Shown: positions 1 through 64,000 of the stretch, piece after piece | Layout of the letters: each line of letters begins with the position of its first letter | Position numbering within the stretch: the stretch's first letter is position 1 | Assembly: GCA_029907255.1 (NCBI GenBank) | Contig: JARYMF010000011.1 | Coordinates: forward strand, 1-64,000 | Source of the DNA: Armatimonadota bacterium | GTDB lineage: Bacteria; Armatimonadota; UBA5829; DTJY01 | DNA length: 64,000 nt | Reading direction: 5' to 3' | Program-made: the position numbers and the translations under genes | The notes under the pieces: generated by a model | Seen by the model: the letters and a program-made list of their open reading frames with translations, nothing else | Told to the model about the DNA's origin: nothing | Databases searched by the model: none

Positions 1-2679
1 GAAGGTCAGCGACGTTATGTGGAATCGCTTTCAGCCTACGCCAGGCAGTTTCTGGGTAGAATGGAAAAACCAGAGGTGGATTATATTGAGGGACTCAGTC
101 CGGCGATTGCAATCGACCAGAAGGGAACCAGCCATAATCCCCGTTCTACCGTAGGTACCATCACCGAAATTTACGATTATCTGCGCCTGTTATTTGCCAG
201 GGTAGGACATCCCCATTGCCCGAAATGCGGCAGGGAGATCGCCCAGCAAACCGTTGAGCAAATGGCGGACGCGATTATGGCTCTTCCTGAAGGGACTAGG
301 ATACAAGTTCTAGCGCCTGTGGTTCGCGGCAGAAAGGGCGAGTACAGACATGTATTCGAGGACATCCGAAAGGAAGGCTATGTGCGCGTTCGTGTAGACG
401 GGAAGACCTACGAAGTAACCGATGACATCGAGCTTGACAGGTATAAGCAACATTGGATAGACGTCGTCGTTGACCGTCTCATTGTTAAGCCGGGGATTGA
501 AAAGCGGTTGGCAGATTCTGTTGAAGCCGCGCTTAAGATGGGGCAGGGCACGGTTGGCATTGACGTCATTGACGGCGAGGAGATGCTTTTCTCTGAAAAT
601 TTTGCCTGCACCGAGTGCGGGATTAGCCTCGGGGAGATTGCACCAAGGAACTTCTCGTTCAACAGTCCATACGGCGCTTGCCCCGACTGCCACGGGTTGG
701 GAACGCATACAGAGCTTGACCCAAACCTTATCATACCGGACAAAAATCTTTCCATTGAGGAAGGCGCAATTGCACCGCTCCGCAGGGCAGTTAGCGAGTA
801 TTACCCGGCTTTGCTCTCTGGGTTGGCTGAGGCTCTAGGCTTCTCTACGCGGACTCCCATTAGGGAGCTCACCAATGAACAAATCAACGCAATCCTTTAC
901 GGTACTGATCACGCCGTTTGCGTAACGTTCAGAAATCGTTATGGGCGGATAAGGCGGTTTGAAACGACGTACGAAGGGATTGTAAACATCCTGGACCGAC
1001 GTTACAAAGAGACGACCTCGCAGATTGTGCGCGAGGAGACGGAGAGATACATGTCTACGCGGAAGTGTCCTTCGTGCAACGGACTGCGTCTGAAGCCGGA
1101 GAGCCTTGCGGTAACAATCAACGGCATGAACATATCGGAGGTGAGCGCCCTTACTGTTGAGCAAGCCTATCGCTACTTCGACGAGATTAAACTTAGCGAG
1201 CGGGAATACGCAATCGCGCGGCAGGTCATAAAAGAGATTAAGACTAGGCTGGGTTTTCTTATTAACGTCGGGCTCAACTACCTCACGCTCGACCGTCCCG
1301 CCGCCACGTTGGCGGGTGGAGAGGCGCAGAGGATTCGTCTAGCGACGCAGATTGGCTCTGGACTGATGGGCGTCATTTATATACTCGATGAGCCGAGCAT
1401 TGGACTGCATCAGCGCGACAATAGAAAGCTGATAGACACTCTTATCAAGCTGAGGGACCTCGGCAACACAATCATCGTGGTTGAACATGACGAGGAGACC
1501 ATCCGCAGTGCGGACCACATAATTGACATAGGACCTGGCGCAGGCGAGCGAGGCGGGTGGATTGTCGTTTCTGGCACGCTGGAAGACGTTATCAAGCATA
1601 AGGACTCAGTTACAGGGCAGTACCTCAGCGGCGTCAAGAGGATTCCCGTTCCTCGAAAGCGGAGGAAGCCAAGCGGTGAGTTCATTGAAATCAAAGGTGC
1701 ACGGCAGCACAATCTTAAGAATATTAACGTAAAATTTCCTCTGGGGACTTTCATTTGCGTCACTGGCGTGTCCGGCTCTGGTAAGAGCACGCTCCTTCAA
1801 GAAACGCTTTACCCGCGGCTTATGTATCAGTTGCACGGTTCTCACGGCTCTTGGGGCGACCATGATGAGATTACGGGAATTGAGCACATTGATAAGATAA
1901 TTGATATAGACCAGTCTCCCATTGGTAGAACGCCGCGCTCAAACCCTGCAACTTACACCGGAGCGTTTGATTTAATCCGCGACCTTTTTGCAAGCACTCC
2001 GGACGCGCGTGTTAGGGGCTACAAACCGGGCCGCTTCAGCTTCAACGTAAAAGGCGGAAGGTGTGAAGCGTGTCGGGGCGATGGCATCATCAAAATAGAG
2101 ATGCACTTCCTTCCTGATGTGTATGTGCCCTGCGAAGTATGCAAGGGGAAGCGGTATAATAGGGAGACGTTGGAGGTAAGATACAAGGGGAAGAACATCG
2201 CCGACGTTTTGGACATGACTGTCAGCACTGCCCTCGAGTTCTTCAAGAACATCCCCTCGATTACACGGCGGTTGCAGACAATTCATGACGTTGGGTTGGA
2301 TTATATAAAGCTTGGGCAACCAGCGACAACGCTTTCTGGCGGCGAGGCACAGCGGGTGAAACTTGCCGCAGAGCTTTCTAAAAGAAGCACAGGGCGGACG
2401 CTCTACATACTAGACGAGCCGACGACTGGCCTTCACTTTGCGGACATCCAAAAACTGCTCGATGTATTGAATCGGTTGGTAGATGCTGGGAATACTGTTA
2501 TCGTAATCGAGCACAACCTTGACGTAATAAAAAGTGCGGACTACATCATTGACCTTGGACCCGAGGGCGGCGAAAACGGCGGGCAGGTGATTGCATGCGG
2601 AACGCCGGAGGAAGTTTCGAGAGTTGAGGCTTCATACACCGGACAGTTCTTGAAGCGTGTGCTGAACGTCTCGCAGTAG
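1..2679 (+). CDS. uvrA: UvrABC excinuclease subunit A (5' end cut by window)
   Basis: Damage-recognition ATPase of nucleotide excision repair; it dimerises and loads UvrB on lesions. The frame is open from base 1 ([19 protein letters not shown]), so roughly the first 50 residues, including the first Walker A, lie outside the window. Visible are the zinc cysteines CTECG and CPDCHGLG, the first ABC signature ([13 protein letters not shown]) with Walker B ([15 protein letters not shown]), the second Walker A ([11 protein letters not shown]), a second zinc module (CEACRGDG and CEVCKGK), the second signature ([13 protein letters not shown]) and Walker B ([14 protein letters not shown]). The first ATG-like codon in frame (GTG at 19) is not the true start. 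uvrC follows after 78 bases on the same strand, as a repair pair. Confidence 0.97.
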
Positions 2680-2757
2680 GAAAGAAGAAAGCCATTCGTT
2701 TTTGTTAACTTTGCTGAAAGACTCCCTAAGTTCCCTTTTGAAGGCAGACAGAGTAAG

Positions 2758-4575
2758 ATGAACGCAGACCTAGAGAAGAAATTAGCCCACGTGCCTGCGA
2801 AGCCTGGGGCATATATGATGAAAGACGAGCGTGGAGAGGTCATCTACGTTGGAAAAGCCGCCTCGCTTCGTGCGCGCGTCCGCTCATATTTCCAAAAAGG
2901 GCAGATGCATCCTGCGAAGGTGTCGGCAATGGTTGCAAAGGTTGCCGACGTTGATTGGCTGGTTACCGACAGCGAAGTTGAGGCGCTGATGCTCGAATGC
3001 AACCTAATCAAACAGCATCGGCCGCGCTACAACGTGCGCCTGCGGGACGACAAGCATTATCCCTACTTGTGCGTAACTTTAAGCGAACCTTTCCCCCGCG
3101 TAATCATAACTCGCCGGTCGAAGCAGGATGGAAACAAGTATTTTGGGCCCTATACGAACTCGGAAGCCGTGCGGGACACCCAGCGTCTAATTCGGAAGGT
3201 CTTCAAGATACGAAGTTGCAACAAAAAGCTTAGTGGTTCTGAGCAAGATAGGCCGTGTTTGAACTTCCATCTTGAGCAGTGCCTTTCTCCTTGTTCGGGG
3301 AAGATTGGCGCTGAGGAATACGCCATCCTGGTTCGCGACACCTGCCTATTTCTCGAAGGGCGGCATGAATCGCTGGTGAAGCGGATGGTCGAGGAAATGG
3401 AGCAGGCGGCTGAAAATCTTGAGTTTGAGAGAGCGGCTCGTCTGCGGGACCAAATCGAAGCTATTAACAAGGTAGTTGAAAGGCAGAAGATAATCAGCAC
3501 TGCGCATGCGGAGCAAGACGTTATCTCTCTGGCGACCAAGAATGGAACGGCGTGCGTCCAAGTTTTCTTTATTAGGTCTGGGCGTCTCATTGGGCAGGAA
3601 ACGTTTTTCATGGAGGGGATAACCGATGAGACGGCTGAGCATGCGTTGGAGGAATTTGTCAAGCAGTATTACGGCAGGGGCGCGGCTGTTCCACCGGAGA
3701 TACTCATTTCCCACGAACTTCCGGACAGAAAAGTCATTGAGGAGTGGCTGAAGATTAAGCGGGGTGGGGCGGTTCGTCTGACTTACCCGCGGCGTGGTGA
3801 GAAGAAGAAGATTGTGGAGATGGCGGCGGTCAATGCGGCGCTTGCCGCGGAACGGGAGGCAGAGCTCTCTGCCGAGGATGAATCACGCAAGATGGAAATG
3901 ATGGAGGCGTTGAAGGAAGTATTGGAGCTACCCAATATTCCGCGTCGCATTGAGGCATACGATATCTCAAATATCCAAGGTATGCAAGCAGTTGGGTCAA
4001 TGGTTGTCTTCGAGGACGGAATGCCTGCGAAGTCGGACTACCGCCGTTTCAAGATTAAAACAATAAATCAACCGGATGACTATGGGATGATGCGCGAAGT
4101 TCTCCGGCGAAGATTTGCAAAGAAAGAGGAAGAAAGATTCGCCAATTTGCCGGATCTTCTGTTGATTGATGGCGGGAGAGGCCAGCTAAACGCCGCTCTA
4201 GAGGTGCTTTCGGAGGCGGGGCTGACGATTCCGGTTGTTGGGCTGGCGAAGCAGTTCGAGGAAATCTACATCCCCGAAAGGCCTGAGCCGATACTTCTTC
4301 CACTTGATTCGAAGGCACTGCATCTCTTGCAGCAAATCCGCGATGAGGCTCACAGATTTGCGCTAGCGTATCACCAAAAGCTTCGAGAGAAGAAGGCAAA
4401 GAAATCACTGCTTGACGACATTCCAGGGATTGGGCCGAAGCGTCGTAGGGCGCTCATAAAACATTTTGGTTCGGTTGTGGCTATAAAGCAAGCTAGCATC
4501 GAGGACCTTCTCAAGGTGCCCGGCATAACCAAACCGATTGCAGAGGAAATACACGAACGGTTAAAGAATAGTTAA
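2758..4575 (+). CDS. uvrC: UvrABC excinuclease subunit C
   Basis: Endonuclease that makes both incisions around a UvrB-bound lesion. The 605 residues fit the family length. Domain order is complete: GIY-YIG nuclease near residues 14-90 (PGAYMMKDERGEVIYVGKA), cysteine cluster region near 150-180, UVR/UvrB-binding helix pair near 200-237, RNase H-like C-terminal nuclease (EAYDISNIQGMQAVGSMVV; LIDGGRGQL) and a terminal helix-hairpin-helix DNA-binding segment (DDIPGIGPKRRRALIKHFGS). Start at ATG 2758 gives the canonical N-terminus. It sits just behind uvrA and 3 bases before ogt, so the three probably form a DNA-repair transcription unit. Confidence 0.97.
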   Translation: MNADLEKKLAHVPAKPGAYMMKDERGEVIYVGKAASLRARVRSYFQKGQMHPAKVSAMVAKVADVDWLVTDSEVEALMLECNLIKQHRPRYNVRLRDDKHYPYLCVTLSEPFPRVIITRRSKQDGNKYFGPYTNSEAVRDTQRLIRKVFKIRSCNKKLSGSEQDRPCLNFHLEQCLSPCSGKIGAEEYAILVRDTCLFLEGRHESLVKRMVEEMEQAAENLEFERAARLRDQIEAINKVVERQKIISTAHAEQDVISLATKNGTACVQVFFIRSGRLIGQETFFMEGITDETAEHALEEFVKQYYGRGAAVPPEILISHELPDRKVIEEWLKIKRGGAVRLTYPRRGEKKKIVEMAAVNAALAAEREAELSAEDESRKMEMMEALKEVLELPNIPRRIEAYDISNIQGMQAVGSMVVFEDGMPAKSDYRRFKIKTINQPDDYGMMREVLRRRFAKKEEERFANLPDLLLIDGGRGQLNAALEVLSEAGLTIPVVGLAKQFEEIYIPERPEPILLPLDSKALHLLQQIRDEAHRFALAYHQKLREKKAKKSLLDDIPGIGPKRRRALIKHFGSVVAIKQASIEDLLKVPGITKPIAEEIHERLKNS

Positions 4576-4578
4576 GAA

Positions 4579-5091
4579 ATGACCAAAAAGATATACAGAT
4601 TGATACACACTTGTTTTGGCTGGGTTGGATTGCTTGGAGATGCCAACGGCCGCATTTGCAGGCTTTCGCTTCCGGCAGCTACAAGGGATGAGGCTTATTG
4701 TAGGCTAATTAAAGGAACGAGTGAGCTTGCTATCGAATCAGATAGTGATTTTGATTTAATTGCTGAGCAAATCATTCGTTATTTTAATGGGGAGACTGTT
4801 AACTTCAATTGTGAGGTTGATTTAAGCGGGCAGAATGAATTTGACCGCCTTGTTTGGGATGCCACATCGGAGATTGGGTATGGAGATGTTAGGTCATACG
4901 CTTGGGTTGCTGAAAGGATTGGAAAGGTGGGAGCTTACCGCGCGGTCGGTCAATCGCTTGCCAAAAACCCAATCCCGCTTATAATCCCATGTCACCGCGT
5001 GATAAAATCAAATGGCGAGCTGGGCGGATTTAGTGGTGGCGTTGACATGAAGGCAAGACTGCTTGAATTAGAACGTGCGGCAGTTGTGTAG
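4579..5091 (+). CDS. ogt: Methylated-DNA--protein-cysteine S-methyltransferase
   Basis: Suicide repair protein that moves the alkyl group from O6-alkylguanine (and O4-alkylthymine) to its own cysteine. 170 residues, as usual for Ogt/MGMT. The active-site signature IIPCHRVI is present near residue 138, followed by the GGFSGG segment, and the helix-turn-helix motif precedes it (YGDVRSYAWVAERIG and AYRAVGQSLAKNP). It starts 3 bases after the uvrC stop and is probably co-transcribed with the excision-repair genes. Confidence 0.93.
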   Translation: MTKKIYRLIHTCFGWVGLLGDANGRICRLSLPAATRDEAYCRLIKGTSELAIESDSDFDLIAEQIIRYFNGETVNFNCEVDLSGQNEFDRLVWDATSEIGYGDVRSYAWVAERIGKVGAYRAVGQSLAKNPIPLIIPCHRVIKSNGELGGFSGGVDMKARLLELERAAVV

Positions 5092-5136
5092 TGTTTTAGC
5101 AATTTTTTGTTTTGAGTAGGGTAGGGGTACGAATAG

Positions 5137-5496
5137 ATGAAAGGCTTAGCGATTAGGTGGCTAATTAGCGTGATTGCTTTGTATGCAGCTGCGTTTTTGG
5201 CTCAGAAGGTTGGATTGGAAATTCGACTTACTGGTGCGTTTTCAGCTTTGCTTGCGGTTGTAGTTCTTGGTATTATAAATGCTCTAATCAGGCCCATTGT
5301 AGTAATCCTCACGCTCCCGTTGAATTGCCTAACGCTTGGGATATTTACGTTTCTTATAAACGGCTTGATGTTTTGGCTTGCCGGCCAGCTTGTTCCCGGT
5401 TTTGTAGTGAAGGGGCCGCTTGCGGCATTGTTCGGCTCCGTTGTAATGGGAATAATCAGCGGCTTGGCGAATAATCTAATTGGACATAGGAAGTAG
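5137..5496 (+). CDS. Small integral membrane protein, phage-holin superfamily IV type
   Basis: 119 residues forming four hydrophobic segments (about 5-25, 31-55, 60-85 and 90-112), with the NALIRPIVVILTLPLNCLTLG pattern typical of the widespread four-helix 'phage holin family' (Mycobacterium-type) membrane proteins. Function is not established; chromosomal members are generally not lytic. The preceding AGGGGTA is a usable ribosome site for ATG 5137. It stands between ogt and rapZ with short gaps (45 and 6 bases), so it is likely in the same transcription unit. Confidence 0.75.
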   Translation: MKGLAIRWLISVIALYAAAFLAQKVGLEIRLTGAFSALLAVVVLGIINALIRPIVVILTLPLNCLTLGIFTFLINGLMFWLAGQLVPGFVVKGPLAALFGSVVMGIISGLANNLIGHRK

Positions 5497-5502
5497 AGGG
5501 AC

Positions 5503-6363
5503 ATGCAGCTAGTTATTGTAACAGGGATGTCTGGCGCTGGAAAGACGCTTGCGATTAGGGCATTTGAGGACATGGGTTATTTCTGCGTTGATAACCTTCC
5601 TCCAAACCTCTTGCCGAACTTGCGCGAGTTTTGCAGAAACAGCGAATGCGCCGACGAGAGAATTGCTGTTGTGGTAGATGTTCGTTCGGGGGAACTCCTT
5701 TCTGACCTTACGAAGGCGCTGCCAATCCTTTTCGATGGGTTCAAGAAAGCTAGAATCCTTTTCCTCGATGCCAGCGAGGAGGTGCTCGTCCAGAGGTTTA
5801 AGGAAACGCGCCGCAAACATCCCTTGTTTGACAGGTGCCATGGCATTCTGGAGAGCATAGCATTGGAACGAAAGATGCTCGTGGACTTAAAAGAGCTAGC
5901 CGACAAAGTGATAGATACCTCAGAGCTTGACCCGGCGCGCTTAAAAACTGAAATAGTGACTTATTTTGGAGACGACAGCTCGGATGCTGGGCTAATTATA
6001 ACAGTTACTTCCTTTGGGTTTAAATGGGGTCTACCACTCGACGCAGACCTCGTTTTCGATGTTCGGTTCCTAATAAATCCCCATTATGTGCCCGAAATGC
6101 GCCCGTTTGATGGCCGCGACCAGCCAGTTGAAGAATATGTTACCAATGACCCATTGACAAAAGAGTTTATGCAGCGGCTTCTTGGTTTAATTGATTTTTC
6201 ATTGCCGCAATATGAAAATGAAGGAAAAGCATATTTGAATATTGCAATTGGATGCACCGGGGGCAGACACAGGTCTGTCGTTATAGCCAATAAGCTAGCT
6301 GCCTTTTTGAAGGGTAAAAATTACAAAGTAATTGTCAAGCACAGGGATGTAGCAAAGGAGTAG
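5503..6363 (+). CDS. rapZ: RNase adapter / nucleotide-binding protein RapZ (YvcJ)
   Basis: P-loop NTPase of the RapZ/YvcJ family. In enterobacteria RapZ presents the small RNA GlmZ to RNase E and senses glucosamine-6-phosphate; in Gram-positives YvcJ is a nucleotidase linked to competence, so the RNA-adapter role here is by homology only. Seen: Walker A GMSGAGKT at residues 7-14, conserved DNLPPNLLP, and the C-terminal CTGGRHRSVVIANKLA phosphate-binding motif near residue 246. Length 286 matches the family. It sits 7 bases ahead of yvcK, the conserved pairing found in many phyla. Confidence 0.93.
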   Translation: MQLVIVTGMSGAGKTLAIRAFEDMGYFCVDNLPPNLLPNLREFCRNSECADERIAVVVDVRSGELLSDLTKALPILFDGFKKARILFLDASEEVLVQRFKETRRKHPLFDRCHGILESIALERKMLVDLKELADKVIDTSELDPARLKTEIVTYFGDDSSDAGLIITVTSFGFKWGLPLDADLVFDVRFLINPHYVPEMRPFDGRDQPVEEYVTNDPLTKEFMQRLLGLIDFSLPQYENEGKAYLNIAIGCTGGRHRSVVIANKLAAFLKGKNYKVIVKHRDVAKE

Positions 6364-6370
6364 CGTTGTA

Positions 6371-7714
6371 ATGCCATGGAAGAGAAGGTTAAAAAGCGCG
6401 CTTAAATGGCTTTATCCTGGCATGCGTGTGAAGCGCTGGTTATTCCTGACACCCGTCGGCGTGTTCTTAGTGATAATCGGAGTTACCCTCATTACGAATA
6501 CTCAGGTAGTTGATTACCTTAACAATGTTGCAAATTGGGTCTATCAAACGAGTAGTGAGTTTTTACCAAAGCCACTAAACCTCAGCGAACCAAGAGTCTA
6601 TATCCCACTTTCCATTCTCTTCATTTTAGTTGGGTTATCGTTGATATTCGTAAGCTTCCGGCAGGTAATTGCATCCATCGCCAGCGTGATAAGTCCACAG
6701 GATAAGGACCGCCTAGCCGATGTAATTTACAAGCGCCGACATCTTGCTCAGGGACATAGGATGGTCGTAATCGGCGGCGGAACAGGCCTTTCTGCCCTCC
6801 TAAGGGGTTTAAAGGAACACACAAGTAATATCGTGGCAATTGTTACGGTAACCGATGACGGCGGTAGCTCGGGCAGACTTCAGCGACAGTTTGGAATGTT
6901 GCCTCCTGGTGATATTAGGAACTGTCTTGTCGCCTTGGCAGACGCAGAACCCCTAATGACCGAACTGTTCCAGCATCGGTTTGATGAGGTAGGCGATGGG
7001 TTGGCGGGCCATTCTTTTGGCAACCTGCTAATAGCTGCCATGACTAACATTACTGGTGATTTTGAGAGAGCAATAAAGGAAACAAGCAATATTCTCGCAA
7101 TCCGCGGGCGCGTGTTGCCATCTACTTTGCAGAATGTAGTTCTTCGGGCGGAGATGGAGGATGGTTCTATTTTAGAAGGCGAAACTAACATCGCAAAATC
7201 ACCTCTAGCAATAAAACGTATATCGCTTTTCCCGGAAGATGTTATGCCGCTCGATGAAACTTTGGAAGCAATCAGGCTTGCTAATGCTATTGTTGTTGGC
7301 CCAGGAAGCCTCTACACTAGTGTGATTCCAAACCTTCTAGTGAAAGGTATAGTAGAGGCAATAATGGATTCTGACGCTGTGAAGATTTACGTATGTAATG
7401 TGATGACGCAACCTGGCGAGACCGATGGCTACCGCGCTTCTGACCATGTGAGGGCAATTTTTGAACATACTGGAAAGCGCATCTTCAATTATGTCCTCGT
7501 GAACAAAGAAGTTCCCTCTATCCGTCTACTAGAGAAGTACCAGCGCGAAGGTGCTGAGCTGGTTTCGCCCGATGTAGATGCAATCCGTGAAATGGGGTAT
7601 AAACCTGTAACGGGGAATTACATCAGTGAAACCGAAGTAGTACGGCATGACCCCCAAAAGCTTGCTCAGGCTATTATTAGGCTGGTGTTTGAAAAATCAT
7701 TCCTGCCTAGATAG
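6371..7714 (+). CDS. yvcK: YvcK/CofD-like gluconeogenesis factor with N-terminal membrane anchor
   Basis: Member of the YvcK family (2-phospho-L-lactate transferase-like fold), which binds UDP-sugars and is needed for growth on gluconeogenic carbon sources and for correct cell-wall synthesis in Bacillus and mycobacteria. The core starts at GGGTGLSALLRGLKEHT near residue 137 and includes TDDGGSSGRL, PPGDIRNCLVALAD and GPGSLYTSVIPNLLV. An extra 130-residue N-terminus holds two hydrophobic helices (about 24-42 and 75-97), so this version is membrane-tethered, unlike the soluble Bacillus protein. Follows rapZ immediately. Confidence 0.9.
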   Translation: MPWKRRLKSALKWLYPGMRVKRWLFLTPVGVFLVIIGVTLITNTQVVDYLNNVANWVYQTSSEFLPKPLNLSEPRVYIPLSILFILVGLSLIFVSFRQVIASIASVISPQDKDRLADVIYKRRHLAQGHRMVVIGGGTGLSALLRGLKEHTSNIVAIVTVTDDGGSSGRLQRQFGMLPPGDIRNCLVALADAEPLMTELFQHRFDEVGDGLAGHSFGNLLIAAMTNITGDFERAIKETSNILAIRGRVLPSTLQNVVLRAEMEDGSILEGETNIAKSPLAIKRISLFPEDVMPLDETLEAIRLANAIVVGPGSLYTSVIPNLLVKGIVEAIMDSDAVKIYVCNVMTQPGETDGYRASDHVRAIFEHTGKRIFNYVLVNKEVPSIRLLEKYQREGAELVSPDVDAIREMGYKPVTGNYISETEVVRHDPQKLAQAIIRLVFEKSFLPR

Positions 7715-7722
7715 CTGAAAGC

Positions 7723-7751
7723 TTGACACACATACAACCCTTGGCTAAAAT
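7723..7751 (+). promoter_or_regulatory. Sigma-70-type promoter for gap
   Basis: TTGACA at 7723-7728 and TAAAAT at 7746-7751 are separated by 17 bases. Transcription would start near 7758, about 100 bases upstream of gap, so that a perfect inverted repeat forms the very 5' end of the mRNA. Confidence 0.75.
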
Positions 7752-7758
7752 ACAATGG

Positions 7759-7783
7759 TTTTCATTCGACAGCCGAATGAAAA
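7759..7783 (+). repeat. 10-bp perfect inverted repeat in the gap leader
   Basis: TTTTCATTCG (7759-7768) and CGAATGAAAA (7774-7783) are exact reverse complements around a 5-base loop, starting directly at the predicted transcription start. It can be a 5' mRNA stabilising hairpin or an operator for a repressor of glycolytic genes; the sequence alone does not decide. Confidence 0.6.
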
Positions 7784-7811
7784 GGCATCATAGCGCTTTC
7801 TGGTCTGGTAA

Positions 7812-8870
<1,059 letters not shown>

Positions 8871-8901
8871 CTTCTATTAACTAGGAATTCTGCTATGGAC
8901 G

Positions 8902-8951
8902 GTTGGGGTCGTCGGGTGAAAGTTTTTAAACAATTACCTAACGACCCCAAC
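8902..8951 (+). repeat. Hairpin in the gap-pgk spacer
   Basis: GTTGGGGTCGT (8902-8912) is the exact reverse complement of ACGACCCCAAC (8941-8951), enclosing 28 bases. No U-tract follows, so it is a poor intrinsic terminator; an mRNA-processing or stabilising element, or a partial terminator, is more likely. Confidence 0.6.
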
Positions 8952-9007
8952 GCCTGACGAAGAAACACGGGAAATCTTATTCGTCGTTTTATAGGGAGGA
9001 GTTTTCC

Positions 9008-10216
9008 ATGAACAAAAAAACTGTTGAGGATATTGATGTCAGCAATAAACGAGTACTTGTCAGAGTTGACTTCAACGTTCCCCTCGATGAAAATTGCAAC
9101 ATCACCGACGACCACAGAATAGTAGCTGCTTTACCCACCATTAATTATCTAATCGACCATGATGCAAAAGTAGTTCTTGTAACACACCTTGGACGTCCGA
9201 AAGGACCAAGCGATAAGTTGCGGCTGGATCCGGTTGCAAAGAGACTCAGTGAACTTCTTGGGAAACCGGTCAAAAAGCTTAATGATGCCATAGGTCCAGA
9301 GGTCGAGGCTGCCGTAAACGAGATGAAGCCTGGGGATGTCATCCTTTTGGAAAACATTCGTTTCTATGAAGAGGAAGAAAAGAACGACCCTGAATTTGCG
9401 AAGAAGCTTGCTTCGCTAGCAGATATTTATGTAAATGATGCGTTCGGTACTGCCCACCGTGCGCATGCTTCTACTGAGGGTGTTGCGCATTACCTTCCTG
9501 CTGTTGCAGGCTTCCTAATGAAAAAAGAAATAGAGTATCTAGGTAAAGCGCTTTCCAATCCAGATAGGCCTTTTGTTGCAGTGCTTGGTGGCGTGAAGGT
9601 TTCTGACAAAATCACCGTAATTGAAAATCTCCTCAACAAGGTTGATGCGCTTTTGATTGGCGGCGCAATGACCTATACATTCCTAGTTGCGCAGGGTTAT
9701 AAGGTTGGAAACTCCATGGTTGATAAACCGGGAATCGAACTTGCAAAGAATGCAATGGAAAAGGCAAAAGCCATTGGTGTAGACCTTGAATTGCCAGTAG
9801 ACGTGGTTGCAGTCGAACTTCCAGCAGATTTCGATATACCGTCGGGCGTTCCCGCTGATGTTGACATTAAAATTGTGCCTGCAACAGCCATTCCTGAAGG
9901 GTACCGTGGCTTGGATATCGGTCCGAAAACAGTAGAACTGTTTTCTCAGAAAATCAAGTCTGCGCGCACCGTGGTATGGAATGGTCCGATGGGGGTATTT
10001 GAAGATCCACGCTTTGCAAATGGTACATTAGGGATTGCCAAAGCCATGGCGGAATCAACAGCAACAACCATAGTAGGCGGCGGAGATTCTACTGCTGCAG
10101 TAGAGCAGATGGGGCTTGCAGATAAAATGAGCCACGTTTCGACTGGCGGCGGGGCATCCCTAGAGTTTCTAGAGGGCAAAGAACTCCCCGGTGTTGCAGC
10201 ATTAAACGATAAGTAG
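9008..10216 (+). CDS. pgk: Phosphoglycerate kinase
   Basis: Transfers phosphate from 1,3-bisphosphoglycerate to ADP, the first ATP-forming step of glycolysis. 402 residues, normal length. Signature [21 protein letters not shown] segment near the N-terminus, substrate site [16 protein letters not shown], and the C-terminal nucleotide site [10 protein letters not shown] and [14 protein letters not shown] ribosome site AGGGAGGAG precedes ATG 9008. Lies 137 bases downstream of gap and 111 bases upstream of tpiA on the same strand; both spacers carry a strong hairpin. Confidence 0.97.
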
Positions 10217-10260
10217 GTCTTTTTCTAATACAACGCATTCCGAATAGTCACGTTGCCACT

Positions 10261-10293
10261 GTATGCCCCCAAAACGCTGTTTCGGGGGCATAC
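10261..10293 (+). repeat. Hairpin in the pgk-tpiA spacer
   Basis: GTATGCCCCC (10261-10270) and GGGGGCATAC (10284-10293) are perfect reverse complements; AAAC/GTTT inside can extend the stem. The following bases are AAATTC, so a U-tract is missing. Comparable in strength to the hairpin between gap and pgk. Confidence 0.6.
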
Positions 10294-10327
10294 AAATTCA
10301 GAATAACTCAAGAGGAAGGAAATAAAA

Positions 10328-11125
10328 ATGAGGTTACCTCTAATTGCTGGCAATTGGAAAATGAACAAAACAGTTGGCGAGGCAGTTGATTTTGTCGAAC
10401 GACTTCGGACCGAAGTTGTCGGCGTTAAAAATGCCGAGATAATTGTCTGCCCGCCATTTACTGCAATCTATGAAGTCGCACGAACGCTAATGGGTTCGAA
10501 TGTAGGTGTTGGGGCGCAAAACGTTTTCTGGAAGACAGAAGGGGCGTATACAGGTCAAATATCGCCCAAAATGCTTGCTGATGCAGGGTGCACGTATGTC
10601 ATCATAGGCCATTCGGAGACAAGAGGGCGCTTCGGCAAGGTAGACGCTGATATGTCCCCTAATTTGCTCAAATATTTTGCTGAGACGGACGAAAGCGTAA
10701 ATCTCAAACTTCATGCCGCTTTTAATGAAGGGCTTGTGCCAATTGTCTGCGTTGGCGAAACAATTGACGAACGAAAAGCTGGCAAGACTGATGATGTTAT
10801 TCGAATTCAAGTTGAGAAAGGGTTAAATGGACTGACACCGAAGCAGGCAGCAGGTATGGTTATCGCATACGAGCCAGTGTGGGCTATTGGCACAGGTGAA
10901 GTGTGCGATGCCCCAGAGGCTAATCGAGTATGCGGCATGATTCGAGGATTAGTACGTTCGATGTTTGGCGATGAAGCTGCTGATGGTATTAGGATACAGT
11001 ATGGTGGAAGCGTAAAACCTGATAATGCCGAAGAACTCCTTAGCCAGCCGGAGATAGATGGTGCGCTTGTTGGAGGTGCGAGCTTAAAAGTTTCCGATTT
11101 CGTTGCAATTATCCGATCTGTCTAG
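10328..11125 (+). CDS. tpiA: Triosephosphate isomerase
   Basis: Interconverts dihydroxyacetone phosphate and glyceraldehyde-3-phosphate. 265 residues, about 15 longer than the E. coli enzyme. Catalytic Lys in GNWKMNK (residues 8-14), catalytic His95 in VIIGHSETRG, catalytic Glu in VIAYEPVWAIGTG, and phosphate loop IQYGGSVKP. Instead of the usual GHSERR followed by a FGE(T/S)DE segment, there is an extra stretch (GRFGKVDADMSPNLLK) before YFAETDESVN. I recall similar insertions in Planctomycetota/Armatimonadota enzymes, which supports the lineage guess. SD AGAGGAAGG precedes ATG 10328. Confidence 0.96.
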   Translation: MRLPLIAGNWKMNKTVGEAVDFVERLRTEVVGVKNAEIIVCPPFTAIYEVARTLMGSNVGVGAQNVFWKTEGAYTGQISPKMLADAGCTYVIIGHSETRGRFGKVDADMSPNLLKYFAETDESVNLKLHAAFNEGLVPIVCVGETIDERKAGKTDDVIRIQVEKGLNGLTPKQAAGMVIAYEPVWAIGTGEVCDAPEANRVCGMIRGLVRSMFGDEAADGIRIQYGGSVKPDNAEELLSQPEIDGALVGGASLKVSDFVAIIRSV

Positions 11126-11208
11126 CACCAAGTTGAGAACTTTTTGGTGAAAAGCAGAATATAAGCATCGAGGTCAAACTCGATAAAGCGGTGGTACAAT
11201 TGTAAGTC

Positions 11209-12003
11209 ATGGGCGAAATTCGCATCGGCACATCCGGGTTCAGCTATGATGATTGGAAGGGGCCTTTCTACCCAGAAGGTATTTCTAAGTCAGAAATGCT
11301 TGCTTATTATGCAAGCAAGTTTCCTACTGTTGAAGTAAATTCGACCTTTTATGCGATTCCTTCTGCTAATACCTTCAAGCGAATGGTAGAGAAGACCCCT
11401 ACCGGTTTCGACTTTGTTGTTAAGGCTTACAAAGAGCTTACGCATAGCCTGGAAGTAAATTTGGATTTTTTTAAGCAATTTAAAATGGCAATTTCGCCAC
11501 TAAACGAATCAGGGAAGTTGGGCTGTATCCTTGCACAATATCCTTGGAGCTTTCGAAAAAATATTGAAAATATGGATAGAGTGCGCAAACTTAGACGTGA
11601 GTTTGGTGAACTGCCCATAGCTGTTGAGTTTAGAAATTCCTCATGGATTTCAAAAGAAACCTTTGAATTGCTAAGGGAGCATAATCTTGGATTTTGTTGT
11701 GTAGATGAGCCCAGATTGCATGGCCTAATGCCAGATGTAGTAGTAGCAACTTCAGCAATCGGCTATGTGCGTTTTCACGGGCGGAACGCTGAAAAGTGGT
11801 GGACTCATGAGGAAGCATGGCAACGTTATGATTATTTGTACACAAATGAGGAGTTGTCAGAATGGGTTCCGAAAATTCACAAGCTGGCTGAATCTTGCGA
11901 ACGAACATACTTATTTTTCAACAATCATCATGCTGGTAATGCAGCTAAAAATGCTCAGATGATAGCATCATTACTTGGCGTTTCCTTGCGTCCAAATGAA
12001 TAG
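11209..12003 (+). CDS. DUF72 domain protein
   Basis: 264 residues covering a whole DUF72 (YecE-like) domain, a TIM-barrel family of unknown biochemical function common in bacteria and archaea. Diagnostic segments are the N-terminal IRIGTSGFSYDDWKGPFYPEG, FPTVEVNSTFYAIPS, the FDFVVKAYKELTH region, VEFRNSSW and the C-terminal FFNNHHAGNAAKNA. Starts at ATG 11209, 83 bases after tpiA, and ends just ahead of the heat-shock promoter of groES. Nothing in its neighbourhood explains its role. Confidence 0.88.
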   Translation: MGEIRIGTSGFSYDDWKGPFYPEGISKSEMLAYYASKFPTVEVNSTFYAIPSANTFKRMVEKTPTGFDFVVKAYKELTHSLEVNLDFFKQFKMAISPLNESGKLGCILAQYPWSFRKNIENMDRVRKLRREFGELPIAVEFRNSSWISKETFELLREHNLGFCCVDEPRLHGLMPDVVVATSAIGYVRFHGRNAEKWWTHEEAWQRYDYLYTNEELSEWVPKIHKLAESCERTYLFFNNHHAGNAAKNAQMIASLLGVSLRPNE

Positions 12004-12006
12004 GGG

Positions 12007-12035
12007 TTGCATATCAAATTGAGTTGTAGTATGAT
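12007..12035 (+). promoter_or_regulatory. groESL promoter
   Basis: TTGCAT at 12007-12012, a 17-base spacer and TATGAT at 12030-12035 form a vegetative-type promoter. The start site would fall at the left arm of the CIRCE element, so HrcA bound there would block initiation. Confidence 0.7.
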
Positions 12036-12043
12036 AATGGGCG

Positions 12044-12070
12044 TTAGCACTCTCAACCGTAGAGTGCTAA
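12044..12070 (+). promoter_or_regulatory. CIRCE operator (HrcA binding site)
   Basis: TTAGCACTC (12044-12052), nine bases, and GAGTGCTAA (12062-12070) match the CIRCE consensus exactly. By established knowledge this is the operator for the HrcA repressor, relieving repression of groESL on heat shock. hrcA itself is not in the window. Confidence 0.97.
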
Positions 12071-12103
12071 AACTATGTTAAGTTGAACGGAGGTGGATAT
12101 AAC

Positions 12104-12388
12104 ATGTTGAAGCCACTTGCTGATCGAATTGTTGTGAAGCCAACAAAGGCTGAAGAGATGACAAAGGGAGGTATTGTACTTCCTGACACCGCGAAGGAAC
12201 GCCCACAGGAGGGTGAGGTCATTGCCGTAGGTCCAGGGAAGACCATGGAGAATGGCAAAGTTGTTCCTATGGAAGTCAAAGTAGGGGACAAGGTCATCTA
12301 TTCCAAATATGGCGGCACAGAAATAAAAATTGGTTCTGAGGAGTATGTTGTCCTCCGACAGGATGATGTTCTCGCCATAGTCCAGTAA
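12104..12388 (+). CDS. groES: Co-chaperonin GroES
   Basis: Heptameric lid of the GroEL folding chamber. 94 residues starting [13 protein letters not shown]. Mobile loop with the [16 protein letters not shown] stretch near residues 22-37 and conserved [19 protein letters not shown] 12104 is preferred over an in-frame upstream codon because GGAGGTGG at 12089-12096 is spaced correctly and the resulting N-terminus is the family one. Followed after 18 bases by groEL; the pair is under the CIRCE operator. Confidence 0.97.
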
Positions 12389-14017
<1,629 letters not shown>

Positions 14018-14082
14018 TTGAAAAGTCGTTTACACTCATTCCCAAAAAGATAAAGGCAGTGGGAATGGATTTCTCAAAGAGA

Positions 14083-14115
14083 AGTGCGATGGTTTGAAAT
14101 TCAAACCATCGCACT
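14083..14115 (+). terminator. Long perfect hairpin after groEL
   Basis: AGTGCGATGGTTTGAA (14083-14098) and its exact reverse complement (14100-14115) abut, giving a 14-15 bp stem with a minimal loop 66 bases after the groEL stop. The following bases on this strand are CCAAAAAAA, not a U-tract, so it may act as a Rho-independent stall, a 3' stabiliser, or pair with a T-tract only on the other strand. Function as terminator is inferred from position. Confidence 0.5.
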
Positions 14116-14136
14116 CCAAAAAAAGCTGGGGTTGCA

Positions 14137-14166
14137 TTGACATCACTAATGACAATTTAGTAGAAT
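14137..14166 (+). promoter_or_regulatory. guaA promoter
   Basis: TTGACA at 14137-14142 and TAGAAT at 14161-14166, 18-base spacer. It leaves a leader of about 110 bases before guaA in which I do not recognise a purine or PRPP riboswitch core. Confidence 0.65.
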
Positions 14167-14284
14167 AAACGCGTTAATTTTGCCGCCCTATGGAAGTAGA
14201 TAATAGCTCATAATGTGCCCCAGTAGTTTTGTGGCCCAATGATTTAATAACAGTCAAACAACATTCCCCAGGGGTTCCTCTAGA

Positions 14285-15829
14285 ATGGAGATTGGTACCT
14301 CAGTCGAACGAATTGGAGTTCTTGACTTCGGTGCGCAGTACAGCCAGCTGATAGCCCGAAGAGTGCGGGAGTGCCATGTTTATGCTGAAATACTGCCGCA
14401 CAACATCTCGCCTGAGCACATAAAGGCAATGGGTTTGTCGGGAATAATACTTTCAGGTGGCCCCTCAAGCGTTTATGACCCCGGCGTTCCCACGTGTGAT
14501 AAAGCTATATTTGAGCTCGGTATTCCGGTTTTAGGTATTTGTTATGGCATGCAGCTAATGGCGCATTTGCTTGGCGGGCGGGTAATAGGAAGCTCAAAGC
14601 GAGAATATGGTAAAACCGAGCTTGAAATTTTAAGCTCAGGGGATTTGTTTAAAGGTCTAAAGGGTAAGGTTACAACTTGGATGAGCCATGGGGATAGCGT
14701 TGAGGATGTTCCACCTGGCTTCTTTTGCATAGCCCGAACCGAAAATACGCCAATAGCCGCCATGGCTGCCCCTGAGAAAAAGCTTTACGGCGTGCAATTT
14801 CATCCCGAAGTTGCCCACACACCTCAAGGCAAGCAGATTATATCCAATTTCTTGTATGATGTGTGTGGCTGCAAGGGCCTTTGGACGATGGGCTCATTTA
14901 TAGAGCAGTCGGTTGAAGAAATTCGGAAGCAGGTTGGTAGCGAAAGAGTAATATGCGCTCTAAGCGGCGGTGTGGATTCATCGGCAGTTGCAGTACTTGT
15001 CCACAAAGCAGTTGGCGATCAACTAACCTGTATCTTTGTCAATCATGGCATGCTCCGCAAAGGCGAAGCAGAGATGGTTCGTTCAACTTTTGAGGAGCAT
15101 TTTAATATCAAGTTGATTTACGTTGAGGCTGAAGATAGATTTTTGAATAAGCTTAGGGGAATAGAAAATCCTGAACAAAAGCGAAATATTATCGGTAGCG
15201 AGTTCGTCCGAGTGTTTGAAGAAGAAGCCTCGAAACTTGGAGACATTCGATTTTTAGCACAGGGGACTATTTATCCCGACGTAATCGAAAGTGGAACTAA
15301 AACTGCCGCCAAAATCAAAACACACCATAATGTTGCAGGTCTTCCCGACGATATTAAATTCGAGTTAATCGAACCAATTCGCTACTTGTTCAAAGATGAA
15401 GTTAGGGATGTTTGCAAAGAGCTCGGTTTGCCGGATGAAATAACATGGCGGCAACCGTTTCCTGGTCCAGGATTGGGTGTTCGTGTGGTGGGCGAAGTAA
15501 CAAAGGAACGCCTTCATATACTTAGAGAAGCGGATGCCATTGTGCTCGAAGAAATTCAAAAGGCGGGACTTTATCGCGAGCTTTGGCAATCCTTTGCCGT
15601 ACTTCTGCCAGTTCAGTCTGTTGGCGTTATGGGTGACCAGCGCACTTATGCATATCCGGTCGTCGTCCGCGCCGTTACTAGTGATGATGCGATGACGGCT
15701 GACTGGGCTAAACTCCCGACAGAAGTTCTCGAGCAAATCAGCAGGCGCATAGTCAATGAGGTCAAGGGAGTTAACCGTGTGCTCTACGACATCAGCTCAA
15801 AACCTCCTTCAACAATCGAATGGGAGTAG
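14285..15829 (+). CDS. guaA: GMP synthase (glutamine-hydrolysing)
   Basis: Converts XMP to GMP using glutamine and ATP. 514 residues in the standard two-part order: class I glutamine amidotransferase with nucleophile Cys in [15 protein letters not shown] and His/Glu in QFHPEVAHT, then an ATP pyrophosphatase domain with P-loop [15 protein letters not shown] near residue 222, and the dimerisation domain ending [12 protein letters not shown] 14285 adds seven residues before the usual [11 protein letters not shown]; an AGGGG at 14271-14275 could serve it. Overlapping translation with hpt suggests a purine-salvage/synthesis pair. Confidence 0.97.
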
Positions 15830-15833
15830 GAGA

Positions 15834-16391
15834 TTGATTGCTGAGGATATTGCTGAGATTTTAATTTCCGAAGAGCAAATAGCAGCTCGAGTTGCGGAAC
15901 TAGGGCGCAAGATTTCCGAGGACTACCTTGGTAAGGAATTAGTATTAGTTGGTATTCTAAAAGGCGCTGTTGTTTTCTTGGCTGACCTTATGAGGCAGAT
16001 TTCAATCCCTTTATTAGTTGATTTTGTTGCCATTTCTAGTTATGGACCATCTACGCGCTCGTCGGGCGTGGTAAAAATTCTCAAGGACCTGGATGAAAGC
16101 GTCGAAAATAAACATGTGTTAATAGTGGAGGACATCATTGATACTGGTTTGACGCTTAAGCTAAGTTACCTGAAGGACAACCTTGAGCGGCGAAAAGCAG
16201 CCAGCGTAAAGATATGTACGCTTCTTGATAAACCAGCTCGAAGGCAGGTGGATATTGAACCAGATTACAAGGGCTTTACCATTCCGGACAAGTTTGTTGT
16301 GGGCTACGGACTAGATTTCGGTGGACTTTACAGAAATCTTCCCTTCATAGGGGTGCTGAAGGAGGAAATTTTTAAACAGAGGCAGGTTTAA
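15834..16391 (+). CDS. hpt: Hypoxanthine (guanine) phosphoribosyltransferase
   Basis: Purine salvage enzyme joining hypoxanthine or guanine to PRPP. PRPP-binding motif [14 protein letters not shown] near residue 100 and the hood-region [24 protein letters not shown] are diagnostic. The frame is open back into guaA; I choose TTG 15834, four bases after the guaA stop, because it gives a normal 185-residue protein and a GGGAG/AGGAG stretch covers the guaA end. The start codon is therefore uncertain, the identity is not. Confidence 0.93.
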
Positions 16392-16424
16392 AACATAATT
16401 ATTAGATTTGGTTGCCTATTTTTG

Positions 16425-16453
16425 TAGACAAAAGTGCGTATACATGGTATAAT
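16425..16453 (+). promoter_or_regulatory. rho promoter
   Basis: TAGACA at 16425-16430, 17 bases, TATAAT at 16448-16453 (a perfect -10). Predicted start near 16460, giving a leader of about 180 bases. Confidence 0.7.
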
Positions 16454-16539
16454 TACTAGTGAATGTGAATGTTTCCCCGGTGTCTGGAATGTTGTATTAG
16501 ATTTGCCTTACTCTCCGGCACCTGGTAATGCTCCATCGG

Positions 16540-16620
16540 AATCTCAGTTTTCTTTTTGCGCTTTCTTTCTTTTCTCCGTCTCTTGCAAAAGCGGCGGGGT
16601 TGCATTTTTAAATAATTGAG
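16540..16620 (+). promoter_or_regulatory. Pyrimidine-rich rho leader (possible rut/autoregulation region)
   Basis: The untranslated leader of rho contains a long C/T-dominated, G-poor stretch centred on 16546-16585 (TTTTCTTTTTGCGCTTTC, then further CTTTTCTCCGTCTC). Rho of other bacteria represses itself by terminating in its own leader at such unstructured pyrimidine-rich RNA. Inference from composition and position only. Confidence 0.4.
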
Positions 16621-16641
16621 CCTGACAGGAGTTATACCCTC

Positions 16642-17916
16642 ATGGAACTACTAGAACTTGCGGACCTCGAAAGTAAAAGTTTAGAAGAGATCCAAGAAAT
16701 TGCAAAAGACCTCGGGATTGAGGAAACCGATCTGCGGAAGCAGGACCTAATGTTCAAAATTTTGCAGGCGCAGACGGAACAAAGCGGACTCATTTTCGCT
16801 CAGGGCACGCTAGAAATCCTCCCGGACGGATGGGGGTTTTTACGAAGAAATCCCAACTTTACACCGGGCCCAGAGGATATCTACGTCTCCCAGACTCAGA
16901 TAAAGCGATTTGCATTAAAGACCGGCGACGTGGTGTTGGGACAAGTTAGGCCGCCCAAGGAGAGCGAAAAATATTATGGACTCCTGAGAGTTGAAGCTGT
17001 TAATGGGCTTGACCCTGAGGTGGCGCGCCGCCGGGTGAATTTCGATGACCTTACTCCGCTTTATCCAAACGAGCGAATAGTTCTCGAAACAGACTCCAAG
17101 AATATCTCAGCAAGGTTTATTGATTTAATAGCGCCGATAGGGAAGGGGCAGCGCGGTCTCATTGTGTCGCCTCCGAAGGCTGGTAAAACTACGCTCCTAA
17201 AAACAATTGCAAATAGTATAACAACCAACCATCCCGAAATTCATCTAATCGTTTTACTAATTGACGAACGGCCGGAAGAGGTTACAGACATTCGACGTTC
17301 AGTAAAAGGGGACGTAGTCAGCTCGACATTCGACGAAATGCCCGAAAATCATATGCGCGTTGCTGATATGGTCCTTGAGCAGGCAAAGCGGCTTGTTGAG
17401 TCAGGCAAGGATGTGGTTGTGCTTTTGGACAGCCTAACAAGGTTTGCAAGAGCATCTAACCTAACTGTTACGCCTAGTGGCCGAACGCTATCTGGCGGTC
17501 TGGACCCGTCGGCACTTTATAGACCAAAAAGATTCTTTGGTGCCGCGCGAAACATCGAGGAAGGAGGAAGCCTCACGGTCCTTGCAACAGCCCTTGTCGA
17601 AACTGGAAGCCGCATGGATGACGTAATCTTTGAGGAATTCAAGGGCACAGGCAACATGGAATTGGTGCTAGACAGAGCACTTGCTGAACGGCGTATTTAT
17701 CCTGCCATAGACGTAAAGCGTTCCGGAACACGCCATGACGAGCTTCTTTATGACGAGGAGACTCTGAAGCGTGTATGGCAGTTGCACAGATTGCTTGCGG
17801 CGTTGGATAGCGTTGAGGCAACGGAGTTGCTTATAGATCGCCTTGCGCATACAAAGAATAATGCTGAATTTTTGAAAATTGTGGATAAAACAATGAAAAG
17901 TACAGAATTAGATTAG
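16642..17916 (+). CDS. rho: Transcription termination factor Rho
   Basis: Hexameric RNA helicase that ends transcription. 424 residues without the large N-terminal insertion seen in actinobacteria. Order: Rho N-terminal helical domain (about 1-45), cold-shock-like RNA-binding domain ([25 protein letters not shown]), RecA-type ATPase with Walker [13 protein letters not shown] near residue 176, [14 protein letters not shown] and the Q/R-loop region around [36 protein letters not shown] before ATG 16642. Separate promoter and pyrimidine-rich leader upstream. Confidence 0.97.
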
Positions 17917-17994
17917 CTACTTGCAAACAAGGGTAACAAAAGCCATAATTGTAATAACAGTATGAAATAGGACAGAGCAGGGGAGGATAGTATC

Positions 17995-18549
17995 GTGAGG
18001 GAAGAGGACGAGCAGCCTGAGGAGGAGTTCGAAGACCTCGATGATTTGCTGAGCGGGAAGATGTTTCAGCATGGAGACTTCGATGGCTTATTTGAAGGCG
18101 AGCCTCCACCTGAAATTGAAAACAAGCAGCCGCGAACGCTAGACGAAAAGGAAGTTAAGGTCGTTGGCGTTTACGAGCATATCGAGCAGGGAATGCCGCC
18201 TGCTGCATTTGTCTTACTTAGGGATAACAGTGGTCGGCAGGTGCTTATTTATATTGGTAGATTCGAAGCCTATGCAATCTCAGTTGCTTTAGAAGGAGCA
18301 ACCCTCGATCGTCCGATGACCCACGACCTGATGAAAAATATACTTGACCGATTGGGCGGAAAAGTTGACCGAATTACTATAGATGACCTCTGGCAAGATA
18401 CATATTATGCCAAAATTACTGTTTCCACGAATGGTAATTTCATAGACATAGATGCAAGGCCAAGCGATGCAATTGCTCTAGCGCTGAGGGCAAAGGCGCC
18501 AATTTACATGGCGGAATCAGTTCTCCAACAAGCCACAAGGGAAGACTAA
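17995..18549 (+). CDS. Bifunctional nuclease (DUF151) family protein
   Basis: 184 residues. From about residue 50 it matches the DUF151/BFN domain (VFVLLRDNSGRQVLIYIG-like core, ALEGATLDRPMTHDLM, IDDLWQDTYYAKITV, DARPSDAIALALRAKAPIYM). Plant and bacterial members have been reported with RNase/DNase activity; the bacterial role is poorly defined. The first 50 residues are very acidic and probably disordered. Start GTG 17995 is supported by GGGGAGG about seven bases upstream. Lone gene behind rho, ended by a hairpin-T structure. Confidence 0.85.
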   Translation: MREEDEQPEEEFEDLDDLLSGKMFQHGDFDGLFEGEPPPEIENKQPRTLDEKEVKVVGVYEHIEQGMPPAAFVLLRDNSGRQVLIYIGRFEAYAISVALEGATLDRPMTHDLMKNILDRLGGKVDRITIDDLWQDTYYAKITVSTNGNFIDIDARPSDAIALALRAKAPIYMAESVLQQATRED

Positions 18550-18552
18550 AAG

Positions 18553-18610
18553 GTGGAAAATAAAAAGTTAACATAAGAATTCTTATCGGACGTTTATTTT
18601 TCCACTTTTA
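18553..18610. terminator. A/T-rich hairpin between convergent genes
   Basis: GTGGAAAATAAA (18553-18564) pairs with TTTATTTTTCCAC (18593-18605, one bulged base), followed by TTTT; a 14-bp palindrome ATAAGAATTCTTAT (18573-18586) forms the apex. It sits between the DUF151 gene (+) and the small membrane protein (-), where a bidirectional terminator is expected. Confidence 0.55.
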
Positions 18611-18661
18611 ACCCCCAATTCAAGCGCCCTAGGAAATTTCTGTTGGAAATAAATATGACGG

Positions 18662-18883
18662 CTAGCTTTGTACTGGAGTGGCTTCTTTTAAGCTTTTAAG
18701 ACCAGCTTCGATTTCCTTAATTTTGCTGTGGCAAGCCTCGATAATTTCTTGGGCAGTACGAAGACTAACACCAACGTCTGTTTCCTTTTTGTTGATGGAA
18801 TAAATGTAGAGTCCGGCAACGACTCCACCGATTATTCCAGCGGCAACGCCCAATACAACTGGCCATGTCTTTTTGTCGTCCAC
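18662..18883 (-). CDS. Small single-pass membrane protein, YtxH-like
   Basis: 73 residues. A glycine-rich transmembrane segment (about residues 8-28, WPVVLGVAAGIIGGVVAGLYIY) follows a short charged start, and the rest is a predicted amphipathic/coiled helix (TAQEIIEACHSKIKEIEAGLKSLKE). This resembles YtxH/gas-vesicle-like small membrane proteins, but the similarity is one of pattern only. It is immediately downstream of, and co-directional with, the response regulator gene (38 bases). Confidence 0.6.
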   Translation of the reverse strand: MDDKKTWPVVLGVAAGIIGGVVAGLYIYSINKKETDVGVSLRTAQEIIEACHSKIKEIEAGLKSLKEATPVQS

Positions 18884-18921
18884 CCTCGTGCCCTCCGCGC
18901 TTTGGAAATATGGCGTACTAA

Positions 18922-19332
18922 TTAGGTAATCTCGTATCTCTTTTCGCCGTAGTCTTCATCTTCCATGGATTTAAAAATTCGCTTAACAAATGATATAAGC
19001 TCCATGGGATTGAAAGGCTTAGTTAGATAGCAATCAACACCAGACTGCCATCCCCTGAAGACGTCGGCATCTTGCGCTTTTGCTGTCAACATGATTACGG
19101 GGATATCACGAGTGCTGGGGTTGCGGCGTAGATTCTGTAGCACCTCAAACCCATCCATGTAGGGCATCATTACGTCTAGGATTACAAGGTCGGGTCTTTC
19201 TTCTTCAACTTTTTGAAGGGCTTCCTTGCCATCAGATGCAGTGACAACCTCATAACCTTGACGCTCAAGGTTAACTTGTACTAATCTGACTATGTGTTTT
19301 TCATCATCGACAGCCAAAATTTTGCGTGGCAT
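18922..19332 (-). CDS. CheY-like response regulator, receiver domain only
   Basis: 136 residues with one receiver domain and a short acidic tail. Acidic pocket D9/D10, phospho-acceptor Asp53 (VILDVMMPYMDGFEVL), switch Thr83 and Lys105 (YLTKPFNP) are all present, so it should be phosphorylatable. No DNA-binding or enzymatic output domain, so it acts by protein interaction. No kinase adjoins it; the nearest in the window is at 41166-42758. SD GAGGAGG precedes ATG 19332 and a promoter lies upstream. Confidence 0.9.
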   Translation of the reverse strand: MPRKILAVDDEKHIVRLVQVNLERQGYEVVTASDGKEALQKVEEERPDLVILDVMMPYMDGFEVLQNLRRNPSTRDIPVIMLTAKAQDADVFRGWQSGVDCYLTKPFNPMELISFVKRIFKSMEDEDYGEKRYEIT

Positions 19333-19363
19333 AAAGGCAGCCTCCTCTCAGACTATCTCGAAT

Positions 19364-19393
19364 AGTATAGCGTACATTTAATATCATTGTCAA
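19364..19393 (-). promoter_or_regulatory. Promoter of the response regulator gene
   Basis: On the minus strand TTGACA (19393-19388), an 18-base spacer, and TATACT (19369-19364), ending about 30 bases ahead of the start codon. Confidence 0.7.
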
Positions 19394-19570
19394 CGTTTGC
19401 CTTTTTGGAAATATTTACCCAACAGTTAATAAAGTTGAAATATGTATTATATTAGGGCCAGGCAATATATTATCAGCCCCTTTTCTATAATCGGAAGCTT
19501 GAGAGCGTAGTTTGAGTAATATTTGCATGTCAAATTGGCAATTTACCCCTATAGATTTTTTAATAGCCCT

Positions 19571-19957
19571 TCAGTGGTCTTTTATGAACTCCTCATAATC
19601 ATCGGCACTCATTAGTGTATTAACCTCTTCTGGATTGGACATCTCGATAGTAAACATCCAACCACTGTGGTATGGGCTTTCGTTGACTTTCTCTGGAGCC
19701 TCGGAAAGTTCATCGTTAACTTCAACTATTTTTCCATTTACAGGCGCAAGAATTTCGTAAAATGCTTCTAGTGATTCGACAGTTCCAATTATTGCATCCT
19801 TTTTTGCAAGGGCGCCGATTTGCGGCAATTCAACGAACAGGATTTCGCCTAGTTCTGATTGTGCATGGTCTGTGATGCCGACGGTAGCTAGGTTGCCCTT
19901 ACCTTTTATCTTAACCCATTCGTGAGTTTTCGTGTATTTTAGGTCTTTAGGTTGCAC
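19571..19957 (-). CDS. GcvH-like protein lacking the lipoyl-lysine
   Basis: 128 residues aligning over their whole length with glycine cleavage H protein (LKYTKTHEWVK, VGITDHAQSELGEILFVELP, APVNGKIVEVNDEL, PYHSGWMF). In H proteins a lysine in the hairpin ESVKA carries lipoate; here that stretch reads GTVESLEAFYEILAP, with Glu instead of Lys (codon GAA). The protein cannot be lipoylated at the normal place, so a role as aminomethyl carrier is doubtful. GTG 19957 is chosen because AGGGG lies just upstream; a GTG four codons earlier lacks one. No gcvT or gcvP nearby. A sequencing error would need a single base. Confidence 0.85.
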   Translation of the reverse strand: MQPKDLKYTKTHEWVKIKGKGNLATVGITDHAQSELGEILFVELPQIGALAKKDAIIGTVESLEAFYEILAPVNGKIVEVNDELSEAPEKVNESPYHSGWMFTIEMSNPEEVNTLMSADDYEEFIKDH

Positions 19958-20070
19958 TTTACCCCTCACGTCTTCACAAGCTGATTTTTACTTAAATTGG
20001 TTTACCCAAAATTACAATAGACCTGGATAAAGATTTCCAGGTCTATCGTTACTTTCAATCTGAAAGTAAA

Positions 20071-20943
20071 TTATTTGCGGCCCAGAGCTGCCGCCATTGC
20101 TCGAATATGCTCTGGCGTGCTGCCACAGCATGCCCCTATTATATTGACTCCAATATTTGCCGCCTCCGCCGCAAATAATGCCATTTCTTCGGGAGTGCTA
20201 TCGTAGACTGTAACACCATCAACTATTCGTGGCACTCCCGCATTTGGTTGGGCGACCACGATAGAATCCGTTGCCGCTCGTATTTGTTTGATAACGTCAA
20301 GTGTCTCCTTTGGCCCGACGCCGCAATTTGCTCCTACACCGGATGCTCCCATAGCTGTTAGAACATGAGCCGCTTCTTCTGGTGATACGCCCATCATTGT
20401 TCGTCCATTTGTATCAAAGGGCATTGTGCATAAACATGGCAAGCCTGTTTGCAGCGACCCTTTAAGTGCCGCCTTGAGTTCGGTCAAATCAGCAAATGTT
20501 TCCATTAAGATTACGTCAGCTCCAGCTTCTGCCATAGCCATTGCTTGCTCAGCAAAAACCTCGATTGCTTCTTCTTCGGTTAAATCTCCTAGTGGTTCAA
20601 GAAATTTCCCCGTTGGACCAATGGAACCAGCCACAAATACTCTATCGTTCGCTGCCTCTCGTGCTGCTTGGATGCCGAATTTATTCAATTCGCAGACTCG
20701 ATCCTGTAGCCCGAAGAGCGCAAGCTTTAATCGGTTTGCACCAAATGTGTTAGTTGATATCATTTCCGAGCCGGCTTGGATATATGCCACATGAATGGAA
20801 CGTATGACATCAAAATGCTCGACATTCCAGAGTTCTGGGCAGCTTCCAGCTGGCAGGCCCTTATTTTGGAGCATGGTTCCCATTGCTCCATCGCCAAGTA
20901 TCGGTTGCTTTCTTGCTTGCTCAATTAATTCATTTCCACGCAT
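20071..20943 (-). CDS. Homocysteine S-methyltransferase domain protein (MetH N-terminal-like)
   Basis: 290 residues comprising only the zinc-dependent homocysteine-binding barrel found at the N-terminus of cobalamin-dependent methionine synthase or in betaine/S-methylmethionine:homocysteine methyltransferases. Zinc ligands are visible as Cys in GANCGVGP and the CC pair in GACCGSTPEHI. GDGAMGTMLQNKGL is the family N-terminus. The folate, cobalamin and reactivation domains of MetH are absent, so either the enzyme is split or another methyl donor is used. AGGGG before ATG 20943. Followed 101 bases later on the same strand by the GcvH-like gene. Confidence 0.88.
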   Translation of the reverse strand: MRGNELIEQARKQPILGDGAMGTMLQNKGLPAGSCPELWNVEHFDVIRSIHVAYIQAGSEMISTNTFGANRLKLALFGLQDRVCELNKFGIQAAREAANDRVFVAGSIGPTGKFLEPLGDLTEEEAIEVFAEQAMAMAEAGADVILMETFADLTELKAALKGSLQTGLPCLCTMPFDTNGRTMMGVSPEEAAHVLTAMGASGVGANCGVGPKETLDVIKQIRAATDSIVVAQPNAGVPRIVDGVTVYDSTPEEMALFAAEAANIGVNIIGACCGSTPEHIRAMAAALGRK

Positions 20944-20952
20944 TCTTGTCCC

Positions 20953-21396
20953 CTAGATTTTGCCCTGCATTATGGCGTTTATTACGTTAATCCTAGCGAC
21001 GACGCCCACAACTTGTTTCTCCCTAACAATAGGAATGTTCTTGATATGTTTTAGGAGTATCATCGCTGCGGCATCAAGGACATCGTCATCTTCTTTTAGT
21101 GTAACTACTTTCCTGGTCATAATGCTACTTGCGGGTTTATCACGAATAGTTGCTGCTCGCGTTTCCATAACGCCGACATCGACAATTGCGGGTTCAGAAC
21201 CCAGCAAGTCTTCATAGGTAGGCATCATGGCCTTTATAATATCATGCTCTGAAACTATTCCAACCAGTTCATCAGCTGAGTTTACTATAGGAATACTGCT
21301 AATCCTTGCACTGCTCAGCAAGGCTACTACTTCTGCGAGCGGAGCATTTTCGCTTACTGTTATCGCTGGCGTCGTCATGATTTCTTTTATTTTCAT
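20953..21396 (-). CDS. CBS-pair domain protein
   Basis: 147 residues with two CBS domains (MKIKEIMTTPAITVSENAPL... and IMTRKVVTLKEDDDVLDAAAMIL...). Such tandem CBS modules bind adenine nucleotides or S-adenosyl compounds and act as regulators; no effector domain is attached. ATG 21396 is chosen since a GGAGG sits 11 bases upstream, although the frame is open to 21477. The start lies inside the 3' end of the preceding gene (98-base overlap in another frame). Ends 10 bases before the homocysteine methyltransferase gene. Confidence 0.85.
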   Translation of the reverse strand: MKIKEIMTTPAITVSENAPLAEVVALLSSARISSIPIVNSADELVGIVSEHDIIKAMMPTYEDLLGSEPAIVDVGVMETRAATIRDKPASSIMTRKVVTLKEDDDVLDAAAMILLKHIKNIPIVREKQVVGVVARINVINAIMQGKI

Positions 21397-22477
21397 TGTG
21401 TTCAAAACCTCCATGTGAGGGATTTTTAGAAGCACTTTCCATTTCTTGCTCAAGATTATGGATTGCAAGTTGGGCAAGTAAAAATGAAATGCAAGCCTCA
21501 GCGCCTTGATTTAAATTTAATCCCCATGGAGTTACTGCATCATAGCAACCTTTGTTCACGGGGTCATATACCCAAACTCCTGATCTGTTCTTACCAAAAA
21601 ACCAATCGTAAGAAGTATACGCCAATTCTAGGTATTCCTTCTGGCGAAGTTGTTTATAGGCTTCTGCAAATAAGCACACTGTATATCCCGCGTCAATGCT
21701 TTGCTGGTCATACCAAGCCCTTTCACGTCCTTTTAGATACCAGCCGTTGTTGCCAATGATTTCAAGTCGCCCGTTTACAATCAACGTATCGGTAAGGAAT
21801 CCCAAGGTCTTCATCGCGACATTTTTATGAGATTTCTTGCCGGTAATCTCCGCCGCAACTAACATCGCATGAACTAAAATCGCGTTGCCATAAGTTAAGT
21901 ATGGTTCGAACCAATGCCACTCCTTATCATGGTATGTTGCATACCCGGCAACGAGTGAGTCTGCCAGCGCCGTGATTTTGTCGGCAATTCCATTTGTATC
22001 TTCGTTTTGCCGAAGAAAATTATACATGCCAAGGATTGAATATGCTCTAGCACGAGGGCTTTCGAGGTCACCGACTCGTCCCAAGCTATCGATTAGCAGT
22101 TTTTTGGCAACTATGCTTACATTTTCTGGGAGCTTGCTTGATGCTGCACAGCCACAGCCCCAAATAGCTCGTCCATAACAGTCTTCGGTTCCATGTTCGT
22201 CAAGGAAGTTGCGCTGGAAACTCATGTCGTTTCTGAAGTAACCTTCGGAAGTGTGGGCGTAGTGGATAAAGCTTAAATATCTAGTGGCAAGTGCAAGATC
22301 GCTAGGATCTCCTGTCAAGTCATAATGCTGAGCGGCGACAATCAAAGCTCTAGCATTATCGTCTGTGGTATAGCCTAGCTTTAGGTTGGGCACGCTGTGG
22401 ACAGCATGTTGATATATGCCTGTGCAATCCGTAAGAGCTTTTAGGTAGTCCAAGCTTATTGGAGGATATTTACTCAA
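21299..22477 (-). CDS. Glycoside-hydrolase-like (alpha/alpha)6-barrel protein
   Basis: 392 residues. The pattern TTDDNARALIVAAQHYDLTGD, the repeated helical segments rich in W and Y, and YDAVTPWGLNLNQGAEACISFLLAQ match proteins that occur beside or fused to GT4 glycosyltransferases and resemble six-hairpin glycosidases. Substrate unknown. The last 45 residues are low-complexity, charged and overlap the CBS gene, so they may be non-conserved or a result of a lost stop. It starts 14 bases after the GT4 gene, clearly one operon. Probable role: making or trimming a cell-surface or storage glycan. Confidence 0.7.
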   Translation of the reverse strand: MSKYPPISLDYLKALTDCTGIYQHAVHSVPNLKLGYTTDDNARALIVAAQHYDLTGDPSDLALATRYLSFIHYAHTSEGYFRNDMSFQRNFLDEHGTEDCYGRAIWGCGCAASSKLPENVSIVAKKLLIDSLGRVGDLESPRARAYSILGMYNFLRQNEDTNGIADKITALADSLVAGYATYHDKEWHWFEPYLTYGNAILVHAMLVAAEITGKKSHKNVAMKTLGFLTDTLIVNGRLEIIGNNGWYLKGRERAWYDQQSIDAGYTVCLFAEAYKQLRQKEYLELAYTSYDWFFGKNRSGVWVYDPVNKGCYDAVTPWGLNLNQGAEACISFLLAQLAIHNLEQEMESASKNPSHGGFEHNENKRNHDDASDNSKRKCSARRSSSLAEQCKD

Positions 22478-22491
22478 TGAACCACTTCCTT

Positions 22492-23796
22492 TTAAGCTTC
22501 TGAATGGCTTTCAATTGTTTGGTGTGCCTTTGTGTGCTGAAGTATGGTATGGAACAGGTCAAGATAGTCAATGGCTACGTTAAACCAAGCAGCCCGTCGT
22601 CCATAACGGTATGCTTTAGATTCCATGTTCTCACGTAAAGTTGGGTTTGAAAGAATTTCGTTCACTGCTTTGGCGATTTCCTCGGAGTTTTTCATCGGCA
22701 CCAATTTTCCCCTGCCATCAGCAAGTACTTCTTCTGCGTATAGATATGGCGTAGACACGATTGCCTTGCCACACCCGAGAGCATATGCAAGTGTACCGCT
22801 TACTATCTGGTCGCGGTTGATATATGGAGTAACATATACATCTGTTGCACAAAGGTAGTTTACTAACTCTTCCAGCGTAAGGTATCTATTATTGAAGCGT
22901 ACATGTTTCTCAAGATTGAGGTCCGCCACAATCTGCAAAAGCTCGTTACGATAAGTTTCACCCTCATAATTGCGAACTCCTGGATGAGTTTCACCTAAAA
23001 TCAGATATAGGGCATCGGGGTTTTTCTCGAGTATCATTGGCATTGCTTTGATTGCCCATTCTATTCCCTTGCCGCGGTTGATTAGCCCAAATGTAGATAT
23101 TATGGGTCGGTTTGCAATCCCAAGGAGTTTTTTCACTGCCGCAGGATTTACGCGGTGAACGTTAGGTACTCCATGGGGAATGATCACGATTTTCTCGGCT
23201 GGGATTCCATAGTTATTTATAAGCATTTCTTTGCCAGTTTTTACCATTACCACTACAGCTTGTGATAAGCGTGCGATTTCCTGAACAATGCGTTTTTGAT
23301 TTGGGCTAGGATTGAAAAGCACTGTATGAAGAGTCGTCACGATTGGGATTTTTACTCGTTCCATGAGCGATAGAATGTATTCGCCATCGGGACCGCCAAA
23401 AATACCGTATTCATGTTCTACATTAAGAATTTTTGCGCTCGAATTGTTAAGGAAATTGGCAGCCTGTATATAGGAGTCAAGATCTTGCTTCATAATTCGG
23501 TATTTGACTATTTTCGGATATTGCTCAATGGTTCCACCAACTGCTAACACAATTGGTTCTGAGAACGGTGTGTATTTGGATATTGCGACAACTAAATCTC
23601 GGGTAAATGTTGCTATGCCACACTCCGTTGGCGGATAGGTTGCTATATAGGCAATATCAATATTATTGAGTACCCTTCGCAGGAATTTGAACATCCGAAG
23701 GTCATCAGGTCTCCATTTGCCTTCGCGAAGCGTCTCACTCTGCCAACCGACAAGCGAGGTATCTTGCGAAGAGTCTTTTTCCATTCTTGTATTCAT
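22492..23796 (-). CDS. Glycosyltransferase family 4
   Basis: 434 residues. GT-B fold retaining glycosyltransferase: N-terminal Rossmann domain beginning near residue 47 (IDIAYIATYPPTECGIATFTRDL), EHEYGIFGGPDG, KIVIIPHGVPN, C-terminal donor domain with STFGLINRGKGIEWAIKAMP, and the family EX7E-like region ALGCGKAIVSTPYLYAEEVLADGRG. Donor and acceptor cannot be told. Operon partner of the glycoside-hydrolase-like gene. About 40 variable residues precede the domain. Confidence 0.85.
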   Translation of the reverse strand: MNTRMEKDSSQDTSLVGWQSETLREGKWRPDDLRMFKFLRRVLNNIDIAYIATYPPTECGIATFTRDLVVAISKYTPFSEPIVLAVGGTIEQYPKIVKYRIMKQDLDSYIQAANFLNNSSAKILNVEHEYGIFGGPDGEYILSLMERVKIPIVTTLHTVLFNPSPNQKRIVQEIARLSQAVVVMVKTGKEMLINNYGIPAEKIVIIPHGVPNVHRVNPAAVKKLLGIANRPIISTFGLINRGKGIEWAIKAMPMILEKNPDALYLILGETHPGVRNYEGETYRNELLQIVADLNLEKHVRFNNRYLTLEELVNYLCATDVYVTPYINRDQIVSGTLAYALGCGKAIVSTPYLYAEEVLADGRGKLVPMKNSEEIAKAVNEILSNPTLRENMESKAYRYGRRAAWFNVAIDYLDLFHTILQHTKAHQTIESHSEA

Positions 23797-23861
23797 GTAT
23801 TTCTCCCATCACCCTTTTCTCAAATTTTGTAAATACAAAGAATACACTGCCAGCAGTCTCG

Positions 23862-24218
23862 TTAGCTGGTAAGCTGGCGTATGGCATCTGCCTCATTATC
23901 ATAAAGGTCAAGAACCTTTGTTAAACCAGTAATACTTAGCACTTTTTTGACCTGGGCATTTGCGCCGATAAGCGCCATACCTCCGTTTCTTTCGCCCGTT
24001 CGCCTGAGACCACCTATTAGGGTGCCTAGCCCTGCACTATCTATATATTGCACACCTTTCATGCTAATTAATATTCGAAATTCGCCGTTTTCAATCAGGT
24101 CAATAATTGCATTTCGAAGTTTAATGCAAGTATATGAGTCTACATCGCCTTTAAGGTCAATTACAGGAACATCGCCAGCTCTTCTGATTTTGATATCGAG
24201 ATCCGTCTCCATAGTCAT
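23862..24218 (-). CDS. STAS-domain anti-sigma factor antagonist
   Basis: 118 residues, one STAS domain of the SpoIIAA/RsbV type. The phosphorylatable Ser61 sits in the canonical MKGVQYIDSAGLGTLIGGLR. Such proteins bind anti-sigma kinases and release a sigma factor, or act in phosphatase-controlled partner switches. No anti-sigma kinase or sigma gene is next to it. SD GGAGGGAT precedes ATG 24218. Confidence 0.9.
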   Translation of the reverse strand: MTMETDLDIKIRRAGDVPVIDLKGDVDSYTCIKLRNAIIDLIENGEFRILISMKGVQYIDSAGLGTLIGGLRRTGERNGGMALIGANAQVKKVLSITGLTKVLDLYDNEADAIRQLTS

Positions 24219-24786
24219 CCCTCCTTATTTGAATGAACCTCGCTTCGCTAAAATTTAGTTTGAGGTCGAAAGTGCATGGTTTCCCAGCAAGAGCTGGGTC
24301 TGGTTCCAACCTGATGTTTTTGTTTTCATCGCGGGCGATGAAGACAATTAAGCCATTGCCTATTCTGAGGGCAATTATGTAGGTGTTACAACGGATTAAT
24401 TTTTAATATTGACAAAAACTTACTTCAAAAATAAACAAGCTACTCATCCTATTGTAGCGGCATGTTTCTTTTGCCACCCAAGTTAGCCACTCGGCAAATA
24501 TAGTTGCATTATTAGTAAATCTTCAGCTGTTGGTATTATACCCAATATTCCCTCGGATGCTAACCATATATGTGTTGAAGATGGCAAGGGATTAAGAACC
24601 TTGCCTTAACTTCACTAATGCGAAAGGTTTTTTGCCTACTGTGCCAAATAAGGGGGTAAGCAGATTTTGTGCCTAGATTTTGTTGAGATTGTTCGTAGTT
24701 TGCTTTAGAATGCCAATTGATTAATCCTATGTAAATTTACCTTTTAGTCTTTTTAATGTCAAGCTTTTCAATCCTTGGAGGTTAAG
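24219..24786. other. 568-base spacer between divergent genes
   Basis: No convincing gene. On the plus strand TTGACA at 24409-24414 with TAAACA 17 bases on (24432-24437) is a weak promoter candidate for the phosphorylase gene. Small hairpins occur at 24289-24304 (CCCAGC-AAGA-GCTGGG) and near 24325-24342 (TTCATCG...CGATGAA); neither has a U-tract and I do not recognise a riboswitch. Confidence 0.4.
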
Positions 24787-25557
24787 ATGAAACTTGCTCT
24801 GATAGCAGGCACAGGGACGGGAGACCTATTTCAATTAGGAACATGGGAGGAAATCCAAACTCCCTATGGCTCTGCATGCATAACCCATGCAAACATTGTT
24901 GGTCGCGAAATCATAGTACTCAGAAGACATGGGCTTGGTATGGATAGGCCGCCGCACTTAGTAAACTACCATGCGAATTTATGGGCTTTAAAGGAGGTTG
25001 GTGTATCAAAAATTATTGCAACAGCCGCTGTTGGATCTCTTCGATTAGATATTGGACCCGGAAGCCTTGCATTGCTAGAAGATTTTATAGACTTTATGAA
25101 AGGGTCTCCGATTACACGTTATGACAAGCCCGGATTGATTGCGCATGTTGATTTCTCAATGCCATATTGTTCTGAACTTATGTCTTTTCTTCGGCAAGCC
25201 GCTCTTTGCCTTGGGTTGGGGAATTTACCAGGAGTTACTTATGTTGGGATGAGTGGGCCCAGATATGAGACTCCAGCAGAGGTTCGAATGCTTGGCAAAC
25301 TTGGTGGCGACGTTGTAGGCATGACGGCAGTTCCTGAAACAATTCTTGCGAGGGAATTTGGCATGTGTTACTCGTGCCTTGCAATCGTTACGAATTATGG
25401 CGCAGGGTTGTCGGATGTGATTCTTTCACACGAAGATGTTGTCAAAATGGTAAAAGCCCGCTCCGCGGAGATACGAAGCCTTTTGGAGCGGGCAATTATG
25501 ATGATACCTGATGATTCTAAATGCAGCTGCCCTACCCTAGCAAAGCCATTTGAATAA
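24787..25557 (+). CDS. MTAP/purine nucleoside phosphorylase family enzyme
   Basis: 256 residues of the PNP/MTAP phosphorylase fold. Motifs LIAGTGTGDLF (phosphate loop), VLRRHGLGMDRPPHLVNYHANLWALKEVG, ATAAVGSLRLDIGPGSLALLEDFIDFM, MSGPRYETPAEVRML and VGMTAVPETILAREFGMCYS are those of 5'-methylthioadenosine or methylthioinosine phosphorylases. It phosphorolyses methylthioadenosine (polyamine or SAM by-product) or a purine nucleoside; the exact base is not decided by sequence. ATG 24787 has GGAGG five bases upstream. Single gene, convergent with pilT. Confidence 0.88.
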   Translation: MKLALIAGTGTGDLFQLGTWEEIQTPYGSACITHANIVGREIIVLRRHGLGMDRPPHLVNYHANLWALKEVGVSKIIATAAVGSLRLDIGPGSLALLEDFIDFMKGSPITRYDKPGLIAHVDFSMPYCSELMSFLRQAALCLGLGNLPGVTYVGMSGPRYETPAEVRMLGKLGGDVVGMTAVPETILAREFGMCYSCLAIVTNYGAGLSDVILSHEDVVKMVKARSAEIRSLLERAIMMIPDDSKCSCPTLAKPFE

Positions 25558-25610
25558 TCATCATTCTCTTGAAAAATGGTCCGAAATTAATTATTAAAGA
25601 GCAAGAAAAT

Positions 25611-26669
25611 CTATGGGCGCCTAATCATTTGCTTAAGCTCGGTTAGGTTGCCAGCATTGAGTATGGCTTCCTCTTCGGTAATCAACCCAGCTTTATAGTA
25701 TTTTACCAGGCATTGATTCATCGTCTGCATACCCCAGAATCCTCCCTCGCTGATTGCAGCGTAGAGTTGCCCGGAGCGTCCCTCTTCGATAAGCTTGTTT
25801 ATTGTTGGAGTTGATATCATGATTTCTACTGCAGCAATTCGTCCCGAACCATCCGCTTTAGGCAATAGCTTTTGTGAAATTATGCCTCGAAGCGAGTTGG
25901 CCATGCGCATACAAATCTGCGGTTTGTCATGTGGGGGGAACATATTTATAATTCGGTCGAGTGTTTCTGCTGCGCTGGTTGTGTGCACCGTCGAGAAAAC
26001 TAAATGTCCAGTTTCGGATGCCGCCAATGCAACGTTCATGGTCTCAACGTCGCGCATTTCTCCTATAAGGATGACATCCGGGCTCTGGCGCACAACGTAT
26101 TTCAACGCATCCGTAAACGAATCCGTGTCTATCCCTACTTCACGCTGACTTATAATGGCTTTCTTGTCTTCATGAACAAACTCAATTGGGTCTTCAATGG
26201 TAATGATATTACATGTGCGTGTGTTGTTTATCAAATCTATCATTGCTGCCAGCGTGGTAGATTTGCCTGAACCCGTTGGGCCAGTGACAAGCACAAGTCC
26301 CTGGCGGTGCATAGTAAGGTCTTTTATAACCGATGGCATTCCCAATTCGTCAAGGGTGTAGATTTGCAGGGGGATGATTCGGAGCACCATTGCGATGCTT
26401 CCTCGCTGCTGATATATGTTTGCTCTAAATCGGGCAACGTTTTCCATTGTGAAGGCTAAATCTAGTTCGTGTCTATGTTCAAATCGCCCGATTTGGTCGT
26501 GGGTCATAATACTATAAGCAAGTTGCCGAACGTCATCTGCTGTCAAACTTGGATAATCTGTTGGCGTTACTTGCCCATTTACGCGAAGTGTAGGTGGGGC
26601 ATTTTCTTTCAAGAATAGGTCTGATGCTTTCTTATCTGCTGCCAGTTTTAAAAGTTCAACTAGATCCAT
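25611..26669 (-). CDS. pilT: Type IV pilus retraction ATPase PilT
   Basis: Hexameric ATPase that depolymerises type IV pili for twitching motility. 352 residues. N-terminal PAS-like domain, Walker A GPTGSGKSTTLAAMID near residues 130-138, Asp box (ITIEDPIEFVHEDKKAIISQREVG), Walker B region VILIGEMRDVETM, His box HLVFSTVHTTSAAETLDRIINMFP, and LRGIISQKLLP. Other pilus genes are not in the window. It is 20 bases downstream of a membrane-anchored hypothetical gene, likely co-transcribed. Confidence 0.95.
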   Translation of the reverse strand: MDLVELLKLAADKKASDLFLKENAPPTLRVNGQVTPTDYPSLTADDVRQLAYSIMTHDQIGRFEHRHELDLAFTMENVARFRANIYQQRGSIAMVLRIIPLQIYTLDELGMPSVIKDLTMHRQGLVLVTGPTGSGKSTTLAAMIDLINNTRTCNIITIEDPIEFVHEDKKAIISQREVGIDTDSFTDALKYVVRQSPDVILIGEMRDVETMNVALAASETGHLVFSTVHTTSAAETLDRIINMFPPHDKPQICMRMANSLRGIISQKLLPKADGSGRIAAVEIMISTPTINKLIEEGRSGQLYAAISEGGFWGMQTMNQCLVKYYKAGLITEEEAILNAGNLTELKQMIRRP

Positions 26670-26688
26670 ATGTTTTGGCTCATCTCCT

Positions 26689-27447
26689 TTATCTGCCGGA
26701 ACGACCCGAATAAACTAGTCGTCCGACAAGCTTATATGTTAATGCTCCAGCTACTAGTGCAAGAATAATAATCAGTATGACTGCAAAAGTACGAGACTTG
26801 TGCTCAACAGGTCTTTCTGTTTTGGGTGCGGATGGTGTTTCAGGCTGTAGAAATGGCAGCCCAAGCGTTTCAAAGTTTGAATCCTTTATTGTAATTAAGT
26901 ATCTATAAGTATTAGTGCCACGTTGAAGCACGATTTTGACGTATTTATTTTCGAACTGCCTCAACCCTTGAAATATGAAGTTTGGTGGTGTTGCGTACAC
27001 AAGCTCGATATGGTTTAAATCCTTGAAAGCCTTCACAAACGGCTCAACGGGAAGTCCCCCCAACTCAAGTTTGACTGCTTGTGGTGTGACAAACTCAACC
27101 GACGTCATTGGGTTGCTTCCACTTTTTAAGAGGCTGTTGTTGGTTATACGGAGGTCAAGTGCCTGCCAGCCGGTTTCTGCTGTCACACGATTCAAATGTG
27201 TCATTGCTTGGGTTTTTGACACGACCTTTGGATAGGTAAAAGACACAAAATCCATGTTTGTGCCTGTAAGTTGAATAAACACAAGCACGTCAGGTTCGGA
27301 AAGTTTGGGAGTGGTCTTTGCTTCTGCTGGAAGAGTTAAGAGAATGGCAAGGACTAAAGGAAGAAGTTTAACAATCATTTTCCAGTGGATTTTAAAAGGG
27401 CAAGCCCGTCCATAGAAAGTTGGAGAGCTTTGTAAGGTGTAAGACAT
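26689..27447 (-). CDS. Exported membrane-anchored hypothetical protein next to pilT
   Basis: I do not recognise the family. About 252 residues from ATG 27447 (AAAGG close upstream) or 229 from ATG 27378, which would give a textbook signal peptide (MIVKLLPLVLAILLTLPAEA). The middle is predicted mostly beta, with the periplasmic region carrying phrases such as VKLELGGLPVEPFVKAFKDL reminiscent of secretin/AMIN-type pilus periplasmic proteins, and a C-terminal helix (FAVILIIILALVAGALTYKLVG) ends in a basic tail. Position before pilT suggests a role in pilus or cell-envelope assembly; this is inference. Confidence 0.6.
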   Translation of the reverse strand: MSYTLQSSPTFYGRACPFKIHWKMIVKLLPLVLAILLTLPAEAKTTPKLSEPDVLVFIQLTGTNMDFVSFTYPKVVSKTQAMTHLNRVTAETGWQALDLRITNNSLLKSGSNPMTSVEFVTPQAVKLELGGLPVEPFVKAFKDLNHIELVYATPPNFIFQGLRQFENKYVKIVLQRGTNTYRYLITIKDSNFETLGLPFLQPETPSAPKTERPVEHKSRTFAVILIIILALVAGALTYKLVGRLVYSGRSGR

Positions 27448-27515
27448 GCTTCCTTTCTTTGATGTTGTTATCAATGCTTCCTGCCTACTGTAGTTAAGGT
27501 CTGTATAAAATTAAA

Positions 27516-27590
27516 TGGTGGAGCTGATGGGAGTCGAACCCACGACCTCTTCCATGCCAAGGAAGCGCTCTCCCACTGAGCTACAGCCCC
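27516..27590 (-). tRNA. tRNA-Ala(GGC)
   Basis: Full cloverleaf on the minus strand: acceptor GGGGCUG/CAGCUCC, D-arm GCUC...GAGC, anticodon stem CUUCC/GGAAG with loop UUGGCAU (anticodon GGC, reads GCC/GCU), T-arm with UUCGACU, discriminator A and encoded CCA at 27518-27516. Isolated gene between a hypothetical gene and a glycosyltransferase. Confidence 0.97.
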
Positions 27591-27668
27591 ACGTTAAGTT
27601 CAAAATTATTATACTACGACCAGTAAGTAATTGCAACTGATTTTTCGCCCCGCGTTTGTTTAAGGTAG

Positions 27669-28904
27669 CTACTTTGAGTGTTCTTTTGTGTCAATTTTAG
27701 ATAACAAGCTAGAAACAACCTTGTAAACTTCTTCCACCGTGATTGTTTTCATGCATGTGTTATCTCGGCATGGCGAAAAACGATGGTTGTAGACATTTAC
27801 GCAAGGGCTACACGCAAGGTCTGATGTTATAACGTAAGCTCGGTTGCCCAGCGGCCCATATAGCCTAGGGGTTTCTGGCCCGAATAAGCAAACTGAGTTG
27901 ATATTAGTTAGAGATGCGAAGTGAACTGGCCCGCTGTCGTTGGTGACAAGTATATCGGATATGGTGTAAAGCACCAGCAGTTCGCGAAGGGTTGTCTTGC
28001 CCGCCATATTGACTATCCGCTCCGAGCCAATTTCGCGAGAAACTTCAAGCGCAGTATCTTTTTCGGATGGTGAGCCGGTAATCACTATGGTAACTCTCGG
28101 ATGGTCTGTAAGTATTCGCTTCCCGAGATCAGCAAAACATTCTTTCGGCCAGCGTCTTATTGGTATCAAATCGCTAGCATTTGGATTGAGCAAGACGATT
28201 GGTCGTTCTACGTTTCGTCCAGCTATCTGACTTAAGGTTTCCTGCATTCTTATTTTTTCTTTTTCGCTAGGATTGAATGAAGGAGGCGACAGGTCGATGT
28301 CTGCAAGCTTGCATTTTACCATTGGTGTTTCAGATGGATCTCGCAGAAGGGATTCTACCAGTGTATAATACGTTACAGCTGTGTGCAGGTAAGGGTTGTA
28401 TTGTATTCGATGTGTCATTAAGTTGCCACGATAGGGTATTTCGCTAGTAAAGCGGTGCATCCCGACGCGGCGACATGCGCCGGTTAGGTAGCTGAGAATC
28501 GCGGGTGCGCGCGTGAAAAACTCCATGTCAATGGTGGCGTCGATTTTTTCTCGCCTAATTTGGCGAAGGGTTCGCATGATGTCAAATAAAAAAGTAAAGA
28601 TGCTGCTTGTTCGCACAGTGTAGATATTCTCAGAGGGAATGATATCAAGGAAATCCAGTACTGGTCGGTTTTCCTCAAACACCCAAAAATAAACATTCTC
28701 TCGTCCCACAAGCTCAATCGCCCTCTTGATAGCAGGATATGCAAGGACAGTAGCCCCTTGCTCAATAAACTTGATAAATAAGATTTTCCTCAACGGGCGC
28801 GATTTCTTTGTTAATGGACTTGTGGCTGTGCGGAAAAGGGTTAGCAATCCGCATAAAGGCTGCCCAACCCATTTGTCTATTATGCGGATGGTTTGAGGCT
28901 TCAT
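27669..28904 (-). CDS. Glycosyltransferase family 9 (heptosyltransferase-like)
   Basis: 411 residues. ADP-heptose:LPS heptosyltransferase-like GT-B protein: KILFIKFIEQGATVLAYPAIKRA at the N-terminal Rossmann start, VLLNPNASDLIPIRRWPKECFADLG, VTIVITGSPSEKDTALEV, and the donor-site TNDSGPVHFASLTNINSVCLFGPETPRLYGP. A Cys-rich end (CSPCVNVYNHRFSPCRDNTCM) is shared by many GT9 members. Likely builds cell-surface glycan or LPS core. Stands alone, 79 bases after the tRNA-Ala end on the same strand. Confidence 0.85.
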   Translation of the reverse strand: MKPQTIRIIDKWVGQPLCGLLTLFRTATSPLTKKSRPLRKILFIKFIEQGATVLAYPAIKRAIELVGRENVYFWVFEENRPVLDFLDIIPSENIYTVRTSSIFTFLFDIMRTLRQIRREKIDATIDMEFFTRAPAILSYLTGACRRVGMHRFTSEIPYRGNLMTHRIQYNPYLHTAVTYYTLVESLLRDPSETPMVKCKLADIDLSPPSFNPSEKEKIRMQETLSQIAGRNVERPIVLLNPNASDLIPIRRWPKECFADLGKRILTDHPRVTIVITGSPSEKDTALEVSREIGSERIVNMAGKTTLRELLVLYTISDILVTNDSGPVHFASLTNINSVCLFGPETPRLYGPLGNRAYVITSDLACSPCVNVYNHRFSPCRDNTCMKTITVEEVYKVVSSLLSKIDTKEHSK

Positions 28905-28964
28905 GCCAGAAGTATATCTAATATTCGATTAGCCCGTCAAATTTTTGCGACCTGTAGCAGATGC

Positions 28965-28996
28965 AAAAAGCCTGCGAGATTTAGAACCTCCCAGGC
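28965..28996 (-). terminator. Intrinsic terminator of the PEP-CTERM gene
   Basis: On the minus strand GCCTGGGAG (28996-28988) and CTCGCAGGC (28978-28970) form a stem with one mismatch, then TTTTT (28969-28965). It lies about 35 bases after the stop codon; CCTTTT on the other side makes it partly bidirectional. Confidence 0.75.
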
Positions 28997-29028
28997 CTTT
29001 TCTTAGCACCCATTTAATAGGATGTTAG

Positions 29029-29838
29029 TTAACTTGAGCGTTTTCTTTTTATTACCGTGAGGCCAAAGAGAGAAGCCGCTCCAATACTCAAAACTAGTAC
29101 CGAGCTGGGCTCGGGTACTGCGGTGAATTCAAATGCCATGTCTCTGCCACCGCAGGGGATGAACCAGTCTTCAGCTGTGCCACTTATTTCTGTTTGAACG
29201 GCGTAATTACCATAGTGGCCACAAGCCTCATGCCAACCCCACTGCTTGTCAGCGGGGAGTTCAGCCCAAATTGCCAGCCAGTAGGTCGTGTCCTTTGATT
29301 GGTTGAAAGTTGGGGGCGATGGAGATTGTGTAAGTGGATTGTATCCATCCTTAAGAAATACACTGTACTTATATACGTTTTCGTAAACTCCATTACCCTT
29401 GTCTATACTGAAGGCGAAAGTTTCGTTCCACCCACCTGTGTATTCACCAATCCATAAAGGATAGTTTAAATTGCCAGGATGCGCAAAGCCAAGCGTATTG
29501 TTCGGGTCATTTGCTGGAACATTGGAGAAAATTGCAATTGTGAACTTGGTGATGCCTCCGGGAGGTGCGCTTGGTCGCCAGTCAGAATATGAAATAGGCC
29601 CTGTAGTGGGAGGAACCCAATACGACCCCCACCAGTGAATGTCTGTTATTGGAAGGCCATCGCTACATGTCCAATCATCAGCCATTAAAAATCCCACACC
29701 ATTTAGTATATGAGATGCGTAATCGAAACTAATGTCATGATTAGGATGCTGGACATATTTGACTGGGTCAGCATTTGCTGAATAACAAATTAGAACTAGA
29801 AAAGCCAAACAAACTGCGAACCAAAATCTACGCTCCAT
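29029..29838 (-). CDS. PEP-CTERM anchored secreted protein
   Basis: 269 residues. Signal peptide MERRFWFAVCLAFLVLICYSANA, a beta-rich body with many Trp and Tyr and Pro (for example WWGSYWVPPTTGP), and a C-terminal sorting signal: VPEPSS, a hydrophobic helix (VLVLSIGAASLFGLTVI) and KRKRSS. This tag is processed by exosortase, which implies an exosortase/EPS system elsewhere in the genome. Function of the body unknown. ATG 29838 is chosen over an upstream codon because AAAGGAGGT is perfectly placed. Confidence 0.85.
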   Translation of the reverse strand: MERRFWFAVCLAFLVLICYSANADPVKYVQHPNHDISFDYASHILNGVGFLMADDWTCSDGLPITDIHWWGSYWVPPTTGPISYSDWRPSAPPGGITKFTIAIFSNVPANDPNNTLGFAHPGNLNYPLWIGEYTGGWNETFAFSIDKGNGVYENVYKYSVFLKDGYNPLTQSPSPPTFNQSKDTTYWLAIWAELPADKQWGWHEACGHYGNYAVQTEISGTAEDWFIPCGGRDMAFEFTAVPEPSSVLVLSIGAASLFGLTVIKRKRSS

Positions 29839-30231
29839 TAGTATTACCTCCTTTGCCAATGGTAATCGCCTAACTATGGAATCGGTTGGTGCAAGATTGG
29901 ACACTGCTTACCGAGAATTTTTCTGTTTTGGTAACGGCACTTTAGGTGCTGAATGAATGCTATTCTTCTGGTAGAATTACCTGCAAGAATCATGCCAAAA
30001 ATGTATATGTGCGCTTTTTGATAGCTTTATAAAGGTAATTTCATTAGCAGTAACCTAGCTTGACAATTGGGGGCAAGCAAGGTACTATTTTTTCGGATTT
30101 CAGAAAGGTTATGCTTGTCAGCAACATCCTTCTGTTATGCTTGCAGACTGATGAGAATAAATTGCGGCTATGAATTTACTAAGGAATCTAAAGCCAAACA
30201 GAACGCGACGTGATACTAAGGAAGGTTGGAT
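29839..30231. other. 393-base spacer between divergent genes
   Basis: Non-coding as far as I can see. It holds the promoter of the downstream Gfo/Idh gene at 30060-30088; no recognisable riboswitch or tRNA. The PEP-CTERM gene must be expressed from its other side but I find no clear minus-strand promoter. Confidence 0.45.
30060..30088 (+). promoter_or_regulatory. Promoter of the Gfo/Idh dehydrogenase gene
   Basis: TTGACA (30060-30065), 17-base spacer, TACTAT (30083-30088). The leader would be about 135 bases. Confidence 0.65.
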
Positions 30232-31368
30232 ATGGACACGCTAGGTGTAGGAATAATCGGATTTGGTTTTATTGGCAAAGCGCATGCATATGGTTATTTA
30301 AACATGCCTTTGTTTTATGACCCCGTGCCTGTACGCACCAAGCTTGTTGGTGTCGCTACTTCGCGGCCCGAAACGGCGCAAAAAGCTAAGGAGATAGGCG
30401 GTTTTGAATTTGGCACATCGGACTGGCGTGAGCTTATTAAGCGAGAGGATATTCATATTATAAACATTTGCACGCCAAACAGCCAGCATACTGAGCAGCT
30501 TCTTGAGGCAATGGCTGCGGGAAAGCATATATATTGTGACAAGCCACTTGTAGTTGGCAAGGATGCCATAGAAAAGATTGAGAAAGCGCTTTGTGAATAC
30601 AAAGGCATTGGGCAAATGACGTTTAATTACCGCTTTCTTCCTGCTACAATTCGGGCGAAACGTCTCATTGAGGAAGGTTTTCTAGGTAACGTTATCGGCT
30701 TCAGAGCTGCATACCTCCACTCAGGCCAGGTTGATCCAAACATACCAATGCGTTGGAAGCAGTTGAAATCCGAAGGTGCTGGGGTGCTCCAAGACCTAGG
30801 GTCCCATGTGGTTGATTTAATGGATTGGTATATTGGTCCATTTGAAAAAGTTCTTGCCGAATTGCGCATTTTATACCCTACTCGTCCCAACCAAAACGGC
30901 CAGATTGTACAAGTTGAGGCGGATGATCAAGTAGTAATGCTTGTTCGACTGCCGAACGGTACTATTGGTACGTTGGAGGCATCTAAAATTGCTACAGGGA
31001 CAGAAGACGAGTTCCGGTTCGAAATACACGGTGATAAAGGTGCGATTCGGTTTAACCTAATGGATTTGAATTGGCTGGAAGCATATGACCTTCGCGATGT
31101 TGATGCTCCACTAGGTGGTTCGCGAGGTTGGAAGAAAATATCTTGCGTTCAAAAGTATGATAAGCCTGCGGTATTCCCATCGGGCAAAGCGAGCATCGGT
31201 TGGTTGAGGGGTCACATGCACTGCTTATACAATTTCCTCTTGGCAGTTGCGGAAGGAAAACCAGCCGAACCGTCGCTTAAAAGAGGGCTTTATGTCCAGA
31301 AATTGCTGGCTGCTGTCGAGGAATCAGCATTAACGCACAGTTGGGTAGACTTTCCTAAGCCTTTTTAA
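30232..31368 (+). CDS. Gfo/Idh/MocA family oxidoreductase
   Basis: 378 residues. NAD(P)-binding motif VGIIGFGFIGKAHAYGY at the N-terminus, the EKP-like signature HIYCDKPLVVGKD (Asp-Lys-Pro) near residue 105, and a C-terminal beta-sheet domain (GVLQDLGSHVVDLMDWYIGP with the catalytic His region). Oxidises or reduces a sugar or inositol hydroxyl; substrate not determinable. ATG 30232 is preferred to TTG 30226 because AAGGAAGG is correctly placed. It flanks an isomerase and a sulfatase gene transcribed towards it. Confidence 0.88.
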   Translation: MDTLGVGIIGFGFIGKAHAYGYLNMPLFYDPVPVRTKLVGVATSRPETAQKAKEIGGFEFGTSDWRELIKREDIHIINICTPNSQHTEQLLEAMAAGKHIYCDKPLVVGKDAIEKIEKALCEYKGIGQMTFNYRFLPATIRAKRLIEEGFLGNVIGFRAAYLHSGQVDPNIPMRWKQLKSEGAGVLQDLGSHVVDLMDWYIGPFEKVLAELRILYPTRPNQNGQIVQVEADDQVVMLVRLPNGTIGTLEASKIATGTEDEFRFEIHGDKGAIRFNLMDLNWLEAYDLRDVDAPLGGSRGWKKISCVQKYDKPAVFPSGKASIGWLRGHMHCLYNFLLAVAEGKPAEPSLKRGLYVQKLLAAVEESALTHSWVDFPKPF

Positions 31369-31425
31369 AGCAAGCCATTTTCATTGAGAAACCAGACTCG
31401 ATTTGGAATGTTTGCATAACAGCAA

Positions 31426-31453
31426 TCCGTGAGAACCTTGTGAACCTCACGGA
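31426..31453. repeat. Hairpin between convergent genes
   Basis: TCCGTGAG (31426-31433) and CTCACGGA (31446-31453) are exact reverse complements with a 12-base loop, between the Gfo/Idh gene and the isomerase-like gene. There is no T-run, so terminator function is uncertain. Confidence 0.45.
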
Positions 31454-31503
31454 CTGCTATACATGGGGCCGGCGTAGTTGCAATACTTGCTGAAAAATGA
31501 ACC

Positions 31504-32910
31504 TTATTCCAGTAGTGCAGTCCGCCAGCCCATTAATTCTCCAAAGCGTATTAGGTTGTCGATGTCCGCGTCATAAACTAGCGCAGAATGATGGGTTCCT
31601 CCAAGGTAGCTGAAATCCGTCAGAAAATCAGCAAGCGGCATTTTCGGACGCATCCAGCCTCTTACTAAATCAGTCATTCTATCTTCGCCTTCAATTTCCA
31701 ACATGGCAACTGGAGCAAGAATCAACGTAAAGTTCTCATCAGCACCCGGCGCTAAGTTAACCAATACTGCTTCCCCTTTTCTGAATCGTCCGACTGCCAT
31801 TACTGGGCTTTCTGCATCCACCCATGGCATCTCTTTTTTAACCAAAGTAGGCTTACTATCCGCAAGTTGAAAGTTCATTTCACCCATATGGCTTATAAAG
31901 ACACAGTTGTTTTCCCAGTCAGGGCAAAACATCTCGGCAAAAGTCGTCGCAGGGTATTGTGATGCGAGAGCTCCAACAAGAGCGGCAGTGAGAATATCGC
32001 CCTCCCCTGCATATCCCATACCTCTTGCCATGGCTTTGCTAGCTTCAAGAAAAGGTGCAGTTGGGAACCCAGTAGACTGGTTAATCTCTCTATAATTAAA
32101 AGTAAACGCGCTGAGTTGCTCTTTTTCCATCCAGCGGCGTACTGCCAAGCATGCCCGAATTGTTGTTCTGTGTGCCTGATGGTCCACCGTTTTGAGTAAG
32201 AAAGTTGAGTAATCAGCTTTTATTTCATCTTCTACTTCGGGGTCATTTTCTGACGGAAGGAGCGTTGCAAGGGCAGTGAAAGTGGTTTCGACGGTTTTGA
32301 TGCCAATGCTGCTTCTGAGCAAGTCAGGTGATACCAAAAGATCTGCCATTCCCTCGAAAGGTTTTCCTATAAGCCCTACATTTGCGGTTCGGATTGCGGT
32401 TGCGAGTAAAGCCGCCCGTGCCCATAATGCCACGCGGTCGAGGACGTCGGACTTTTCCCAATGGCCAGCTTCGATATAAAAGCTTTTTCCACGTCGGATT
32501 AAAAGATTGCATAAATCTTGAACGCCGTGAATTCCGTGGTTGTACATGAGTTCTTCAGGATTTTGGCTGGGACCAAAGGAGTAAGCAGGTGTCGTATCTA
32601 GGATAATAATTGGCAATTTTGTTCTGACTAGCGCATCTGCCGCCTCGAGAGATGGGGAGTAGGCTAGGTGTAAGGTAACGAGAGCATCCACTCCAGCTTG
32701 TAAAAAATTGTCCATTGCATGGTCGAACTCTGTTCTAACGCGACAAACGGCACTTTTAATTACTACAAGACCTCGTTCTTCCAGCGAATTAGCTATTGTT
32801 TGATAAAAAGCGTCAATCTTCGGTCTCACGTGCGGGAGAACCTTGTCATAAAGCTCAAAGTAAAAGGGTAGAAGACCAATTTTAGGTTTAGAAGTGCTCA
32901 CTTTTAGCAT
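31504..32910 (-). CDS. L-fucose/L-arabinose isomerase-family protein
   Basis: 468 residues of the FucI/AraA superfamily: KPKIGLLPFYFELYDKVLPHV at the start, DALVTLHLAYSPSLEAADALV, NVGLIGKPFEGMADLLV in the second domain, and a C-terminal region with GYAGEGDILTAALVGAL and FCPDWENNCVFISHMGEMN, the region that provides metal-binding Glu/Asp/His in these isomerases. It probably interconverts an aldose and a ketose, or is a paralogue with another substrate. Convergent with the Gfo/Idh gene and in line behind the sulfatase gene (74 bases). Confidence 0.8.
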   Translation of the reverse strand: MLKVSTSKPKIGLLPFYFELYDKVLPHVRPKIDAFYQTIANSLEERGLVVIKSAVCRVRTEFDHAMDNFLQAGVDALVTLHLAYSPSLEAADALVRTKLPIIILDTTPAYSFGPSQNPEELMYNHGIHGVQDLCNLLIRRGKSFYIEAGHWEKSDVLDRVALWARAALLATAIRTANVGLIGKPFEGMADLLVSPDLLRSSIGIKTVETTFTALATLLPSENDPEVEDEIKADYSTFLLKTVDHQAHRTTIRACLAVRRWMEKEQLSAFTFNYREINQSTGFPTAPFLEASKAMARGMGYAGEGDILTAALVGALASQYPATTFAEMFCPDWENNCVFISHMGEMNFQLADSKPTLVKKEMPWVDAESPVMAVGRFRKGEAVLVNLAPGADENFTLILAPVAMLEIEGEDRMTDLVRGWMRPKMPLADFLTDFSYLGGTHHSALVYDADIDNLIRFGELMGWRTALLE

Positions 32911-32984
32911 CCCTCACTTTACAAGCAAACTGTTGGAATATATTAACTTTTCAATTGTTTTCTATTATCTCTACATTTGCGAAC

Positions 32985-34541
32985 TTAATGGTGTTGTGGG
33001 CTACAGCGTCTGTGCCAATCTAGCCAAATCTTTTCGAGTTCTCTAACCTTGTCTGGATATTTTTCGGCGAGGTTGTGTGTTTCTGAACGGTCTTCAAGCA
33101 TATCATAAAGTTCCCAAGCTTCGTTTCCAGGCTCAATTGGGATGTTGACATGTACCCGAGGTGGACCTTGTGTGACTAGCTTCCATTGGCCGAATCTCAC
33201 TGCCCGACAACCTTTAAATTCCCAACAGATGGGGGGACGCTCCCATCCCTTTGGGGATGCGGTCTTGGTGAACATTGAGGTAAGGCTAATGCCTTCCATT
33301 GGCAAGACGCGCTGACCGTTCCACTCATTTGGATACTTAGCGCCGGCAATTTCAACAAGTGTTGGCATAAGGTCCATTACATGTCCAAGTTCGTGGCAAA
33401 CTGTGCCGCCTTCAATTAAGCGCGGCCATGAGATTATCAAAGGCGTTGAGATGCCACCTTCATGGTGGAATACCTTGAATCGCCTAAAAGGCGTATTGCT
33501 TGCGTTTGCCCATGGCGCATCTACGGTGGAGTATGAGTTTACAGGACCAGGCGGAATGTCTGGCGTGCGATTGATATGTTCAGCACAGCCGCCGTTATCT
33601 GAGAGGAATATTATCATTGTATCCTCCAGTTTTCCGAGCGCTTTGATTTTGTCAACGATTCGTCCGATGCCGCGGTCCATGCATTCTATCATCCCAGCAT
33701 ATACTGCCATTTTAAGGTCCCAGGCGTCTTTATTGCTAATGTCATCCCATGAAGGCGCAAGCGGGTCACGTGGTGACAATCGGCATTTGTTATCGAGAAT
33801 GCCCATTTCAATCAGGCGTTCATATCGCTGGCTACGAATTACATCCCAACCGAGCATGTATTTGCCGCGATACTTCTCGATATCTTCAGGTTTTGCTTGT
33901 ATTGGAAAGTGGGGGGCGGTATATGCAACATAAAGGAAAAAGGGTTTATCTTCATGCCCATTTCGGTCGAGAAATGCCAAAGCATTCTCAGTGAAAGCAT
34001 CGGTTGCGTAAAAATCAGGATCATCAGGCGTAAATGGATGGATTATCTTTTCATCAATCCCCCAAGGGCGCATGTCGCCTGGAGATTTATGCGCTGGCTC
34101 GGGCTCATGCGGGCGTTTTAAGCCAGGGTTGAAGTAGTTGCTACTTCCACTGAGGAGACCAAAATACCTATCGAAACCACGCGATGTTGGTAGCTCGCAA
34201 GGTGAGTTGCCGTTGTGCCACTTGCCGGACATAAGAGTCCGATACCCAGCGCTTCTCAATATTTCTGCAATAGTCACGTTTCCAGATACTTTAAGTTTTG
34301 CCTTGTCGGCAGAACCTACCTGTTGAGGGTAAAGGCCAGTGAGAATAGATGCGCGAGTTGGCATACATACAGCGTTATTATAAAACTGAGTGAACTTGAT
34401 ACCATTCTCGGCTAGCCGATTTATGTTAGGGGTGGAAATTTCACCGCCATAGCAGCCAACATCGGAAAACCCCATATCATCTGCTAAGATTAAAACAATA
34501 TTAGGCTTTCTGCTTGGTAGGTTTTTCGATTTTTCAACCAT
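32985..34541 (-). CDS. Sulfatase (type I, FGly-dependent)
   Basis: 518 residues. Active-site signature CMPTRASILTG with Cys59 that is converted to formylglycine; metal ligands in NIVLILADDMGFSDVGCYGG and LSDNGGCAEH; C-terminal subdomain typical of arylsulfatase A-like enzymes (YDMLEDRSETHNLAEKYPDKVRELEK). ATG 34541 (GGTGG upstream) removes an unlikely 29-residue extension. No signal peptide is seen, so it may be cytoplasmic or leave by another route. A maturase (FGE or anaerobic SME) must be elsewhere. With the isomerase and sugar transporters nearby, degradation of sulfated sugar is a reasonable guess. Confidence 0.92.
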   Translation of the reverse strand: MVEKSKNLPSRKPNIVLILADDMGFSDVGCYGGEISTPNINRLAENGIKFTQFYNNAVCMPTRASILTGLYPQQVGSADKAKLKVSGNVTIAEILRSAGYRTLMSGKWHNGNSPCELPTSRGFDRYFGLLSGSSNYFNPGLKRPHEPEPAHKSPGDMRPWGIDEKIIHPFTPDDPDFYATDAFTENALAFLDRNGHEDKPFFLYVAYTAPHFPIQAKPEDIEKYRGKYMLGWDVIRSQRYERLIEMGILDNKCRLSPRDPLAPSWDDISNKDAWDLKMAVYAGMIECMDRGIGRIVDKIKALGKLEDTMIIFLSDNGGCAEHINRTPDIPPGPVNSYSTVDAPWANASNTPFRRFKVFHHEGGISTPLIISWPRLIEGGTVCHELGHVMDLMPTLVEIAGAKYPNEWNGQRVLPMEGISLTSMFTKTASPKGWERPPICWEFKGCRAVRFGQWKLVTQGPPRVHVNIPIEPGNEAWELYDMLEDRSETHNLAEKYPDKVRELEKIWLDWHRRCSPQHH

Positions 34542-34655
34542 ATGCACCACCAATTTTCTTTTCGTTAGGTTGTCATTAATACCTTCAAAGCTGAAGGTTA
34601 TTTTGCTTATTATGGTGTAAAAGGTCATTAGAACGTATTACTTTTGGAGGCAGAT

Positions 34656-35594
34656 ATGATATTAAGAAGGATTGTCATATTCTTGGTTATTTGTATTTCA
34701 GTTGTCGGTATCGCTAGTTGCGGCAAAAAGCAGGCTGAAAAGCCGAGAATTGCGTTGATAATGAAATCACTTGCCAATGAATTTTTTAAGACTATGGCAG
34801 AGGGTGCGGAAAAGCATCATAAAGAGCATGCATCCGAATATGAACTAATTGTAAACGGAATCAAGGATGAATTAGATGTAAATAAGCAAGTTGAGCTTGT
34901 CGAGCAAATGATTGCCCAGGGTGTTGACGCGATTGTAATTGCGCCTGCTGATTCAAAAGCCTTGGTTTCGGTATGCAAAAGAGCCGCTGATGCAGGCATT
35001 GTTGTCGTGAATATAGATAACCGATTTGATAGCTCTGCTCTCAAAGAAGCAGGGCTCAAGGCACCCTTTGTTGGTCCGGACAACCGCAAAGGTGCGCGAG
35101 CGGTTGGTGAAGTGGTAGCTAAGTTATTGAAGCCTGGCGATAAGGTTGCGATATTAGAGGGAGCGCCGAACGCATATAATGGCGAACAGCGAAAATTGGG
35201 GTTCCAAGATGCTATGAAAGCCGCTGGAATCCGGGTTGTTACCTCCCAAACGGCGTATTGGGAAACCGATAAAGCGAACGCACTCGCACGCAGTATTATT
35301 ACTGCACATCCGGATATCAAGGCGCTCCTTTGCGGGAATGACAGTATGGCTATTGGAGCGGTAAAAGCCGTCGAAGAGGCGGGAAAGTCTGGAAAGATTT
35401 TAGTGGTTGGCTATGATAATATCAGCGCGGCACAAGAGCTCCTTAAGGAAGGTAAGTTGCTTGCCACGGCTGACCAGCATGCTGATCAACTTGCCGTTTA
35501 TGGCATTGAATATGCTCTAGAAATGCTTCGATGCAAGACTGCACCAAAGGATAAAGAAACTCCGGTAGATTTAATAACTAAAGTAGAAAATTAG
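34656..35594 (+). CDS. Rbs-type sugar-binding lipoprotein
   Basis: 312 residues. Lipoprotein signal peptide with a Cys in VGIASCGKK (about residue 23), then the periplasmic-binding-protein type I (RbsB) fold: PRIALIMKSLANEFFKTMAEGAE, QVELVEQMIAQGVDAIVIAPADSKAL, NIDNRFD, GDKVAILEGAPNAYNGEQRKLGF, ALLCGNDSMAIGAVKAVEEAG. Binds a sugar such as ribose or another monosaccharide outside the inner membrane. ATG 34656 follows GGAGG; divergent from the sulfatase gene. Its permease follows 43 bases later. Confidence 0.92.
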   Translation: MILRRIVIFLVICISVVGIASCGKKQAEKPRIALIMKSLANEFFKTMAEGAEKHHKEHASEYELIVNGIKDELDVNKQVELVEQMIAQGVDAIVIAPADSKALVSVCKRAADAGIVVVNIDNRFDSSALKEAGLKAPFVGPDNRKGARAVGEVVAKLLKPGDKVAILEGAPNAYNGEQRKLGFQDAMKAAGIRVVTSQTAYWETDKANALARSIITAHPDIKALLCGNDSMAIGAVKAVEEAGKSGKILVVGYDNISAAQELLKEGKLLATADQHADQLAVYGIEYALEMLRCKTAPKDKETPVDLITKVEN

Positions 35595-35637
35595 CACTGC
35601 GAAAACTCAAGAACATTAAATCGCTGTCAGAGAAAAT

Positions 35638-36597
35638 ATGAAAAAGGCAACGCCGTCAACCCTTAAGTGGCTGAAAGATATAGTAGGTTTAGGCACCATC
35701 TTAGTCGCCCTTGTAGTCTACTTCAGCATTAGAAGTCCAAACTTTTTGACAGCCACGAACTTTACTGCAATTGCCAATCAAATTCCTGCTGCGCTATTGG
35801 TTGCTGTTGGAATGACGCTTGTATTGATTACTGCGGGGATTGATCTCTCGGTTGGTTCGCTTGTGGGGCTTTCTGGTGCAGTATTGGGACTCAGCATTGA
35901 CCGCATTGGTTTACCTCTTCCGATAGCAATTCTAGCTTGCATTGCCACGGGACTATTTTGCGGGATGATCAATGGTCTAGTAATTGTAAGGTGGGCTTTA
36001 CCACCCTTCATTGTTACCTTGGGAATGCTTGAAGTTGCCCGTGGCGCAACTTTCCTTCTTACCGAGACTCGCACAATCTATTTGGGTTCCAAGATTAGCA
36101 AAATTGCAGGGTTAGGGGTTGCAAATATTTCTGTGCTTTTTATTATTGCAATTGCCGCAGTAGTCTTGGGCCAATTGATTTTGTCGCGGTGTACTTTTGG
36201 GAGGTACTTAATTGCCATTGGAGCAAATGAGCAAACGGCATATTTATCGGGAATTAATACGTCAAGGATAAAAGTCTCAGTGTATGCGCTTTCAGGCTTA
36301 CTTTGCGCAATGGCCGCGGTGGTGAACACCGCTCGCATGGCTTCGGCAAATCCCAACGCTGGCACAGGTTTCGAATTAGAAGCAATAGCGGCAGTAGTAA
36401 TCGGCGGAACTAGCCTAATGGGAGGCCGTGGTTCGGTAATAAACTCTATGTTGGGTGTGTTGTTTATGGCAATACTGAGCAGCGGACTTTCACAGATTGG
36501 CACAGAAGAAGCAACAAAGCGAATGATTACAGGCTTTGTGATAGTATTGGCTGTCATCCTTGATTACTACCGATCTAGAATTACTTCAAAAAGTTAG
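35638..36597 (+). CDS. Rbs-type sugar ABC transporter permease
   Basis: 319 residues, around ten hydrophobic segments. BPD_transp_2/RbsC family: VGMTLVLITAGIDLSVGSLVGLSG, INGLVIVRWALPPFIVTLGML, FGRYLIAIGANEQTAYLSGINT and AVVIGGTSLMGGRGSVINSMLGV. It forms the inner-membrane channel for the binding protein encoded directly upstream. No RbsA-type ATPase gene follows; the next gene belongs to a different transporter class. Confidence 0.92.
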   Translation: MKKATPSTLKWLKDIVGLGTILVALVVYFSIRSPNFLTATNFTAIANQIPAALLVAVGMTLVLITAGIDLSVGSLVGLSGAVLGLSIDRIGLPLPIAILACIATGLFCGMINGLVIVRWALPPFIVTLGMLEVARGATFLLTETRTIYLGSKISKIAGLGVANISVLFIIAIAAVVLGQLILSRCTFGRYLIAIGANEQTAYLSGINTSRIKVSVYALSGLLCAMAAVVNTARMASANPNAGTGFELEAIAAVVIGGTSLMGGRGSVINSMLGVLFMAILSSGLSQIGTEEATKRMITGFVIVLAVILDYYRSRITSKS

Positions 36598-36716
36598 AGG
36601 AAATGGAAAAAGAGTTTATATTTCTTAACCTAACAACTAGCCTCCATTAAAGAACGTAGTATATGTTTTGAGAGAGCTCCACTACCACTCATGTATATGT
36701 TTATTTTTCAATTGAG

Positions 36717-36745
36717 TTGACATCGCATGTAAGCTTTGTTATACT
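36717..36745 (+). promoter_or_regulatory. Promoter of the fused binding-protein/permease gene
   Basis: TTGACA (36717-36722), 17 bases, TATACT (36740-36745). It rules out the TTG at 36736 as start, because transcription would begin near 36752. Confidence 0.8.
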
Positions 36746-36801
36746 TCCTGTATAGTTTGTTCTTCTTAGGACATCTTCGTAATATCACCACGGAGGTCTG
36801 C

Positions 36802-39279
36802 TTGTTCAAGATCCAAAAGCATATACTGCGCTTGCTGTTTGCTTGTATGTTAATCTCCTGCGGCTCAGGGCTTATTTTGGCCGATACGGACACTAACAAG
36901 TCCGCTAAAGGAGATATTGTTGAGCTTCGCTTATGGGGTGGAGATTGGGGTATTCCTCCTAAAGACGCTACCGACCCTTGGCGGCGTGCAAATCGCGCAG
37001 TTTTTGAGCGGTTTCAGGAATTACACCCGAACATAAAAATCATTAGCGCAAGCGGCTTGCAGGTGCAAGGAAGAGCAGCAGAGAGTGGCTTACTCATGGC
37101 AATGGCAGGCGGTACTGCCCCTGACGTCTTCTATGTCAATTTTCGAAAGCTTCACAATTTTATAAACCAGGGGTTTCTCTATCCCCTCAATGAGTACATC
37201 GAAAAAGACCCCGAAATATTAAAGAAAATTCATCCAGAAATCCGAAAAGTCATAACTGTAGATGGCAAGGTATATTCGATTCCGTGGTTTCAATGCGTAC
37301 AAGCCTTATATTATCGTAAAGACCTTTACAAAGCTGCCGGCCTTGATCCAAACAAACCTCCCAAAACTTGGGATGAATTCTATGAGTATTGCAAGAAGCT
37401 AACTATCCCTGAAAAAGGTCAATGGGGTTTTGCGTTCTCGTCAGGGCCAAGTAGTACGGCTTTCCATTGGATTAATTTTCTATGGCAAGCTGGTGGCGAT
37501 ATTGTTGCTCAAGATGAAAAAGGCGAGTGGCATTGCGTCTTTAATTCGCCGGCAGGTGTGAAAGCGCTTAATTTTTACAAAAAGCTAATGATTGGAAAAT
37601 GGAAGCGAAATGGCCGCGAAATGATTGGAGTTGCAACTAGGACAGCCACCTACGCACAGGATATTGAACAAGGGAAAATAGCTCAGTGGTTTGCATATTC
37701 CACCGATCTTGTAACCAACCGTTCGAACATCAATCCGAGCTTGATAGGAATTGCGCCGCTCCCAGCGGGCCCGGCGGGGCATGCGAATGAAATCAACGCC
37801 GGTATGTGGGGAATCAATGCCACAATAAAAGACAAGCGTGTTCGAGATGCTGCTTGGGAATACATCAAGTTCATGGGCAGCGAAGAAGCCGACAGGGTGC
37901 GAACAAAGGCGTACGTAGAGTCGGGGTTGGGAAAAATGGTTAACCCCGTTATGCTCGAGAAGTATGGCTATGTCGAATACCTCCGCGGAATTCCAAAGAG
38001 TTGGATCGAAGCTAACAGGGAAGCTTTTAAATATGGTCGGCCCGAGCCTCATGGCAAAAATTGCGAGATGATTTATATTGAGCTTGATTATCCCCTGCAG
38101 GAAGCCGTCCTTCGTCCTGACAAAGACCCTAAACAAATTCTGGATGAAGCCGCTCGCAATATTGACCGCAAAATGCTTGGCTATGTAGACCCTAGGGTCC
38201 AAGAAAGAAGAAGAAAGACGGCTCGTGTTATATTTGCGACGCTCCTAGCGCTCATTTGCTCAGTTGGTGCAACGCAGGTTAGAAAGTTGGCAAAGGCGCA
38301 TGCTGATGAAACTGCAGACACGAGGGTCGTGCGCGGTAGCAAGATGGTTCATGTGGTCGCTTGGATTTTCATGCTTCCGGCAGTGCTTTCAATACTTGTT
38401 TGGGCATACTACCCGCTTGTTCGTGGAATGATTATGGCATTCCAGGATTACCGAATTATTGGCAACAGCAGATGGGTTGGTTTGGACAATTTTATTGAAG
38501 TGTTCACAACAGAAACTTTCTGGCGGGGTATCTTAAACAGTTTATTATATGCGGGGATGAACCTAAGCCTTGGCTTCTGTGTACCAATTTTCCTAGCATT
38601 AATGCTTCATGAAGTTCCACGTGGCAAGATGCTTTTTAGAACTCTCTACTACCTACCTGCAGTAACAAGTGGTCTTGTAATTATGTTTCTTTGGATGTGG
38701 TTCTATGACCCCACGCCCCAAGGACTTTTCAATACACTTTTAGGATTTTACAATCAAGCTGCAGAAGCTCTTGCGAACACATTAAGAATCAACCCAGAAA
38801 TCCTCAAATTTAATTTGCCTCTTAAATGGCTAGGCGATCCAAAACTGGCTATGCTTTGCGTCATACTTCCAGGCATATGGGCGGGTGCTGGACCTGGAAG
38901 TATTATTTATCTAGCTGCAATGAAGAGCATTCCTGATGAAATGTACGAGGCAGCGGATATTGACGGTGCTGGCGTATGGAGCAAGATATGGCGCATAACG
39001 TTGCCAACCCTAAAGCCTCTTATAATTATCAATTTCGTTGGAGCATTCATAGGTTCGTTTAAGGCAATGGAGAACATCTTTGTAATGACGGGTGGCGGCC
39101 CTCTAAATGCAACTCACACTATTGGCCTCGAAATATGGTACAACGCATTTATGTATTTAAGATTCGGATATGCTACAGCCGCCGCTTGGATGATGGGAAG
39201 TATGCTGATAGCCTTCACAATGTATCAGCTACGCATATTGAGAAACGTCCGCTTTTCCGCAGCAGGGAGGGAAGAATAG
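36802..39279 (+). CDS. Fused sugar-binding protein / MalF-type ABC permease
   Basis: 825 residues. An N-terminal signal peptide (possible lipobox LISC at 17-20) leads to a complete family-1 solute-binding protein (about 40-450: LRLWGGDWG, AESGLLMAMAGGTAPDVFYVN, YSIPWFQCVQALYYRKDLYKAAGLDP, MWGINATIKDKRVRDAAWEYIKFMGSE). A hydrophobic helix near 472-490 (VIFATLLALICSVGATQV) carries the chain in, and a full MalF-like permease follows (about 515-825) with the EAA loop MYEAADIDGAGVWSKIWRITLP. The topology is consistent: binding domain outside, permease N-terminus inside. TTG 36802 is chosen for GGAGG at 36792-36796 and for lying after the promoter. The stop abuts the next permease start. Confidence 0.9.
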   Translation: MFKIQKHILRLLFACMLISCGSGLILADTDTNKSAKGDIVELRLWGGDWGIPPKDATDPWRRANRAVFERFQELHPNIKIISASGLQVQGRAAESGLLMAMAGGTAPDVFYVNFRKLHNFINQGFLYPLNEYIEKDPEILKKIHPEIRKVITVDGKVYSIPWFQCVQALYYRKDLYKAAGLDPNKPPKTWDEFYEYCKKLTIPEKGQWGFAFSSGPSSTAFHWINFLWQAGGDIVAQDEKGEWHCVFNSPAGVKALNFYKKLMIGKWKRNGREMIGVATRTATYAQDIEQGKIAQWFAYSTDLVTNRSNINPSLIGIAPLPAGPAGHANEINAGMWGINATIKDKRVRDAAWEYIKFMGSEEADRVRTKAYVESGLGKMVNPVMLEKYGYVEYLRGIPKSWIEANREAFKYGRPEPHGKNCEMIYIELDYPLQEAVLRPDKDPKQILDEAARNIDRKMLGYVDPRVQERRRKTARVIFATLLALICSVGATQVRKLAKAHADETADTRVVRGSKMVHVVAWIFMLPAVLSILVWAYYPLVRGMIMAFQDYRIIGNSRWVGLDNFIEVFTTETFWRGILNSLLYAGMNLSLGFCVPIFLALMLHEVPRGKMLFRTLYYLPAVTSGLVIMFLWMWFYDPTPQGLFNTLLGFYNQAAEALANTLRINPEILKFNLPLKWLGDPKLAMLCVILPGIWAGAGPGSIIYLAAMKSIPDEMYEAADIDGAGVWSKIWRITLPTLKPLIIINFVGAFIGSFKAMENIFVMTGGGPLNATHTIGLEIWYNAFMYLRFGYATAAAWMMGSMLIAFTMYQLRILRNVRFSAAGREE

Positions 39280-41157
39280 ATGTCAATTATCCCAACTGTT
39301 GGCAGACGTTCGTGGTCAATGCGCTTGCTCATCGCGGGATTATATATTGTCCTAACTTTGGGGGCAATAACGATGGTCTATCCCTTCCTCATTATGTTGG
39401 CAACCTCCACAAAAAGCGGTGTTGATGTTAACAGCTACAGCGTAATACCTAAATACTGGTATGACGATTCGATTCTTTTCGCCAAATTTGCCGAGATAAA
39501 GTATGCTGCCGATATGGACGCAATCAATGGCTATTACCGTACCGACTTTGCAAAAATGGAGGACATTGCTCCACCCCAGAAAACACCTCTCACGACAAAT
39601 CAAAAGAGAATGGTAAAGGACTGGGAGGATTTTAGTCGGACAATTCCGCTTAAGTATATGCAAGCAAATTATGGCGTCATAAGTAATGCTCCAAGCCGTT
39701 TGCTAAACGAATATCGGGCTTGGCTTCGAAAGCGATTTAATAACGACATTAATGCTCTCAACAAGCTTTATCGCGAGGAAAATGAAAGCTTCGAGACCGT
39801 TTTTACACCTTTCGAGCGCACGGAAAGCCGTGAGTGGCAGCCAGAGAAAACCCCAAAAATGCAAGAGTGGCTGAAGTTCAAAGCATCATTGCCATCGGAA
39901 TTTCGGCGGGTAATTTGCATCGATCCACTGTTTTGGACATTCTTAAAGGAGAACAAATACGATGGCGATATATCCAAACTAAACAAAGCCTACGGTACTA
40001 ATTACAAATCATTTATGGAAGTTCACCTTTCCCCTACCCTTCCCGCTGACCCTAGGCAAAGAGCCGACTGGGAAGAGTTCGCACGAACTATGCTTCCGTT
40101 CCGTTATATGGTTCTAAACTCAAAGGCATTGCCGGCTTATCAGAAGTTTCTTCAAAACCGTTATGGGGGAAATATCGAAGAAGTAAATAGAATCTACGGT
40201 ACAAATTACTCATCATTTAACCAGATTGTCTTACCAGAGGAGGCGCCAGCTGAGGGAACACCGCTTGTTGACTGGATGGATTTTATTTCGAAAGTTGTTC
40301 CAGTCACTGCAATAAAAGCTGTAAACTCAGAAAACCTATACAGGCAATATCTTTTCAAAAAATACGGCAGCTTTGATGCAATCAATAGAGCCTACGGAAC
40401 AAAGTATGCTTCTCTTCTAGACGTATCTCCGCCCCAGCACCTTGCCGACTGGCATTATGTACTTACACACCATAGGGAATTGAGGAAGCACTTTATAATT
40501 CGCAATTATGCAATGGTTTTGAACTACATACTTCTTCACGGAAGGGCAGTATTCAACACTTTTGTCTTTTGTCTGGCCGCTATTTTAACCCATTTAATTG
40601 TTAACCCGCTGTGCGCTTATTCTCTTTCGCGGTATAACCTTCGCTATTCGTATAAGGTGTTGCTCTTTTTGTTAGCCACAATGGCATTTCCTGCGGAAGT
40701 AACATTGATTCCGAATTTCTTGCTCCTAAAGAAGCTCCATATGCTTAACACTTTTTGGGCACTGATTCTTCCCGGAATGGCTGGTGGGTTTTCGATTTTC
40801 CTACTTAAAGGTTTCTTTGATAGCCTCCCGAAGGAACTTTATGAAGCTGGAATCATCGATGGAGCATCCGAAGCACGGATGTTTTGGCAAATCACAATTC
40901 CGCTATCTAAGCCTATTTTTGCAGTGATTGCACTCAGTTCATTTACGGCGGCGTATGGAGCGTTTATGTTTGCGTTTCTGGTTTGCCAAAACCCAAAAAT
41001 GTGGACGATGATGGTTTGGTTGTATGAGCTTCAGATTACGGCCCCGAAGTATATAACTATGGCTGCATTGACAATAGCAGCCATACCAACACTAACAGTC
41101 TTCGTCTTCGCACAAAATGTTATTATGAGAGGTATCATTCTACCAAGCTTTAAGTAA
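39280..41157 (+). CDS. MalG-type permease with a repeated extracytoplasmic domain
   Basis: 625 residues, more than twice the normal MalG length. TM1 at about 15-42 is followed by a ~370-residue insertion (about 50-415) before the remaining helices and the EAA loop LYEAGIIDGASEARMFWQITIP near 520. The insertion contains about five units of 60-80 residues built on the pattern (Y..FL..KYG..)(I..LN..YGT.Y.SF..V..P)...(DW..F): LN/IN segments near 81, 160, 235, 302 and 368; Trp at 115, 197, 264, 332 and 391. It lies outside the membrane. The pattern resembles linker phrases of GH42-type beta-galactosidases (KYG..ALN.AWGT). Starts with no spacing after the fused gene; GGGAGGGAAG is its ribosome site. 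Confidence 0.92.
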   Translation: MSIIPTVGRRSWSMRLLIAGLYIVLTLGAITMVYPFLIMLATSTKSGVDVNSYSVIPKYWYDDSILFAKFAEIKYAADMDAINGYYRTDFAKMEDIAPPQKTPLTTNQKRMVKDWEDFSRTIPLKYMQANYGVISNAPSRLLNEYRAWLRKRFNNDINALNKLYREENESFETVFTPFERTESREWQPEKTPKMQEWLKFKASLPSEFRRVICIDPLFWTFLKENKYDGDISKLNKAYGTNYKSFMEVHLSPTLPADPRQRADWEEFARTMLPFRYMVLNSKALPAYQKFLQNRYGGNIEEVNRIYGTNYSSFNQIVLPEEAPAEGTPLVDWMDFISKVVPVTAIKAVNSENLYRQYLFKKYGSFDAINRAYGTKYASLLDVSPPQHLADWHYVLTHHRELRKHFIIRNYAMVLNYILLHGRAVFNTFVFCLAAILTHLIVNPLCAYSLSRYNLRYSYKVLLFLLATMAFPAEVTLIPNFLLLKKLHMLNTFWALILPGMAGGFSIFLLKGFFDSLPKELYEAGIIDGASEARMFWQITIPLSKPIFAVIALSSFTAAYGAFMFAFLVCQNPKMWTMMVWLYELQITAPKYITMAALTIAAIPTLTVFVFAQNVIMRGIILPSFK

Positions 41158-41165
41158 TGACTTTT

Positions 41166-42758
41166 TCAAGCAACTTTGGGAAGTTCTTGAAGTGGTTCTT
41201 GTATTGCAGGTAGTTTTACAATAAATGTTGCACCTTGCTTGACGCGTGTCTCAACTTCGATTTTGCCGCCATATTTCTCAGCAAGGCTTTTGCTTACAGA
41301 GAGGCCAAGTCCGGTACCCTCAAATTCAGGTTTTGTCGTAAAGAAGGGGTCAAATATTTTGCTTAGGTGCTCGGGTTTTATCCCAGGGCCAGTGTCAGCA
41401 AACTTTGCAACGACAAAGCCTGCATCATCCTGCGAAGTCTCTACAATCAACTTGCCTCCTTTTTCTTTCATTGCCTGAACAGCGTTAATAGCGATATTCA
41501 TGTAAATTTGCTGAATTTCGCTTGCATCGGCATAAATCATAGGGAGATCTTCGGTGAGTCGTTTTACTATGGTAATACTACCTTGTGTTTGCACAAGCTC
41601 TAGCGTGCGTTCTATCAGTTCATTTATGTTAACAGGATTTAGCATACCAGGATGGTTGGTGCGTGAGAACCCAAGTAAATTTCGCACCAGATTTGCTATT
41701 CTCTGTGTTTCGGATTTTATTATTTCAAGGTCTTTTGCAGTAGGATTATCAGGATCCATATCAACTAAAAGCATCTCAGCACGACCAAGAATCACCAATA
41801 AGGGGTTATTTATCTCGTGTGCCATGCCGGCAACTAGTTGCCCTATGGACGCTAGCTTCTCACTTTGAATTAGACCTGCCTGGGCGCGCTTTAAATCCCT
41901 TAAGGCTGAGCGCAAGCAAACCACTTGCTCGCGAAGCTTTCTGTACAAATGCATCTTCTCAATTGCCAATCCAGCACGATCAGTTAATTCACAAATTGCT
42001 TGAATGTCATTTTGATTAAAGGGTTCATTTGTCTTTCCACGCACAATTGAGAGGACACCAAGCGTTTTCCCACCAACAACAATTGGTGCAATCATAGTGG
42101 GTGCGACGCCCCGCGTGCCAAGTAACGCCGAAATTTCAGGTTCGTCTGATTCCGAGTTGACCAGTATTGGCTTACTGTTTTTTGCAACCCATTCTGCAAG
42201 GCCGCGTTTTATATGCGATAAATCTGTGCAAGTTCCATTGACAGATACTGTTCTTGCGGACATATAATCAAGTAAGCCCAATTCTTGGTCCATCAAGAGA
42301 ATTGAGGCAGTCTCTGCACCTGTTATCTCTAGTGCCATGCTCAGGAGCATATCCAAGCCTTCTTGCATATCCAGATTGCCAACTAGTCGGTCTGAAATCT
42401 CTTTAAGCTTTAATAATTCTCTGTTTCGCTGTTCTATTATCTGATTTTTCTCAGCCAGTTCTTTGGTTAGCTGAAGACTTGTCTTCCTCGCCCTACTTGA
42501 AGAGTCGAAGAAATAAATACAAAGTAGGAGGATTGCAGACACCAGGCCAATCCGCAAAATGCGGTTTTCTATAAAGAAATTGGAGTATCTGATGTATTTA
42601 GTGTGTTGGAGAATGGCTGATGAGATATCCATCAGCACCATGCACAAAGTTAAAACAATAATAACTATTATCGCAAGCCACCATAGTTGGGCTTGTTTGT
42701 GGTGAGCGGCGTGCTGTTTCTTTAATAGTTTTTCCAAGGTTTCTTTTGATGCGTCCAA
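41166..42758 (-). CDS. GAF-domain sensor histidine kinase
   Basis: 530 residues. Two transmembrane helices near the N-terminus (about 25-47 and 72-92), a coiled coil (LTKELAEKNQIIEQRNRELLKL), a GAF domain (about 130-280, DMQEGLDMLLSMALEITGAETASILLMD), HisKA with phospho-acceptor in GMAHEINNPLLVILG, and HATPase_c with N-box MNIAINAVQAM and G-boxes FADTGPGIKPEHLSKIFDPFF and GTGLGLSVSKSLA. All kinase motifs are intact. No cognate regulator is adjacent; the receiver-only protein at 18922 is a possible partner. Convergent with the sugar transporter. Confidence 0.93.
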   Translation of the reverse strand: MDASKETLEKLLKKQHAAHHKQAQLWWLAIIVIIVLTLCMVLMDISSAILQHTKYIRYSNFFIENRILRIGLVSAILLLCIYFFDSSSRARKTSLQLTKELAEKNQIIEQRNRELLKLKEISDRLVGNLDMQEGLDMLLSMALEITGAETASILLMDQELGLLDYMSARTVSVNGTCTDLSHIKRGLAEWVAKNSKPILVNSESDEPEISALLGTRGVAPTMIAPIVVGGKTLGVLSIVRGKTNEPFNQNDIQAICELTDRAGLAIEKMHLYRKLREQVVCLRSALRDLKRAQAGLIQSEKLASIGQLVAGMAHEINNPLLVILGRAEMLLVDMDPDNPTAKDLEIIKSETQRIANLVRNLLGFSRTNHPGMLNPVNINELIERTLELVQTQGSITIVKRLTEDLPMIYADASEIQQIYMNIAINAVQAMKEKGGKLIVETSQDDAGFVVAKFADTGPGIKPEHLSKIFDPFFTTKPEFEGTGLGLSVSKSLAEKYGGKIEVETRVKQGATFIVKLPAIQEPLQELPKVA

Positions 42759-42852
42759 TTTTGCACCTTTTAAGCGTTTATCAAGTTAATTATTGGCATG
42801 ATATAGGGAATTGTTAATACTAAAGATTAAAGTAAGGGTGAATCGCGGCGTT

Positions 42853-43482
42853 CTAAAACGAAGCGAGGAAATCTTTCAAATTGCCAAAGAGGTAGTTGTA
42901 CGCAGAATCCATCTTTTCTTCGATACCTTCTAACGAATCGAAAGGCTCGGGGTGTTGGACATCTAGTTCGATGTAAAGTTGAGAGGTATCATTGAAAAAT
43001 GGCTCAATTCGTAAGTCGTGGATGCCGTCTTGATGTAGCACAACTCTCAGCCCCGCGCCTTTGCGGCCTGGTCCAAGCAAAGCCCACTGGTCAGGTCTTA
43101 TTGCTAGAAGGTGAGCTTCGGTAAATTGGGGAGCAGCATCCGGCTTGGAAAGCGGAAGCAGTGCAGTAAGTTTAATTCCGAAGGTTAAATATTTCTGTAT
43201 ATTCAGCCGCTCGCTGACTATTTGGAATATATCGAGACATTTCTCTTTGCTTGCCTGAAAGTGAACGACTGCTTCGTTCACCTGAATTCTAGTTGTTTGG
43301 ATGAAACAGTCGCCAGTCGGATTAGCCATGCGAACCCCGTCTGGCAGATGTGTTAAATTATGATATTGATATCTTTCCGTGATGACAGCATACAGGCGAT
43401 TGAGGTCCACCATTTGGATTTGAAGCGGTGGGTAAAGAATCCCGGCGGTCAATCGCTGGCAAGTCATAAGTTCAGGATTCAT
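42853..43482 (-). CDS. Hypothetical protein, 209 residues
   Basis: I do not recognise this protein with certainty. It has no signal peptide or membrane helix, and alternates predicted strands and helices; the layout (LYAVITERYQYHNLTHLPDGVRM, then a long central part and a helical end) recalls the sporadically distributed TIGR04255-like family, but this is a weak impression. It starts at ATG 43482 with GGAGTTGCC nearby and lies between the iron alcohol dehydrogenase and the histidine kinase genes on the same strand, with gaps of about 150 and 95 bases. Confidence 0.6.
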   Translation of the reverse strand: MNPELMTCQRLTAGILYPPLQIQMVDLNRLYAVITERYQYHNLTHLPDGVRMANPTGDCFIQTTRIQVNEAVVHFQASKEKCLDIFQIVSERLNIQKYLTFGIKLTALLPLSKPDAAPQFTEAHLLAIRPDQWALLGPGRKGAGLRVVLHQDGIHDLRIEPFFNDTSQLYIELDVQHPEPFDSLEGIEEKMDSAYNYLFGNLKDFLASF

Positions 43483-43633
43483 GGCAACTCCTTTGTGCCT
43501 TGAAGCCGTGATGTCTGGCTATGAGATTTTATCATCGAAACCCTGCCCGGTCAAGTTTGCCTTTATTCTAATACGCTTTTAAGAAATCATGATTGTTGTT
43601 CTGTAAACAGCATTCGAGAAGACGCAATTTCGT

Positions 43634-44800
43634 TTAACTCGGAGATAGATTATGACTCGAAATTGTTTCTAGAATTTGCTCGACACTTTCCGCTGTCGCC
43701 TGGCGCGGATTGCTCTTTGCCGAGCCCGATGCAAGGGTTTGCGAGATTATTTGGGGCCAGTAATGGCGGTCAAGTACGAGTTTTGTTAGCTGTTTTTCAA
43801 TATCCATTTCCGAATTCAAGCGTTCCAAATGATTAATTAAAGCCTCGGCGGCTTTGTTGTCATCAGAATTGCTTGAAATTCCAGCAGCACGCGCAAGCTC
43901 AGCGTATTTTATTGTTGATGTTTCTAGGTTAAAACGCATTACAAATGGAAGCAGGAGGGCACATATTAAGCCATGCGCGAGGCCCGTTATGACACCAATC
44001 GGATGTGCTAACCCATGAACAAGACCAAGCCTGGCGTTGGCAAATGCAATGCCTCCCATGAGACTTCCCAACGCGACTTCTGTCCTTGCTTCAATATCCG
44101 TTCCATTGTGGTAGGCTTTGGGTAGGTTGGTTAATAAGCGAACTGCAGCACTTTTTGCTAAGGCGTCGGTTATTGGATTTGCGCCTTTTGATACATAGGC
44201 TTCGATTGCTTGCGAAAGAGCATCCATGCCTGAATATGCCGTAGATTCTTTGGATAAGGATAACGTAAATTCGGGATCAACGATTGCAACATCTGGAAGC
44301 ATCAAGGGGGTTCGTATGCTTGCTTTGATTCGTTCGGTTTCGTCTATCAATACCGAATTTGGAGTGACTTCTGAACCACTCCCGGCGGTGGTTGGTATCG
44401 CTATGAATGGTGTCCCCTTTTGTTCTACCTCGCGTCCATGAAAGTATTCATAAATCGTTCCTGGTTGGCGACCAATGACAGCTACTGTTTTTGCCACATC
44501 GAGAGCACTTCCACCACCGATGCCTATTACTATATCCGATGTACTCTGTTTGAAAGAATCTAGTGCCCATTGAGCATTAGAAATTGTGGGCTCTGGCGGA
44601 ACATGCTCAAAAATGTTTACCTTTATTTTTGATTCCGCCAGAAGTTTTAAGACTTTGTCGAGCCAACCTGTTCGCCGCAGGAACGTTTTACCGGTAATAA
44701 GAAATGCATTTTTACCTAGAGATGCAGCTTCTGTGCCTATGTCTCGAATACAACCAGCGCCAAAGATTATTTTCTTTGCGGTCTGAAAGGTTAAGTTCAT
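43634..44800 (-). CDS. Iron-containing (group III) alcohol dehydrogenase
   Basis: 388 residues. NAD-binding GGGSALDVAKTVAVI near residue 95, TTAGSGSEVTPNSVL, metal site region GMDALSQAIEAYVS and the two later ligands LVHGLAHPIG and GLAHGLICALLLP. In the common DALTH motif the His metal ligand is replaced by Gln here (DALSQ), as in a known subset of the family, so the metal and activity may differ. Candidates include lactaldehyde or 1,2-diol dehydrogenases, which fits nearby fucose-type sugar genes; unproven. AGGT lies upstream of ATG 44800. Confidence 0.9.
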   Translation of the reverse strand: MNLTFQTAKKIIFGAGCIRDIGTEAASLGKNAFLITGKTFLRRTGWLDKVLKLLAESKIKVNIFEHVPPEPTISNAQWALDSFKQSTSDIVIGIGGGSALDVAKTVAVIGRQPGTIYEYFHGREVEQKGTPFIAIPTTAGSGSEVTPNSVLIDETERIKASIRTPLMLPDVAIVDPEFTLSLSKESTAYSGMDALSQAIEAYVSKGANPITDALAKSAAVRLLTNLPKAYHNGTDIEARTEVALGSLMGGIAFANARLGLVHGLAHPIGVITGLAHGLICALLLPFVMRFNLETSTIKYAELARAAGISSNSDDNKAAEALINHLERLNSEMDIEKQLTKLVLDRHYWPQIISQTLASGSAKSNPRQATAESVEQILETISSHNLSPS

Positions 44801-45027
44801 TCTAAGTTCTACCTCCGATTTGCATGCTTTCTTTTCGATTATAACTAATATTCGCCTTTCTGTTGCTTATTATTTTACGAAAAATAGCAAATATTCTGTG
44901 AATTTCTCGGTTTTTTGGGTAAAAGTAAGTAGAATTATTGCCAACCTATCGTTTCTGCAGGCAAACCAAATCTCACAAAGCGGCTTTCGATTCAAGGCAA
45001 CTCTTGGTATGAAAGGGGGTGACTTAC

Positions 45028-45303
45028 TTGAATAAACCTGATTTAATAAACGCGGTTGCTGAAAAGACCGGCATGAAGAAAGTTGATGTTGAAAAGGTAG
45101 TGAATGCTACCCTCGACGCCATCACCGAAGCGTTGAGTAAAAAGGAAGAGGTTTCGCTGGTTGGGTTCGGCACATTTGATGTGCGCACGCGTGGAGAAAG
45201 GACTGGGCGCAATCCAAGAACAGGCGAACAAATTAAAATCCCACCTAGCGCTAGCCCTGTTTTCAGACCAGGAAAAAAGCTTCGGGATGCCGTGTCACCT
45301 TAA
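45028..45303 (+). CDS. HU/IHF-family DNA-binding protein
   Basis: 91 residues from TTG 45028: MNKPDLINAVAEKTGMKKVDVEKVV, then SLVGFGTFDVRTRGERTGRNPRTGEQIKIPPSASPVFRPGKKLRDAV, the full HU pattern with the DNA-bending arm RNPRTG...IPPS. Nucleoid protein that bends DNA as a dimer. The TTG start is taken because GGGGGTG at 45015-45021 is six bases away and it yields the family N-terminus; GTG 45019 is part of that site. Followed by an intrinsic terminator. Confidence 0.95.
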   Translation: MNKPDLINAVAEKTGMKKVDVEKVVNATLDAITEALSKKEEVSLVGFGTFDVRTRGERTGRNPRTGEQIKIPPSASPVFRPGKKLRDAVSP

Positions 45304-45344
45304 TATTTAGCAGGCTTACACGGCATGTGGCGCAGGCAATATTT

Positions 45345-45370
45345 GGGAGGCAAAACAGCCTCCCTTTTCT
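45345..45370 (+). terminator. Intrinsic terminator of the HU gene
   Basis: GGGAGGC (45345-45351), loop AAAACA, GCCTCCC (45358-45364), then TTTTCT. About 40 bases after the stop codon. Confidence 0.85.
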
Positions 45371-45375
45371 GTTGC

Positions 45376-45561
45376 CTATTCTCGGAAGATTATTCCATGC
45401 TTGCTACAAATTAGGGCTGTACCTGTTTTAAGGCTTGGCTGAGATATTTCAAGCTGCTTATCACAGTTTTCGTGAGGACATGGTATGATTTTTTGGCCCT
45501 GATGAAACGCCTCGACGACTTTCCATACCTCCCTTGCGTAAGCATCTCTGGTCATTCTCAT
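45376..45561 (-). CDS. Small cysteine-containing hypothetical protein
   Basis: 61 residues: a basic start, then PCPHENCDKQLEI and ALICSKHGIIFRE. Three cysteines with neighbouring histidines (CPHENC, CSKH) suggest a small zinc site. The start ATG 45561 is preceded by GAGGAGGGG. No family is recognised. It is short, so coding status rests on the good ribosome site and the patterned cysteines. Confidence 0.5.
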   Translation of the reverse strand: MRMTRDAYAREVWKVVEAFHQGQKIIPCPHENCDKQLEISQPSLKTGTALICSKHGIIFRE

Positions 45562-46005
45562 TTAGGCATACCCCTCCTCTAATGCTTTTGCCGAAGGCAA
45601 CGTAATCGAAGATTAACAAGAATCCTTGGCAATTTTCAGGGCCAAGGCGATTTTTATGTTTTATGCTATAAATTGACCATTGGATGTGCAAGTTATAGTA
45701 GACTTTGGGTAATTACTAAGTTTATTTACCCAAAAGAGGCATCGGATAATAGTGAAATTTGAGTTCGCCGTGGTGATGCATTTGCAACATAAATATAATA
45801 AGCCATCACTCGGTGCAAAATACCTAATCAAAGCAGTACTGAATTTGAATTCCCTCTGTACGTTAGCTACCCACTTGTGCTCGCTGGATAGGACAAAAGG
45901 TTTATATAACAGTGCTATAAAGTTCTTGCGCTTGGGCAGTGAACCTGATAAGATTTTTCTTGTCTTACCTAAATATAAGCCTGGTTGTTTTGAACGTTTA
46001 TTTTT
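45562..46005. other. 444-base spacer without a convincing gene
   Basis: Contains a hairpin CCTTGGC (45624-45630)/GCCAAGG (45641-45647) followed by CGATTTTT, terminator-like on the plus strand, but no plus-strand gene ends here after the HU terminator. Short plus-strand frames up to 46005 have no ribosome site or recognisable sequence. No clear promoter for the downstream permease genes was found. Confidence 0.4.
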
Positions 46006-46950
46006 ATGAAAAAGCCATTCCGTTACAATCTTGGGCGAATCATGCAGATTCGGGAGCTACCTGCCCTAGTTTTCTTGCTCTTGGCGGTTGTATTCCTTTG
46101 GAACAAGGCTCCGAACTTTGGTGAACATGCGAATCTACTCAGTATCGCTAGGGAAACAAGCATAGTAGGGATTATGGCAGTTGGAATGACTGCCGTCATT
46201 CTCACGGGCGGAATTGATTTGTCGGTTGCTTCAGTACTAGCGCTCTCAGCTTCTGTAATTGCAATCCTTGCGGTTAATGGGTCAAACCTACTGATAGCAA
46301 TATTGGCTGGGTTAGGAATAGGAACCGCGTGCGGTGCGTTGAACGGCTTACTCATTACTTTTTTGCGAATACCACCAATCATAACGACGCTTGGTACTAT
46401 GGCAATATACCGAGCGGCTGTAACTTTATTCACCCAAGCAAAGTGGATTGGCCCGCTGCCGGCTGGAATGGCTTTTATAGGTAGCAAGATAACACCTGCT
46501 TTTATCCTCTTCTTAATTGCTACTATTACGTCACTTTTTTTATGGAAGTGTAGGTTAGGCAGGTATATCCAAGCCATCGGCGGCAATGAGAATGCTGTGC
46601 ATCTGTCGGGAATAAGCGTGCGCAAAGTAAAGCTACTGGTTTATATGTTGAACGGCTTTCTTGCGACGGTCGCAGGTTTAGTAATGGCGTCTTCAGCAAA
46701 TTCAGCTCAAGCGAATATGGCATTGGGATATGAGTTAAATGTAATCGCTGCCGTGGTTATTGGCGGAACAAGCATATCAGGCGGGCAAGGTTCAGTCATT
46801 GGCTCGGTCCTTGGTGCTGCCATCATGTCTGTTTTATACAGTGCGCTTATCTTGTTAGACGCCTCAATCTATTGGCATAAGTTAATCTTGGGCGGAGTAA
46901 TTCTTGCAGCTGTGTTGCTCGATAAATTCCGATACCTGACAAAACAATGA
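46006..46950 (+). CDS. Rbs-type sugar ABC transporter permease 1 of second system
   Basis: 314 residues, BPD_transp_2/RbsC family: MAVGMTAVILTGGIDLSVASVLALSA, LGTMAIYRAAVTLFTQ, LGRYIQAIGGNENAVHLSGISVRKVKLLVY, AVVIGGTSISGGQGSVIGSVLG. Inner-membrane permease that probably pairs with the next permease as a heterodimer. ATG 46006 lacks a clear ribosome site; an alternative is the internal ATG 46039 (MQIRELPALVF). The stop overlaps the next start by ATGA. Confidence 0.9.
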   Translation: MKKPFRYNLGRIMQIRELPALVFLLLAVVFLWNKAPNFGEHANLLSIARETSIVGIMAVGMTAVILTGGIDLSVASVLALSASVIAILAVNGSNLLIAILAGLGIGTACGALNGLLITFLRIPPIITTLGTMAIYRAAVTLFTQAKWIGPLPAGMAFIGSKITPAFILFLIATITSLFLWKCRLGRYIQAIGGNENAVHLSGISVRKVKLLVYMLNGFLATVAGLVMASSANSAQANMALGYELNVIAAVVIGGTSISGGQGSVIGSVLGAAIMSVLYSALILLDASIYWHKLILGGVILAAVLLDKFRYLTKQ

Positions 46951-47921
46951 GTTCAATCCTTAGGTCGAAAGAATTAGCAGTCTTTATCCTTTTTGTGGTT
47001 GTATTTGCATTTTTCACGATGCAAACCGAACGTTTTGCAGCTCCGGACAACCTATTCAACGTTGCGCGCCAATATTCGGAGCTGGCAGTGGTATCCGTCG
47101 GGTTGACGATGGTTATAATAACCGGCGGAATTGATATATCCGTTGGCTCAGTAGTTGGATTGTCCTCTGTGCTGGTTGGCGTTCTTAGTTCAATTTTAGG
47201 CTTGAACATTTGGGTTTCATGCGTTATAGCCGTTTTTGCTGGGTTGGGATGTGGATTAATCAACGGCCTTTTCATTACGAAAGCAAAATTACAGCCAATT
47301 GTTGTCACGCTTGCTATGATGAGCGCAGCGCGAGGGCTTGCATATGTTCTGACTCGGGGAAGTTCAATTTCGGGGTTTCCGGATGCTTTTGCTGCGCTAG
47401 GGCAGAAAGCGATTGGTCCAATTCCATGGATAGGGTATATTCCACTGCCTGTGTTTATTGCTCTTATATTAGTAATGCTTGGCGTACTCTTGCTCAGAAG
47501 GACAGCGCTAGGAAGAGGAATATATGCGGTTGGTGCAAGCGAGGAGGCGTCGAGACTTTCTGGAATAAACGTTTTTAGAATAAAGTTATTCGCCTACTCA
47601 TTTACCGGTTTGCTGTGTGGATTGGGAGGCGTAATGATGGCTGCAAGGCTGGTATCCTCAGTGCCCGACGCCGGTGCCAATTTTGAATTTGAGGCAATCA
47701 CCGCAGTTGTAATGGGAGGAAGTAGCCTCAGAGGTGGCGAAGGAAACATAACAGGTACAATAATAGGTGTTGGGGTAATGGCAATCTTAAGAAATGGCTT
47801 GAATCTTATAGGAGTCCCGGATATTTGGCAGGGATTATTTCTTGGTGTAGTTCTAATACTAGCTGTTCTAGCTGATAATCTAAGAAATGCATTGCGTGAA
47901 AGGCTGAAGTTGCAATTTTGA
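46947..47921 (+). CDS. Rbs-type sugar ABC transporter permease 2 of second system
   Basis: 324 residues, same family: SVGLTMVIITGGIDISVGSVVGLSS, GLINGLFITKAKLQPIVVTLAMM, LGRGIYAVGASEEASRLSGINVFRIKLFAYSFTGLLCG, AVVMGGSSLRGGEGNITGTIIG. Overlaps the previous gene by four bases (ATGA), so it is translationally coupled. Two distinct permeases in one locus is the AI-2/rhamnose-type arrangement, in contrast to the single permease of the first Rbs-type system. Confidence 0.93.
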   Translation: MSSILRSKELAVFILFVVVFAFFTMQTERFAAPDNLFNVARQYSELAVVSVGLTMVIITGGIDISVGSVVGLSSVLVGVLSSILGLNIWVSCVIAVFAGLGCGLINGLFITKAKLQPIVVTLAMMSAARGLAYVLTRGSSISGFPDAFAALGQKAIGPIPWIGYIPLPVFIALILVMLGVLLLRRTALGRGIYAVGASEEASRLSGINVFRIKLFAYSFTGLLCGLGGVMMAARLVSSVPDAGANFEFEAITAVVMGGSSLRGGEGNITGTIIGVGVMAILRNGLNLIGVPDIWQGLFLGVVLILAVLADNLRNALRERLKLQF

Positions 47922-47939
47922 GAGGAGGAACAACCAACG

Positions 47940-48992
47940 TTGGACATGAAAATTAAGAATCGACTTTTTTGCTGGGTCGCATCAATACTGCTAACAGCAA
48001 CAATAATTTTTTACGCAACAAGTTGTTCACAAAAACCCACTGCACCCATAAAACCGAAGAAACCGCAAGCGGCTAAACAAGAGACACGCAAGCGCAAGAT
48101 TGTGTTCGTAATGAAGCTCGTTGGTATACCTTATACGAATGCTTGTGAGCGGGGAATGAAGAAAGCTGCGGAGGAACTTGGCATAGAGGCAAGTTTTCTT
48201 GGGCCTCCTGGAGCTGCTGACATAATAAAACAAATTAATATCATTGAAGATCAAATCTCAGCTGGCGTGGATGCAATTGTAGTGTCACCTAATGATGACA
48301 AAGCGATAATTCCTGTTATTGAAAAAGCTACAAAAATGGGAATCAAGGTGTTTACTTGGGATTCAGACGCACCCGCGAGCAAGCGCATTTTTTATGTTGC
48401 AGCAGCCGACGATGTTGGCATCGGGCGCGATATTATAGATCGAATTGCAAAAGACATTGGCGGGAAGGGTAAAGTTGCCATAATGTCTGGCGGTCCAAAT
48501 GCGCTCAACCTAAATTTGCATATCAAAGGTGTCGAAGAGGGTGCAAAAAAGTACCCAGGTATTAAAATTGTTACACCCTATTTATACAATAATGACGACC
48601 AACAGCAAGCTATTACAGCAGCGGTAACCATGCTCCAACGGCATCCAGATCTTGCCGCATTTGCATGTGTGAATTCCCCTGGTGTGCCCGGTGTGGCACG
48701 TGCGCTTATCCAAACCGGAAAGGAAGGTAAGGTTAAAGTATGGGGGCTTTCTTTGCCAAGCGAGAATCGCGATTACATTAAGAAGGGCATTGTTAATGGT
48801 TTGATACTTTGGGACCCTGCAAAGCTCACATATCTCGCTACTAAGCTTGTCAACGACTATCTAGACGGAAAGAAACCAGTTGATGGGATGACTGTACCGG
48901 GCATCGGAAAGCTAAAAGTAAGCAAAGACGGTGTTATTATAATGCCAGGTGTTGTTATTACTAAAGAGAATGTAGACCAATTTGATTTCTAA
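47940..48992 (+). CDS. Sugar-binding lipoprotein of second Rbs-type system
   Basis: 350 residues from TTG 47940 (GGAGG 11 bases upstream; ATG 47946 is an alternative). Signal peptide with lipobox YATSC, a Pro/Lys-rich linker, then a type I periplasmic-binding fold: KIVFVMKLVGIPYTNACERGMKKAAEELG, ISAGVDAIVVSPNDDKAIIPVIEKA, VFTWDSDAPASKRIFYV, GKVAIMSGGPNALNLNLHIKGVEEG, and GLILWDPAKLTYLATKLVNDYLDGKKP. The pattern fits rhamnose (RhaS)- or autoinducer-2 (LsrB)-like binding proteins. Substrate unproven. No ATPase gene adjoins. Confidence 0.9.
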   Translation: MDMKIKNRLFCWVASILLTATIIFYATSCSQKPTAPIKPKKPQAAKQETRKRKIVFVMKLVGIPYTNACERGMKKAAEELGIEASFLGPPGAADIIKQINIIEDQISAGVDAIVVSPNDDKAIIPVIEKATKMGIKVFTWDSDAPASKRIFYVAAADDVGIGRDIIDRIAKDIGGKGKVAIMSGGPNALNLNLHIKGVEEGAKKYPGIKIVTPYLYNNDDQQQAITAAVTMLQRHPDLAAFACVNSPGVPGVARALIQTGKEGKVKVWGLSLPSENRDYIKKGIVNGLILWDPAKLTYLATKLVNDYLDGKKPVDGMTVPGIGKLKVSKDGVIIMPGVVITKENVDQFDF

Positions 48993-49061
48993 GTTTATAC
49001 GCTTTGATAGTTTGGAAAATCATACTAGCTCATATCTATTTAGCCCGAAAGGAACACACTT

Positions 49062-49358
49062 GTGGAACGACACGTTCTTGAATGGGACCCATCGTGGGAT
49101 GATGATTGGCAGGCAGCTCAACCTGATTTGGAAAGGTTGATAGAAGAAGGACATCCGCCTGAACCTACAAAAGCGGTTGAGTACTACAAATATGGGTTCA
49201 TGATGCGCAAGAAACACCCTGTTCATCCATGGCCTGAGATTGAAAGAGAAATTTACCAAGATTATATGACAGGCCAATTTGAATTCGGCGAAGAAGATTG
49301 GGAAGAAGCCCGAAGGTATATTCATGCAGGTTGGTTGGGCGCCGAAAGGTGCAAGTAA
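49062..49358 (+). CDS. Small acidic hypothetical protein
   Basis: 98 residues, rich in Glu, Asp, Trp and Tyr (for example EWDPSWDDDWQAAQPDLERL and EFGEEDWEEARRYIHAGW). No signal peptide or membrane segment; probably a small helical cytosolic protein. Start GTG 49062 has AAAGGA nine bases before it. Not recognised. The last codons lie inside one arm of a perfect inverted repeat that continues past the stop. Confidence 0.6.
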   Translation: MERHVLEWDPSWDDDWQAAQPDLERLIEEGHPPEPTKAVEYYKYGFMMRKKHPVHPWPEIEREIYQDYMTGQFEFGEEDWEEARRYIHAGWLGAERCK

Positions 49359-49377
49359 TCATAAATATACCTTCGGG
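49309..49377 (+). repeat. 14-bp inverted repeat spanning a gene end
   Basis: CCCGAAGGTATATT (49309-49322, inside the small acidic CDS) and AATATACCTTCGGG (49364-49377, after its stop) are exact reverse complements, enclosing 41 bases that include the stop codon. A 3' end stabiliser or Rho-independent/anti-sense control element is possible. Confidence 0.6.
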
Positions 49378-49403
49378 CGTTATCATTGGAAGCAGTTTGA
49401 TCG

Positions 49404-50036
49404 TTAGGCCATTTTTTCAATCTCTTCCTCCCGCACAGAAGCTCCGAGTATTCCACCGCCCGCTGCTGCGGCCCATGCTAAAATTGAGCTAATGACAAAA
49501 TAAATGGCCCCATTTCTGGCGGTACTGAGCGCAGTTCTAGCTTCGGCGACATTTAGTTGCGAAAGAGCTGTTAACATATTCTGGGTTGCTCCCAACAGCC
49601 AGCTAATGCCAAATGCACTAAGTACTGTTCCGCCCATAAGCGCCAGCGCCCAGACCATGGTTCCCTGCGTGAGGCCATTTTTCATGCCAGCCACAGCCGC
49701 CATTCGTCCGGCAATATATCCGCCAACAAATAGCACAACCAACATGCTGATGCCAGACCATATTCCTATGAAATTACTGAAGCGGGTTGCGAAATCCGGA
49801 GCAGCGGGGCTGTATAGACTAAGGGCAACAGCAAGACCGCATGCGCCAAGAACAACCTGAGCTGCAAGCGCTACGAGAAATCCCGCCCAAACTGGGCCCC
49901 AACGCACTCGGTCACGAGTCCATGCGATTGCTTCAGCGCGTGTTCCTACTGTGGGAACGGCAGCTGCCATGGCAGCTGCTCCCCCTTTTCTTCCTGCTTC
50001 TTCGCTAGGCAGGTTTTCCTGCTTTTGTTCTTCCAT
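49404..50036 (-). CDS. Multi-pass membrane protein of unknown function
   Basis: 210 residues. A charged, Ala-rich cytosolic N-terminus of about 45 residues precedes four or five hydrophobic helices (about 48-72, 87-108, 120-145, 182-200), with glycine-zipper patterns such as FVGGYIAGRMAAVAGMKNG. This recalls YrzE/TIGR04086-like small membrane proteins, but I would not assign a family. AGGAGGTAC sits before ATG 50036. Divergent from the riboswitch unit. Confidence 0.7.
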   Translation of the reverse strand: MEEQKQENLPSEEAGRKGGAAAMAAAVPTVGTRAEAIAWTRDRVRWGPVWAGFLVALAAQVVLGACGLAVALSLYSPAAPDFATRFSNFIGIWSGISMLVVLFVGGYIAGRMAAVAGMKNGLTQGTMVWALALMGGTVLSAFGISWLLGATQNMLTALSQLNVAEARTALSTARNGAIYFVISSILAWAAAAGGGILGASVREEEIEKMA

Positions 50037-50211
50037 TGCAAGTACCTCCTTTATGATGAAGCAAATAGCACGATTTCCTTCATCTTTTGATTTTTGCCCG
50101 CATTTGCTTTGGTTTAAAACATTACCGTCTCATATAAAACTAGCAATCCTTACAGCACGAGTTTTTGGGTGGCATGGCATAATCTCAGTGTAAGCAAAAA
50201 GTGAATAGCGT

Positions 50212-50300
50212 CGCGGACGACAAAGGCAAATCACTCGAAAGGGTGAGACGCAAAGCCATGGATCTAACCCAGTAGGCAGCGGTAGATAGCCGAAGGTCTC
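50212..50300 (+). promoter_or_regulatory. Cyclic di-GMP-I (GEMM) riboswitch
   Basis: The conserved GEMM-I core is readable: AAAGGCAAA (50222-50230), a tetraloop stem CACTC-GAAA-GGGTG (50232-50245), the hallmark GACGCAAAGCC (50247-50257), GGATCTAA, and the second stem ending GGCAGCGG...TAGCCGAAGG (50275-50296). It binds c-di-GMP in the mRNA leader. The next gene on the strand is the 64-residue protein at 50496. The intervening 195 bases are structured, but I see no clean terminator, so control may act on translation. A CATAAT -10-like box lies at 50178-50183. Confidence 0.85.
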
Positions 50301-50495
50301 CCGAAAGAAGTTGATAGCGGGGGTGCGGCAGGGAAGCTGAATACTGGTATGACAGCCAGGCTGCCGAAACGACAGTCGCATTATAGGCGCGCTGAGCCAC
50401 TACCAAAAAGTGTATTTGAGTATAGCAGTGCGCGCGACTGAGGTTTCAGCAGCCTGGTTTTCTTTTTAGCTGGTTGCAAGGAGGAGGGACCGAAA

Positions 50496-50690
50496 ATGAC
50501 GATACCTGAAGCCAAACAATACATTGGGAAAAACTGTTGGATAAGCTGGACCGACCGTCTGGGCCAAGAACATAGCAAAGTCTTGCAGGTTGAGGACCTG
50601 CAGTTCATCCCGCTCTACGGAGCGTATATAATCGGCGACACTGAGGAAGTTCGACTGGACAGAGTTACTCAGATCCGTGCTTTGGACTGA
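50496..50690 (+). CDS. Small protein under the c-di-GMP riboswitch
   Basis: 64 residues: MTIPEAKQYIGKNCWISWTD, then LGQEHSKVLQVEDLQFIPLYGAYIIGDTEEVRLDRVTQIRALD. It looks like a compact all-beta (SH3-like) domain. No known family is recognised. The start is well supported: AAGGAGGAGGG is six to eight bases upstream of ATG 50496. It is the first and only gene after the GEMM riboswitch, followed by a structured region and an intrinsic terminator, so its amount should follow intracellular c-di-GMP. Confidence 0.75.
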   Translation: MTIPEAKQYIGKNCWISWTDRLGQEHSKVLQVEDLQFIPLYGAYIIGDTEEVRLDRVTQIRALD

Positions 50691-50769
50691 GTAGTTGACT
50701 GGCAAATTTACTAATGCACCTAGCATTTCCGGGCAAGCAGCATCGTGAGGTATTGAAAGGAGGTTGTGT

Positions 50770-50886
50770 TAAGCGTTACCCAAGTGCAGGTCTGAGGCCA
50801 TCCCCTCCTGTCCCTAAGCAACCGTCGGTCTCAGGTCTGTGAAGTAGGGATGGGTAGCCGTGCCCCCTACCCATCCCTTTTCCTTT
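50770..50886 (+). ncRNA. Unclassified structured RNA ending in a terminator
   Basis: A long helix pairs 50785-50799 with 50827-50841 (UGCAGGUCUGAGGCC with GGUCUCAGGUCUGUG, several G-U pairs), followed by a 12-bp intrinsic terminator AGGGATGGGTAG (50846-50857)/CTACCCATCCCT (50867-50878) and TTTTCCTTTT. The 5' arm of the terminator can alternatively pair with CCATCCC (50798-50804) and with TTACCC upstream, a terminator/antiterminator layout. It is either the 3' UTR of the 64-residue gene or a separate small RNA. No known family is recognised. Confidence 0.4.
50847..50886 (+). terminator. Intrinsic terminator of the riboswitch/small-protein unit
   Basis: GGGATGGGTAG (50847-50857), loop CCGTGCCCC, CTACCCATCCC (50867-50877), then TTTTCCTTTT. 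Strong and unambiguous on the plus strand. Confidence 0.9.
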
Positions 50887-50916
50887 TAATATTTTGTTTA
50901 GTTGAGAATAGCATAC

Positions 50917-50988
50917 AAAAAGGGCGTAAGTCTCGCGTTCCCCCGAACCCATCAAAACTGAGCTGCGAGAACTCACGCCCTTCTTTTT
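50917..50988. terminator. Bidirectional terminator between convergent units (end of pyr operon)
   Basis: GGGCGT (50922-50927) pairs with ACGCCC (50975-50980) and TCTCGC (50931-50936) with GCGAGA (50965-50970); an internal GTTC-CCCC-GAAC hairpin (50937-50948) sits inside. AAAAA precedes and TTCTTTTT follows, so either strand has a U-tract. About 100 bases after the pyrF stop, it is the natural end of the pyr operon. Confidence 0.75.
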
Positions 50989-51088
50989 AGACGAAGGCTT
51001 TTCTATGTTTGTTCGATCTAGATGATTTGGAAAAAAGCCAAGGGGTTAATAAGCCTAGCGTTTGTTAGTTGATATCGTTGAGCAAGGC

Positions 51089-51811
51089 TTATTGTTGCGA
51101 AATCTCACTAAGTATGAGTTCTGCTGCTTTTTGTCTATCTTTTGCCGCGGTAATTGCTCTGCCGATGACAAGATAATCGGCACCGTTTTTTAAAGCTTCC
51201 CCAGGGGTCATTATTCGAACTTGATCATTAGCCGCTGCCCATTTTGGTCTTACGCCAGGCGTCACGACGATGAATTCGGGCCCACATGCAGCTTTTACGG
51301 GTATGATTTCGTGAGGTGATGCAACAACCCCTGCCAAACCCGAGCTTTGGGCCAAAACTGCTAAATGCGTAACATGGTTTTCAAGAAGCATTGGAATGGA
51401 TAATTCTTCGTGGAGGACTTGCGCGCTGATGCTTGTAAGTACTGTTACGCCAATAATCATTGGAGCTTCGACTCCAAGGCGATGTGCTTCATCTTTCGCT
51501 GCTTCGACTGCTGCACGCATCATTGCCGACCCACCGGAGGCATGGACGTTGAGCATCCAAATGCCCATTCGAACTGCAGCTCTTGTTGCGCTAGCGACTG
51601 TGTTTGGGATGTCATGAAACTTGCAATCGTAAAATATTTTCTCCGCTCCAGCCTTTCGAAGCGAGTCAAAAATCTGCGGTCCTGTAGAGTTGAAAAGTTC
51701 GAGGCCAACTTTAAATGCGCCAACATAGTCGTTTAATTCTCGAACAAGGTTTACGGCCTCGCTCTCGCTGCTTACATCCAGCGCGAGGATTATTTTGTTT
51801 TTCATTGACAT
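51089..51811 (-). CDS. pyrF: Orotidine-5'-phosphate decarboxylase
   Basis: Last step of UMP synthesis. 240 residues from ATG 51811; the frame is open further upstream but a longer start would overlap pyrD. IILALDVSS at the N-terminus, the catalytic DxKxxDI motif as FYDCKFHDIPNT near residue 60, VGLELFNSTGPQIF and the terminal VIGRAITAAKDRQKAAE phosphate-binding end. Type 1 family. Last gene of the operon, followed by the bidirectional terminator. Confidence 0.95.
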   Translation of the reverse strand: MSMKNKIILALDVSSESEAVNLVRELNDYVGAFKVGLELFNSTGPQIFDSLRKAGAEKIFYDCKFHDIPNTVASATRAAVRMGIWMLNVHASGGSAMMRAAVEAAKDEAHRLGVEAPMIIGVTVLTSISAQVLHEELSIPMLLENHVTHLAVLAQSSGLAGVVASPHEIIPVKAACGPEFIVVTPGVRPKWAAANDQVRIMTPGEALKNGADYLVIGRAITAAKDRQKAAELILSEISQQ

Positions 51812-51875
51812 GTGATTTCTACCAGCCTTTTGCTTGTTTTTATTCGCGTTAGTTTGACTTAATGGACATGCAGCA

Positions 51876-52805
51876 TTAGCATTGTGGCGATTGCACAATC
51901 CCTACAATTTCAGAAATGTGCCTAAAGCCATGGCGACTGAGATATGCCTCGAGACCTTCGATAATCTCAATCATGGCATTTGGATATACAAAGTTGGCTG
52001 TTCCTACTTGTATTGCACTTGCACCAGCAAGCATGAATTCAACTGCATCCTCGGCAGTCATTATGCCTCCGACTCCGATTACAGGAACATCAACAGCCTT
52101 TGCTACTTCCCAAACCATTCTTAATGCAATTGGCTTTATTGCAGGACCCGAGAGCCCGCCAGTAATGTTAGCTAATCGAAACATACGCGTTTCTGCGTTT
52201 ATTGATGTGCCTATTAAGGTATTGATGAGTGAAATTGCATCTGCTCCTGCATCAACTGCCGCATGTGCAATAGCAACAATATCGGTCACGTTTGGGGAAA
52301 GCTTTGGAATTATTGGGAGATGAGTTGCTTTTCGGACTGCATTTACTACTTCAAACGTCATTCGAGGGTCAACACCGAATGCTATACATCCGTGTTTTAC
52401 ATTAGGACACGAGATGTTAATTTCCAAGCCAGCAACACTGTCGGTTTCACTCAGTCGTTGTGCAACCTCAGCGTATTCCTCTATCGTATGTCCAACGATG
52501 TTAACAATAACAGGAACATCGAATTGGCTGAGCCAAGGCAGCTTCTCGTTTATTAAATTTTCAACTCCATCATTTTGGAGACCAATAGAATTGAGCATTC
52601 CTGCAGCTGTTTCAGCGATTCGTTCTGGAGGGTTTCCTACCCAGGGTTCGAGTGATGTGCCTTTTGTGATTATCGCGCCAATTTTGTTAAGGTCAACTAA
52701 GCTGCTGTACTCTTTCCCAAACCCGAAGGTACCGGAAGCAGCTATAACTGGATTTTTCATATGGATTCCGGCAATAGTTATCTCTAGTGAACTTGTTGTA
52801 GACAT
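51876..52805 (-). CDS. pyrD: Dihydroorotate dehydrogenase, catalytic subunit (class 1B)
   Basis: FMN enzyme oxidising dihydroorotate to orotate. 309 residues. NPVIAASGTFGFGKEYSSLVDLNKIGAIITKG at the start, GLEINISCPNVKHGCIAFG with the class 1 catalytic Cys of class 1B (NISCPN), INTLIGTSINAET, GLSGPAIKPIALRMV, and the phosphate site GVGGIMTAEDAVEFMLAGASAIQVGTAN. ATG 52805 is taken for GGGAG upstream. As usual for class 1B, it is next to pyrK, which supplies the FAD/2Fe-2S electron path to NAD. Confidence 0.96.
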   Translation of the reverse strand: MSTTSSLEITIAGIHMKNPVIAASGTFGFGKEYSSLVDLNKIGAIITKGTSLEPWVGNPPERIAETAAGMLNSIGLQNDGVENLINEKLPWLSQFDVPVIVNIVGHTIEEYAEVAQRLSETDSVAGLEINISCPNVKHGCIAFGVDPRMTFEVVNAVRKATHLPIIPKLSPNVTDIVAIAHAAVDAGADAISLINTLIGTSINAETRMFRLANITGGLSGPAIKPIALRMVWEVAKAVDVPVIGVGGIMTAEDAVEFMLAGASAIQVGTANFVYPNAMIEIIEGLEAYLSRHGFRHISEIVGIVQSPQC

Positions 52806-52810
52806 GGGAA

Positions 52811-53683
52811 CTACTCCCATTTTATTTTATTTGAATCGAAGACTGGGCCTTCTACACATGCCCGAGCATATCTGTATTCTAAATTGGTGTCATGAACTTT
52901 TATCACGCAGCTCATGCAAGCGCCAACGCCACATGCCATTTTTGTCTCGACGGAAATTTGACAGTTAAGGTTGTGGTGGTGGCAAATTTTTGCAACTTCT
53001 TTGAGCATCTGCATTGGGCCACATGCGTATACTAAACAACCGAGCTTATTATCAAGAGTTTCAATGCGTTCTTTCAGAAGGTCGGTAACCATGCCTTGGT
53101 AGCCATAAGAGCCATCTTCTGTTGAAACGAGATATTCTGCACAGCATTTTTCAAATTCTTCTCGATAGAGGATCATATTTGATGTTCTGGCACCTAGAAG
53201 GAATTTAATTTTTTCTTTGCCAAATTGTTTTTCTAATGCCCTGAGGAGAAAATAAAGTGGTGCTATTCCCATACCGCCGCCGACTAGGAGAAAACTTCCG
53301 CTCCAAGAATCTGGTATCGCGAATCCGTGCCCAAGGGGGCCGATTAAATCAATCATATCCCCTATTGTTTTATCTGCAAGCATTTTGGTGCCTCGTCCGC
53401 GAATGTCAAAAAGTATTGAAACATGGCCGGCTTCGGGGTCAGCAAAGTGTATGCTAAATGGCCGGCGTAGAAGCGGATCATAAAATTGTCGGAATTTGTT
53501 GCATAGGACGTGCACAAACTGCCCAGGAACGCATTTCTGCGATAGTTCCGGGGCATCTAAGACGAGTCTTCGTATATGTGGCAAAACCATTTCTTGGTCA
53601 ATTATGCGGCATTCGAATAGTTTGCCCTCAGGGATATCGGCCTCTTCTTTATTTGACGAATGGTGTGCAAATTGTTCTGCCAT
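52811..53683 (-). CDS. pyrK: Dihydroorotate dehydrogenase electron-transfer subunit
   Basis: FAD and 2Fe-2S flavoprotein passing electrons from PyrD to NAD. 290 residues. FAD site RRPFSIHFADPEAGHVSILFDIRGRGTKMLA, NAD-binding GGGMGIAPLYFLLRAL, and the C-terminal cluster ligands ACGVGACMSCVIKV plus a last Cys in RACVEGPVF. Ends six bases before the pyrD start. ATG 53683 is used; a TTG five codons upstream lacks a ribosome site. Confidence 0.95.
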   Translation of the reverse strand: MAEQFAHHSSNKEEADIPEGKLFECRIIDQEMVLPHIRRLVLDAPELSQKCVPGQFVHVLCNKFRQFYDPLLRRPFSIHFADPEAGHVSILFDIRGRGTKMLADKTIGDMIDLIGPLGHGFAIPDSWSGSFLLVGGGMGIAPLYFLLRALEKQFGKEKIKFLLGARTSNMILYREEFEKCCAEYLVSTEDGSYGYQGMVTDLLKERIETLDNKLGCLVYACGPMQMLKEVAKICHHHNLNCQISVETKMACGVGACMSCVIKVHDTNLEYRYARACVEGPVFDSNKIKWE

Positions 53684-53817
53684 CAAGATTCTTCTCAATG
53701 AAGGTTTGTAAAAGCATTGACTGGTTTAGATGTTTATCCAGCTCACGTATTTTTCTTGCTTTGTTTCTAAAATTCCCCTCTTAGTTGCTTTTTATGCACG
53801 ATTCTCCAACCAAAGTG

Positions 53818-56800
53818 TTAATTGAGTATTTCGACTTCTTTATGGTACTCTTGAAGCGATTTGACTGCGTTTGTTCGTTCTCTTGCTGCTTGAATTCCTT
53901 CAGCTGCTGCCACTGCCGCTGCAGCTGTGGTAACATAAGGTACTTTAAGCTTAATGGCTGCTTTTCGGATATAGCTGTCGTCATGAAAGCTTTCCTTGCC
54001 TGCAGGTGTGTTTATTAATAGGCGTATTTGACCATTATGCATAACGTCAACGATATTAGGCCGTCCTTCATGAAGTTTCTTTATTTCCGTTACGTTAATG
54101 CCATTTTGCGCGAGAAATCTTGCTGTCCCGCTAGTTGCTATTATGGAAAATCCCATTTCAAAAAGCTTCTTAACGGCTGGCAGGACTGCTTGCTTATCAC
54201 GATTGGCGACAGTGACCAATACAGTGCCTTCTTTTGGAAGCTCATAGCCAGCTGCTGCCTGGGCTTTGTAAAAAGCAAGGCCAAAACAGTCTGCCATGCC
54301 TAATACTTCGCCTGTTGACCGCATCTCGGGGCCAAGAAGTGGATCAACCTCAGGGAACATATTAAATGGAAAGACTGATTCTTTTACTCCATAGTGAGGA
54401 TACCGTCTCGGTTTCATATCTAGTTCGCTTAGTTTAGCGCCTAGGATTACTTGAGTGGCAAGTCGTGCCATAGAAACGCCGGTTACTTTGGAGACGAGCG
54501 GCACCGTTCTCGATGCACGAGGGTTTGCTTCTAGAACGTAAACCTTGTCGTTTGCTATGGCATATTGAATATTCATCAAGCCAACAACATTTAGCTCAAT
54601 AGCTATTCGTTTTGTGTATTCTATGATGGTGTCAATATGATGTTGTGGGATTGTTAGCGGAGGAAGGACGCAGGCACTGTCGCCTGAGTGAATGCCGGCA
54701 AGTTCTATATGTTCCATAATTGATGGCACAAACGCGTCTTTGCCGTCTGAAATAGCATCGGCTTCGGCCTCAATTGCATCTTCTAGAAATCTATCTAGAA
54801 GAATTGGGCGTTCTGGAGACACCTCTACGGCTGCTTTAACGTATTTTACTAGAGTTTCTTCGTCATATACAATTTCCATTCCTCTGCCGCCGAGAACATA
54901 TGAGGGACGCACCATTAGCGGATAGCCAATTCTTTCAGCGATTGCTAAAGCCTCATCTAGCGAACTTGCCATGCCATGCTCTGGCATTGGAATTGAAAGT
55001 TTTCGCATCATTTCTGCAAATCGCTCTCGGTCCTCTGCCAAATCTATGCTCTCGTGCGAGGTGCCTAGTATTTTTACTCCTGCTTTCGCCAAATCCGATG
55101 CTATGTTTAGTGGAGTCTGACCCCCAAACTGGACAACAATTCCTTCGGGTTTTTCTATGTCTATTACATTTAGAACGTCCTCGACTGTGAGTGGTTCGAA
55201 ATAAAGTTTGTCCGATGTATCAAAATCGGTTGATACCGTTTCTGGATTGTTGTTGATAATAATGGATTCATATCCGGCATCTCTTAGTGCCCATACAGAA
55301 TGGACGCTACAATAGTCAAATTCAATCCCCTGCCCAATTCTAATTGGGCCACTGCCAAGAACGATAACTTTTTTCTTATTTTCACAGCACCCTTGAGATT
55401 CCTCACCTTTTGTTTGAAGTTTGGGTACAAAGCTTTCGGTTTCGTCTTCTGCGTCGTAGGATGAATAGAAATATGGCGTCTGGGCTTCGAACTCAGCTGC
55501 ACATGTATCTACCATTTTGTAAACCGGCTTTATACCAAGCGACTTTCGAAGTTCGCGCACAGCCATTTCTTTCATTCCGATGATTGTACCGATTTCTTTG
55601 TCGGAAAAGCCCATTTGTTTGGCTTTTCGTAGAAGCTGGGTTGCTTGTAAACCTTCACACGAGTTTATTGCAGCTTTGGATGCTAAATTATGGAAGGCTG
55701 AACTTGCCTTTTGTATTTGATTTTCCATTTCGACCAGCCGGTTAATGCCTTCAAGGAACCAGATGTCAATCGCTGAAAGTTCTGCTATCTTTTTAGTTGA
55801 CATGCCTCTTCGGATCGCTTCTGCAATGGCGAATAAGCGTTCGTCGTTAGGCGTCTTAATTTTCGCTTCAAGTTCTTTGTCGGACAATTGACTTGCTTTC
55901 TTGTGTCGAAGGCCATGCACTCCAACTTCCATTGAGCGAATTGCTTTCATCAGTGCTGCTTCGAACGAGCGGTCTATTGCCATAACTTCGCCAGTTGCCT
56001 TCATTTGCGTGCCGATGGTTCGATTTTCAATTTTGAATTTATCAAAAGGCCATCTTGGGATTTTAACCACGCAATAGTCAAGTGCCGGTTCAAAGCATGC
56101 GGTTGTTTTTTGGGTTACGGCGTTAGTAATTTCATCAAGTCTCAAGCCAATGGCAATTTTGGCTGACACACGAGCAATGGGGTAACCTGTTGCTTTAGAT
56201 GCGAGAGCTGATGAACGGCTAACTCTTGGATTGACTTCAATCACGTAGTAGTTGAAGCTTTTTGGATCGAGAGCAAATTGTACGTTGCAGCCGCCTTCTA
56301 TGCCTAACGCCCTGATAATCTTTAGAGAAGCATTTCGAAGGAGCTGGTACTCTTTATCCGAAAGAGTTTGGCTGGGGGCTATAACAATTGAGTCGCCGGT
56401 GTGGATACCCATTGGGTCGAGGTTTTCCATGTTGCATATTGTGATGCAGTTGTCTGCACCGTCGCGCATTACTTCGTACTCGATTTCTTTCCATCCCAAG
56501 AGGCATCGCTCAACGAGGATTTGGTGACGCAGAGAAAGGCTCATGCCGCGCTCGCCAATTTCCATTAGTTCACTTCGATTGTAAGCTACTCCGCCACCTG
56601 TGCCACCAAGCGTATAAGCTGGACGAATAATCAAAGGATAGGAAGCAGTAGCGGCGATTTCTTCTAACTCTTCTTTAGTTTCGATAATCCAGCTTTCTGG
56701 AACTGGCTCACCAATACTGCGCATTAATTCGCGAAAACATTCGCGGTCTTCTGCTTTCTTAATAGCGTCAAGTGGTGTTCCGAGGAGTTCTACGCCATAT

Positions 56801-57129
56801 TTATCCAAGATACCGCTTGAGGAAAGTTGAGTAGCAAGGTTTAGACCTGTTTGGCCTCCGAGAGTTGGAAGTAAGCCATCAGGCCGCTCCTGGGCAATTA
56901 CACGGGCAGCAAACTCAACATTTAGAGGTTCGACATAAACTTTGTCTGCGATTGTGGTATCGGTCATGATCGTGGCTGGATTAGAATTCATTAGCACAAC
57001 TTCGCAGCCTTCTTCGCGAAGGGCTTTACATGCTTGCGTGCCTGCGTAGTCGAACTCTGCTGCTTGCCCAATGGTTATCGGCCCACTGCCAATCACCATA
57101 ACCTTTTTAATATTGCTTTTTCGTGGCAT
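53818..57129 (-). CDS. carB: Carbamoyl-phosphate synthase large subunit
   Basis: Makes carbamoyl phosphate from bicarbonate, ammonia (from CarA) and two ATP. 1103 residues, normal length. Tandem halves each begin [25 protein letters not shown] and [25 protein letters not shown] and contain an ATP-grasp domain ([36 protein letters not shown]), an oligomerisation domain between, and a C-terminal MGS-like regulatory domain ([32 protein letters not shown]). About 120 bases separate it from pyrK. The signal domain is where UMP inhibits and ornithine activates in enterobacteria. Confidence 0.97.
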
Positions 57130-57151
57130 TCTGTTTCCTACTCCCTCGCAT

Positions 57152-58243
57152 TCATTTATTATTTCTTAGCATTTCCACAAAACGCTGGAATAAGTATTTG
57201 CTGTCCATTGGTCCCGGAGAAGCCTCTGGGTGGTATTGAATCGAAAATATTGGAAGTTCTTTATGGCATAAACCTTCAACTGTTCCGTCGTTTAGGTTAA
57301 TGTGGGAGACTTCCATTCCAGAGTTCTTTAAGCCGTCTGGGTCTACTGCATAGCCGTGGTTCTGTGAGGTGATGAATACTTTGCCTGTAGCAAGTTCTTT
57401 TACAGGATGGTTTCCGCCTCGATGACCAAATTTAAGCTTATAGGTGGTGCTTCCGAATGCCCAACCAAGAAGCTGGTTGCCAAGACAGACACCCATTATC
57501 GGCTTCTTTCCAATGAGTTTCTTTACATTCTCAATTGCTTTGGAAAGAAGCGCTGGGTCGCCAGGACCCGGCGACAGAATGACGCCGTCGGGATTGGTAT
57601 CCAGTATTTGTTCAGCGGCGGTATTACACGGATACACTGTAACACGGCAATTGAGTGCGGATAAGCTTCTTAGTATGTTTCGTTTAACGCCAAAGTCAAG
57701 AAGCGCAACGTCAAACTCAGGCTTGACAGAATCGACAGGGTTTTTCCAAACATAAGGTGATTTGGTTGTAACACGCTTAGTAAAGTCTATTTTGCCGTAG
57801 TCGGGAGCATTTGCGATTTTGTTTAGCATTTCTTCCCGAGTGTAGTCGGTTGTTATTCCGCCGAGCATAACTCCTTGAATCCTGAGATGCCTAGTTAGGG
57901 CACGAGTATCAACTCCTTGAATGCCTACTATATTTTGTTCTTTAAGAAAGTCATTGAGGGTGCCGACGGCGCGCCAATTGCTGGGAAGTTCGCATAAATG
58001 TTTAACAACAAAACCTTCAACTTGAATAGTTGAGGATTCGAAATCATCATGATTTACGCCATAGTTGCCGATAAGAGGATAAGTGAGTGTAAGTATTTGA
58101 CCAGCGTATGACGGGTCGGTAAGCATTTCCTGATACCCCGTCATGCATGTGCTGAATACTACCTCGCCTATCGTTGTTCCTTTGGCGCCAATTGATTCTC
58201 CTTCGTATGTGGTACCATCCTCAAGAACTAGAATTGCTTTCAT
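57152..58243 (-). CDS. carA: Carbamoyl-phosphate synthase small subunit
   Basis: Glutaminase supplying ammonia to CarB. 363 residues. N-terminal domain [19 protein letters not shown] and [19 protein letters not shown]; class I amidotransferase domain with nucleophile Cys in [15 protein letters not shown] (Asn follows Gly instead of the more usual His), [10 protein letters not shown], and His/Glu in [11 protein letters not shown]. It ends 22 bases before carB and lies 30 bases after a Gfo/Idh gene within the operon. Confidence 0.96.
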
Positions 58244-58273
58244 TTGATTCTCCTCACTGTAAAAACGAAAGGT

Positions 58274-59254
58274 CTAGAGTTTGACCATCTTCCCAGTGCG
58301 TGCTGATTCGAGCGCCGCCTGCATGACGGCAACGGCAGCACGTGCTTCCGGGCCGCCTGTCTCTGGTTTTTTTTCAGTTTGGATGCACTCGCCGAACTCT
58401 TTGAACTCGTCAGCAATTAGGTTTATTCGCTCAATCATCATCGTTTCCGGCTTGCCATCTATATCGTAATACGTAAGCTTATAGGGCCAGAAATCAAACT
58501 CAAACCAACCCTTTGTGCCATAGACGGCGGTAAGGGTTTTGGGAGGTGTAACGTAAGTGTCTCCAATCTGACCAAGAATACCGCTTTTGAAGCGGAGAAT
58601 AACTTGTGTGAGTTCTTCTGTTTCGCACTCAAGAAATTTCTTAGCTGTCATTGCCATAACTTCTGAAATTGGCCCAGCCAGATAGTGGAAAATATCTATT
58701 TGGTGTATGCCAAGGAGGTTCAGAGGGCCTCCTGGGCATTTGTCTACATACCATCGCCATGCGCCAGGGACTAAAGACCATCCGCCTCGATGTGATTGGT
58801 GGGCTTCAATCATTGCTAAGTCGCCAATTTTTCCTTCTTCAATGGCGTTCTTTATTATGCGAATGCCTGGGGCTCTGCGAAGACTGTGTCCAACTTGGAG
58901 GACTACGCCAGCATCTTCGCAAGCTTTAATCATGGCGTCGGCTTCTTCTACTGTATTTGCGATTGGTTTTTCAACCCAGACGTGTTTTCCGTGTTTTGCC
59001 GCTTGAATGGCAAGCGTTGGGTGGACATGATTTGGCACTATAAGGATTATCCCTTCGACTTCAGGGTTGTTTAGAATTTCTTCAAACGACCGAGCAGGAG
59101 GAACTGGAATATCATTAGTGTACTTTGCTATTACTTCGGGGTTTGCATCAAACCAGGTAACTAGTTCGAGGTTGCCAGCTTCACTAATGGCAGGCAGGCT
59201 TTGAGTCCCGCCCCAACTACCTACTCCAACTAACGCAACCTTTACTTTTCTCAT
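58274..59254 (-). CDS. Gfo/Idh/MocA oxidoreductase inside the pyrimidine operon
   Basis: 326 residues. NAD(P)-binding VKVALVGVGSWGGTQSLPAI at the N-terminus, the EKP signature HVWVEKPIANTVEEADAMI near residue 95, and a C-terminal domain with LNLLGIHQIDIFHYLAGP. No pyrimidine step needs this family, so its substrate is probably a sugar and its presence is unusual. Its ATG overlaps the pyrC stop (59251-59254, ATGA), so it is translationally coupled to pyrC, and carA follows 30 bases later. Confidence 0.9.
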   Translation of the reverse strand: MRKVKVALVGVGSWGGTQSLPAISEAGNLELVTWFDANPEVIAKYTNDIPVPPARSFEEILNNPEVEGIILIVPNHVHPTLAIQAAKHGKHVWVEKPIANTVEEADAMIKACEDAGVVLQVGHSLRRAPGIRIIKNAIEEGKIGDLAMIEAHQSHRGGWSLVPGAWRWYVDKCPGGPLNLLGIHQIDIFHYLAGPISEVMAMTAKKFLECETEELTQVILRFKSGILGQIGDTYVTPPKTLTAVYGTKGWFEFDFWPYKLTYYDIDGKPETMMIERINLIADEFKEFGECIQTEKKPETGGPEARAAVAVMQAALESARTGKMVKL

Positions 59255-60546
59255 GCTATCACCTCTTGGTTTCTGGCAATTATTTTACCGTCCACGATTG
59301 TTAGAACTGGTAAACCTACAAGTTTCTTGCCCTTGAGCGGGGTGTTTTTAGATCTTGAGTGGAATTTCGAAGGATCAACAATCCATTCTACCTCAGGGTC
59401 TATGACTGTTATATTTGCCGGTTTTCCGATTTCTAGCGTTCCTGCGTCTAATCCCAATACTTTTGCAGGTGCGGCAGTCATTTTCATAAACGCATTGGCA
59501 AGCGAAAGTTCCCCGGGTTTGACTAGTTCGGTTATTACTAAGCCAACTGCTGTTTCGAGTCCGACCATGCCGCTAGGCGCGATTGCAAATTCGGTTTCCT
59601 TCTCCTCAATCGCGTGTGGAGCGTGGTCAGTGGCAATGACATCGATTGTGCCATCGGCGAGTCCTTCTTTAATGGCAGCAACATCATCTGCTGTTCTAAG
59701 TGGCGGATTAATTTTTGCATTGGTGTCATATCTTCGAACTGCTTCTTCGGTCAAGCTAAAGTATTGCGGGCACGTCTCACAAGTTATGTTTATGCCAGTC
59801 TCTTTTGCATGACGAATTAGCTCGACGGATCCTCTGGTGCTTACGTGTGCTATATGAAGTTTGCAGTTAGTTAGGCGAGCGAGCATAATGTTTCGAGCGA
59901 CCATTATTTCTTCCGCTTCGCTGGGAATACCTTTGAGACCAAGTATTGTTGACGTTATTCCTTCGTTCATTAGGCCTTCGTCGCTCAAGGAGAGATCTTC
60001 GCAGTGAGTAATCACTGGAGTGTTAAGCATTGCACAGTAGTCCATCACTCGTCGCATGAGGCCAGAGTTTTGCAGCGGAAAAGCGTCGTCGGAAAACGCT
60101 ACAGCACCACCCTCGAGCATATCGCCAATCTCTGCCATCTCTTCGCCTTTCATTTCCTTGGTTAGTGCGCCGATGGGATAAACTTTTACTAAACCAACCT
60201 CATCAGCCCTACACAGTATAAACTCAATTACCGAGCGAGTATCTGCGACGGGATTGGTATTTGGCATGCAAGCAACTGCTGTGAAACCGCCTGCTGCTGC
60301 CGCGTAGGAGCCGGTGGTAATATCTTCTTTGTATTCAAAGCCTGGCTCGCGAAGGTGGACATGCATGTCAATTAGCCCTGGAACAACAACTTTGCCTGTT
60401 ACATCTTCTACTTGCTCAGGCTTGAGGTCACCTGACTCAACTTGACCTATTCCTGCGATTTTTCCATTTTTAATTAAAAGATTTCCAATCGTATCTAAAT
60501 TTTGCGAAGGATCGACAATCCTTCCGCCCTTAAGAAGCAAGTGCAT
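59251..60546 (-). CDS. pyrC: Dihydroorotase (type I, class I)
   Basis: Cyclises carbamoyl aspartate to dihydroorotate. 431 residues, amidohydrolase barrel. Zinc ligands in DMHVHLREPGFEYKEDITTGS, later His in PVITHCEDLSLS and LHIAHVSTRGSV, catalytic Asp in VIATDHAPHAIEEK, and a C-terminal composite sheet domain (GKPANITVIDPEVEW). Starts inside the pyrB end (17-base overlap), so it is coupled to pyrB. Confidence 0.96.
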   Translation of the reverse strand: MHLLLKGGRIVDPSQNLDTIGNLLIKNGKIAGIGQVESGDLKPEQVEDVTGKVVVPGLIDMHVHLREPGFEYKEDITTGSYAAAAGGFTAVACMPNTNPVADTRSVIEFILCRADEVGLVKVYPIGALTKEMKGEEMAEIGDMLEGGAVAFSDDAFPLQNSGLMRRVMDYCAMLNTPVITHCEDLSLSDEGLMNEGITSTILGLKGIPSEAEEIMVARNIMLARLTNCKLHIAHVSTRGSVELIRHAKETGINITCETCPQYFSLTEEAVRRYDTNAKINPPLRTADDVAAIKEGLADGTIDVIATDHAPHAIEEKETEFAIAPSGMVGLETAVGLVITELVKPGELSLANAFMKMTAAPAKVLGLDAGTLEIGKPANITVIDPEVEWIVDPSKFHSRSKNTPLKGKKLVGLPVLTIVDGKIIARNQEVIA

Positions 60547-61468
60547 CGCCTGTGCCTCCTAAAAGTAAGTAAAGCAGAGCCATCCTAACTGCCACCCCAT
60601 TGGTTACTTGCGTTGTAACCATTGAGATTTCGCAGTCTGCAACATCTGGCATAATTTCGACACCACGATTCATGGGGCCTGGGTGAAGGACAATAACATC
60701 GTCCTTCGCTAGTTTGAGTCTCTTTTTCGTAATTCCGAAAAAGTGGGTATATTCGCGAAGGCTTGGGAATAGGCCTTTCTTCATGCGCTCAAGTTGGATG
60801 CGTAGAACATTAATTACGTCAACATCTTTAAGACCTTCTTCAATGTTGGTGTAGACTTCTACTGGCAGGCGGTCTGCTTCGGGTGGGATAAGCGTTTTAG
60901 GTCCCACGAATCGAACTTTTGCTCCCATTTTGGTAAGACCCCACATGTTCGACCTGGCAACACGGCTGTGGAGAATATCGCCTACTATTGCCACAGTTAG
61001 CCCTTCAAGCTTTCCTTTTTTCTCAAGGATTGTCATCATATCGAGGAGTCCCTGAGTTGGATGCTCATGCATACCGTCGCCGGCGTTAATTACTGATTCT
61101 GGAATCAGGCTTGCGACGAAGTGGGGCGCCCCCGATGCTTGGTGCCTGATGACAAACACGTCAGGTCTCATTGCTCGAAGCGTAAGAATTGTATCCTTAA
61201 GCGATTCACCTTTTACAACGCTACTTGTGGATGGAGCGATGCTTGAGGTGTCCGCGCTCATAATTTTTGCTGCAATTTCGAACGAAGTTCGAGTACGCGT
61301 GCTTGGTTCATAGAAAAGGGTTACGATTGACCTTCCACGCAAGGCGGGTACTTTTTTAATTGGTCGGCTTAAAATTTCTTTCATTGAGAGCGCCGTTTGA
61401 AGAATTAGTTCTATCTCCTCACGGGTGATTTCTTCCAAACCAAGGATGTCTTTTCTCTTTAGAGCCAT
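60530..61468 (-). CDS. pyrB: Aspartate carbamoyltransferase catalytic subunit
   Basis: Condenses carbamoyl phosphate with aspartate. 312 residues. Carbamoyl-phosphate loop FYEPSTRTRTSFEIAAK near residue 55, HEHPTQGLLDMMTI, and the aspartate site VLHPGPMNRGVEI. No pyrI regulatory chain is next to it, as expected for the class B trimeric enzymes; control is through PyrR. AGAGGTGCTGG precedes ATG 61468. It ends inside pyrC. Confidence 0.97.
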   Translation of the reverse strand: MALKRKDILGLEEITREEIELILQTALSMKEILSRPIKKVPALRGRSIVTLFYEPSTRTRTSFEIAAKIMSADTSSIAPSTSSVVKGESLKDTILTLRAMRPDVFVIRHQASGAPHFVASLIPESVINAGDGMHEHPTQGLLDMMTILEKKGKLEGLTVAIVGDILHSRVARSNMWGLTKMGAKVRFVGPKTLIPPEADRLPVEVYTNIEEGLKDVDVINVLRIQLERMKKGLFPSLREYTHFFGITKKRLKLAKDDVIVLHPGPMNRGVEIMPDVADCEISMVTTQVTNGVAVRMALLYLLLGGTGDALAS

Positions 61469-61528
61469 TCCAGCACCTCTTGATGCTAGTTTTTGTGCAT
61501 TGGCACTTGCACAATCATAAACTAGCGT

Positions 61529-62095
<567 letters not shown>

Positions 62096-62134
62096 TTAGT
62101 ATTTAAAGCGCAAAGTTGCACATTTTCCAGGCAC

Positions 62135-62170
62135 AAAAAACGCCCCCCTGCTGAGGTTAGCAAGGAGGCG
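62135..62170 (-). terminator. pyr attenuator terminator
   Basis: On the minus strand CGCCTCCTTGCT (62170-62159), loop AACCTC, AGCAGGGGGGCG (62152-62141) form a 12-bp stem with two G-U pairs, followed by TTTTTT (62140-62135). It lies between the PyrR-binding hairpin and pyrR and stops transcription when PyrR-UMP is bound. Confidence 0.9.
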
Positions 62171-62212
62171 TGATCTTGCAATTATAAGCTTTGTGCATAC
62201 ACGCACACCCTT

Positions 62213-62232
62213 GTTGGCCTCACAGGACCAAC
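62213..62232 (-). promoter_or_regulatory. PyrR-binding loop (anti-antiterminator)
   Basis: On the minus strand GTTGG-TCCTGTGAGG-CCAAC forms a short hairpin whose UCCNGNGAGG core matches the known PyrR RNA consensus (ARUCCNGNGAGGYU). Binding of PyrR-UMP here favours the downstream terminator. It sits about 20 bases after the predicted start site and 43 bases upstream of the terminator stem. Confidence 0.88.
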
Positions 62233-62259
62233 TTAAAGGCGTTCAATCAAGTTTTGCTA

Positions 62260-62288
62260 AGTATACCAGATGGAAACCTACCTGTCAA
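62260..62288 (-). promoter_or_regulatory. pyr operon promoter
   Basis: On the minus strand TTGACA (62288-62283), 17-base spacer, TATACT (62265-62260), starting near 62253. The -35 lies inside an inverted repeat ACCTGT-TG-ACAGGT (about 62281-62294), which could be fortuitous or an operator. Confidence 0.85.
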
Positions 62289-62377
62289 CAGGTTTTTTTA
62301 TTTTTTGAGTTATTTTGCTGAATGGGCTAAAATCATTCTGCTGTGCTTGTTTGCTGGAAGTTTTGTAATAAACAACC

Positions 62378-62474
62378 TGGCGGGGATGTGTGCGAATCGA
62401 ACGCACCCGAGACCTTCTTCAGGCCTCACACAGGTTTTGAAGACCAGGAGGGCCACCAGGCCCCATCCACCCCC
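62378..62474 (-). tRNA. selC: tRNA-Sec(UCA)
   Basis: A 97-base tRNA on the minus strand with the features of tRNA-Sec: loop CUUCAAA (anticodon UCA), a long D-stem (GGGCC/GGCCC), a large variable arm (GAGGCC/GGUCUC), T-arm with GUGCG-UUCGAUU-CGCAC, discriminator G and encoded CCA (62380-62378). The acceptor GGGGGUGG pairs with ACAUCCCC except for the eighth position. The anticodon stem has one U-U mismatch. It delivers selenocysteine at UGA codons. It follows the HD-GYP gene and selA on the same strand. Confidence 0.93.
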
Positions 62475-62513
62475 ATATTGGTAAAATAAGTATAAATTTG
62501 CAGGGGTGGCATG

Positions 62514-63197
62514 TCAAGAATCGAGAATTCGCTCAGGTGAGGGTTGCATCATTTGCTCTTTAAGCTCATCGCTTAGAGGAACTTCACCGCTTGCTAGGGC
62601 TTCAAGGAAAGCTTCTACAACCATGGGGTCAAACTGTGTTCCTGAACAATTTTTGAGTTCTTCTATTGCTACTTGTAAGGGCAAGGCATCTCGCCAAGGG
62701 ACATCCGAGACTAAAATATCGAAGCTTTCTGCAACGGCAATTATTCGTGCACCAAGAGGTATGTCATGGCCTGATAGCCCGTCTGGATATCCTTTACCGT
62801 CAAATCTTTCGTGGTGGTGTTTTATCATTGGGATAGAATCATGGAGCTCCGGCACACGTTCTAACATTCGTATTGCAATTGTGGAGTGTAGCCTCATTAT
62901 TTCGAATTCACGTTCGCTTAGGCGGCCTAATTTCTCAACAATCTGGGGAGAAATTCCAACTTTTCCAACGTCATGTAGAATTGCTGCGTTTTTGAGGTCT
63001 GTCATCACTTTGCGAGGAAGGTCTAACCGCCTGCCAATCGCTAGCGCATAAGCTGCCACACGGTCACTGTGGCCATCAGGTGCGCCCAGGCTTGAGGAGC
63101 GAACGTTCAACATACCAAGGAGAGCTTCTGACTCGGATTTAAGATTAGGTTCTTTTATTTTTTCAGGTTGCTCGTTTGGTATTTCCTTAGATAACAT
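62514..63197 (-). CDS. HD-GYP domain c-di-GMP phosphodiesterase
   Basis: 227 residues. After about 35 variable residues comes an HD-GYP domain: HSDRVAAYALAIGRRLDLP, metal ligands AILHDVGKVGISPQIVEK, MRLHSTIAIRML, the HHHERFDGKGYPDGLSG signature that names the family, and RIIAVAESFDILVSD. All signature residues are present, so it should hydrolyse c-di-GMP. No sensor or receiver domain is attached. It stands between selA and tRNA-Sec, with 104 bases to selA, possibly sharing a transcript. Confidence 0.9.
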   Translation of the reverse strand: MLSKEIPNEQPEKIKEPNLKSESEALLGMLNVRSSSLGAPDGHSDRVAAYALAIGRRLDLPRKVMTDLKNAAILHDVGKVGISPQIVEKLGRLSEREFEIMRLHSTIAIRMLERVPELHDSIPMIKHHHERFDGKGYPDGLSGHDIPLGARIIAVAESFDILVSDVPWRDALPLQVAIEELKNCSGTQFDPMVVEAFLEALASGEVPLSDELKEQMMQPSPERILDS

Positions 63198-63301
63198 GCT
63201 ATCAGGCCCCCAACTCCAAATTGCTAGAATTCGGTCTTTATTATTATCGGCCTGAAAAGAGATTAACAGCAGGTTTTGTTTTATCTTAATTTTATAATTC
63301 G

Positions 63302-64000
63302 TTAGTGGGAAAGTATTTGGGAAGCAACTTGGGCAATAACGTCAATTTCAGAATCTTCAACCGTTCTAATATCGAGAAGGAATTTATCGTCGCCTACCCT
63401 GCCGAAAATCGGTGGATTTGCTTCTCTGAATTTTTGGGCAAGGTCTATTGGGGAGATGTCTGCATTATAAATGGCAATCAGTTTTGTAGGAAGCTGTTGT
63501 CCTGGGAGTGAGCCGCCCCCAACTTCCGAAAAACCATCGAAAATTTCAATTTTCGCATTGTCGCCAATAGAAGTTATTAGTTTTGCTTTTAGCTGATTTG
63601 CAGCATGAGTGATTTCTGGCAATGTTCTGCTTATATAACGAAGTGTCGGGATGTTTCGAATGACAGTATCAGAATCTACATAGAGTTTAAGAGTTGCTTC
63701 CAGGGCGGCAATTGTTAATTTATCTATACGAAATGTTCGCGACAGCGGATTTCGTGCCATCGCTTCCACGAATTCTTTTCGCCCGACTATTATCCCTGAT
63801 TGTGGCCCGCCCAAGAGTTTATCACCGCTAAATGTAACGATATCAGCACCAGCACGAATACTTTCCTGCACCGTAGGTTCAGACTTAAGTCCAAAGCGAG
63901 ACATGTCAATAAGTGCTCCACTTCCTATGTCTTCCATCACGGGGATGCCTTTCTTCTTGCCTAGCTCGGCAAGTTCGCTGAGCGCTGGTGATTTTGCAAA
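63302..64000 (-). CDS. selA: L-seryl-tRNA(Sec) selenium transferase (5' end outside window)
   Basis: PLP enzyme that turns Ser-tRNA(Sec) into Sec-tRNA(Sec) with selenophosphate. Only the C-terminal 232 residues are inside; the frame is open to 64000 (KSPALSELAELGKKKGIPVMEDIGSGALIDMSRFG). The PLP lysine lies in TFSGDKLLGGPQSGIIVG, followed by family segments PTLRYISRTLPEITHAANQ and REANPPIFGRVGDDKFLLDIRT. It ends 104 bases before the HD-GYP gene; tRNA-Sec is 900 bases further on the same strand. selB and selD are presumably elsewhere. Confidence 0.95.
   Translation of the reverse strand, partial: FAKSPALSELAELGKKKGIPVMEDIGSGALIDMSRFGLKSEPTVQESIRAGADIVTFSGDKLLGGPQSGIIVGRKEFVEAMARNPLSRTFRIDKLTIAALEATLKLYVDSDTVIRNIPTLRYISRTLPEITHAANQLKAKLITSIGDNAKIEIFDGFSEVGGGSLPGQQLPTKLIAIYNADISPIDLAQKFREANPPIFGRVGDDKFLLDIRTVEDSEIDVIAQVASQILSH

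Follow-up and report, generated by a model that had tools for sequence, protein, structure and literature searches.

A MalG-type permease with a five-unit repeat insert in its P1 loop, partnered by a fusion of substrate-binding protein and MalF

Results

A MalG-type permease with an enlarged periplasmic loop

We analyzed a stretch of 64,000 nucleotides from an Armatimonadota genome of 3.23 Mb, and refer to that whole stretch as the window. On its forward strand, where all the permease and fusion features described below lie, positions 39280..41157 encode a 625-residue protein with the coordinates and MalG-type layout given for this open reading frame in the original prediction. A first transmembrane helix, TM1 (residues ~23-41, part of an AlphaFold helix spanning residues 12-43; 39313..39408), is followed by a long insert and then by a permease core comprising TM2 to TM6 (40471..41139), in which an EAA motif at residue 519 reads ELYEAGIIDGA. 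TM1 and the C-terminal set of helices together supply the six required of such a subunit. Pfam BPD_transp_1 matches residues 452-619 (E 2e-15), the best NCBIfam names are UgpE and MalG (E 1e-22 and 3e-19, both under the equivalog cut-offs), and the structural neighbors found by Foldseek for the full-length model are subunits of alginate (AlgM), trehalose (SugB), and maltose (MalG) importers. The product is the MalG component of an ABC importer of the carbohydrate type.

The helices after the insert and the permease domain begin at about residue 398, leaving between TM1 and TM2 an extra stretch of about 355-360 residues that is foreign to ordinary MalG proteins; the original estimate of ~370 residues is revised to this length, while the five units counted within it stand. 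Measured on a near-identical protein of a congener, the distance from TM1 to the TM2 anchor is ~385 residues, compared to 42-61 in those MalG proteins of the host genome, five in all, whose MalF partner is unfused. The MalG proteins of those five systems are 276-298 residues long, in agreement with the expectation that an ordinary MalG has about 280 residues and lacks such a domain. Permeases of the MalG/UgpE type (PF00528), such as those of Escherichia coli MalFGK2, LpqY-SugABC, and AlgM1M2, share with the window protein the TM2-TM6 core, the EAA motif, and MalF and substrate-binding protein (SBP) partners, but their P1 loop between TM1 and TM2 spans ~40-60 residues rather than ~385.

The insert consists of ancient repeats with a predicted helical fold

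Five repeat units occupy the insert. Unit 1 covers residues ~63-129 (39466..39666), unit 2 residues ~140-211 (39697..39912), unit 3 residues ~215-279 (39922..40116), unit 4 residues ~281-347 (40120..40320), and unit 5 residues ~350-396 (40327..40467). The tryptophans noted earlier at positions 115, 197, 264, 332, and 391 are all present, one per unit in that order and each within a (D/E)W.. motif. When residues 45-415 were aligned to themselves, the score was 207, compared to 34±5 for 20 shuffled sequences, a clear answer to whether an internal repeat exists. A 34-residue unit profile (consensus, LFRKFLRKRYGGDIEALNKAYGTDYASFEEVALP), started from units 2-5 and refined by iteration across the family, found exactly five copies, at residues 66-99, 145-177, 217-251, 286-319, and 353-385, spaced by 67-79 residues and scoring 37-54 bits each.

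AlphaFold modeling of the insert alone, another check proposed for the original prediction, gave five equivalent copies of one αA-αB-turn-αC(-β) module (mean pLDDT 83.4, pTM 0.78). In each predicted module, a long helix is followed by a shorter one, a turn, and one more helix; a short strand comes after modules 1-4, and the fifth module passes straight into TM2. This model was built from a five-sequence alignment and was the best of five, clearly ahead of the other four; across all of our AlphaFold models, 5-19 sequences lay beneath each. The full-length model was concordant with it over units 3-5. Tryptophan, phenylalanine, leucine, and proline positions are conserved in every unit in the manner of a packing core, and W264, R269, W332, F335, R355, and P385 are invariant across a diverse family alignment. 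Self-alignment, unit profile, and predicted modules together rule out a chance repeat.

When units from different proteins were compared, those at equivalent positions were 43% identical and those at different positions 29%, so the array is ancestral. No DNA-level tandem array was detected in the region coding for the insert. The repeats are ancient, and a recent tandem duplication at the DNA level is ruled out by the unit identities and the lack of a DNA array.

Each unit resembles a segment of GH42/GH14 glycosidases

The resemblance to GH42-like enzymes that drew attention to this protein proved real and significant: Pfam Glyco_hydro_42 (PF02449) matches the permease above its cut-off (E 1.7e-15) in four stretches, all of which map to profile positions ~148-213 of 376, with unit 4 giving the best match. 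Conversely, the unit profile trained on the permeases picked out eight further proteins encoded in this genome, all with GH42-like segments, and matched each of them once; in the best GH42 protein of that genome (L124) the match follows directly after the region with the NE motif. In sequence, then, the module is similar to the part of GH42/GH14-type barrels that comes just after the catalytic acid, where this segment is helical, lies beside the active site, and occurs once per enzyme. Foldseek found no PDB match to the whole insert at E<=0.001, so that a known fold for the entire insert was rejected; the leading weak matches (E ~0.5 and worse) were to glycosidases, namely, GH42, beta-amylase, and related barrels, and were local, covering ~70-110 columns or roughly one unit. 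GH42 beta-galactosidases and GH14 beta-amylases (PF02449, PF01373) therefore have one αA-αB-turn-αC segment inside a barrel that matches each repeat unit, while the window MalG has five tandem copies, with no barrel and no catalytic residues. A segment of a GH42/GH14-type barrel here appears, judged by sequence likeness, as a tandem structural repeat, which may reflect either glycosidase ancestry or convergence toward a similar helical motif.

As the Glyco_hydro_42 match exceeds the Pfam cut-off, automatic annotation may call the insert a beta-galactosidase, and one could ask whether it retains glycoside hydrolase activity. We consider this extremely improbable. Only the one span of the profile is matched, repeatedly; the model contains five helical modules in place of a complete catalytic barrel; the NE motif with the catalytic acid/base precedes the matched segment in the genome's GH42 protein and so is absent from the repeats; and the region of the nucleophile falls outside the matched span as well. 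The absence of the catalytic pair effectively rules out catalysis, and a beta-galactosidase label on these permeases would be wrong.

A different role suggested by the same likeness is glycan capture, with the insert forming a periplasmic lectin-like array that would borrow its module from glycoside hydrolases and enrich oligosaccharides near the importer. The original prediction held glycan binding or capture to be a reasonable hypothesis. The GH42 likeness on which it drew is upheld, but the repeated segment is helical and neighbors an active site instead of being a carbohydrate-binding module, and for that reason the likeness alone is no argument for glycan binding. The residues conserved in every unit fit a packing core, and no CBM family was among the Pfam matches of the window insert at E values up to 1. 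Other evidence, from a paralogous locus and from MalG proteins with an unrelated insert, speaks in favor of capture and is given below.

The partner gene encodes an SBP fused to MalF

Immediately upstream, with no gap between the genes (its stop codon ends at 39279 and the MalG ATG begins at 39280), lies a gene for an 847-residue protein in which a sugar-type SBP and a MalF-type permease are covalently joined in one open reading frame (36736..39279). Its Pfam SBP_bac_1 domain (residues 88-385; 36997..37890) is connected by an extra TM helix (residues 495-513; 38218..38274) to a MalF part with its own BPD_transp_1 domain (residues 614-831; 38575..39228). The nearest solved relatives of the SBP part are trehalose/maltose-binding proteins, a group too broad for any single sugar to be named. 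The N-terminus of the fusion (window 36736-36890) reads LLFACMLISCGSG and resembles a lipobox, which might mean that a lipid also anchors the fused SBP. GlnPQ and OpuA (PMC8025302) likewise have substrate-binding domains covalently tethered to the translocator, but here the SBP is N-terminal to the MalF-type subunit and attached through the extra helix, and the large insert is on the other permease subunit, MalG.

We found no ATPase gene separating the two permease genes or immediately flanking them. The genome has a single OB_MalK-type ATPase, located elsewhere, and the MalFG pairs therefore probably share it, with this lone ATPase serving several of them; a nucleotide-binding subunit common to several importers is known in other bacteria (PMC7658222). 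Two ribose-type ABC gene sets, with SBP and permease genes, lie in the window at 34644-36597 and 46006-48992, and no ATPase was seen among the genes scanned near either set. The neighboring sulfatase, isomerase, and ribose-type transporter genes are common essentially only within the genus and were for this reason set aside in inferring a substrate.

The MalG family occurs together with the fusion

A second family member in the host genome (contig C7) is 617 residues long and 48% identical to the first. The family was found in 135 of 255 Armatimonadota genomes (E<=1e-50) and also in records of Oligosphaera ethanolica, Kiritimatiellae, and Firestonebacteria; in the Oligosphaera phylum, 33 of 145 genomes matched an Oligosphaera query (E<=1e-60), many of them in the C-terminal part only. 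No plasmid-borne relatives of the insert were found. Recognizable units range from one or two up to five per member, and linkers vary too; the two members of the f16 group that were examined, 503-508 residues long, have one or two.

Among the 135 carriers of the MalG family, 131 also encode the SBP-MalF fusion, and of the 120 Armatimonadota genomes without the family, 88 lack the fusion. The value for this association (Fisher 2e-35, 255 genomes) is inflated by genome kinship. Most of the 32 fusion matches in genomes lacking the family were weak (30 with E above 1e-80), and the loci among them that were opened (G018, G023, and G026) encode other fused types. The two genes need not be adjacent: one genome (G111) has the MalG gene at 1.796 Mb and the fusion at 1.886 Mb, about 90 kb apart, and another (G038) has them on different contigs. 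That the genes lie far apart in several genomes argues for a link in function and not just in position.

Contacts between proteins are often made by helical solenoids, and the insert could accordingly be a docking platform for a periplasmic protein other than the SBP, such as a secreted glycoside hydrolase or an envelope component. The wide variation in unit number and linkers would suit such a role. Besides the fusion, however, no conserved third gene accompanies the family, the other neighbors being shared essentially within the genus; six orphan copies, compared by eye, had no partner in common. We regard this reading as distinctly unlikely.

Enlarged P1 loops were found only with fused SBPs

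We surveyed the length of P1 in MalG and the state of the neighboring MalF in 104 systems. In this sample, which was chosen by similarity to the window MalG and is phylogenetically clustered, a P1 of more than 100 residues was found in 32 of the 38 systems whose SBP is fused to MalF and in none of the 66 unfused systems (median in the unfused systems, 43; maximum, 87). The fused systems group into four MalG clades, all supported, with unfused systems branching between them, and count as four clades, not 38 events, with enlargement in three of the four. The host genome follows the same pattern, its three fused-SBP systems having MalG proteins of 625, 617, and 361 residues.

The insert-bearing groups are three separate supported clades with apparently unrelated inserts. 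In two Omnitrophota MalG proteins (L063:8372-9664 and L077:8375-9742), which stand beside SBP-MalF fusions, the insert occupies the same site between TM1 and TM2 as in the window protein, but these proteins belong to a separate clade and carry a CBM30-like domain instead of helical repeats (E 1e-6 in L063, above the Pfam cut-off; E 1.4e-5 and 25.5 bits in L077, just under it). In the third clade, Armatimonadota MalG proteins of 355-438 residues, among them the 361-residue protein of the host genome (L173:2920-4005), whose fusion is at contig C3:182004-184436, share the enlarged P1 and the fused partner, but their insert is much smaller, has no Pfam match, and was judged strand-rich by eye. The remaining fused clade (L176, L207, L209, L210, and L212) has fusions of ~770-785 residues and a normal MalG P1 of 41-46 residues. 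Tethering thus needs no insert, and a strict rule that a fusion requires one is ruled out.

With three separate insert-bearing clades, enlargement of P1 alongside the fusion looks recurrent: P1 appears to have been enlarged on three or more occasions, always together with a fused SBP, the alternative being one origin followed by losses. Within the survey sample, this leaves a testable rule, that a MalG protein with an enlarged P1 is always accompanied by an SBP-MalF fusion.

Discussion

We give even weight for and against the proposal that the insert acts as a scaffold on which the tethered SBP docks and is positioned. Such a scaffold would work as follows. With the SBP permanently tethered through its fusion to MalF, the rigid five-unit helical solenoid that replaces the MalG P1 loop between TM1 and TM2 would contact the SBP on the MalG side and hold or orient it over the translocation gate, a job that in MalFGK2 falls to the short P1 loop of MalG and the large P2 loop of MalF. 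It is from the repeats, their predicted fold, their likeness to a glycosidase segment, the family, and its association with the fusion that we infer a contact between insert and SBP and an effect on transport.

MalE reportedly touches both P1 of MalG and P2 of MalF (Daus et al. 2007, Mol Microbiol 66:1107, cited in PMC3150292). The N-terminal region of MalE is pulled toward MalG and its C-terminal region lies near MalF, with one terminal region interacting mainly with MalG (PMC3150292). Since the insert sits exactly in P1, a loop that contacts MalE, a dock for the SBP is the most economical reading, and it is favored further in that enlarged P1 loops were found only with SBP-MalF fusions. Beyond what the TM parts account for, divergence of the insert correlates with that of the SBP (partial r 0.40, p 0.013), but the values for MalF-TM (0.37) and MalG-TM (0.33) are about equal to it, and no SBP-specific coupling is thereby demonstrated.

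Divergence data could also suit a structural spacer that binds nothing in particular, grown by duplication and tolerated since P1 is exposed. Compared to the TM core, the insert diverges at roughly twice the rate (mean distance, 0.69 for the insert and 0.35 for the core), and recognizable units have been lost in distant members. Against a spacer, a large insert persists across Armatimonadota, Oligosphaera, and Kiritimatiellae with its invariant residues conserved, and P1 is comparably enlarged in three clades of MalG, in every case alongside a fused SBP. We think this reading very unlikely.

Glycan capture is the main rival to an SBP dock, chiefly owing to the Omnitrophota proteins, in which an independent insert at the same site resembles CBM30; this counts against docking, as it suits glycan binding better. 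A paralogous locus (L043:12561-14999) is followed by a gene for a GH94-like phosphorylase and a putative glycoside hydrolase gene, both recognized by eye, which may be taken in favor of capture and as a possible hint of a disaccharide substrate for that copy. Set against the packing-core conservation and the nature of the repeated segment, these points leave capture a reading that we doubt more than we credit, though one to be taken seriously. The docking scaffold remains our preferred reading. The broader proposal, that an unnamed repeat domain derived from a glycosidase active-site segment has become a built-in periplasmic dock for a tethered SBP and that enlargement of P1 by unrelated domains recurs with SBP-MalF fusion, we hold with slightly less than even confidence.

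Importers of this class are already known, as are fused SBPs and multitask ATPases, and MalG proteins of the repeat family are common in public genomes. In the open-access papers searched, we found no description of a MalG protein whose P1 holds a solenoid of tandem glycosidase segments and none of the association between P1 enlargement and fusion, in keeping with the original remark that no transporter of such design was known to have been described. The family is large and conserved and has representatives in culture, namely, Oligosphaera ethanolica and probably Fimbriimonas ginsengisoli. It thus opens a way to study the positioning and release of a tethered substrate-binding domain, and the fused clade with a short P1 offers a natural comparison set.

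A few family records have peculiarities of their own. One member (L036:985-2994, from G008) has an extra, partly hydrophobic stretch of ~60 residues in its permease core, shortly after ATMAFPAEV. A Firestonebacteria member (L045:8001-9882) is split over two frames, with the N-terminal part at 8001-8483 and the rest at 8470-9882, which is a frameshift or an assembly error. The MalG protein of a record titled Actinomycetota (L044, SYKE01000135.1) clusters inside the Armatimonadota members, and the name of that record may be wrong.
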